Origin: Nitrospirota bacterium
Lineage (GTDB): Bacteria > Nitrospirota > Thermodesulfovibrionia > SZUA-242
Length of the DNA: 39,226 nucleotides
Assembly (NCBI GenBank): GCA_003235715.1
Contig: QJVM01000052.1
Location: forward strand, 1-39,226
Reading direction: 5' to 3'
A program made the translations under genes and the position numbers. Below are positions 1 through 39,226 of the stretch, piece by piece. The notes under the pieces were generated by a model. It made no database searches. It was not told the origin of the DNA and worked only from the letters and a program-made list of their open reading frames with translations. Position 1 is the first letter of the stretch. Every line of letters starts with the position of its first letter.

Positions 1-129
1 AATATCCATGGCAGGCGACATGTAATAACCCAATTCAGGAGTGTAAAGGACCATTTCCATGAAACGCTCAAACGATATGGGCCCATGGGTACGGATGTGT
101 TCAATGATCTTCTGGTTTAGCGGGTTCAT
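1..129 (-). CDS. Class I SAM-dependent methyltransferase, MidA/NDUFAF7 (DUF185) family, N-terminal part only (runs off the left edge)
   Basis: Reverse complement of 1-129 translates without stop from ATG (127-129) as MNPLNQKIIEHIRTHGPISFERFMEMVLYTPELGYYMSPAMDI; the GPISFxxFMxxxLYxPxxGYY pattern is typical of this family. Not in the supplied ORF track because it is truncated and short. Confidence 0.8.
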   Translation of the reverse strand, partial: MNPLNQKIIEHIRTHGPISFERFMEMVLYTPELGYYMSPAMDI

Positions 130-202
130 ACAGAAGGACGTTCGGCCTCTTCCCATCCCGTCCGGGCAGAAACCATCCAGCGAAGGCCGGGCCTGAAGGA
201 GG

Positions 203-1180
203 TCAGAGAATCTCGAGCATCCGGTCCAACGCTCTCTTGGCCCGAACGCGGATGTCTTCGGGAACCTCAATGACCTGGGTATTGTTCTCCAGGGCAAACA
301 GGACGCTGCTGAGGGAGGTCTTCTTCATATTCGGGCAGACCATATCCCGTCGGAGCGGATAGAATTCCTTGTCAGGGTTTTCGAGGCGGAGGCGGTACAG
401 GAGGCCGGTTTCGGTCCCGATTATGAACTTCCGTCCGGGAGATTCATGGCAGTATCGGAGCATGCCCGATGTACTTGTGACGTGGTCCGCCATTTCGCAG
501 ACTTCGATGCGGCATTCGGGGTGAGCGACAAAAAGGGCGTCCGGATGCTCGGCCCTCACGGCCTCGACGTCCTTGGCCTTGATGCGATCGTGAACGTGAC
601 AGAAACCGTCCCAGGTAATGATTTCCTTCTTCGTATTCCTGGCAATCCACCGGGCCAGATTGCGATCCGGAACGCAGATGACCCGGTCCGCGTCGATGGC
701 TTCCACCACGCGGATGCCATTGGACGAGGTGCAGCAGTAATCGCTCTCCGCTTTAACGGCCGCCGTCGTGTTGACATAGGAGACGACCGGAACCCCTGGA
801 TAGCGTTCCTTCATGGACCTCAACGTAAAGTCCTCGGGGAATTCGTAGGAAACGTCGTCGTGACCCGGGAAGTTCATACGGAGTTCTCTCGGGGTATCCA
901 CGGTCACCATGTCGGCCATGGGACAATTTGCATCCGAAGCCGGCAGGAGTACAGTCTTGTCGGGGGAAAGGATGGAAGCAGACTCGGCCATGAAATTCAC
1001 ACCGCAAAAGACGATGATGTCACAGTCGATGGTTGCGGCCTTGCGTGACAGTTCCAGCGAGTCGCCCGTGAAATCTGCAATGTCCTGGACTTCTTCTCTC
1101 TGGTAATTGTGGGCCAGGATGATGGCGTTCCGTTCTTCCCTTAATTTGAGGATTTGCGCCTTGAGTTCCTCCGTGGGCAT
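203..1180 (-). CDS. nadA: Quinolinate synthase NadA
   Basis: AHNYQREEVQDIADFTGDSLELSRKAA, VNTTAAVKAESDYCCTSSN, GTETGLLYRL, CPNMKKTSL motifs; full length. Confidence 0.97.
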   Translation of the reverse strand: MPTEELKAQILKLREERNAIILAHNYQREEVQDIADFTGDSLELSRKAATIDCDIIVFCGVNFMAESASILSPDKTVLLPASDANCPMADMVTVDTPRELRMNFPGHDDVSYEFPEDFTLRSMKERYPGVPVVSYVNTTAAVKAESDYCCTSSNGIRVVEAIDADRVICVPDRNLARWIARNTKKEIITWDGFCHVHDRIKAKDVEAVRAEHPDALFVAHPECRIEVCEMADHVTSTSGMLRYCHESPGRKFIIGTETGLLYRLRLENPDKEFYPLRRDMVCPNMKKTSLSSVLFALENNTQVIEVPEDIRVRAKRALDRMLEIL

Positions 1181-2010
1181 CAGAGCTCCTGTTCTTTGGC
1201 AATTTCTCCCCGGCTGGTCTGTATGTAGTCGGCCGGAACATTCGTAAACAGCATGGATCCATCTTCCCTTACAATTCTGTAAATAGCCGGTGCGGCCGAG
1301 CGGCCCTGGCGATCCCCGCCCGATTCCCTATAGTACCCGATGACCCGCTTTACATATTCCCGCGTTTCCGAATACGGAGGCGTGCCCCGGTAACGTTCCA
1401 CGGCGGTCGGGCCCGCGTTATAGGCGGCCACGGCATCCTCCAGTCTTTCCGAAAACCGGTCCATCAAGTAACTCAGGTACCGGACGCCTCCGTCCACATT
1501 CTGTTCAATATTGAACAAGTTCACCACAGAAAGCTCTCGAGCGGTTTCGGGCATCAGCTGCATGATCCCCATGGCGCCCTTATGCGATATGGCGTAGGGA
1601 TTATAGTCGGATTCCGCTTTCACGACGGCATGGACCAGTTTTGGGTCCAGACCGTACCTTTGGGACGTCCTGTCGATTACCGCATTACAGTACTCCATGG
1701 GCTGATGTCCGCATTGACGTCTTTCCTGAAGAGGCGGTCGTTCCTCGGCCGTATTGACCGGAATTTTCCGAGGAGATTCAACCCGCACGGTTCCGGCGGT
1801 TGCTCCTGCAGGAGGCGTGTCCGAGAAATGGATGACCCCGTCCGGTTCCTGATAGCTGTAGACTTCCGCAAACGACAGGGAAACAGACAGCACCAGACCC
1901 AGACTCAGGCCAATCAGGCCGTATAAGCCCGGCCTTATGAAACCATATCCGCGGAGAAAACGAAAACCGCTGATGGGGTTCCGTCCAATAATCCCCTTAC
2001 GATGAAACAT
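1180..2010 (-). CDS. Lytic transglycosylase: signal/TM segment, DUF4124-like N-terminus, SLT catalytic domain
   Basis: EVYSYQEPDGVIHFSDTPP (DUF4124-like) then YGLDPKLVHAVVKAESDYNPYAISHKGAMGIMQLMPETA...AYNAGPTAVERY (SLT/Slt70-like). Confidence 0.93.
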   Translation of the reverse strand: MFHRKGIIGRNPISGFRFLRGYGFIRPGLYGLIGLSLGLVLSVSLSFAEVYSYQEPDGVIHFSDTPPAGATAGTVRVESPRKIPVNTAEERPPLQERRQCGHQPMEYCNAVIDRTSQRYGLDPKLVHAVVKAESDYNPYAISHKGAMGIMQLMPETARELSVVNLFNIEQNVDGGVRYLSYLMDRFSERLEDAVAAYNAGPTAVERYRGTPPYSETREYVKRVIGYYRESGGDRQGRSAAPAIYRIVREDGSMLFTNVPADYIQTSRGEIAKEQEL

Positions 2011-2854
2011 TCACCACCAGATTATCGATAAGTCTTACGCCGCCAATCCTGACGGCCAGAGCCAGTAATACTCGATCCTTATCGGATATTCCGGATTTTT
2101 TCTTCAAATCCTCTGCGTCAACAACCTCGATGTAATCCACGAATATTTCACGGGTTTCCGCCAGAAGTCCTCTGATCGCCCCGGCCACCCGGAGGGGGTC
2201 CCGTTCCCCGTTCAGGAGAGCCGCTTCTCCTTTTTTCAGAGCCAGAATCAGCTGGGAGGCCTTCACCCGGTCATGGGGGCCCAGCAAACTATTGCGTGAA
2301 CTCATCGCAAGGCCGTCGGACTCGCGCACGGTGGGACAGATGATGATCTGGACCGGGATGTTCAAATCCCTGACCATCTTGCGGATTACGATGGTCTGCT
2401 GGTAATCCTTCTGGCCGAAATAGCTCCGGTCAGGCTGAACGATATTGAAGAGTTTCGTCACGACAGAGGCGACCCCACGAAAGTGCCCGGGCCGGCTTGC
2501 GCCACACAGAACCTCGCTGACTCCAGGTACTTCCACAAACGTGGCCGGTTGTTCGGGGTACATCCCAGAGACATCCGGAGTAAAAACGACGTCCACGTTC
2601 TCTTCCGTGAGTAAGGCCAAATCCCTCACCAAGTCCCTCGGGTATCGCTCCAGGTCCTCTGCAGGTCCGAACTGAGTGGGATTGACGAATATGCTTACGA
2701 CGACGAGGTCATTCTCCGCGCGTGCCCTGCGAACCAGGGCGAGATGTCCTTCATGAAGATATCCCATGGTTGGCACAAGGCCAATCGTCCGGGACGACTG
2801 CTTTGCCGAAAGACACGTCTTCTGGGTTTCCGAGGGGGAAGCGAGTGTATCCAT
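1997..2854 (-). CDS. panC: Pantothenate synthetase
   Basis: LVPTMGYLHEGHLALVRRAR, VSIFVNPTQFGPAEDLERYPR, FGQKDYQQ, SSRNSLL motifs. Confidence 0.97.
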   Translation of the reverse strand: MDTLASPSETQKTCLSAKQSSRTIGLVPTMGYLHEGHLALVRRARAENDLVVVSIFVNPTQFGPAEDLERYPRDLVRDLALLTEENVDVVFTPDVSGMYPEQPATFVEVPGVSEVLCGASRPGHFRGVASVVTKLFNIVQPDRSYFGQKDYQQTIVIRKMVRDLNIPVQIIICPTVRESDGLAMSSRNSLLGPHDRVKASQLILALKKGEAALLNGERDPLRVAGAIRGLLAETREIFVDYIEVVDAEDLKKKSGISDKDRVLLALAVRIGGVRLIDNLVVNVSS

Positions 2855-2950
2855 AGTGGGAATCGGCGCGGTGAGGGATTCGCCAAGGCCTATGATAACC
2901 GGTCCATTCGCGTGTCCGCCATTATCGACGCGTCAAGGACGGAAACGTTT

Positions 2951-2974
2951 GAGGCGGGACCGAAGCCCCGCCTC
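2951..2974. other. Inverted repeat (8-bp perfect stem gaggcggg/cccgcctc)
   Basis: Seen directly: gaggcggg accgaagc cccgcctc, just outside the panC start. Confidence 0.4.
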
Positions 2975-3093
2975 AGGGGCAAAGTGTTTCGAAGGGCGCT
3001 TTATTCAGTCGGCATCATCAGGGGGCCACATGTGCCCTTGCCGGGGTTCTGACTGAAGGCATTACGGTCCCAGGCAGGCTGGCGGGCGCAGAC

Positions 3094-3378
3094 CTAGTCG
3101 ACTTGGCCAGGGACTACCCATGCCTCTTCCGATCCCTCGGTCTTGAGTGCAGACGTTCCGGCTGAAGAGGTCACGCGGTCCGCCTTCAGCATGTCCTTTT
3201 CACACGTACACGGCACGGCATTTTTGGAAGGGATTTTGCACTCACAGGAGGGTGGACCGTTAGTCCCATTCTCGGAATCTTCGGGGGTAAGGTGCAAGAA
3301 TCCCTTGTCTGCGGCTGATGCCGCAGCCATACCAGCCGATGCTGCGAGAAGTCCCCGGGGGACTATCAGGGTTCTCAC
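3094..3378 (-). CDS. Small hypothetical Cys-containing protein (GTG start)
   Basis: 94-aa ORF in an otherwise empty gap with a hydrophobic/Ala-rich N-terminus and CECKIPSKNAVPCTCEKDM; GGGAGG upstream of GTG. An overlapping plus-strand ORF exists. Confidence 0.3.
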   Translation of the reverse strand: MRTLIVPRGLLAASAGMAAASAADKGFLHLTPEDSENGTNGPPSCECKIPSKNAVPCTCEKDMLKADRVTSSAGTSALKTEGSEEAWVVPGQVD

Positions 3379-3492
3379 CTCGGCAACCTGACCTCCCGAA
3401 CGTGTCCAAATTCAGCAGGAGTTTGTCAAACGAAGCCTACGAATCTGGCCCCCGGGCCTTTTAGAGGGTCTTCTCTTGACGATATCCCTTTC

Positions 3493-3518
3493 TCCCGGAC
3501 GTGTACGTCTGTCCGGGA
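3493..3518. terminator. Inverted repeat downstream of the minus-strand ligase gene (possible terminator)
   Basis: Perfect 8-bp stem tcccggac-gtgtacgtct-gtccggga; no strong U tract. Confidence 0.3.
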
Positions 3519-3569
3519 CTTCGTCATGTCTTTAGTCCGCCCTGTGAATGGGGACACTGGGGGAGAGGG

Positions 3570-6473
3570 CTATGCAGCGTCTTCCGGCCCGGAACCCTGT
3601 TCGGCAGTTGGCTCCGGTGGGGGGTGGCCCGTCAAGAGGATAGGCCTTTCGTGTTCCAGGTCGGGCTCTCCACAATGAGCAAGCATCCACGAGCGGGCCT
3701 GGTCCCGCAGGATAAGGGCCCGCTTCCATGCGTCGCCTTCTGTATGGTCCGGTACCAAGGGCTCGCCCACAATGATCCGGATGCGACCTCTCCGGGGGCG
3801 CCACGAACCCGAACGGAGGATCGAGCGGGTTCCACGAATCACCAGCGGGACGACCGGAAGTTCCGAGACGGCAGCCGCCTCAAACGCGCCCATCCGAAAC
3901 GGTAAAAGGCCCGGAGCCCTTATAAAGGTCCCTTCCGGGAAGAAAAGCAGAGAGCGCCCCTGGCCGGCCACCTCGCGGACACTCCTGGCATCGCGGAGAC
4001 CCTTTTTCCGGTCAAACCGTTCCACGGGCAGCACGCCAAGGCGGCGGAGCGCCACCCTCAGAAAGGGATTGCGCATCAATTCGGCTTTGGCCACGTAGCT
4101 GAACATGGAGGGCATGACAGAAGGAAGCACCAGACTGTCGATATAGCTCGAGTGGTTGGACACATAGATACAGGCCATCCCATGCGACGCAGGAGGAATG
4201 TTTCCTTCCAGGGTGACCCGTATCGCCAAGAGTCGGGTGCACAGACGGGCCAAGCCACCCACGGCCCGCCACCGCACCTTTTCCCGTGGAAGAACGATCA
4301 TGAGGGCCCAGGCCACAGGGGCCATAAGGCCAATCACCAGCCAGCACCAGGCGGCGTAGGCGAGGGCAGCCCAATTACGGGTGAACCGGGTCAGGCGCAC
4401 GAAAAAGCCTTCTGCCCAGAAGTGTGCAACCTGTGCCCAGACCGCACGGGGCGGTTTCCCGAGTTGTCCTGTTTCATAAAGCCGGCGCGTCGCGGCCCTT
4501 CGTATCTTGCCGCTCGAGGTCTTGAGCACAGCGTTCGGGGGAGCAATAAGGATCTCGTCTGGCGGACTGCCGATGGCATCGCTGACGCGGCCGTTGATTT
4601 CGGCCGTCAGGCGGGTCACCGATATGGAGTCAGTGCGTCGGCTCTCGGCAACGACCACAAGCCGTTCGGTCCCGGTTCCTTCTTCCGTCGAGCCAAAGAC
4701 CGCCACACTGCCCTGCCTAATCCCCGGTATGGCCCCGACCCAATCCTCGACCTCTTGCGGGTAGATATTCCTGCCTGCCTTGATGATGATGTCCTTGGTG
4801 CGACCGGTAATATACACCTCCCCCTCGGCGATATAGGCGCGGTCGCCGGAATTCAGCCAGTCGCCATCCATAAGGTCGCGGGTCGCCCCGGGGTTATGGA
4901 AGTATCCGCTGGTGGACGAAGGCCCCTTGAACTGGAGCCGACCTTCACGGCGCTCCTCCAACTCCTCCCCCTGTTCGTTTACCACCCGAATCTCATGGCC
5001 GGGAATCGGAATACCACAGCTTACGCACTCGAGGGCTTTCGGGTCCCCCGCTTCCGCCGGTACCGCCTGCCCGAAGCGCATCAGGAAATCCCTTTGAATG
5101 CGGTCCACGCGGGGTCCTCGGTTCAGAGGCGGAAACGCAAGGCCCACCGAGTTTTCCGCAAGGCCGTATACGGGCATAAGGGCCTCGTGGCGGAACCCAA
5201 ACCGGGAGAACCGTTCGGAGAAACGGGTCAAGGTGGAGGGGGTCACCGGTTCCGCTCCATTGAAGGCCCCCCGCCATGACGCCAGGTCGATTCCCTGAAT
5301 TTCTGAATCCTCGATTCGCCGCACGCAGAGGTCGTAGGCAAAGTTGGGGGCGGCCGAAAGGGTTCCCCGGTACTGATGAACCGCCCTCAGCCACCGTTCC
5401 GGCCGGGCCAGAAACGAAAGGGGGGACATGATCACGAGAGGGCAGGCGTGGTAGAGGCTCCCGAACCAGGCCCCGATGAGCCCCATATCATGGTAAAGCG
5501 GCAACCAGCTGACAAAGACATCCTCGGACGTAACCTGCACTGCGCCGCCCATGGAACGAATATTGGCGAGAAGATTTGCGTGGGAGAGGACCACACCCTT
5601 AGGGCTGCCCGTGCTTCCGGAGGTGTACTGGACGAAGGCCGTGTCGCCCGGTCTCCGGGCAACCGGCTCGAAGGCCTCCGACGACCCAGCGGCTGAAAAG
5701 AGTTCGGCGCATGTCGTGATGTGCAGAAGACTGGAGGCCGCGGATTTCATGAGATGGGAAAACTGGAGCGCCTCGGGCATGGAAATCATCACCGACGCGC
5801 CGCAGTTCTCCGCAATTGCGGTATGACGTTCAAGGTGTTCCCGGATCTGCTTCATCCGGCCCGGCGGATAGACGGGAACCGGAACGCCTCCGGCCATGAG
5901 TACCCCGAAGAAGGTTTGAAAGTAATCCTTGCCCGTGGGGAGCATGATGAGCACGGTGCTTCCGGGTTCAAGACCAAGACTCCACAGCCCCTGCCCAATC
6001 CCCTGTGCTCCCTTCCAGAGGTCGCGATAGGTGACCGTCTCGCTCGCTTCATCTTCTACGTAAAGAATGATATGCGTCCGGGACCCATGGTGTTGGACAT
6101 GCCACTGAAAGGCTTCCACCAGTGTTCCCGCGTTGCGCGGAAGCCCTACGCCTCCCGCTTCCACCACGGTCCGGGGCTCGGCAGCCCTGTCCGTCCGACG
6201 TTCCGGGCTCGGGGTGGCGGCGCCCAGGGCCCGAAGCAGATCCCGAGGGGTTTCGGCGTTTGCCGCCACCTGGTCCGAAAGGGTGGTCTCGAAGGCTTTC
6301 TCCAGGCGAGCCATCAGCTCGATCCTCGAGAGACTGTCAAAGCCCAGATCCCGGTCCAGAAGACTGTCCAGGGTCACGTATAAGGTATGAACTTGCTTTG
6401 GGTGCAGTTCCACTGCAAAATCGTGGACCACGGAAAGCAGGATGTCAGAATCACGATGTTCCGCGTTCCTCAC
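3570..6473 (-). CDS. Trifunctional fusion: acyl carrier protein domain, fatty acyl-AMP ligase (FAAL)-like AMP-binding domain, PlsC-type 1-acylglycerol-3-phosphate acyltransferase
   Basis: N-term LGFDSLSRIELMARLEKAFE (phosphopantetheine Ser), middle FVQYTSGSTGSPKGVVLSHANL and SWLPLYHDMGLIG, C-term VSNHSSYIDSLV (HX4D) and FFPEGTFIRAPGLLPFRMGAF. Confidence 0.92.
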   Translation of the reverse strand: MRNAEHRDSDILLSVVHDFAVELHPKQVHTLYVTLDSLLDRDLGFDSLSRIELMARLEKAFETTLSDQVAANAETPRDLLRALGAATPSPERRTDRAAEPRTVVEAGGVGLPRNAGTLVEAFQWHVQHHGSRTHIILYVEDEASETVTYRDLWKGAQGIGQGLWSLGLEPGSTVLIMLPTGKDYFQTFFGVLMAGGVPVPVYPPGRMKQIREHLERHTAIAENCGASVMISMPEALQFSHLMKSAASSLLHITTCAELFSAAGSSEAFEPVARRPGDTAFVQYTSGSTGSPKGVVLSHANLLANIRSMGGAVQVTSEDVFVSWLPLYHDMGLIGAWFGSLYHACPLVIMSPLSFLARPERWLRAVHQYRGTLSAAPNFAYDLCVRRIEDSEIQGIDLASWRGAFNGAEPVTPSTLTRFSERFSRFGFRHEALMPVYGLAENSVGLAFPPLNRGPRVDRIQRDFLMRFGQAVPAEAGDPKALECVSCGIPIPGHEIRVVNEQGEELEERREGRLQFKGPSSTSGYFHNPGATRDLMDGDWLNSGDRAYIAEGEVYITGRTKDIIIKAGRNIYPQEVEDWVGAIPGIRQGSVAVFGSTEEGTGTERLVVVAESRRTDSISVTRLTAEINGRVSDAIGSPPDEILIAPPNAVLKTSSGKIRRAATRRLYETGQLGKPPRAVWAQVAHFWAEGFFVRLTRFTRNWAALAYAAWCWLVIGLMAPVAWALMIVLPREKVRWRAVGGLARLCTRLLAIRVTLEGNIPPASHGMACIYVSNHSSYIDSLVLPSVMPSMFSYVAKAELMRNPFLRVALRRLGVLPVERFDRKKGLRDARSVREVAGQGRSLLFFPEGTFIRAPGLLPFRMGAFEAAAVSELPVVPLVIRGTRSILRSGSWRPRRGRIRIIVGEPLVPDHTEGDAWKRALILRDQARSWMLAHCGEPDLEHERPILLTGHPPPEPTAEQGSGPEDAA

Positions 6474-6650
6474 GAGGAGCCCCGTCCTTCATCTGAGTCA
6501 GTCTAAGTGCTTTAGCCATGTTACCAGTGAAGAGACGTTCATGCTGCTCTTGTTTCTGGTGAAGGTAACGATTACGGAACAACGTTGGCGTTGGCGGGCC
6601 AGACCAATGGAACTCTTTGCAAATAAGCGACCCATCCTGAAGACAGGTCG

Positions 6651-7706
6651 TTACGTCATTTCGTCGAGCTCCGAAAGCAGGGTTTGCAGGAGTTCCGATT
6701 CTCTGACCTTCCGAACGACCTGACCTTTCTTGAAAAGAATCCCCACGCCTTTTCCGCCTGCTATACCGATGTCGGCCTCCCGGGCCTCTCCGGGGCCGTT
6801 CACAACGCAGCCCATGACGGCGACCTTGAGGGGAGCGTCCAGACGCTGGAGCTTCTTCTCCACTTCTGTGGCGATGTTCCTCAACCCGATCTGGCAACGG
6901 CCGCAGGTGGGGCAGGAGATGATGGCCGGGCCGTGTTCCCGGACGCCGAGCGACTTCAGGATTTCCCAGGCCACCCGGACCTCTTCCACCGGGTCAGCGG
7001 TCAGGGAGACTCGCATCGTGTCCCCGATTCCCTCTGAAAGAAGAATGCCCAGACCCACCGAACTCTTTATGGTCCCTGTGAATACCGGCCCGGCTTCAGA
7101 TATCCCGATATGAAGCGGATACCGGAACCTCTTTGAGAAGAGCCGATACGCGGCAACGGTCTGGGGGACGTTGGATGCTTTAAGGGAAACCTTGATATTG
7201 GTGAAATGCAGGTCCTCGAGGATCCGGATATGTCCCGCGGCACTATCGACCAGGGCTTCCGCGGTGGGGTGGCCGTATTTCTTGAGCAGGTGTTTCTCAA
7301 GAGACCCGGCGTTCACCCCGATCCGGATGGGCACCTGCCGCTGGCGGGCGGCTTCCACGACTTTCCTGACCCGGCTCCGTTCACCGATATTGCCGGGGTT
7401 GATCCGGAGCCCGTCGACGCCCGCCTCAAGGGCCTCCAGTGCAAGCCGGTAGTCGAAGTGAATGTCGGCGATGAGCGGGATGGTTACGGCCTTCCTGATC
7501 CGGCCCAGCGCTTCGGCCGCCTCCATGTCGACGACCGCGAGGCGGATGATTTCACATCCCGCCTTCTGCAGCCTCCGGATCTGGCGGACCGTGGCCGGAA
7601 CGTCTCGGGTATCGGTTTTCGTCATGGACTGAACCGCGACCGGTGCGCCTCCTCCGATCGGAACCTGGCCGACATATATCTTCCTTGTCTTCTTTCGTTT
7701 CACCAT
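6651..7706 (-). CDS. ispG: 4-hydroxy-3-methylbut-2-en-1-yl diphosphate synthase IspG/GcpE
   Basis: VQSMTKTDTRDVPATVRQIRRLQKAGCEIIRLAV, ADIHFDYRLALEA, LRINPGNIG, SCPTCGRCQIGL, VMGCVVNGPGEAREADIGIAGG. Confidence 0.98.
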   Translation of the reverse strand: MVKRKKTRKIYVGQVPIGGGAPVAVQSMTKTDTRDVPATVRQIRRLQKAGCEIIRLAVVDMEAAEALGRIRKAVTIPLIADIHFDYRLALEALEAGVDGLRINPGNIGERSRVRKVVEAARQRQVPIRIGVNAGSLEKHLLKKYGHPTAEALVDSAAGHIRILEDLHFTNIKVSLKASNVPQTVAAYRLFSKRFRYPLHIGISEAGPVFTGTIKSSVGLGILLSEGIGDTMRVSLTADPVEEVRVAWEILKSLGVREHGPAIISCPTCGRCQIGLRNIATEVEKKLQRLDAPLKVAVMGCVVNGPGEAREADIGIAGGKGVGILFKKGQVVRKVRESELLQTLLSELDEMT

Positions 7707-7739
7707 AAGCCAAAAGTTTAGCGAGTTGAGGGATTATAT

Positions 7740-8810
7740 TCAGCGCTGGTTTCTCCGGGTCTTACGAACCGCCTCATTGTGGGCCTCCAGCGTCTCTGAG
7801 AACTTGTGCGTGCCGTTTTCATTGGCGACGAAATACAGAAAGTCGGTATCCGACGGGTTCAGAACCGCCTCGATGGAGGCCAGGCCCGGACTCGCAATGG
7901 GACCGGGGGGCAGGCCTCGTATCACATAGGTGTTATAAGGGGTCCTCTTTCGGATCTCGCTCCGACGGATCGGCTCCCCAAGTGGGCGGATCCCATAAAG
8001 GATGGTCGGATCGGCCTCGAGTCGCATGTTTCTGCTGAGACGGTTCAGGTAGACCGATGCGATCAGGGGTCGTTCGAAGGACTCGCGTGCCTCCTTTTCC
8101 ACGATGGAAGCCAGGGTCACAACCTCAAGCAGGCTGAGGCCGGACTCCGCGATCCGCGGGCCCAGCCGGTTGCTGATGATTTCGTGAAAACGCGAGGCCA
8201 TGGCCAGGATGACGTCCCGGGTGCCGTATACCGTCGGGAAGCTATAGGTGTCAGGGAAGAGGAATCCTTCGAACGTGGGCGCATGGATTCGGGCCTCGTC
8301 CAGCAGTTCAGGGTCTGCGGCCAGCTGCAGGAACTCGTCGGAATTTCCGAGCCCCGCACTTTCCACGACATCCGCGATCTCCGCCATGGAGTAGCCTTCC
8401 GGTATGGTGAGGGTAACCGTAAGGATTTCCCCTTTCTCCAGCATCCGGAAGACGGCCAAAGGCCTGGCCTCCGGAGGAACCCGGTAGGCTCCGGGTTTCA
8501 GAGCCCTGTCCAGGCCCACAACGCGACCGAGGATACGGAACGGGAACTCCGAGGGCAACGCCCGGGCCTCACGAAACAGGCTGAGCGCGCGACTGAAACT
8601 CGCCCCCCGAGGAACGACGACTTCCACGGTATTGTCCCGGTGCGGCCTGAAGAACAGGGACAGGCAGAAATATAAGCCCGCTCCGGCCACGGCAACGGCC
8701 AGAACGACGGCAACTCCGGATTTGCGGATATTGGACACGGCCAGAGGGGAAGGGGGTTGGCTCGGAATAGTCTTGAGACCCTTCAGACCCGCATCTTGAA
8801 TCCGGGGCAC
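7740..8810 (-). CDS. mltG: Endolytic murein transglycosylase MltG (YceG-like)
   Basis: N-term TM; FEGFLFPDTYSF, LASIVEKEA, RPLIASVYLNRL, MRLEADPTILYG, YNTYVIRGLPPGPIASPGLASIEAVLNP, FVANENGTHKFSETLEAHN. Confidence 0.97.
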   Translation of the reverse strand: MPRIQDAGLKGLKTIPSQPPSPLAVSNIRKSGVAVVLAVAVAGAGLYFCLSLFFRPHRDNTVEVVVPRGASFSRALSLFREARALPSEFPFRILGRVVGLDRALKPGAYRVPPEARPLAVFRMLEKGEILTVTLTIPEGYSMAEIADVVESAGLGNSDEFLQLAADPELLDEARIHAPTFEGFLFPDTYSFPTVYGTRDVILAMASRFHEIISNRLGPRIAESGLSLLEVVTLASIVEKEARESFERPLIASVYLNRLSRNMRLEADPTILYGIRPLGEPIRRSEIRKRTPYNTYVIRGLPPGPIASPGLASIEAVLNPSDTDFLYFVANENGTHKFSETLEAHNEAVRKTRRNQR

Positions 8811-9001
8811 CCTTCAAACCCGGTGCAGTCTCCTGCCTGCTTTCTCAGCTTGCACTTGCCGTTGATGCAAAGGCTGGGGTCCCGGCGGCGTTTCTCCGGA
8901 TGAAGCCCGGAGGCCATTTCCGAACTTCCTGCATTGGTGAATAGAGGATGCGGTCTGGGCTGTCCCACTTTTCGAACGGGTCTTCTTCTGTTCTCGCGCA
9001 T
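8783..9001 (-). CDS. Small Cys-rich hypothetical protein (72 aa)
   Basis: CINGKCKLRKQAGDCTGFEGCPGFKMRV C-terminal four-Cys cluster; fits between the CCA-transferase gene and mltG, overlapping the mltG start by 28 nt. Confidence 0.5.
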   Translation of the reverse strand: MRENRRRPVRKVGQPRPHPLFTNAGSSEMASGLHPEKRRRDPSLCINGKCKLRKQAGDCTGFEGCPGFKMRV

Positions 9002-9007
9002 AGTCCA

Positions 9008-10495
9008 TTATAGCGAATTCTGTCTTTCTGCCAAGATCTGTCCCGCGTAACGCAGAGCTTCTTCCTTCGTCGCGACAAGGCCGTCCAAGACCGCATCGTT
9101 AACCAACTCCAGGAGATCTCCTATAACCCCTGAAGGTTCAAGGGAAAAAGTTTTCATGAGGTCGTTTCCGGTGATCAAGGGTGCTTCAGGGGCGGGCCGC
9201 TGAAGGCCCTGCCAGGCGGAGACGAGGTGGCCTGCGAGGTCCAGATATGCGGTTTCCTCCCCCCTTTGGCCCCAGGGCTGACGTTGGGCTTTCAGGTCGG
9301 CCAGACCCACGATGATCAGTCCAATGACATCCTCCCCCACCTCCCGGACCAGGCGGACGAGCACGGACGGCCGGGGCCGGGTTTGTGCCAACTCCAGGGG
9401 GCGGAGGTGGTTCCGCACGAGCTGGGTCACCGTCCGGCTCTCTTTTCGGGACGCCTTCAGCCGTTTCATGATATCCGCTGCCAGGTGCGCTCCCTCGATT
9501 TCGTGGCCATGGAAGGAGATCTGCCCGTCGGGCCGGACAAGTGCAACATCGAGCTTGGCCACATCGAGCAGGAGAATGGCCAGGCGCACCAGGGCTCGGC
9601 GACCCTGTTTTCTGAGATAGGCCAGGGCGCAGGGAGTGTGACAGCGAAATAGCGGAGAAGGATCCCCGATGATTCGGTCCGCCTCCAGAAGCGCACGAAG
9701 GGTGCGGCTCCAGACGTCCGGACGGGGCCGGCCCCCCGTCGTGTGACGCGACGCCTCCAACTCGGGGATGAGTTCAAAGAGCACGACGTGCTCCGCCATC
9801 TCCCCTACGGTGTTTGCACAAGAATCCGATGACAGGATCTTCTTGAGCTCGTAAAGAATCCGTTCCCCGGCGATCTGCTTCAACTCAGGGGCACGAACGC
9901 GGACCGATGCCAGTGTCGGTGAATTAATTTTGAACCCCAATTCGGCGGCAAAGCGGAAAACCCGAAGCAGACGGAGAGGGTCGGCGGAAAGATTGGCGGC
10001 ACGTACCATCCGGATGCGCCCGTGCTGAAGGTCGTATCTTCCATTACAGGGGTCCAGAAGGCCTTCTTCAGGATGACGGGCCATGAGGGGTAGAGCCATG
10101 GCATTCACGGTAAGGTCCCGTCGCAGGAGATCTTCTTGAATGGAGACGCCTTCAATCGGGGCAAAATCGAGCTGCTCCCCCGCCTTGATTACGCGGAAAG
10201 ACTGGAATGCCTGGCCGACGGCGATGAGCCGGGCCGAAGAATGACGTGTGAAATCCCTGCAGATACGACCGCAATCTCCATCAACGGCCAGGTCCACATC
10301 CGAAACCGGTCGCTTCAGCAAAAGGTCCCGAACGGCACCGCCCACAATGTAAATCTGCTCCTCCAGACGCCTCCGGCCGGTCCAGACCCGGAAACGCTCC
10401 AGCAGGTCGTGATTCTTCAGGACCACTGTTATTGTCCCATAGGGGTAACGGGGACGGCAGACTTCTTCGAGGAGGGGCAGAAGAGCCGACCCCAA
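9008..10495 (-). CDS. CCA tRNA nucleotidyltransferase / poly(A) polymerase family protein with HD-like region
   Basis: IYIVGGAVRDLLLKRPVSDVDLAVDGD, RRDLTVNAMALPL, DPLRLLRVFRFAAELGF, FHGHEIEGAHLA. Confidence 0.93.
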   Translation of the reverse strand: MGSALLPLLEEVCRPRYPYGTITVVLKNHDLLERFRVWTGRRRLEEQIYIVGGAVRDLLLKRPVSDVDLAVDGDCGRICRDFTRHSSARLIAVGQAFQSFRVIKAGEQLDFAPIEGVSIQEDLLRRDLTVNAMALPLMARHPEEGLLDPCNGRYDLQHGRIRMVRAANLSADPLRLLRVFRFAAELGFKINSPTLASVRVRAPELKQIAGERILYELKKILSSDSCANTVGEMAEHVVLFELIPELEASRHTTGGRPRPDVWSRTLRALLEADRIIGDPSPLFRCHTPCALAYLRKQGRRALVRLAILLLDVAKLDVALVRPDGQISFHGHEIEGAHLAADIMKRLKASRKESRTVTQLVRNHLRPLELAQTRPRPSVLVRLVREVGEDVIGLIIVGLADLKAQRQPWGQRGEETAYLDLAGHLVSAWQGLQRPAPEAPLITGNDLMKTFSLEPSGVIGDLLELVNDAVLDGLVATKEEALRYAGQILAERQNSL

Positions 10496-10829
10496 GACCC
10501 CGGGCCCTGTTTTTTAGTAACATCCCGTGTCAAAGTCTCTAATCTTCCGGAAACGGGAACGCCTTCCGGTACGTTCAGTCCCTGGCTCGAAAGATCGCAC
10601 CGTCTGACACGGGTTTGAACGAACACGCCGTTCTGGGGGTTCGGAACACGATACGCGTTTTCACCGGAGCGCGTCCGGGCCTGACCGGCACGGCCTGCCG
10701 TATGGGCGGCGCAGTGTTTGTTCGCAGGCTTCATGAGCGTTGGAGAAATTGTACCAGCCCTGAAAGAGACCTGAGAGCCGTCCACGCTTCAAGTTGACGG
10801 GGTCCGGAGAAAAAAGTTAATAAAAAGCC

Positions 10830-11579
10830 ATGAATTGGAGAGTTTTTTTGAGGTTGGTTGTCGTGGGGGTGATTTTCATCCTGCAGGCGTGCGCCACGAT
10901 TACGGAAGATCCTCTGGACAAGCCCCCGGAGGAGTTGCTCAGGATTGCGGAAGAGGCTTACTCCAGCCGGGAGTTCCAGAAAGCCCGGGAGTATCTCGAT
11001 GCGGTAAAGGCCCGAGATGTGGAGAAGACGTATTACGCCAAGGCGCAACTTCTGATCGCCGATTCCTACTTCACGACCGAGAGTTATCCCGAAGCGGCGG
11101 CTGAATACCAGGCGTTTCTCGATCTGCGCACTTTCCACGAAGATGCCCCCTATGCCCAGTATCGCCTGGCCCTCTCCTACTTCAACCAGGTCGATTCTGT
11201 GGACCGGGGATTTGAGAACATTACCCGGGCCAAGAAGGCGTTCGAGATGTTGGTCAAGCGGTACCCGCGCAATGCCTACCGGGAGCTTGCCCTTTCCAAG
11301 ATCTCCCGCTGCAACAACATGCTCGCCGAGTACGAGGCTTACGTGGGGACCTTTTATTTCAACAAGGGTTCATACGAGGCCGCGGCTGGCCGTTACGAGG
11401 ATCTGCTTTCCAAATTTCCCGATTCCCTCGTGGAGATGGACGTTATGCTCCGGCTTGGGCAGTCGTACGAAGAACTCGGGAAGAAGGCCAAGGCCGGTGA
11501 GATTCTGGACCAACTTGTCACCAAGTATCCTACGAGCAAGCAGGCGGATGAGGCCCGGAAGATTCTCAAGGGACACTGA
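10830..11579 (+). CDS. bamD: Outer membrane protein assembly factor BamD (TPR lipoprotein)
   Basis: Signal peptide with lipobox LQAC; PEELLRIAEEAYSSREFQKA, YPRNAYRELA, FYFNKGSYEAAAGRYEDLL. Confidence 0.9.
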   Translation: MNWRVFLRLVVVGVIFILQACATITEDPLDKPPEELLRIAEEAYSSREFQKAREYLDAVKARDVEKTYYAKAQLLIADSYFTTESYPEAAAEYQAFLDLRTFHEDAPYAQYRLALSYFNQVDSVDRGFENITRAKKAFEMLVKRYPRNAYRELALSKISRCNNMLAEYEAYVGTFYFNKGSYEAAAGRYEDLLSKFPDSLVEMDVMLRLGQSYEELGKKAKAGEILDQLVTKYPTSKQADEARKILKGH

Positions 11580-12163
11580 TGCGCACGTACCCGGTTTTTC
11601 TCAACCTTCACGGGAGGAAGGCTCTGGTGGTTGGGGGTGGGCGGGTGGCCGAGCGCAAGGTGGGCACGCTTGTCAGAGCCGGCGCATCCGTGACGGTGGT
11701 CAGTCCGACGCTCACTCCAAGGCTCCAGGCCGGCGCGGCCCGGGGCGTGTTTCGATATCTCCCCAGGCCCTACCGGAAGAGGGACGTCCACGGCGCTTTC
11801 GTGGTTGTGGCGGCCACGGATTCACCGAACCTGAATGCCCGGGTGGCCAGCCATGCGCCGATGCTTTGCAATGTGGTCGATTCAGCCGTCCTCTCCAACT
11901 TTATCGTCCCCTCATCGGTCCGCAGGGGGGACCTTTGCATTGCGGTTTCCACAGGGGGAGTCAGTCCGGCGCTGGCTCGGGCCATCCGGCTTGAACTTCA
12001 GGGTCTCTACGGTCCGGCGTTTGGCCGATACCTTGAACAGATCAAGTCGGAGCGCGTCAAGCATTTACAGCAAGCAGAGTCGCCGGCTGCCCGTCGCAAA
12101 TATCTAAAGAGGCTTGGTTCACGCCGTATCCTGGAGGCTGTCCGCAGAGGTTCTGCCCGTTAA
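11579..12163 (+). CDS. Precorrin-2 dehydrogenase / sirohydrochlorin ferrochelatase (CysG N-domain/Met8p-like)
   Basis: YPVFLNLHGRKALVVGGGRVAERKVGTLVRAGASVTVVSP, VVDSAVLSNFIVPSSVRRGDLCIAVSTGGVSPALARAIR; start overlaps the bamD stop (TGATG). Confidence 0.94.
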   Translation: MRTYPVFLNLHGRKALVVGGGRVAERKVGTLVRAGASVTVVSPTLTPRLQAGAARGVFRYLPRPYRKRDVHGAFVVVAATDSPNLNARVASHAPMLCNVVDSAVLSNFIVPSSVRRGDLCIAVSTGGVSPALARAIRLELQGLYGPAFGRYLEQIKSERVKHLQQAESPAARRKYLKRLGSRRILEAVRRGSAR

Positions 12164-12221
12164 GGAAGGGAACAGACCCGGAGGCACCGGACAAGAGCCG
12201 CGCCTCCGTTAATTGTGCGCG

Positions 12222-13334
12222 ATGGAAATTCTTAAACAATTACAATCCTTTCTTGGTCACTCCTTCTTTGACGTGAGCCTTGGACGGATCGCCGGGGCGG
12301 TCCTTGCCTTTTTTCTGATACTCGTTCTGAGAAGGCTCTTCACCAGAGTGGTGCTTGGCATGGTGGCTCTGTGGACGCGGAAGACCCAGACCTCCGTCGA
12401 CGACAAAATCATTGATATCATTTCACCGCCTTTGCGGTTCGTATTCATTCCTCTCGCCCTTCTTGTCTTCGGAACCGTTCTCCAGCTTCCTGACGACGCA
12501 GAAGCATTTCTTACCCACATCGTTCGCTCACTGGTTGCCGTTGCCGTCATCTGGGCGGCGTACCGGGCAACGGACGTCCTCTCCTTCATGCTGGAACGAT
12601 GGACGGCCAGGACAGAAACACTTCTGGATGACCATCTTTTACCGATTGTCCAGAAGGCTGTTCGGACCGTGGTGATGGTCCTGGGGGCCGTCGTCCTCGT
12701 TCAGGAATGGGGTTACGATGTGGGGGGCATTATTGCCGGGCTCGGGCTCGGAGGTCTGGCCTTTGCCCTTGCCGCCAAGGACAGCCTGGCCAATTTCTTC
12801 GGCTGTCTTGTTCTGCTCATCGACCGACCCTTTGCCGTGGGCGACTGGATTCAGACCGACCACGTGGAAGGAACCGTGGAAGAGATCAGCCTGCGGTCAA
12901 CGCGGGTCAGGACCTTTGCCCAGGCGCTGGTGAGTGTTCCCAATGCCACCATGGCCGGAGATGCCATCACCAACTGGAGCCGGATGGGAAAGCGAAGGAT
13001 CAAGTTTAACCTCGGGGTGACTTACGGAACTTCGCGGAAACAGATGGCTGAATGCCTGAGTCGAATCGAAACGATGCTCCGGAATCACCCCGAGATTCAT
13101 CCGGATACCATCTTTGTCCAGTTTACGGACTTTGGGGACAGTGCCCTGGAGATTTTCCTGTATTTCTTCACGAAGACCACGGTCTGGGCGGAGTATCTCA
13201 AGGTCCGTTCCGACGTGAACCTGAAGCTCATGGAGATTCTGGAAGACCTTGGTATGTCGGTAGCCTTCCCTTCGAGGAGTCTGTACCTGGAACGCACCCC
13301 GGTAACCGACGAGATGACGGGAAACTCAGGGTGA
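12222..13334 (+). CDS. Small-conductance mechanosensitive channel (MscS family)
   Basis: GGIIAGLGLGGLAFALAAKDSLANFFGCLVLLIDRPFAVGDWIQ, GTVEEISLRSTRVRTFAQALVSVPNATM. ATG at 12222; the track start at 12213 is TTG. Confidence 0.95.
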   Translation: MEILKQLQSFLGHSFFDVSLGRIAGAVLAFFLILVLRRLFTRVVLGMVALWTRKTQTSVDDKIIDIISPPLRFVFIPLALLVFGTVLQLPDDAEAFLTHIVRSLVAVAVIWAAYRATDVLSFMLERWTARTETLLDDHLLPIVQKAVRTVVMVLGAVVLVQEWGYDVGGIIAGLGLGGLAFALAAKDSLANFFGCLVLLIDRPFAVGDWIQTDHVEGTVEEISLRSTRVRTFAQALVSVPNATMAGDAITNWSRMGKRRIKFNLGVTYGTSRKQMAECLSRIETMLRNHPEIHPDTIFVQFTDFGDSALEIFLYFFTKTTVWAEYLKVRSDVNLKLMEILEDLGMSVAFPSRSLYLERTPVTDEMTGNSG

Positions 13335-13461
13335 GGCCTGTGAAGAAGGGGCAATCCTTGCTTACGGAGCCGGCCCTCCTGTGACCGCGACCTTGCGAAG
13401 TGCCTTCCGAAGGCGAGTCTCCCCGGACCCAACGATTACTGCCTATGTTCGCCCGAAGTGA

Positions 13462-13480
13462 GGGCGTTCCAACAACGCCC
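13462..13480. terminator. Inverted repeat between convergent mscS and parB (possible terminator)
   Basis: Perfect 7-bp stem gggcgtt-ccaac-aacgccc. Confidence 0.3.
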
Positions 13481-13583
13481 GGCTTTGGGGACCCGTCTAT
13501 GAGCTTCCGCCTTTTCAGGGGCGGGACAGACCCTGGGGGCCAGGGGAAGATACGGATTTACCGATAGAGCAAGAGAAAACTGA

Positions 13584-14441
13584 TCAACCGAGGAAAAGTT
13601 CGAGGAGACGATCCAGTTCATCGAGCGAGTAGTATTCGATCTCGATGCTTCCCCCCTTCTTTCCCCGGTCTTTGAGGTGAACGCGGGTTCCCATCTTCTG
13701 GGTCAGGCGATCTTCGAGGGATTTGATCTGAGGATCACGAGGCCCGGCGGCCTTCTTCGGCTTCTTGAGGGAGCCTTTTCTGGCCAGCGCCTCGGTTTCG
13801 CGGACGCTCAGGCCTTTCTGGATGACCTGCCGGGCGATCAAAAGCTGGTCATGGCCATCCGGTGCCGCCAGAAGCGCCTTGGCATGACCAAGACTCAGGA
13901 GTCCCTCCGCAACCCATGATTTGACCTCGGGTGCGAGTTTCAGAATGCGAAGATAGTTGGCGACCGTGGCCCTGTCCTTCCCCACCTTCTGGCTCATCTC
14001 TTCCTGCGTGAGGTGGTAATCACGCATGAGATGTTCGAAGGCTTCGGCCGTTTCAAGAGGGTTCAGGTCTTCGCGCTGGATGTTTTCGATCAAGGCATAG
14101 ACCAGGGTTTCGGCGGGAGCCGCATCCTTCAGGATGACCGGCATCTGTTCGAGGCCGGCCAGTTTCGCCGCCCTCCAGCGACGCTCGCCTGCGATGAGTT
14201 CAAAGGTGCCGTTCCCTGTACGACGAACAATGGGAGGTTGAAGCACGCCGTTTTCCCGGATGGACGTGGCCAGTTCCTCCAGAGACGCGTCCGAAAACCG
14301 TTTGCGGGGCTGATTGGCTCCGGGAATGACCCGGTCGACCTCGACCTTCAAAATTCCTTCCCCGCCTGGGGTATCCGCAGTGCGGGTTCTTTGGGGAATG
14401 AGCGCTCCGAGTCCCCTCCCGAGCGCTTCCTTCTTAGCCAC
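13584..14441 (-). CDS. parB: Chromosome partitioning protein ParB
   Basis: RGLGALIPQ, NQPRKRFSDASLEELATSIRENGVLQPPIVRR, LIAGERRWRAAKLAGL, ALIENIQREDLNPLETAEAF. Likely GTG start at 14441 (VAKKEALGRGLG) with GGAGG upstream, rather than the track start at 14498. Confidence 0.96.
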   Translation of the reverse strand: MAKKEALGRGLGALIPQRTRTADTPGGEGILKVEVDRVIPGANQPRKRFSDASLEELATSIRENGVLQPPIVRRTGNGTFELIAGERRWRAAKLAGLEQMPVILKDAAPAETLVYALIENIQREDLNPLETAEAFEHLMRDYHLTQEEMSQKVGKDRATVANYLRILKLAPEVKSWVAEGLLSLGHAKALLAAPDGHDQLLIARQVIQKGLSVRETEALARKGSLKKPKKAAGPRDPQIKSLEDRLTQKMGTRVHLKDRGKKGGSIEIEYYSLDELDRLLELFLG

Positions 14442-15195
14442 CCTGGAGGACCTCCTGCGCCAGGGCGAGATAGCTCTGCGCGCCCTTGGATCTGACATCG
14501 TAAAGCATCACGGGCTTGCCGTGGCTGGGGGCCTCGCTCAGGGTTACATTTCTGGGAATCACGGTGCGATAGACCTTGGTGCCGAAATGGCGTTTCACCT
14601 CGTCGGCGACCTGTCGCGACAGCGTGTTTCGCATGTCGACCATGGTCAGGACAATTCCTTCGATATCCAGCGACGGATTGAAAGATTCCCGGATCAATTC
14701 CACCGTCTTCATGAGCTGGCCGAGACCCTCCAGCGCATAGAACTCGCACTGGACGGGAACCATAACCGTTTCTGCGGCCACGAGCGCATTCAGGGTGAGG
14801 AGACCCAGCGAGGGAGGACAATCAATGATGATATAGTCGAATCGGTCCTTTATGGACTGGAGGCCGTCCCGTAGCAGCGTTTCCTTGCCAGGCTTGCCGA
14901 TGAGTTCAATCTCGGTGCCTACGAGGTCGAGAGACGAAGGCACCAGTTTCAGGTAGGGCAGGGCCGTATCGATCACGAGTTCTTCGATGCCGGCGTCGCC
15001 CGAATAGAAATCGTAAAGGCTCTTATCGAGTTCGTGCTTGCTGATCCCGAGGCCGCTGGTCGAATTGCCCTGGCTGTCCGTATCCACCAGCAGGACGCGC
15101 TTTTCGGCCACGGCCAGGGACGCAGCCATGTTAACGGCCGTTGTCGTTTTACCGACACCGCCCTTCTGGTTCGCAATGGTAATTATCCTGGACAT
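14434..15195 (-). CDS. parA: Chromosome partitioning ATPase ParA/Soj
   Basis: IITIANQKGGVGKTTTAVNMAASLA, LLVDTDSQGNSTSGLG, YIIIDCPPSLGLLTLNAL. Confidence 0.97.
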   Translation of the reverse strand: MSRIITIANQKGGVGKTTTAVNMAASLAVAEKRVLLVDTDSQGNSTSGLGISKHELDKSLYDFYSGDAGIEELVIDTALPYLKLVPSSLDLVGTEIELIGKPGKETLLRDGLQSIKDRFDYIIIDCPPSLGLLTLNALVAAETVMVPVQCEFYALEGLGQLMKTVELIRESFNPSLDIEGIVLTMVDMRNTLSRQVADEVKRHFGTKVYRTVIPRNVTLSEAPSHGKPVMLYDVRSKGAQSYLALAQEVLQGG

Positions 15196-15491
15196 TGAAT
15201 GTACGACGGAGGACCGCTTTGGCGTTATCTTACCATAGCCCCCCGGTGCAAGGGTGGTGCATCAGGCGGTGCGGTTGGCCGTCGAGACGCGATCTTCCCA
15301 AGGGGGGCAGGTCCCTTCGGCCGTCCGCGATACAAAGTTTCGAAAACCCAACAGGTTCCGCGTATGATAAGAAGTCGCCCACCCGATTCCTGCGCCGGAC
15401 GTCGGGTTAACACTTGCTTTGGGAACCCAGAGACGAAAATGAAAATTCCGCGTCGTGCTGGCCGTCTTCGGACAAAGACCGCTGGTCTGCC

Positions 15492-18400
15492 GTGAAACTG
15501 CCCGCCTTCACGCCGCCGTCGGCTGAAACCCGTTGCGCCGGACTTGCCGGGTCGTCCAGGGCTCTGTTCCTCAGCCGACTTCCGGGAAAGACGCTGGTCA
15601 TCTCCGGGAAGGAGGAGGAGTCACGTCAGTTGTATGCCGACGCGGTCTTCTTCTCGCGATTGCTTCGGACGGACGAACCTGTGTACCTGCCACCGCGGTA
15701 CCCGGCGGATATGGGGCCGCGGCTTTCTGCCCTTGAAACCATTCTGACGGGACGTGCCGAACGGGTTTTCTGCTGTCTCGATGCGGCGCGGGCCCCGGTC
15801 TGGACGGCGGAGGAGTTCCGACGCGCCTCCGTAAAGATCACGCGGGGCGAGGAGATCGGACTCGAGGCGTTGATGGAACTCTTTCAGGAAATGGGTTATC
15901 GCCGGATGAATCTCGCGGCGGAAGGGGGAGAATTTGCGGCCCGCGGGGGGATTGTGGATGTGTACCCGGCCATCGAGGAGCAACCCTACCGAATCGAGTT
16001 CTTTGGCGACGCGGTGGAAAGCATCCGCGTGTTCGACGTGGAAACGCAGCGGTCTTTCCGGGAGGTCGAAACCTTTGTGCTCATGCCCGTGAAGGAACCC
16101 GAAGGCGGAGCAGACCTGCTCCAGACTCTGGAAGGCTACCGGCTGGTTTCAGACGGGGACCCTGGCGATGAGGGACTTCAACCCGAACTTTGCGTGGACG
16201 GGCTTGCCCTTGTCCAGGAGGGTACGGTTTTCGAAGTGGGCCCCGTGGACTGTTTCGGGGTTACGGCCCGCGAGCGCCGCCTGTCCGGGGAGTCTCTGGA
16301 AGGTCTAGGGCCCCGTCTTGCCGATCTGGCCCGGCAATATGATGTGCTGATCGTTTCAGAGAGCCAGGGCGAGGCCGAACGGGTCAGGGATTTTCTTCAT
16401 GGGGCTGACGTCATGGCGCCGATCATCGAGCCTGAAGAGGTGGCCGGTTACGACGGGCGGATCGCCATCACACGTGGCCGTCTCTCCGGTGGATTCCATC
16501 TGACGAACCCGGAATTTCTGCTCCTGACCACCGAAGAAATCTTTGGAACCCGCACCCGCTATCGGCCCCGAAAACGTTCCCGCGCCTCCAACCTGCTTCA
16601 GTCTCTCGACGACCTCTCGGAAGGGGACCTTGTTGTGCACGTGGACCACGGCGTGGGGCGGTTCGTGGGTATGAAGCGGGTCCGGGTGGAGGATCATGAA
16701 GGGGATTTCCTGCACCTGGAATACGCCGAGGGTGCCACGCTTTATCTCCCGGTCGACCGGATAGAGAAGATCCGGAAATATCACGCCAGCGGAGACACGG
16801 AACCGGACCTGCACCGTCTGGGCGGCAAGGGTTGGGAAAAGACCAAGTCCCGGGTCCGCAAGAAGGTGCAGGAAATGGCGGACAAGCTGGTGCGTCTTTA
16901 TGCGGAACGCGAGGCCTCCGAGGGGTTTGCGTTCAGCCCGGATACGGATTTTCATCGCGAGTTTGCCGAGGCGTTTGCTTACGAGGAGACGCCGGACCAG
17001 GAGACGAGTATCCGGGATGTCACTCTGGATATGGAGTCCACGCGGCCCATGGACCGACTTCTCTGCGGTGACGTCGGGTATGGAAAGACCGAAGTGGCCA
17101 TGCGCGCCGCGTTCAAGGCTGTGGCGGACAGCAAGCAGGTGGCGGTTCTGGTTCCCACCACGATTCTGGCCGAACAGCACTATGAGAATTTTGTTTCCCG
17201 GTTTTCGGCGTTTCCGGTCCGGATCGATGTGCTCAGCCGGTTCAAACCCCGCAACGAACAGAGGGAGACCCTCCGACGCCTGGCCGCAGGCGAGATTGAC
17301 ATCATCATTGGCACTCACGCCCTGTTGTCAAAGAACGTGACCTTCGCAGACTTGGGACTGCTGATTGTTGACGAGGAACACAAGTTCGGCGTGTCCCACA
17401 AGGAGAAGATCAAGGGGATTCGTCAGAATGTGGATATCCTGACCCTGAGCGCCACCCCCATCCCCAGGACGCTGCAGATGGCCCTCTCCGGCATCCGGGG
17501 CATCAGCACCATCGAAACGCCGCCGGAAGAGCGGCTGGCCGTGAAGACTCTCGTGGCCCGGCACCGTTCCGACGTGATCCGGGAGGCCGTTGACCGGGAA
17601 CTGAGCCGGAGCGGACAGGTGTTCTTTGTGCACAACCGGATCGAAACGATTTACAAGACCGGCACCATGCTCCAGAACCTCGTCCCTGAAAGCCGCATCG
17701 GAGTGGCCCACGGGCAGATGAACGAGAAGGATCTGGAGCAGGCCATGCACGAATTCTACCGGGGGGATCTCAATCTTCTGCTCTGCACCTCGATTATCGG
17801 TTCCGGTCTGGATGTGCCCCGGGCCAATACGATCATTGTGGACCGGGCCGAACGGTTTGGCCTGGCAGACCTCTACCAGCTGAAAGGTCGGGTGGGGCGC
17901 TCCGATGTTCGGGCCTTTGCGTATTTTCTGATCCCCGGCGAGGACGTGCTCACGTCGGATGCCCGGAAGCGGATCCAGGCCATACAGGAACTCTCGTTCC
18001 TTGGTGCGGGTTTCCGGCTGGCCATGAAAGACCTCGAGATTCGCGGGGCCGGAAACCTTCTCGGGGCCGAGCAGTCGGGACATATCGAGGATGTGGGTTA
18101 TGACCTGTACGTCGAGATGCTGGAACAGGCGGTGGCCCAGCTCAAGGGCGCGGAGACCAAACCCGTGGCCGAACCGGTGATCGAGTTGCAGGTCAAGGCG
18201 GTTATCCCGGAGACCTACCTTGATGACAGTACGCTCCGGTTCACGCTGTACCGGCGCATTGCGGCGGCCCGGGAAACGACCGAGCTCGAGGCCCTGGACG
18301 CGGAGATCCGGGACCGTTTCGGGTCCCCTCCAGGGGAAGTGGTACGGTTGCTTGAGGCCATGTCCCTGAAGATTCTGTGCCGGCGAGCAGGGGTCAGCCG

Positions 18401-18611
18401 GATCACCCAGGCCGGAAAGAACTTTCGGCTGCTCTTTTCCGAACCCGGCCGATGGGTGCCGGATGATATTCTCCGGGAATCAGGGAGGATCGCCCGGTCC
18501 ACCCGATTCCTCCCCCAGGGGGGCGTGGATATCGTCATTGAACCCGCTTCCCCCGAACACTTCTTTCCGGCCCTCAGCCGGTTTCTGACCTCTCTGGCCT
18601 CTTCGGGCTGA
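15492..18611 (+). CDS. mfd: Transcription-repair coupling factor Mfd
   Basis: GDLVVHVDHGVGRFVGMKRV, DRLLCGDVGYGKTEVAMRAAFKAV, PTTILAEQHYENF, DEEHKFGVSHKEKIK, LSATPIPRTLQMALSGIR, IIVDRAERFGLADLYQLKGRVGRS. The track start at 15414 is TTG; GTG at 15492 (VKLPAF) is preferred, but the exact start is uncertain. Confidence 0.96.
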   Translation: MKLPAFTPPSAETRCAGLAGSSRALFLSRLPGKTLVISGKEEESRQLYADAVFFSRLLRTDEPVYLPPRYPADMGPRLSALETILTGRAERVFCCLDAARAPVWTAEEFRRASVKITRGEEIGLEALMELFQEMGYRRMNLAAEGGEFAARGGIVDVYPAIEEQPYRIEFFGDAVESIRVFDVETQRSFREVETFVLMPVKEPEGGADLLQTLEGYRLVSDGDPGDEGLQPELCVDGLALVQEGTVFEVGPVDCFGVTARERRLSGESLEGLGPRLADLARQYDVLIVSESQGEAERVRDFLHGADVMAPIIEPEEVAGYDGRIAITRGRLSGGFHLTNPEFLLLTTEEIFGTRTRYRPRKRSRASNLLQSLDDLSEGDLVVHVDHGVGRFVGMKRVRVEDHEGDFLHLEYAEGATLYLPVDRIEKIRKYHASGDTEPDLHRLGGKGWEKTKSRVRKKVQEMADKLVRLYAEREASEGFAFSPDTDFHREFAEAFAYEETPDQETSIRDVTLDMESTRPMDRLLCGDVGYGKTEVAMRAAFKAVADSKQVAVLVPTTILAEQHYENFVSRFSAFPVRIDVLSRFKPRNEQRETLRRLAAGEIDIIIGTHALLSKNVTFADLGLLIVDEEHKFGVSHKEKIKGIRQNVDILTLSATPIPRTLQMALSGIRGISTIETPPEERLAVKTLVARHRSDVIREAVDRELSRSGQVFFVHNRIETIYKTGTMLQNLVPESRIGVAHGQMNEKDLEQAMHEFYRGDLNLLLCTSIIGSGLDVPRANTIIVDRAERFGLADLYQLKGRVGRSDVRAFAYFLIPGEDVLTSDARKRIQAIQELSFLGAGFRLAMKDLEIRGAGNLLGAEQSGHIEDVGYDLYVEMLEQAVAQLKGAETKPVAEPVIELQVKAVIPETYLDDSTLRFTLYRRIAAARETTELEALDAEIRDRFGSPPGEVVRLLEAMSLKILCRRAGVSRITQAGKNFRLLFSEPGRWVPDDILRESGRIARSTRFLPQGGVDIVIEPASPEHFFPALSRFLTSLASSG

Positions 18612-18773
18612 GTTCTCCAGGTCCTCCCCTCCCGGGACGGTCGTCACCCGCAACCCCTTAAAGGCGGCCTCCCGTTGGACCCGTTTGTGAAGGGGAATTC
18701 ACGACCGGCCTTCAAATCCTCAAAAGATTTTCCGCGGCTCGGCCCATGAATTTCACCATGATAAAATTGGAAC

Positions 18774-21700
18774 ATGTCCTCGCACGTTCCTTCTTCCGAG
18801 GCTCTGCGCGTCAATATCGACAAGAGTCGTTTTGACGCGCCCGTTTCCGAGAGATACCGGCCCATCGAAGATGTGATGGAGCGTTTCCAGGGGCTGCAGG
18901 AAGGCTTGAGCACGTTTCTCAGGGAGCTTTCCCATCCCATGCGGAACTGGGGCTTCATCGTGGCGGAAACCCGGTCCTTTGCGCTCAGTTATTTTTACGA
19001 AATGAAGGAACACCGGCTGGGTCCAACGGCAGCCCAGCTCTACGGTGAGATCCTCCTTGAGGCCGTGGAAAGGGCACGCGAGTCCGACGTTCGCCATGAA
19101 GCTGCAAAGACGCTGCAGCTCTTCTGGCAGAAGATTCTGAAGGATGCCGGCGAGGAGCTGCCCGGGTTTCTTCCGGCTCTGGAACAGGGCTTTGAAATCT
19201 TGACGGATTTGCCGGAGGATCAGTTCACGGTCTTTGCCCGGGGGTACTATTCCCTCAGTTCTCTTGCAGAACTCTACCTCGGGCAGACCGACGAGACGGC
19301 TCAATCCCCGGCCCTGAACCGGCTCATGGTCCGTTATCTTTCTCATTCCTATGCGTACTGGTTGTCCGAAAAGGACCCGCGCCAGTGGTTTCTCGAAGAG
19401 GCGGGTACAGACCTTCCGGATACCCTGGACGACCTGTTCGTTCCCATCTCCCATGAGAGACTGACCCGACACCAGCAGGCCCTTGAGGAAACCCTCCATA
19501 GAGAGGGCCCGGTTCGAACCCGGCTTGCGGCCCTTCTCCAGCTTCCGGGTTTCACGGATATCCGGGCGGCTTATGAAAGGGTTCCCTCTGAGGTCGGTCG
19601 CCGGGTGCCGGACGAGGCGCGTGCGCACCGCCATGAACTGCTTCTTCTGTTTCTCATCATGAACCGGCCCGGTCTTTCGCTGATTCATGAGGAGTCGCTG
19701 CGAAGGATCAACCGGGTGATCGGATGGCTTGTGGGCCATCAGGATTTCAGAGAGATTCAGGAGCTTATCCGAAAGACCCTCGGGATTCTCGAGCAGAGCG
19801 TCCGATCGTATCCTGATACGGTTCTGGTCTGTGTCCTGAACCTGGGCCGCGGAGTCTACCGGACGGACAACAGCGACCTCGTGAACTTCTTCAACGAGTC
19901 GGTCGTGAACCTGGGGTTCCAGACTCCGGACTTCAGAGGGATCAGCCGTGATTGGCAGGTAGAGAGTAACGTGGCGCATATCCGGAACATCCGGACGTGG
20001 ATGGAACTGGTCAAACTCAACCCCCGGTGGTCCAAGAACCTTCTGTCCTCCCTGGTTATCCACCTGTCCGTCAGCGGAGTGCTCATCAAGGACACGGACC
20101 TGTTTCCCCGGGATATCACGTCCTTTCTCAACGGGGATATCGGGCAGGTCTATAACCTTGCCAAGCAGTTACTGCGGCTCTTTCCGTCCTACTTCAACGA
20201 GATCGGGGCCGAGGGCCAACTCCGCGACATCTCGACCCGGATAGACGAGGCCTGCGGCCGGCGCGATGTGCTCGTGCATTTCCTGCGGAAGCAGGCCCAT
20301 GTGGAAAGTTCGAGCGAAACGGTCGGCCTCATGGAGGCCGTTCTCGAGTTCTGGAGGACCCGCTCCCGTGAGGGGCTCAGGAATTTTCTGCCGGCCGACG
20401 TTTTTGACGAAGTCCGGGAACGGGGGCCTTACGTGGACGGCGTGCATGAAGTCCTGGAGTCCCTGATGACATCGCAAGGCCTGAGCGCCGTGAACGACCT
20501 GCTTACGCTGGAGGTGGATCTTGTCCCCGAACTGAGGAACCGCTTCGGACGGGAACGGGACCTGGACGTGGAGCGGGTCGCTCTCGCGGTCTCCTTCTAC
20601 CGCCAGCTCAGCGAGAAGTACTGCACGGGATTCTGCGAAATTCACGATTATGTGAATCAGGCCATGGATTCAGGGTTACCCCACCTGGAGGCCCTGCGGG
20701 GTTCCCTGGACGAAGCGAACCCTTACCGAAGGCTGGCCGGTTTGCTGGCCTACCTTAAAGAACTGAAAGGACTTATTCTCTCACGCCGAGAATTTGAGGC
20801 CCATGAAGACATCTACCACAAACGTCATTTCTCGGTGGACATCCCCTCCATGTACGGAAGTTATCATGAGCCCAAGTTCGATGCCCTGGCTCTCACCTTG
20901 CGTCTTGAAGTTGTGGTGAATGCCCTCTTCGAGGATGGAGTCCGAAACCTTGACCTTGAGTTCATTACGCGGGCCACGTTTCAGGAGATATACAACTACC
21001 TCGTGCTGTTTTCAGAGGCTCTGAGTGTGGACGGTATTTCGACCCGTGAGTTTGATGGCCAGCTTACCCTGCTGGAGAGGGCCCTGCGGGTCCGGCTTTT
21101 CACTTTCACCCAGTATGTGGACATCTTCCGCGGGTTTACCCAGGTGGTCCAGAATATCTTGAGCGATTATTTCAACAAGATTCACCGCCATAACCTGCTC
21201 AGGATTGTGGACCGGATCACCCAGGACCGGCTTCTCCCGAAGTATCGACATCCCGGGGCCCGTTCCGAGGAACTCTTTCACCAGGTTTCGGAAACCTTCA
21301 TGCGCGACAGCATCGCGTCCTCCCTCGGACTGCAACGGCTGGACCTGTTTCTCTCCCGGATTCTGAGCACGCTTTACCGTCAGGCCGACAAGCTGCCTCA
21401 GGACCGACATTACCTGCTGCTCACATACAACCCCGAGGATGTGGTGATGTCGGTTCAGAAGGCCGAGGACCGGCTCAAGGACATCGTGCACCTGGGAAAC
21501 AAGGGGATGAATCTGGTGCGGATGAGCGAACTCGGTCTGCCGGTACCGCCGGCCTTCATTGTTACGACGGAGGTGTTCACCTGCCGGGAACTGGTCGAGA
21601 GCTACGCTCCGGCCCAGAAGCACTTCAGGGCCCGGGTGGCCGAGCAGATCTCGCTCATCGAGAAGGCCACCGGAAAGAGATTCGGGGACCCGGCCAACCC

Positions 21701-22958
21701 TCTCGTGGTTTCGGTCCGCAGCGGAGCGGCGGTTTCGCATCCGGGCATGATGGATTCGTACCTGAACGTGGGAACCAACGAGGAGATCGTTACGGGCATG
21801 GTGGGGCTCGGCCATGATGGCTGGTTCGCATGGGACTGTTACCGCCGCTTTCTCCAGTCCTACGGGATGTCCTATGGAATTGAGCGGGATGAATTCGACC
21901 GCATTATCGAGGAACACAAGCACCGGTGTGGTGTTCCGCTCAAGAAGAATTTCACACCCGGCCAGATGCAGGAGGTGGCCCGGGGATACCGCGCTTTCAT
22001 CGAGGGCCGCGGTCTGCAGGTTCCGGATGACCCCCGGGAGCAACTTCATGTGGCCATTCAGCAGGTTCTGAACTCCTGGAATTCGGAAAGAGCGCGGGCG
22101 TACCGGAAGATCATGGGAATTTCGGACGACTGGGGCACCTCGGTCACGGTACAGGCCATGATTTTTGGAAACCTCTCCCATGAAGCCGGTTCGGGAGTCA
22201 TGTTCACGCATAATCCCCAGCTCTCCGTAGACCTCATCCGGCCCTGGGGCGATTACACCGTCGGCAATCAGGGAGAGGATGTGGTTTCAGGTCTGGTGAC
22301 GACCTTTCCCATTTCAAACTATCAGGCCGAGATGGAAAACCGATCGCCTGCCCAGACCCTCGAGAACCGTTTTCCGAAAATTTACGGGGCGCTGCTCGAT
22401 GCGGCCCGCGTTCTGACCTATGACAGTGGCTGGAGCCCCCAGGACATGGAGTTCACCTTCGAGGGACCAGAGGCCTCACGGCTCTATCTCCTCCAGACGC
22501 GGGATATGGAGATGAGGGAGCGGAAACAGGTCCCGACCTTTGAAAGCGCAGACGCCATGAGCCGGCAATTCCTCGGCCATGGACTTGGCGTGGCCGGTGG
22601 AGCCCTATCGGGTCGGGCGGTGTTCAACCTCGAAGATATCGAACACTGGCGGCGGGAAGAACCGGAGACGAAGCTTATTCTCATCCGGGGCGATACGGTT
22701 CCAGATGATATCCGTGAGGTTTCCGCGGCGGACGGGTTGCTTACGGCCAGGGGAGGAGCGACCTCCCACGCCGCCATCGTGGCCAGCCGACTCGGAAAAA
22801 CCTGCGTGGTCGGCTGCACGGATCTCGTATGCCTGCAGAAGGAGAGGAAATTTGTGCTGGGGCAGGAGGTCGTGATGGTGGGGGACGCCATCAGCATCGA
22901 TGGGGCGGGAGGGGCCGTGTACCTGGGATTCATGAAAGTCAGGGAGGAGGGGTTCTGA
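18774..22958 (+). CDS. PPDK/PEP-synthase-like dikinase: ~880-aa unassigned N-terminal region, ATP-grasp (PEP/pyruvate-binding) domain, C-terminal phosphohistidine swivel domain; no PEP-utilising TIM barrel
   Basis: HLGNKGMNLVRMSELGLPVPPAFIVTTEVF, NPLVVSVRSGAAVSHPGMMDSYLNVG, QDMEFTFEGPEASRLYLLQTRDME, LTARGGATSHAAIVASRLGKTCVVGC (His codon 22767-22769, residue 1332); ORF ends 62 residues after this His. Confidence 0.9.
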   Translation: MSSHVPSSEALRVNIDKSRFDAPVSERYRPIEDVMERFQGLQEGLSTFLRELSHPMRNWGFIVAETRSFALSYFYEMKEHRLGPTAAQLYGEILLEAVERARESDVRHEAAKTLQLFWQKILKDAGEELPGFLPALEQGFEILTDLPEDQFTVFARGYYSLSSLAELYLGQTDETAQSPALNRLMVRYLSHSYAYWLSEKDPRQWFLEEAGTDLPDTLDDLFVPISHERLTRHQQALEETLHREGPVRTRLAALLQLPGFTDIRAAYERVPSEVGRRVPDEARAHRHELLLLFLIMNRPGLSLIHEESLRRINRVIGWLVGHQDFREIQELIRKTLGILEQSVRSYPDTVLVCVLNLGRGVYRTDNSDLVNFFNESVVNLGFQTPDFRGISRDWQVESNVAHIRNIRTWMELVKLNPRWSKNLLSSLVIHLSVSGVLIKDTDLFPRDITSFLNGDIGQVYNLAKQLLRLFPSYFNEIGAEGQLRDISTRIDEACGRRDVLVHFLRKQAHVESSSETVGLMEAVLEFWRTRSREGLRNFLPADVFDEVRERGPYVDGVHEVLESLMTSQGLSAVNDLLTLEVDLVPELRNRFGRERDLDVERVALAVSFYRQLSEKYCTGFCEIHDYVNQAMDSGLPHLEALRGSLDEANPYRRLAGLLAYLKELKGLILSRREFEAHEDIYHKRHFSVDIPSMYGSYHEPKFDALALTLRLEVVVNALFEDGVRNLDLEFITRATFQEIYNYLVLFSEALSVDGISTREFDGQLTLLERALRVRLFTFTQYVDIFRGFTQVVQNILSDYFNKIHRHNLLRIVDRITQDRLLPKYRHPGARSEELFHQVSETFMRDSIASSLGLQRLDLFLSRILSTLYRQADKLPQDRHYLLLTYNPEDVVMSVQKAEDRLKDIVHLGNKGMNLVRMSELGLPVPPAFIVTTEVFTCRELVESYAPAQKHFRARVAEQISLIEKATGKRFGDPANPLVVSVRSGAAVSHPGMMDSYLNVGTNEEIVTGMVGLGHDGWFAWDCYRRFLQSYGMSYGIERDEFDRIIEEHKHRCGVPLKKNFTPGQMQEVARGYRAFIEGRGLQVPDDPREQLHVAIQQVLNSWNSERARAYRKIMGISDDWGTSVTVQAMIFGNLSHEAGSGVMFTHNPQLSVDLIRPWGDYTVGNQGEDVVSGLVTTFPISNYQAEMENRSPAQTLENRFPKIYGALLDAARVLTYDSGWSPQDMEFTFEGPEASRLYLLQTRDMEMRERKQVPTFESADAMSRQFLGHGLGVAGGALSGRAVFNLEDIEHWRREEPETKLILIRGDTVPDDIREVSAADGLLTARGGATSHAAIVASRLGKTCVVGCTDLVCLQKERKFVLGQEVVMVGDAISIDGAGGAVYLGFMKVREEGF

Positions 22959-24239
22959 ATGGAAACACAGCGGCAGGTGCTGGGGATCAACGGGCTTGGC
23001 CGGATCGGGAAACTCACGCTGTGGCACCACCTGGCCCATAGGACGTTCAACCGGATCGTGGTAAACGTGGGGCGGGAGGTCGGGCAGTCGCTCAAGGACG
23101 TGGCGGACTATATTCGGAGGGATTCCACGTACGGGTCACTCCGGGGCTATCTCCACGGGTTTCGGGATCACGAAGTCATCACGGACCTCCGCGAAGCCGA
23201 AGGAATGATGAATATCGACGGAATCGAAGTCACCGTGCTTCGGCATTCCCGGAACCCCATGGAGCTCGACTGGCGCCGGTATGGCGTGGACGTGGTCGTG
23301 GACGCAACGGGGAAATTCCTTGACCCCACCCTTGATGCGGACCATGCCAAGGGCGCTATCCGCGGTCACCTTGAGGCGGGAGCCCGGGTCGTGATTGCCT
23401 CGGCCCCGTTCAAGGTCAAGGACAAGGCTGCGCCCTGGCCGGCCGATTCGGTGACGGTCATCAAGGGGATCAACGAATGTGACTGGGACCCCTCCCGTCA
23501 TCGCCTTGTTTCCGCGGCGTCGTGCACGACGACCTGCCTTGCCCACATGATGAAGCCGCTCCTGGACACCCTTGGAGCAAAGCGGGTCCTTACGGCCTCC
23601 ATGGCCACGGTTCACGCGGCCACAGGCTCACAGGAAGTTCTTGACCGGCTGGCCGACAAGGGCGCGCGGGACCTCCGAAAGAATCGGAGTACGTTCAATA
23701 ACATTATTCTTACGACCACCGGCGCGGCCACGACCCTGGCCCTCGTACTACCGGCCATGAAACACATCGGATTCATGGCCGAGTCTGTACGGGTCCCGAC
23801 GACCAGCGGGTCGCTCATCATCCTGGCCGTCAATATCCAGGAGGAAGTTGGCGGCCGGACGATCAACAAGGACGTGGTCAAAGGGATATACCGTGAGGTT
23901 TCACGGAAGGATCCGAACCGCTACCTCGTATATACGGAGGAGCAGAATGTGTCCTCCGACATTGTTTCCTATCCGCGTGCCGGGGCTATTATTGAGGGAC
24001 ACGAGATTCATACCCGGACCGCGGAGATTACACTGGATGCCAGCCGGATCGCGGGGATCAAGAAGGAGTACCTCGAGGATCTGAAGGATTTGACCCTTCG
24101 GGTTCCCGTAACCCAGACGGTGGTGTACGGCTGGTACGACAATGAACTCGGCGGCTACGTCCACATGCTGGGGGAGCTGACACGATACATATCCGCGAAT
24201 CTGGAGAACCAGAGCCCGGAGTGCCGAACCGGCGTTTGA
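22959..24239 (+). CDS. Divergent glyceraldehyde-3-phosphate dehydrogenase family protein (426 aa)
   Basis: GINGLGRIGKLTLWHHL, SAASCTTTCLAHMMKPL (catalytic Cys), MATVHAATGSQ (catalytic His), TTTGAATTLALVLPAM, VRVPTTSGSLIILAVN, YGWYDNELGGYVHMLGELTRYI. ATG immediately follows the upstream TGA (22956-22961 TGAATG). Confidence 0.9.
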   Translation: METQRQVLGINGLGRIGKLTLWHHLAHRTFNRIVVNVGREVGQSLKDVADYIRRDSTYGSLRGYLHGFRDHEVITDLREAEGMMNIDGIEVTVLRHSRNPMELDWRRYGVDVVVDATGKFLDPTLDADHAKGAIRGHLEAGARVVIASAPFKVKDKAAPWPADSVTVIKGINECDWDPSRHRLVSAASCTTTCLAHMMKPLLDTLGAKRVLTASMATVHAATGSQEVLDRLADKGARDLRKNRSTFNNIILTTTGAATTLALVLPAMKHIGFMAESVRVPTTSGSLIILAVNIQEEVGGRTINKDVVKGIYREVSRKDPNRYLVYTEEQNVSSDIVSYPRAGAIIEGHEIHTRTAEITLDASRIAGIKKEYLEDLKDLTLRVPVTQTVVYGWYDNELGGYVHMLGELTRYISANLENQSPECRTGV

Positions 24240-24261
24240 CGGGTCGCGAGAGGAGGGCCGA

Positions 24262-24744
24262 ATGAACTTGAAGGATACGTTCCGGGTGTGGACGGGTTGC
24301 GTCGCGGTGCTCCTTATGGTCACGGAACCCGCGGCTCTGGAATCCAATCCGAACCCGGCCTGTAAACCCACGCCCGAAGATGCCCTCGGACCGTTTTACA
24401 AGCCGGGGGCCCCTTTCCGCGAGGCGGTCGGGAAAGGATACGTCGTCGAAGGAACGGTTCGGTCGGCATCCGACTGCTCGGCCATTCCGGGAGCGACCCT
24501 TGAATTCTGGCTGGCCGGGCCCGAAGGCGATTACGGGGATGATTACAGGGCCACCCTGAAGTCCCGGCCGGATGGTTCCTTCCGCTTTGAGAGCGATGTC
24601 CCGCCGCCTTACTGGCAACGGCCCCCCCACATTCATATCCGAGTGACGGCATCCGGATACCACGTTCTGATAACCCAGCATTATCCAAAACCCGGGCACA
24701 CCGAAGCCATCTTTGACCTGGTGCTCCTGCCGGAACACAAGTAA
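24262..24744 (+). CDS. Intradiol ring-cleavage dioxygenase-like protein with N-terminal signal peptide
   Basis: TPEDALGPFYKPGAPFRE, GTVRSASDCSAIPGATLEFWLAGPEGDYGDDYRATLKSRPDGSFRFESDVPPPYWQRPPHIHIRVTASGYHVLITQHY; conserved Tyr and RPPHIHxxV His positions. Confidence 0.85.
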   Translation: MNLKDTFRVWTGCVAVLLMVTEPAALESNPNPACKPTPEDALGPFYKPGAPFREAVGKGYVVEGTVRSASDCSAIPGATLEFWLAGPEGDYGDDYRATLKSRPDGSFRFESDVPPPYWQRPPHIHIRVTASGYHVLITQHYPKPGHTEAIFDLVLLPEHK

Positions 24745-24762
24745 TTCGTTCCTCCGTGGCCT

Positions 24763-24783
24763 CCCTGTGTCTCTGACACAGGG
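24763..24783. repeat. Hairpin 1: perfect 9-bp inverted repeat, 3-nt loop
   Basis: ccctgtgtc-tct-gacacaggg. Confidence 0.7.
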
Positions 24784-24791
24784 TCGGGATG

Positions 24792-24804
24792 CCGCCTTCG
24801 GCGG
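24792..24804. repeat. Hairpin 2: 5-bp inverted repeat, 3-nt loop
   Basis: ccgcc-ttc-ggcgg. Confidence 0.55.
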
Positions 24805-24811
24805 AGCAGGG

Positions 24812-24831
24812 CTGATGACCGCAGTCATCAG
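24812..24831. repeat. Hairpin 3: perfect 8-bp inverted repeat, 4-nt loop
   Basis: ctgatgac-cgca-gtcatcag. Confidence 0.65.
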
Positions 24832-24929
24832 ATCGTCTTAATTTGGGAATGCATCTTGACCGCGGTCCCGGGAAACCCCCTATGATGGTGGGGTTGATTC
24901 TTGACCATTCTTCCACCGGAGGTGTGTGT

Positions 24930-25439
24930 ATGGGAATACGGTATCGATTCTCTATCCTTGCGAGCTGGATTTTTGTTTTAACCGTGGGGGGCGGGTTGGC
25001 CCAGAGTCCGGTCTACTCGGCTGCTGAGGAACCCCTTGCGAAGTGCGACCTGCCGCAGGGGGCAAACGTATGCCAGGTTTGCCGGGAATCGATTACTACA
25101 GACCAGGTGAAATTCGCTGCCTATATTCCGGAAGGAAAACGGCCGCGCGGCTTCCACGATATCGGAAGCATGCTCACGTGGCGTAACGAACAGTGCATGT
25201 CCACCACCATGGACCTCGACGCAAACCTGATTGTTCGAGACTACGATACGTGCGAGGAGGTGGAAATCGGGAGCGCCTTCTTTCTGGTTCGAACCGGGAT
25301 AGAGACGCCTCATGGCAAAGGGATTGTAGCGTTTAAGACCCGCGAAGCGGCGGAGAAGCACCAGGCCGAGATTCCCGGTTCAGAGGTGATGGATTACGAG
25401 ACGCTCCTCGACCAGAATTTCAAGGATATCATGCCGTGA
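24930..25439 (+). CDS. Exported NosL-like (nitrous oxide reductase accessory/copper chaperone family) protein
   Basis: ATG at 24930 after GGAGG (ccaccggaggtgtgtgtatg); signal peptide; CQVCRESITTDQVKFAAYI, FHDIGSMLTWRNEQ, IVRDYDTCEEVEIGSAFFLVRTGIETPHGKGIVAFKTREAAEKHQAEIPGSEVMDYETL follows the NosL pattern. Confidence 0.78.
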   Translation: MGIRYRFSILASWIFVLTVGGGLAQSPVYSAAEEPLAKCDLPQGANVCQVCRESITTDQVKFAAYIPEGKRPRGFHDIGSMLTWRNEQCMSTTMDLDANLIVRDYDTCEEVEIGSAFFLVRTGIETPHGKGIVAFKTREAAEKHQAEIPGSEVMDYETLLDQNFKDIMP

Positions 25440-25603
25440 GGCCCACCGTAGTTTAGCTATCGCTTTGTTACGTGTTTCTCCTGTTCTCGGGGAAGCCCGG
25501 CTCAGGAAATTCAGGAGCACCATGAAAAAGTCTTGTTGTGGCCGCGCCTTCTGGAGAGAAGGGGGAAGGGCTCCGGACTGTTCGAGGGTCCGGATATGGG
25601 TCT

Positions 25604-26308
25604 TCAGTCCGGACGGGTTCCCCGGTTTGCCAGTGTACGGATAAGTCCGTCGAGGCTTCGCCGGTCCACGTCCGCTATTTCGGCAAATTCAATGCCAATA
25701 TCGTAATAGGACCCTGCCTCGCCTGTCTGTTCCAGGCAGCACGCCACGCGTCCTCTGACCAGGAAATGGGATTCACCCGGGATCGAGACTTCGATGGGGA
25801 GGCGTTCTTCCGGGCGGAGGTTGGTTTGTCGTTCGATCTGCATGCCTCCGGAACTCAGGTTCCGGACCGTGCAACTCGTGAACTCCATAAGAGAGGCTCG
25901 TACGGCTTCGTTCATCTTGAAGATGCGACTCGTGAGCCGGCTTTCGGCGCTCTCTCTGCCGTCAAGAAGGAAATCCTTCAACTGGTTTCCCTTGGGCGTC
26001 AGAAGATCCAGAAACCGGAGGCCCGTGGTGTAATAGGGAACGGATTCCCCTTTCCGGTTCTTGTGATAGCCGCTCAGTTTCTGCCAAACGAGCTCGGCAT
26101 TGAGGTCAAAGGTTTCTTCCCCGGTATTCAGAATGAGCAGAAAGTCCGTGTTGGCACCCAGAGGTTTTGAGTGAGAAATCGTCGATCCCAGAAGGCCCAT
26201 GTTCAGGACCGTCACATGCATGCCGTAAATGGTTCGGGCCACGATATCCTCATCGGAAACAGGATAGCGGATGAATCGTCTCTGCGCTGGCATCAGTTCT
26301 TCTCCCAT
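25604..26308 (-). CDS. PilZ-domain protein, apparently two PilZ-like modules
   Basis: N-term RRFIRYPVSDED ... TGLRFLDL; C-term SCTVRNLSSGGMQIE ... YYDIGIEFAEI. Confidence 0.75.
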   Translation of the reverse strand: MGEELMPAQRRFIRYPVSDEDIVARTIYGMHVTVLNMGLLGSTISHSKPLGANTDFLLILNTGEETFDLNAELVWQKLSGYHKNRKGESVPYYTTGLRFLDLLTPKGNQLKDFLLDGRESAESRLTSRIFKMNEAVRASLMEFTSCTVRNLSSGGMQIERQTNLRPEERLPIEVSIPGESHFLVRGRVACCLEQTGEAGSYYDIGIEFAEIADVDRRSLDGLIRTLANRGTRPD

Positions 26309-26577
26309 AATCCTGTGCTCAAACCATTTCCCGAGCCCCTCCTCCCATCATAGGGCAGAGCCACCAAAGATCAAGGACGATGTCACGCCGCCTGCGGAGG
26401 CCGGCCTGAGTTTCCGGGGGCTTGCGGATATCCCCTTATCGGAGGGACATTTTTTTCATTCAGTTCTGACGGCCGGATGGCCTCGAAGTTACGGGGCGGG
26501 AGGCCCTTGTCCGTTGGCTTCCCGCGCAAGCGCCACGGACGGCCTTTCTTGCTCAATTCGCGCTGAAATTCAGGGGG

Positions 26578-27357
26578 TTATCCGGCCGAACAAACAGGGG
26601 AAGAGCGGGGACGGAGGGACGCTCCCTGGTTTCGGATGATGTGCGAGGACAGGTGGGCCAGTGTCCGGACATCGCTTTCACAGTATCGGACCAGGCGGTC
26701 CCGGGACGACCGAAGCCGGCGCTGACGCCAGTCGTTCCACAGGAGTACGGCTTCCAGCCCATTCACAGACTGGAGGTCTTCATCCCGAGGGGGCAAACCA
26801 CAGGCTTTTTCAATCTCCTTCAACCCTCCCCGGAGGCCCGCATGGTACGAGACCCAGCGGAGATCAATATGAGGACACGGAAGTTCAGGGATTCGGAAGG
26901 CATCCAGCACGAATGGAATATCGAAACAGTTGCCGTTAAACGAAACGAGAAGGTCGATATCCTCCATCAGATCGAGGAACCCTTCGAGGTTTTCATCGCG
27001 GACAAAAGAGTGCATGCGGCCCTTGTGAAGGACCGACGCCACGGTCACTTCGGCCGTGTAGCGGGAAAGCCCGCTGGTTTCAATGTCAAAGAAGGCCACG
27101 CGTTCCAAATACTGCGAAAGAATGCGCCAGTGCTGGGAGGTCGGGAACCGTTTGACAAAGAAACCGATGTTATCTTCCTTGAGGGCGTCCAGGCTCTTTC
27201 GGGTTTCTTCCAGAAGTCGGGCCCGGAGGCGGTCGGCCAGGGGAATCAGGGGCGGGCCCTCCAGGATATGAAACCACGAGGTGATTCCGGCCGACCGCAT
27301 TCTCTCTTCGGTCGTTGGCCCGATCCCCCGCATGTGGAGAAACGTTCCGGTAATCAA
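26578..27357 (-). CDS. RNase H-like/DEDD exonuclease, YprB/MrfB-like
   Basis: VAFFDIETSGLSRYTAEVTVASVL, LLVSFNGNCFDIPFVLDAF, CPHIDLRWVSYHAGLRGGLKEIEKACGL, LVRYCESDVRTLAHL; TTG start overlaps the upstream helicase stop (TTGA). Confidence 0.88.
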   Translation of the reverse strand: MITGTFLHMRGIGPTTEERMRSAGITSWFHILEGPPLIPLADRLRARLLEETRKSLDALKEDNIGFFVKRFPTSQHWRILSQYLERVAFFDIETSGLSRYTAEVTVASVLHKGRMHSFVRDENLEGFLDLMEDIDLLVSFNGNCFDIPFVLDAFRIPELPCPHIDLRWVSYHAGLRGGLKEIEKACGLPPRDEDLQSVNGLEAVLLWNDWRQRRLRSSRDRLVRYCESDVRTLAHLSSHIIRNQGASLRPRSSPVCSAG

Positions 27358-29828
27358 TGGAGGCGATCCCTCTTCTTTTTGAGGATTCCCGAGGCTTTCC
27401 TCAATCGCTTCTGAAGTTGCAGGGCCTCTTCGTCCACCGGAGGCGGTTCGACGGGTTCGGGGAGAGGGCTTCTTTCAAACCGGATATCAGGAAGGACCAG
27501 TTCTCCAGTAAGCAGATTCCTGATCAGGCTCACGGTACACTCCACGGCCGCGTTGGACTCGACCAGGAGCTGGGAGAGTTCGTCGTTCTCGATCCCCGGA
27601 GGAAGTGGGGGAACGCAGGCCGGGCAGCCGGAGCGGCACTCACACTCACGGATGATTCGCAGACAGAGTTCCAGGGCTTCATCGATACGCTCACAGATCC
27701 TCTCGGAAAAACCTACCCCCCCTTCGATGGCGTCGTAAACGAACAGGGCGCTCTTCCAGGAAGCGTCGGCTTCATCGGCCAGCGACACGTCCGTATGGAT
27801 ATCCGTGGTGTCCCCCATGCACAGGCTCGGAGCCGCCCGTCTCAGGATATACGAAAGACCGAACAGCCCCGCACCGAGATACCGTTTGTCCACCCCATCC
27901 AGGCCCTCTCGAAGGAACAGGGAGGGGACCAGGCTGAAGCCCGTGGTCTCGTACTCGAAGGCGGGAAGCGTAATCGGGCCATAGCCGATGTTTTCAAAGG
28001 TCCGCTCCCGTATCTTCTTGTAAAGCTTGGGCTGCTTGTTGACGGTGATATATCCGAACCGAAGTTCGCTGGCGTGGAGGCTTCGGGTTTCTTCCACCTC
28101 GTTCATCACGATCCGTTTTTCCCAGACGGCTTCGGTGTAATAGTCCACGTTTACGGGTTCGACCCGACAGAGTTTCTGTTCGAGGTTCAGGTCCATGGAC
28201 ATGTACCGTCTTCCCAAATGCTGGTAGATGGCGTCCTTGTACAAGGTTCCCCGGGCGCCGATGGGATCGATTTCGCCGATAACCTCGGAGCCGCAGAAGA
28301 TCTCCACGTTATAGTCCGTAAGGCCTCTCAGGTTGACGCCCCGGGCCGGATAATCAGAGAGGGCATAGCGGAAGGAATCGCGATAGGGCACCACGGTCTT
28401 GTCTTCCTTGAGGGTTTCCCGGGCCTGCTCGTACGTCGAGGACTGGAAAAGGGGCTCCTCAGGCCTGAGAGGATGCTCGTGGGCCGCGCAGGGGAGGTGC
28501 TGAAGGAGAATATAGGGGTTGTCCGCCGAAAGCCACGCCTCTTCCACCGGCGAGGAGGTGACAAAATCCGGATGATGCACGAGGTACTGGTCCACAGGAG
28601 CGTCCCGTGCCACATAGACGATGAGCGCACTGTTTCCCTTACGTCCCACCCGTCCGGCCTGCTGCCAGAAACTGGCCAACGTTCCGGGATGACCGGAGAG
28701 AATACAAAGGTCCAGATCGCCGATGTCGATCCCGAGTTCAAGGGCGTTCGTCGTAATGACGGCCTTGGTCCGGCCTTCGAAGAGGTCCTTTTCCAGGCGG
28801 CGCCTTTCGTTGGGGAGCAACCCTCCCCGGTAGGGTTGCACCACCGTCTTCAGATGCGGGTGTCCGTCCGTAACGGCCCGGTAGACCCGTTCGACCTCCT
28901 GTCGGGCTCTGCAAAAGGCAATGGTTCGAACCCCGAGGCGTGCAGCTTCCCGGATGAGGGGCACGGACACGGAGCCGGGCCCCTTCCGGTAGAGGGCATT
29001 TCCGTGACTAAGGACCAGGGGGGGGTTGACGAAATAGATGTTCCGGGCCGGCCGGGGCGAGCCATCCTGGTCAATGACCCTGAAGGCCCTGTGAAACAGG
29101 GCTTCCACATGGGGCCCCGGATTTCCTATGGTGGCCGAGGAGCAGACGAAGCGGGGCTGACTGCCATGGGTTTCGCAAACCCTGAGCAGCCGTCTCATCA
29201 CGTTGGCCACATGCGAACCGAACGCTCCACGGTAGGTGTGAACCTCGTCCACGACGATATACTTCAGCCGGGAGAGAAAGGTCTTCCAGCGACGGTTATG
29301 ATTGGGAAGGATCCCGCTGTGAAGCATGTCCGGATTGGTGATGATGAAGTCTCCGCTCTTCTGAAGCTTGACCCGTTCCTCCCGGGGCGTGTCCCCGTCA
29401 AAGGTGCCCACGTGACGGCTGCCGGTGGCGGCTTTCATCAGGTCCCCGAGCGTGCCTTCCTGATCCCGGGACAGGGCTTTGGTGGGATAAAGCAACAGGA
29501 CGCTGAAAGGGGATCGGGATGCGAGGTAATCGTTCAGGATGGGAAGCAAAAAGGACAGGGTTTTCCCGCTGGCCGTCCGGGACACGATGACCACATCCTC
29601 CCCCCGGGAGACCGCCTCGAAGGTCTCGGCCTGATGCGAGTACAGGGAACGAATTCCCTGCCTGCACAATTCAGAGGTGAGCTTTTCACTAAGGCTTCCC
29701 GGGAACGGGACGGTTGCACCGGCTTGCGCCTCAAGGGTCACACGGGCCCGTATCGCGTCCTGAAAGCGGTTTTCGATGAAAGAGACCAGTTCGGGTTGCA
29801 TGGATGGGGACCAGCTCAGGCCCGGCAC
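27354..29828 (-). CDS. DEAD/DEAH-box helicase with C-terminal DUF1998-like Zn region, YprA/MrfA-like
   Basis: LYSHQAETFEAVSRGEDVVIVSRTASGKTLSFLLPIL, YIVVDEVHTYRGAFGSHVANVMRRL, CSSATIGNP, TNALELGIDIGDLDLCILSGHPGTLASFWQQAGRVGRKG, C-term ECECRSGCPACVPP. Confidence 0.93.
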   Translation of the reverse strand: MPGLSWSPSMQPELVSFIENRFQDAIRARVTLEAQAGATVPFPGSLSEKLTSELCRQGIRSLYSHQAETFEAVSRGEDVVIVSRTASGKTLSFLLPILNDYLASRSPFSVLLLYPTKALSRDQEGTLGDLMKAATGSRHVGTFDGDTPREERVKLQKSGDFIITNPDMLHSGILPNHNRRWKTFLSRLKYIVVDEVHTYRGAFGSHVANVMRRLLRVCETHGSQPRFVCSSATIGNPGPHVEALFHRAFRVIDQDGSPRPARNIYFVNPPLVLSHGNALYRKGPGSVSVPLIREAARLGVRTIAFCRARQEVERVYRAVTDGHPHLKTVVQPYRGGLLPNERRRLEKDLFEGRTKAVITTNALELGIDIGDLDLCILSGHPGTLASFWQQAGRVGRKGNSALIVYVARDAPVDQYLVHHPDFVTSSPVEEAWLSADNPYILLQHLPCAAHEHPLRPEEPLFQSSTYEQARETLKEDKTVVPYRDSFRYALSDYPARGVNLRGLTDYNVEIFCGSEVIGEIDPIGARGTLYKDAIYQHLGRRYMSMDLNLEQKLCRVEPVNVDYYTEAVWEKRIVMNEVEETRSLHASELRFGYITVNKQPKLYKKIRERTFENIGYGPITLPAFEYETTGFSLVPSLFLREGLDGVDKRYLGAGLFGLSYILRRAAPSLCMGDTTDIHTDVSLADEADASWKSALFVYDAIEGGVGFSERICERIDEALELCLRIIRECECRSGCPACVPPLPPGIENDELSQLLVESNAAVECTVSLIRNLLTGELVLPDIRFERSPLPEPVEPPPVDEEALQLQKRLRKASGILKKKRDRLH

Positions 29829-29940
29829 ACGTAGAAACGCAGAATTATAACATTCGGGGAGTCGGCGACCTTATGTCGAGGCCCTCCCGCGCTCGAGGCC
29901 CGGCATTCCCAAGGCAGGCTGGCATGGGCCAGAGGCTTGG

Positions 29941-30666
29941 TCAGCCTGAGGATTCCTGCCTACCGCTTTTTCGTCGGTAATAGGCCATGAGCTTCTTGAC
30001 CGTGATAGGGAAGAGACCAAGCAGGACAAACGAGAAAATGAGACTGGGGGAAAGAATGCCGGAGAGGGAATCAATCTTTCCCAGTTCTCGGCCCGCATTC
30101 ACATAAACAAGAGTCCCCGGGAGCATCCCAACCTGGGAGACCCAGAAAAAGGTTCTCAGAGGCATGCGTGTAAGTCCCATAACCAGATTGATCACGAAGA
30201 AAGGGAAGACGGGAATGAGTCTCAGGGTAAAGAGATAGAAGGCCCCTTCCCGCTCCACGCCCCTGTTCACGGTGGCCAGCCGCTCACCGAAACGGGTCTG
30301 AACCCAGTCCCGAAGCAGGAAGCGCGCGACAAAACAGGCCAGAGTCGCGCCCACGGTACTTGCCACGGATACGGCGACGGTTCCTGTCACGAGACCCAGC
30401 AGAGCCCCTCCGGCAAGGGTCAGAACCGCTGCCCCGGGCAGGGAAAGCGCCGTGACCAGGATATAGATGCCCATGTAGGCACCGATGACCAGCAGGGTGT
30501 GCGTGGCGTAGAGACCCTGAAGCCGGGACTGGGAGTCCTTGATGAAGTCGAGGGTGAGGTATCTCTCAAGATGGAAGTAACGAATCCCCACCACGGTTAC
30601 GGTGATCAATCCAAGAACGACAGCCTTCCTGGCCCAGCTATTTCTGTTTGGTGTTTTCTGTTCCAT
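29941..30666 (-). CDS. TVP38/TMEM64 (DedA-like/VTT domain) membrane protein
   Basis: Multiple TM segments; LPGAAVLTLAGGALLGLVTGTVAVSVASTVGATLACFVARFLLRDWV, LRLIPVFPFFVINLVMGLTRMPLRTFFWVSQVGMLPGTLVYVNAG. Confidence 0.92.
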   Translation of the reverse strand: MEQKTPNRNSWARKAVVLGLITVTVVGIRYFHLERYLTLDFIKDSQSRLQGLYATHTLLVIGAYMGIYILVTALSLPGAAVLTLAGGALLGLVTGTVAVSVASTVGATLACFVARFLLRDWVQTRFGERLATVNRGVEREGAFYLFTLRLIPVFPFFVINLVMGLTRMPLRTFFWVSQVGMLPGTLVYVNAGRELGKIDSLSGILSPSLIFSFVLLGLFPITVKKLMAYYRRKSGRQESSG

Positions 30667-30880
30667 TCCGCCCCGTATGTGCTTTCCGGGGAGGCCTCCA
30701 CGGGTCTCTGAGACTGGTGAGCGGCATTGCCCTGGATCCTTCCTTTTCCTGCCATTCTATCCGCGGGAACGGGACGAGGCAACATGTGATGAGGGGTACA
30801 GGGGACCCTCTGACCATTCCGGCCGGCCGCTGACCGCCCCGGCCATCCCGAGAGGAAATCATCTGATACAATAACAGGCG

Positions 30881-31249
30881 ATGAAGAGCCGAAAGGAGTT
30901 AATCATCACCGGTGACCGGGTCCTTATCCGTCCGGACGAGACTCATGGCCGAACGGAATCCGGTCTCTACCTGCCGGACGGAGTCAAGGAGAAGGAGAAG
31001 GCCAATGGCGGAACCGTTGTAAAAACCGGGCCGGGGTATCTTCTTTCGGAAGCGGGTTCCGGAGAGTACCCTTGGCAATCGGGAGAAAACCGGTTTCGAT
31101 ATATCCCTCTCGATGCCCAGGAGGGGGACTACGCCATCTATCTTCGGAATGATGCGGTCGAGATTGATTACGAAGGCAAGAAATACCTGATCGTTCCCTA
31201 CCGGTCCGTTCTTGCCCTTATCCGGACGCAACTGGTTTCAACGGATTGA
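30881..31249 (+). CDS. GroES-family co-chaperonin-like protein (122 aa, atypical)
   Basis: ITGDRVLIRPDETHGRTESGLYLPDGVKEKEKANGGTVVKTGPG...EGDYAIYLRNDAVEIDYEGKKYLIVPYRSVLALI; ~30-residue insertion after GTVVKTGPG relative to standard GroES. Confidence 0.82.
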   Translation: MKSRKELIITGDRVLIRPDETHGRTESGLYLPDGVKEKEKANGGTVVKTGPGYLLSEAGSGEYPWQSGENRFRYIPLDAQEGDYAIYLRNDAVEIDYEGKKYLIVPYRSVLALIRTQLVSTD

Positions 31250-31615
31250 TTCAAGACGTCCCCGGAAGGGACGGGAGGCGGGATGGGCCCGGCCGACGCC
31301 GCTGTTCGATGAGCAGAATCTATTGAATGGGCTGCCATGGGTGTGTTAATTCTTAACTGCCTGTCAGACATTGAATTCGGGGGCACGGGCGAGTCCGTGT
31401 CCTTATCTTGCCGGTCCCGGCGTTCGGTGCCGGTTCCTGCATCCTGTATCAGGAGCGGACACGGAGGAGTGGGCTCTGTCCCCTTGTGTCCGATACGTCT
31501 TCATCCCACGTGGCACATCCCTCAGGGGTGTGGTCCTCTCCCTTCAGGGCGACCCCCGGAGTGGGGCGGATGACGCCGGGTGCACGCAACCAACGTCCTC
31601 TGAACGGAAGGTTCC

Positions 31616-32095
31616 ATGGAATCCCCTGCCCTTGAAAAACTTGAATCGGTTTACACGGCCTACCGGGAATCCGGAGGCAGCGTCGTCTCCCTCCTTCAGG
31701 ACATCCAGACCGAATTCGGCTACATCCCCCAGGATGCCGTGCACTGGATGTCGGGGCGGACCGGCATCCCTGCCAGCCGGTTTTACGGAGTGGCCACCTT
31801 TTATGCCCAGTTTTATCTCGAACCCCGGGGCAAGAACATTGTCACGGCGTGTTGCGGCACGGCCTGTCACGTGAAGGGGGCCGAGCGGGTCCTCACACGC
31901 CTGCGCGAAGAGTTGGCCCTTGAGCCGGGGCAGGAGACGACCCGGGACGGGCAGTTTACCCTGGAGAAGGTCGCCTGCGTGGGTGCCTGCAGCATTGCTC
32001 CGGTGGTCATTGTGAACCACAAGGTTTTCGGAAAGATGGGGCCGGACAAGGTTCCCAAAATTCTCGGCGAATATGGTGAACAGCCGGATGAGTAA
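31616..32095 (+). CDS. NuoE-like [2Fe-2S] subunit (copy 1) of an NAD(P)-linked formate dehydrogenase/hydrogenase-type complex
   Basis: VVSLLQDIQTEFGYIPQDAVHWMSGRTGIPASRFYGVATFYAQFYL, CCGTACHVKGAERVL, CVGACSIAPVVIVN. Confidence 0.93.
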   Translation: MESPALEKLESVYTAYRESGGSVVSLLQDIQTEFGYIPQDAVHWMSGRTGIPASRFYGVATFYAQFYLEPRGKNIVTACCGTACHVKGAERVLTRLREELALEPGQETTRDGQFTLEKVACVGACSIAPVVIVNHKVFGKMGPDKVPKILGEYGEQPDE

Positions 32096-33872
32096 AGAGA
32101 TCGTCATCAACGTCTGCATGGGCACCGGGGGCATTGCTGCCGGGGGCCGTGATGTCATGGACGCTTTTATTGAGGCCTTCCGGGAACGGGGTGTGGACGG
32201 GCGCGTTGAGAAACACTGTGCCGTGCACCAGGTCGGGTGCCGGGGGTTCTGCGCCCGGGACGTCCTTGTGGACGTCTCTCTCGACGGTGAACGGACGACC
32301 TATCAATACATTCAGGCCGCCATGGTCCCGCGCCTCGTGGAAGAGCACGTGCTCGGAGGCCAGCCCGTTACAGAATGGACGGTGGGCCCCGAATATCACG
32401 CCTTCCACGACCGGCAGGTCAAGGTCGTGCTGGCCGACTGCGGGAACATCGATCCGGATCGTATCGAGGAATACGAAGGCGTGGGTGGCTATACCGCCCT
32501 TCGGAGAATCCTTTCGGAGATGTCTCCCGGGGAAGTGATCGACGTGGTCAGGGAATCGGGTCTTCGAGGCCGTGGCGGGGCCGGTTTTCCCACGGGGATC
32601 AAATGGAAAATCTGTGCCGACAATGAGTCCGAGGTCAAGTACATCATCTGCAATGCGGATGAAGGCGACCCTGGCGCCTTCATGGACCGATCGGTCATCG
32701 AGGGCAATCCCCATGCGGTCATTGAAGGGCTGATCATCGGAGCCTATGCCATCGGCTCTGCCCACGGGTATGTCTATATCCGGGCCGAGTATCCCCTGGC
32801 CGTGGAACGTCTCAGGCGAGCGCTGGACCAGGCCCGGGCCAAGGGTTACCTCGGGAAGGGAATCCACGGATCCCGGTTCGACTTCGATATCAAGGTCAAA
32901 CTGGGGGCCGGCGCCTTCGTCTGCGGCGAGGAGACGGCGCTCATCGCCTCTATCGAGGGGGAGCGGGGCATGCCGAGGTCCAAGCCGCCGTTCCCGGTCT
33001 TCAAGGGCCTCTGGGGCAAACCGACCGTGATCAACAACGTGGAGACGCTGGCGAACCTTCCGGTCATCTTCCGTCGGGGGGCCGCCTGGTATGCCTCTGT
33101 GGGTTCCGAAAAGAGCAAGGGGACCAAGGTATTCGCCCTTACGGGAAAGATCAAGAACACCGGACTAATCGAAGTCCCCATGGGAATCTCTCTCAAGGAG
33201 ATCATCTATGACATTGGGGGCGGGATTGAAAAGGACCGCGCGTTCAAGGCGGTGCAGACGGGTGGCCCCTCCGGCGGATGCATCCCGAGTCAGCACATCG
33301 ACCTGTCGGTCGACTACGAGAACCTCATCCGGATGGGGTCCATGATGGGTTCCGGTGGAATGGTGGTGCTGGATGAAACGGATTGCATGGTAAACATTGC
33401 AAAGTTTTTTCTCGAGTTCACCCAGTCCGAGTCGTGCGGCAAATGTACCCCCTGCCGGTTCGGAACCCGACGGCTGCTCGAGATTCTTACACGCATCACC
33501 CGGGGCCAGGGGCGGCCTGACGATATCGAACGGCTGGAGCGGATGGCCCGGACCATCAAGGATTCGTCCCTTTGCGGCCTCGGGATGTCTGCGCCCAACC
33601 CGGTACTGAGTACCATCCGTTATTTCCGTCATGAATACGAGGCCCATATTCACGAACACCGGTGCCCGGCGGGTGTCTGCCGGGAACTGATCACCTATAC
33701 CATTGACCCGGAACGCTGCAAGGGATGCGGCAAATGCCGTCGTCACTGTCCCGTGGAGGCCATTGAAGGCCAGCCAAAGGCCGTACACGTGATCCAGCAG
33801 GAAAAATGCATCAAATGCGGCAGCTGTTTCGAGGTCTGTCCGGAGAAGTTTTCAGCGGTGCTCCGAGCCTGA
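32088..33872 (+). CDS. NuoF-like subunit (copy 1): Trx-like [2Fe-2S] N-domain, FMN/NAD domain, NuoF [4Fe-4S], C-terminal 2x[4Fe-4S]
   Basis: GRGGAGFPTGIKWKI, CNADEGDPGAFMDRSVIEGNPH, GAGAFVCGEETALIASIEG, SCGKCTPCRFGTRRLLEIL, C-term CKGCGKCRRHCPVEAIEG / CIKCGSCFEVCP. Start 32088 (MSKEIV) or 32073. Confidence 0.94.
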   Translation: MSKEIVINVCMGTGGIAAGGRDVMDAFIEAFRERGVDGRVEKHCAVHQVGCRGFCARDVLVDVSLDGERTTYQYIQAAMVPRLVEEHVLGGQPVTEWTVGPEYHAFHDRQVKVVLADCGNIDPDRIEEYEGVGGYTALRRILSEMSPGEVIDVVRESGLRGRGGAGFPTGIKWKICADNESEVKYIICNADEGDPGAFMDRSVIEGNPHAVIEGLIIGAYAIGSAHGYVYIRAEYPLAVERLRRALDQARAKGYLGKGIHGSRFDFDIKVKLGAGAFVCGEETALIASIEGERGMPRSKPPFPVFKGLWGKPTVINNVETLANLPVIFRRGAAWYASVGSEKSKGTKVFALTGKIKNTGLIEVPMGISLKEIIYDIGGGIEKDRAFKAVQTGGPSGGCIPSQHIDLSVDYENLIRMGSMMGSGGMVVLDETDCMVNIAKFFLEFTQSESCGKCTPCRFGTRRLLEILTRITRGQGRPDDIERLERMARTIKDSSLCGLGMSAPNPVLSTIRYFRHEYEAHIHEHRCPAGVCRELITYTIDPERCKGCGKCRRHCPVEAIEGQPKAVHVIQQEKCIKCGSCFEVCPEKFSAVLRA

Positions 33873-33925
33873 GGGCCCCAGAGGAACACCGGTAATACGG
33901 GAAAGTCAGGATTGGGAGAAGGTCC

Positions 33926-36637
33926 ATGAAACAGGTCACCTTGACAATCAACGGGAAGTCGGTCAAGACCTCGCCGCGTTCCACGATTCTCATAGCCGCG
34001 CGCTCTGCCGGTTTCCGAATTCCCACGCTCTGTTATCATCCCCGGCTTGCCTCAGTGGGGTCCTGCCGGGTCTGTGTTGTGGAGATTCAGGGCCGGGGAA
34101 ACCTTGCGGCCTCGTGCGTTACTCCGGTGGCCGACGGCATGGTCGTGCGCACGGATTCGGAGCGGGTCGTGGCCGCCCGGCGCCTGGTGGTCGAACTTCT
34201 TCTGGCCGGAGGGGAGCACAACTGTTCCCTCTGTGCCGCGAGCGGCGACTGCGAACTTCAGAACCTGGCCTACGAACTTGGAATCGAGAAGCTTGATTTC
34301 CCGGTGGAGGCACCCGGATATCCGAGGGACACCTCGAACGCGATGATAGAAAGGGACCTGAACAAATGTGTGCTTTGCGGCCGCTGCGTAAGGGCCTGTA
34401 ATGAGGTCCAGGTCAATGAAGTGATCGATATAGGCTATCGCGGCGCCCGGGCCAAGATTGTGACGGCTTTTGACCGGAATTACGGAGATTCGGACTGTGT
34501 TTTCTGCGGTGAATGCGTATCTGTCTGCCCCACGGGGGCTCTCAGGGAGAAGGCCGCACGCTTCAAGGGAAGACCCTGGGAGTTTCAGAAAACGCGAACC
34601 ACCTGTGTCTACTGCGGGACAGGGTGCCAGCTGGACGTGAATGTTCGGGACGGTCGGGTCGTGAAGGTCACGTCGGATTTCCGGCACGGCCCCCCGAACT
34701 ACGGTAGCCTCTGCGCCAAGGGCCGGTTTGCCTACGACTTCATCCATCATCCGGACCGGCTGACCACGCCCCTCATCAAGGAAGACGATGAGTTCCGGGA
34801 GGCCACATGGGACGAGGCCATGGACCTTGTGGTGCTCGGCTTGTCGGCCATCCGGAACCAGGAAGGCCCGGATGCCATCGGTGTCCTTGCTTCGGCCCGC
34901 TGCACGAACGAGGAGAATTATTTGCTCCAGAAGTTCACGCGGGCCTGCCTCGGGACGAACAACATCGACCACTGCGCCCGGCTTTGACACGCTTCCACGG
35001 TGGCAGGTCTTGCCGCCTCTTTCGGTTCGGGAGCCATGACCAACTCTATTTCCGACCTCGAGCATTCGGAGGTCATCCTGGTCACCGGCTCGAATACGAC
35101 GGAAATGCACCCCGTGATATCGAGTGCTCTCAAGCGTGCGGTGAGGAAACGAGGGGCGGAGCTTATCCTCGTGGATCCGCGGAAGATACGACTCCAGCGC
35201 TACGCCAGCGCCTGGCTGAGGCCCAAGCCTGGTACCGACGTGGCCTGGATCAACGGGCTCTTGCACGTGATTCTTCGGGACGGGCTCCAGAACGATACCT
35301 TTATCCGGGACCGCACGCAGGGGTTCGAGGAAATGGCGGAACTGGTCAAACGCTATACCCCTGCGCATGTGGAGGAAATTACCGGAATTCCGGCTGCGGA
35401 CATCGAACGGGCAGGAAGGCTGTACGGCCGGGCCAAGAAGGCGTCCATCGTCTATGCCATGGGAATCACCCAGCACACCACGGGAACGGACAACGTTAAG
35501 TCGCTCGCGAATCTGGCCATGCTGTGCGGAAACATTGGCATCGCCGGGGGCGGCGTCAATCCGCTCAGGGGTCAGAACAACGTCCAGGGAGCCTGTGATA
35601 TGGGGGCTCTTCCCAATGTATACAGCGGCTATCAGCAGGTGGGCGATGCTGCGGTCCGGGAACGAATGGCCCTTTTCTGGAACGTTCCCCAACTTCCCAA
35701 GGTCCCGGGAAAGACCCTCACCGAGATCACGGCAGGCGTGCTCTCCGGCCAGGTCAAGGCCATGTATATCGTGGGCGAGAATCCCATGCTCTCCGACCCC
35801 GATCTCCGCCACCTGAAAGGGGCGCTCAGGAATCTTCATTTCCTTGTGGTCCAGGACATCTTTATGACAGAGACCGCGGCCATGGCCGACGTCGTTCTGC
35901 CAGCGGCTTCCTTTGCCGAGAAAGACGGAACCTTTACCAACACGGAACGCCGGATCCAGAGGGTGCGCAAGGCCATTGACCCGATCGGGGACTGCAGGGC
36001 GGACTGGAGTATCATCGCCGACCTTTCCACAAGGCTCGGGTTCCCTATGTCTTACGGTTCTCCGGAGGCGATCATGGACGAAATTGCCCGGGTGACGCCG
36101 AGCTACGGGGGGGTGAGCTACCGCCGCATCGAGGGTGTGGGGGTCCAGTGGCCCTGCCCGACACCTGAACATCCGGGGACTCCCATCCTCCATAAGGAAT
36201 CATTCACCCGGGGGAAGGGCGTGTTTCATGCCATTGACTTTGAACCGCCCCCCGAGGTGCCGGATGCCGAGTACCCTCTCTATCTGTCCACTGGCAGGGT
36301 TCTCTACCACTGGCACACCGGGAGCATGACCCGTCGGTCCGCCGGAATGAGCGAGAGGGTCAATCGCTGTGAGATGGAGATCTCGGCCCATGACGCGGCG
36401 AAACTCGGACTGGAAAACGGTCAGGAAGCGCTGGTTTCATCGCGCCGCGGCCAGATCGCCGTAACCGTGACCGTGAGCGAGAAAGCGGTTCGGGGAACGG
36501 TGTTCATCCCGTTCCATTTTGCGGAAGCGGCCGTGAACGAACTGACTCACGGCCTCAGGGATCCGGTTGCCAAGATTCCCGGGATCAAGGTCTGCGCGGT
36601 AAAGGTGGAACCGGCCCCGGTCTCCGAAAGCCGATAA
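33926..36637 (+). CDS. Selenocysteine-containing formate dehydrogenase catalytic subunit (NuoG-like N-terminus plus molybdopterin domain); TGA 34985-34987 read as Sec (residue 354 of 903)
   Basis: The two track ORFs 33926-34987 and 35000-36637 are in the same frame and join as [32 protein letters not shown], the FDH active-site Sec/Cys context (compare E. coli FdhF NNVDCCARVUHGPSVAGL). N-term CRVCVVEIQG, CSLCAASGDCELQ, CVLCGRCVRAC, CVFCGECVSVCP, CVYCGTGCQLDV. Confidence 0.95.
34999..35017 (+). promoter_or_regulatory. Bacterial SECIS element
   Basis: 7-bp stem ggtggca/tgccgcc (one G-U) closing a GGTCT loop; loop begins 18 nt after the TGA, as in E. coli fdhF (UGA-18 nt-GGUCU). Confidence 0.9.
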
Positions 36638-36965
36638 GCATTCTTTCCCTGGCCCGCCTGCAGGGGGCACCGGAGTATCCGGCAAGAACTCACTCTCGTC
36701 GTTGGACCCTCGTGCGGGGGGGCGACTCCCTGTGGTTCAGGAGTGTCCCGTCGAGGGCATGCCCCAAGTCCGGCCTCTGCCGGGGCAGGAAACCATTTTC
36801 TCCTGATAAAATACGGCCCAGCCCGATTCTGCGCCTGGCGCCCGAAGGTGAAAGGGGGGGCGGGGCAGGGGGCATTCAAACCCGTTGAGGGGGAACGGCC
36901 GGTCAGGGGCGCTGCCGCATCAGCCGGTGTCTGCGTACCGGGTTCCGGTTTTTTCGAAGGCCATC

Positions 36966-37454
36966 ATGGAACAAGAGATGATAGAAGCCCTGAACCTGCT
37001 CCTGGGCCGCCATCGGTCCCGGCGGGAGAATGTTCTCTGGCTCCTTCAGGATATCCAGACTCATTTTGGCTATATCCCGGAGGAGGCCGTGGACTGGTTT
37101 GCGGAACGGCTCGACATCCCGACGAGCCGTTTCTTCGGGGTCATCACCTTCTATCCGAAATTCCGCATGCGTCCGGCGGGGCGCAACACGCTCACCGTGT
37201 GCTGCGGGGCGGCCTGTCATATCAAGGGGGGACGGGGCCTCCTTGAGACTGCCCGCAATTCGCTTGGATTGCCACCCGGTGAGGACACCAGTTCTGACCT
37301 CAGTTTCACCCTTCAGGAGGCCACCTGTATCGGGGCCTGCAACATCGCGCCCGTGGCCATCCTGAACGACCGTGTATACGGCGATGTGGACCCACGGAAA
37401 ATCTCGGCCCTCATAGAGGAGCACCGTTCCCCTGCCCCGGAAGGGGAAACCTGA
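36966..37454 (+). CDS. NuoE-like [2Fe-2S] subunit (copy 2)
   Basis: ENVLWLLQDIQTHFGYIPEEAVDWFAERLDIPTSRFFGVITFYPKFRM, CCGAACHIKGGRGLL, CIGACNIAPVAILN. ATG at 36966. Confidence 0.92.
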   Translation: MEQEMIEALNLLLGRHRSRRENVLWLLQDIQTHFGYIPEEAVDWFAERLDIPTSRFFGVITFYPKFRMRPAGRNTLTVCCGAACHIKGGRGLLETARNSLGLPPGEDTSSDLSFTLQEATCIGACNIAPVAILNDRVYGDVDPRKISALIEEHRSPAPEGET

Positions 37455-37461
37455 TCCGGCG

Positions 37462-39219
37462 ATGAAAGAGATCCAGGTCAAGGTCTGCTTGGGCACCTCG
37501 GGGAAGGCTGCGGGGGGGGAGGACATTCTCCGCCTGTTCAGGGAACATGCAAGCGCGGTCATGGCGGACGTGTCCGTGGAACGGCGCTGCCATACCCGGA
37601 AGGTCGGATGCAGGGGTTTCTGCTCCAAGGACGTGCTGGTGGATGTCATGATGGACGGGATGAAGACGACCTATCAGGCGGTGAAACCGGACATGGTTCC
37701 CCGGATCGTGGAAGAGCATCTCGTGGGGGGACAGCCTGTCACGGAATGGATGGTTGGCCCCGATTATGAAGCCTTTCATCAAAAACAGTACAAGATTGTC
37801 CTTGGCCCGTGCGGACAGATCGACCCGGAAGATATCGATGACTATATCAGGATGAACGGCTACCGCGCGGCGCGGAAGGCCATCACGTCCCTGTCGCCTG
37901 ACGAGGTGATTGACCGTGTCCAGCGTTCCGGACTCCGGGGCCGGGGCGGAAGTGGCTACCTGACCGGACAGAAGTGGGCCATCTGCCGGAACGAGCCGGT
38001 GGAGTGCAAGTTTGTGATATGCAATGTGGGCGAGGTGAACCGTGCGCTCGCGGAAGGAAACCCCCATTCGATCATCGAAGGGGTGCTCATCGCCGGATAC
38101 GCCGTGGGCGCCTCACGAGGATACATCTATATCCGCGAACGTTATCATCTGGCGGTGAGCCGCCTGGAGCAGGCCATCGATCAGGCCCGCCAGAAGGGCT
38201 TCTTTGGCCGGAACATCTTCGGAAGCGGTTACAACTTTGACCTTCGGTTCCGCTTCGGGACCGAAGCCTTCATCTGCGGAGAGGAAACGGCCCTCATGGA
38301 GTCCATCGAGGGCAAGCGGGCCATGCCCCGGCTTCGCCCTCCCTTTCCTGCGCGGGAGGGACTCTGGGGAAATCCCACCGTGATCAACAACGCGGAAACC
38401 TTCTCCAATATCCCGCTCATTATCGGGATGGGACCGGAGTGGTTCGCCTCCATCGGAACCGAGGCGAGCAAGGGGACCAAAGTGTTTACGCTTTCCGGCA
38501 AGGTGCGAAACAACGGGCTCGTGGAAATTCCAATGGGAATGCCCCTCCGGGAGATTGTCTACGGGATCGGAGGCGGAATCGCGGGAGACAAGGAGATGAA
38601 GGCGGTCCAGGTGGGGGGGCCGTCCGGCGGGATCATTCCTCATTCCATGATCGACATGGGACTCGATTATGAGTCGCTTTACAAGATGGGAACCATTGTG
38701 GGCTCGGGCGGAATGATCGTTTTCGATGAGGATGACTGCATGGTGTCTGTGACGCGGTTCTTTCTCGAGTTTCTCCACCGGGAGTCCTGCGGCAAGTGTA
38801 CCCCCTGCCGGATCGGCACCAAGCGCATGCTCGAGATCCTGACCCGCATCACGGAAGGCCGGGGTACGATGGAAGACCTGGACAAGTTGGACCAACTCAG
38901 TACCCTGATGAAGGCTTCCTCGCTGTGCGGGCTCGGCCGGACAGCTCCCAATCCCTTCATCACGAGCATGAGCCATTTCCGAAGCGAGTACCTGGCCCAT
39001 ATCCACAAGAAGAAATGCCCGGCCGGCGTCTGCAAGGCATTGATCGAGTTCTCCATCGTTGAAGGGCTGTGCAAAGGATGTGGCGTATGTAAGAAGGTGT
39101 GCCCTGCTGAAGCCATATCGGGGGAGAAGAAGCTTCCGCACTGGATCGATACCACGGTGTGCGTGAAATGCGGAGCCTGCTTTGCACGCTGCAAGTTCAA
39201 GGCGATTCGGAAGAATTAG
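37462..39219 (+). CDS. NuoF-like subunit (copy 2), divergent in the FMN-binding motif
   Basis: GRGGSGYLTGQKWAI, CNVGEVNRALAEGNPHS (shortened versus CNADEGDPGAFMDRSVIEGNPH), FICGEETALMESIEG, SCGKCTPCRIGTKRMLEIL, C-term CKGCGVCKKVCPAEAISG / CVKCGACFARCK. Confidence 0.93.
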   Translation: MKEIQVKVCLGTSGKAAGGEDILRLFREHASAVMADVSVERRCHTRKVGCRGFCSKDVLVDVMMDGMKTTYQAVKPDMVPRIVEEHLVGGQPVTEWMVGPDYEAFHQKQYKIVLGPCGQIDPEDIDDYIRMNGYRAARKAITSLSPDEVIDRVQRSGLRGRGGSGYLTGQKWAICRNEPVECKFVICNVGEVNRALAEGNPHSIIEGVLIAGYAVGASRGYIYIRERYHLAVSRLEQAIDQARQKGFFGRNIFGSGYNFDLRFRFGTEAFICGEETALMESIEGKRAMPRLRPPFPAREGLWGNPTVINNAETFSNIPLIIGMGPEWFASIGTEASKGTKVFTLSGKVRNNGLVEIPMGMPLREIVYGIGGGIAGDKEMKAVQVGGPSGGIIPHSMIDMGLDYESLYKMGTIVGSGGMIVFDEDDCMVSVTRFFLEFLHRESCGKCTPCRIGTKRMLEILTRITEGRGTMEDLDKLDQLSTLMKASSLCGLGRTAPNPFITSMSHFRSEYLAHIHKKKCPAGVCKALIEFSIVEGLCKGCGVCKKVCPAEAISGEKKLPHWIDTTVCVKCGACFARCKFKAIRKN

Positions 39220-39226
39220 GGAAACC

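Follow-up and report, generated by a model that had tools for sequence, protein, structure and literature searches.

Swivel-histidine dikinases are known to switch substrate through exchange of their acceptor domain, but few such swaps have been described. Glucan water dikinase, in which the acceptor is bound by the N-terminal region, has starch-binding domains and a reverse domain order, with the swivel before the ATP-grasp. Rifampin phosphotransferase (RPH) carries a non-pyruvate acceptor module and the dikinase in one chain, the acceptor domain being inserted between the ATP-grasp and the swivel. The two-component dikinases HpeHI, CreHI and PpsAB lack the C-terminal PEP/pyruvate barrel of pyruvate phosphate dikinase (PPDK) and have a substrate site of another fold, but they are made of two chains, use a PEP-synthase-type ATP-grasp and act on phenolic substrates (PMC12167813). 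VadK (Rv1127c) of Mycobacterium also lacks the barrel; it is derived from PPDK, combines an ATP-grasp with a swivel and is tied to neighbouring metabolic enzymes (PMC13400623).

The window analyzed here, a whole stretch of 39,226 nucleotides from a Nitrospirota contig, contains a gene for an uncharacterized enzyme in which the ATP-using half of PPDK is kept and the pyruvate-binding half is replaced by a new helical domain. Its features, in window coordinates, are the following.

18774..22958, + strand: barrel-less dikinase, an open reading frame with an ATG start (1394 aa), supported by domain matches and by homologues of equal length
18774..19913, + strand: variable alpha-helical scaffold, aa 1-380, all helices in the AlphaFold model, with 1 family-invariant position in 380
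19914..20318, + strand: conserved patch A, part of the proposed acceptor site, aa 381-515, with 28 of 135 positions invariant in 91 sequences
20799..20903, + strand: conserved patch B, a predicted beta hairpin (E678-683/E692-697), aa 676-710, with 13 of 35 positions invariant
21474..22523, + strand: PPDK-type ATP-grasp domain, aa 901-1250, supported by PF01326, alignment, invariance and a fold match to 1kbl
22533..22946, + strand: phosphohistidine swivel domain, aa 1254-1391, supported by PF00391 and a fold match to 2fm4 (TM 0.83 by target)
22767..22769, + strand: codon of the catalytic H1332, in GGATSHAA, invariant in homologues
22959..24239, + strand: dikinase-paired glyceraldehyde-3-phosphate dehydrogenase (GAPDH), 426 aa, its ATG directly after the dikinase TGA, supported by family, active site, co-occurrence and adjacency

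Two Pfam matches delimit the catalytic half, PPDK_N (PF01326) at residues 907-1177 (1.4e-35) and the PEP-utilizers swivel domain (PF00391) at residues 1300-1377 (1.4e-16). Alignment equates K910, R982, R1025, E1226, Q1241 and R1243 of the ATP-grasp domain with K22, R92, R135, E323, Q335 and R337 of PPDK, to which the protein is 35-40% identical. The catalytic residues of both domains are retained and family-invariant, including the swivel histidine (H1332, numbered from column H1053 of an alignment whose first aligned residue is amino acid 280), which bears out the preliminary description, where ATP-grasp motifs and this histidine were read as kept. The predicted model overlays PPDK 1kbl (E 2.4e-28, rmsd 3.9, 541 columns), and the ATP-grasp domain also matches PDB entry 9pzl. 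Since 1kbl represents PPDK with its swivel at the nucleotide side (PMC5371819), we draw nothing about the acceptor from the model. The PPDK profile TIGR01828 gives 403 bits, below its curated cut-off of 843, versus 77 bits for the PEP synthase profile TIGR01418, and PEP synthases of the PDB align only from about residue 1213 onward. This half belongs to the PPDK type (Pi to PPi) and differs from the type found in RPH and PEP synthase, and we infer that the dikinase probably performs Pi/PPi-type chemistry.

The ATP-grasp and swivel lie side by side, the arrangement seen in PPDK, with no RPH-type domain between them; RPH belongs to another ATP-grasp subtype and its structural match to the protein is weak. 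The domain order is opposite to that of glucan water dikinase, and no starch-binding Pfam domains were found. The analogy initially drawn with these two enzymes gives way to VadK as the nearest described barrel-less relative, the ATP-grasp being PPDK-type. Unlike our protein, VadK consists of the two catalytic domains only, without a large N-terminal region, and its linked pathway is the methylcitrate cycle. The model NF004531 (PRK05878), which we take to cover VadK, reaches 332.9 bits against a curated cut-off of 456, and 880 residues are in excess.

No PEP/pyruvate TIM barrel (PF02896) was detected by Pfam scan in the dikinase, which ends 62 residues after H1332, or in the next gene, which encodes a GAPDH; no such barrel was found in the N-terminal region either, where the AlphaFold model is all-alpha and has no PDB fold match. 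The clear relationship of the ATP-grasp and swivel halves to PPDK could indicate a split or decayed PPDK, its barrel supplied by another gene or lost through truncation. However, the sole PF02896 barrel of the genome sits inside a separate, full canonical PPDK (open frame of 990 aa), which rules out a split in the source genome, and the PPDKs of the source's class form a clade separate from the barrel-less dikinase. Truncation is ruled out because homologues from two phyla, Nitrospirota and Desulfobacterota, lack the barrel in the same manner and share the length and end point of the protein; 564 confirmed pattern matches are dikinase homologues from these phyla. A split or decayed PPDK is therefore extremely improbable, and the early observation that the frame stops shortly after the swivel histidine, with no barrel there or in the neighbouring gene, is confirmed.

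Residues 1-896 have no match in Pfam, NCBIfam or PDB sequence profiles, nor by predicted fold in Foldseek. The AlphaFold model of this region (pLDDT 83) is all-alpha except for one hairpin, consistent with the initial impression of some 880 helical-looking residues without a recognized domain. In an alignment of 91 dikinase-family sequences, invariant positions make up 20.7% of patch A and 37.1% of patch B, compared with 16-18% of the catalytic domains and 0-5% of the rest of the N-terminal region. Both patches, conserved above the ATP-grasp and swivel domains, are rich in invariant Arg, Lys, His and Asp; the invariants include H402, D440, N453, R484, S487, T488, D491, D498, R505, K506, Q507 and H509 in patch A and K683, R684, H685, S692, Y697, E699 and K701 in patch B. 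In the genomes sampled, the patches were met only fused to dikinase modules. These findings support the interpretation that the N-terminal region is not an inert scaffold, its invariant charged patches resembling a second active site. At the level of sequence, the domain make-up, the intact catalytic residues, the lack of a barrel and the conserved second site are established. The earlier proposal of an acceptor module for a non-pyruvate substrate is supported by the missing barrel, the absence of truncation, the charged patches and their restriction to dikinase fusions, whereas the identity of the acceptor remains unproven. We infer that the acceptor site likely lies in the N-terminal domain; that H1332 can reach the patches is not shown. 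A deep sister clade (25-30% identity), for which no common gene neighbour was found, has the same conserved patches without the paired GAPDH, which means that phosphoryl transfer to the acceptor does not necessarily depend on a GAPDH. The conserved residues define a protein domain that is new and merits both a family entry and structure determination.

The paired GAPDH follows the dikinase on the same strand in 60 of the 62 testable loci. It is present in all 32 sampled Nitrospirota genomes with the dikinase and in none of the 48 without it (Fisher 5e-23, uncorrected for relatedness), persists where the two genes are unlinked (G175 and G253), and is present or absent jointly with the dikinase within families f1, f4, f5, f12 and f17. 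The ordinary gap of the source genome adjoins pgk, whereas the paired GAPDH adjoins the dikinase instead. Judged from these genomes, co-occurrence is obligate, and the GAPDH, listed in the preliminary description among the candidate acceptors, is a co-inherited specific enzyme and not a chance neighbour. The pairing hints at an energy-linked reaction beside glycolysis that is not yet known; a literature search on the two genes returned nothing about them as a pair.

Obligate pairing would also suit a dedicated target, as expected from a main rival explanation, regulatory phosphotransfer. Here the dikinase, like VadK, would phosphorylate itself on H1332 and thereby regulate a metabolic enzyme, its GAPDH partner, the N-terminal helices being a protein-docking and sensing module. 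VadK, a PPDK-derived kinase without pyruvate domain, interacts with neighbouring pathway enzymes (PMC13400623), and fold comparison of the N-terminal region reveals a solenoid-like fold with weak resemblance to exportin-type repeats. Against this interpretation, which we consider improbable, the dense invariant charged residues of the two patches are shared with the deep clade, in which this GAPDH is missing, and resemble a binding site for a small molecule more than a surface for docking the GAPDH.

Our best overall explanation, which falls only slightly short of an even chance, is that the two genes form one module, in which the dikinase has a new acceptor domain of its own and the GAPDH is dedicated to it. 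ATP and Pi would be converted to AMP and PPi by the PPDK-type ATP-grasp, leaving a phosphoryl group on H1332; the swivel would then deliver this group to an anion held between patches A and B of the N-terminal region, a task for which PPDK relies on its C-terminal barrel. The likeliest acceptor would be 3-phosphoglycerate, yielding 1,3-bisphosphoglycerate that the partner GAPDH would reduce, probably with NADPH. As the reaction would be nearly reversible, it could also run backwards and form ATP from AMP and PPi.

The paired GAPDH retains both GAPDH domains with their catalytic Cys and His; the Arg that binds the substrate phosphate (RVP) is kept as well, and Gly-Arg stands where the NAD-binding Asp is normally found. 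These residues were assigned by comparison with the canonical GAPDH of the source genome and from PDB alignments. Because it keeps the C3-phosphate-binding and catalytic residues, it points to glyceraldehyde-3-phosphate/1,3-bisphosphoglycerate. That 3-phosphoglycerate and 1,3-bisphosphoglycerate are the substrate pair is nonetheless inferred, with no direct evidence for 3-phosphoglycerate, and remains a tentative assignment. The paired GAPDH is also divergent (298.8 bits with the GAPDH-I model TIGR01534, cut-off 367.2; 32% identity to the source genome's canonical GAPDH) and has insertions, hence its substrate may differ. The dikinase could then act on another substrate of the same pathway, for instance glyceraldehyde, glycerate or another carboxylate, with the GAPDH acting on the product or a related acyl phosphate. 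Architecture and linkage suit this alternative equally; the retained residues of the GAPDH speak against it, and we regard it as unlikely without being far-fetched. In its most specific form, our preferred two-gene module would be a phosphoglycerate dikinase that parallels phosphoglycerate kinase (PGK) but forms AMP and PPi, making or consuming 1,3-bisphosphoglycerate via phosphohistidine, with an acceptor fold not known before and a dedicated, probably NADP-type GAPDH; this remains doubtful, though possible.

Hundreds of environmental bacterial genomes from two phyla carry this barrel-less dikinase and its new acceptor domain, inherited with a specific GAPDH; Desulfosarcina alkanivorans PL12 is a cultured example that has both genes. 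Were 3-phosphoglycerate its substrate, a PPi-linked route would exist at the step credited to PGK, and the energy accounting of the sulfate reducers and magnetotactic Nitrospirota carrying the dikinase would change. A genuine phosphoglycerate dikinase would provide anaerobes near the energy limit with a second, thermodynamically distinct way through this central step of glycolysis and gluconeogenesis. The dikinase is not simply a needed replacement for PGK, an idea that we rejected because 45 of the 49 dikinase genomes also encode PGK and the source genome has a gap-pgk operon. One genome (G233) contains the dikinase and paired GAPDH without PGK and canonical GAPDH, which a missing contig explains equally well. 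A link to sulfate activation was also discarded as non-discriminating, since ATP sulfurylase occurs in 37 of 41 relatives whether or not they carry the dikinase.

The dikinase gene is followed without any spacer by the gene of its paired GAPDH:

18774-22958, + strand: dikinase, intact open reading frame of 1394 aa with an ATG start
22959-24239, + strand: paired GAPDH, 426 aa, starting at the first base after the dikinase stop codon

A Pfam scan of the whole dikinase identified PPDK_N at residues 907-1177 and a PEP-utilising swivel domain at 1300-1377 but no further significant domain, and the PEP/pyruvate barrel PF02896 was not found. The nearest NCBIfam model, pyruvate phosphate dikinase TIGR01828, scored 403 bits, far below its cut-off of 843, and the PEP synthase model only 77 bits. 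PDB matches were PPDK chains spanning residues 906-1391, in which K910, R982, R1025, E1226, Q1241 and R1243 align with PPDK K22, R92, R135, E323, Q335 and R337, all of which we take to be nucleotide-site residues. The phosphohistidine is H1332, within GGATSHAA, and 62 residues follow it. These results agree with the preliminary description of a protein that retains ATP-grasp, ends 62 residues after a swivel His at position 1332, and has no barrel there or in the next gene, which encodes the GAPDH.

Truncation of a PPDK, which homologues carrying a C-terminal barrel would have revealed according to that description, is ruled out given that close homologues (about 40-59% identity) are mostly 1350-1440 residues long and end at the same point. 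A barrel supplied by another gene is also ruled out, as the only PEP-utilizers_C barrel of this genome lies inside its canonical PPDK, a separate gene on another contig. The genome contains a further 878-aa open frame that weakly matches the swivel region (G000:C171:8176-8568), perhaps another dikinase of PEP-synthase or RPH type.

AlphaFold modelling of residues 1-896 (pLDDT 83, pTM 0.73) predicted helices and a single beta hairpin at 678-697. Foldseek of this model against PDB, a check the preliminary description had proposed, returned solenoid-like matches only, with TM-scores below 0.2, and sequence profiles found nothing in PDB, Pfam or NCBIfam. The region of about 880 residues thus remains without a known domain and helical, as first perceived, and conceals no PF02896-type barrel that would have refuted the initial reading. 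Conservation along the dikinase is very uneven, as seen from the positions identical in at least 95% of 91 sequences, deep sister clade included:

Invariant positions along the dikinase
aa 1-380: 1
aa 381-515 (patch A): 28 of 135
aa 516-675: 6 of 160
aa 676-710 (patch B): 13 of 35
aa 711-900: 10 of 190
ATP-grasp domain: 56 of 350
swivel domain: 26 of 144

The two patches include H402, D440, R484, S487, T488, D491, R505, K506, H509, K683, R684, H685, Y697, E699 and K701. The existence of a second conserved site in the N-terminal region is firm; judged from sequence alone, it has the appearance expected of a second active site that binds an anionic substrate. In a second model (residues 280-1394), the ATP-grasp and swivel half overlays PPDK 1kbl (E 2.4e-28, rmsd 3.9, 541 columns), which has its swivel turned to the nucleotide side (PMC5371819); the model therefore gives no acceptor position. 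Throughout the Nitrospirota sample the N-terminal region is joined to the dikinase only, except for an 89-aa fragment and a 312-aa copy of its variable part. The latter, a stand-alone protein without Pfam match (L064:7967-8905), is 41% identical to residues 7-275 of the variable scaffold, and its genome (G038) also encodes a full dikinase.

The linkage between dikinase and GAPDH is firm. Of the 62 loci where the dikinase end is complete and enough sequence follows, 60 have the paired GAPDH on the same strand within 700 bases (median gap 32 bases); no other neighbour is conserved across the family. Paired-type GAPDHs (55-67% identity to the window copy, versus 33-41% for canonical copies) occur in 32/32 Nitrospirota genomes with this dikinase, 0/13 with only a deep-clade dikinase and 0/35 without either (Fisher 5e-23, uncorrected for relatedness of genomes). 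Families f1, f4, f5, f12 and f17 each include members with and without the pair, and in two genomes (G175 and G253) both genes are present but unlinked. This GAPDH is the obligate partner of the dikinase. It has insertions and retains the catalytic Cys and His as well as the Arg that binds the substrate phosphate, while a conserved Gly-Arg replaces the Asp that selects NAD in the canonical enzyme, which suggests that it uses NADP. One genome with the pair (G233, stated completeness 100%) lacks PGK and canonical GAPDH, which may be an assembly gap.

PPDK converts ATP, Pi and an acceptor to AMP, PPi and phospho-acceptor via a phosphohistidine (PMC8100219). The first two partial reactions would be expected to be unchanged in the dikinase, but the acceptor must differ because the barrel is gone, and the patch pair would be the best candidate for its site. 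The most economical substrate pair would be 3PG/1,3-BPG, since the GAPDH partner keeps the G3P phosphate site and gap normally stands beside pgk, which it adjoins elsewhere in this genome; this remains a testable guess. As a phosphoryl donor, 1,3-BPG falls short of PEP by roughly 12 kJ/mol, from which we infer that the same chemistry acting on 3PG would be nearly reversible and thermodynamically less unfavourable than the PGK reaction. For PPDK, the cost of making PEP is about 20 kJ/mol (PMC8100219). Removal of PPi would presumably pull the reaction. Two observations count against 3PG: the patches also occur in the deep clade, where the GAPDH is missing, and PGK is kept in 45/49 dikinase genomes, so that the module would run in parallel with it. 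A divergent PGK-family protein (about 440-470 aa, E about 1e-70 to 1e-82) was observed in G302, G304, G314, G316, G333, G339 and G341, beside a normal PGK in some and as the only PGK found in G314, G316 and G333.

Among described proteins, VadK comes closest: it is a PPDK that has lost its pyruvate domain and turned into a regulatory histidine kinase linked to enzymes of the methylcitrate cycle (PMC13400623), but it has no large N-terminal domain. That swivel-His dikinases can use different acceptors by means of different folds is illustrated by rifampin phosphotransferase and the two-component HpeHI family (PMC4844700, PMC12167813). The dikinase works like this superfamily, yet none of the three has its N-terminal domain or a GAPDH partner, and membership tests ruled out PPDK, VadK and RPH. 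The open-licence literature yielded no paper on this pair. The family is real, widespread and uncharacterised, with a new, inferred acceptor domain and an obligate GAPDH partner.

Scanning one genome per species confirmed at least 564 relatives among at least 586 pattern matches, the best 80 being labelled Nitrospirota or Deltaproteobacteria/Desulfobacterales, including cultured Desulfosarcina. Candidatus Magnetominusculus shares its class with the window genome. A catalytic-domain tree, unrooted and hence silent on branching order, resolved three fully supported groups: GAPDH-linked dikinases, the deep sister clade and PPDKs. Deep-clade proteins (L054, L055, L057, L058, L060-L063, L068; 25-30% identity, mostly 1400-1510 aa) conserve the same patches without a paired GAPDH, and no neighbour common to these loci was found.

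Elsewhere in the window, a formate dehydrogenase-like molybdopterin oxidoreductase (33926-36637, + strand) is split into two ORFs of one frame by an in-frame TGA codon (34985-34987; CARL*HASTVAGL) that probably encodes selenocysteine.
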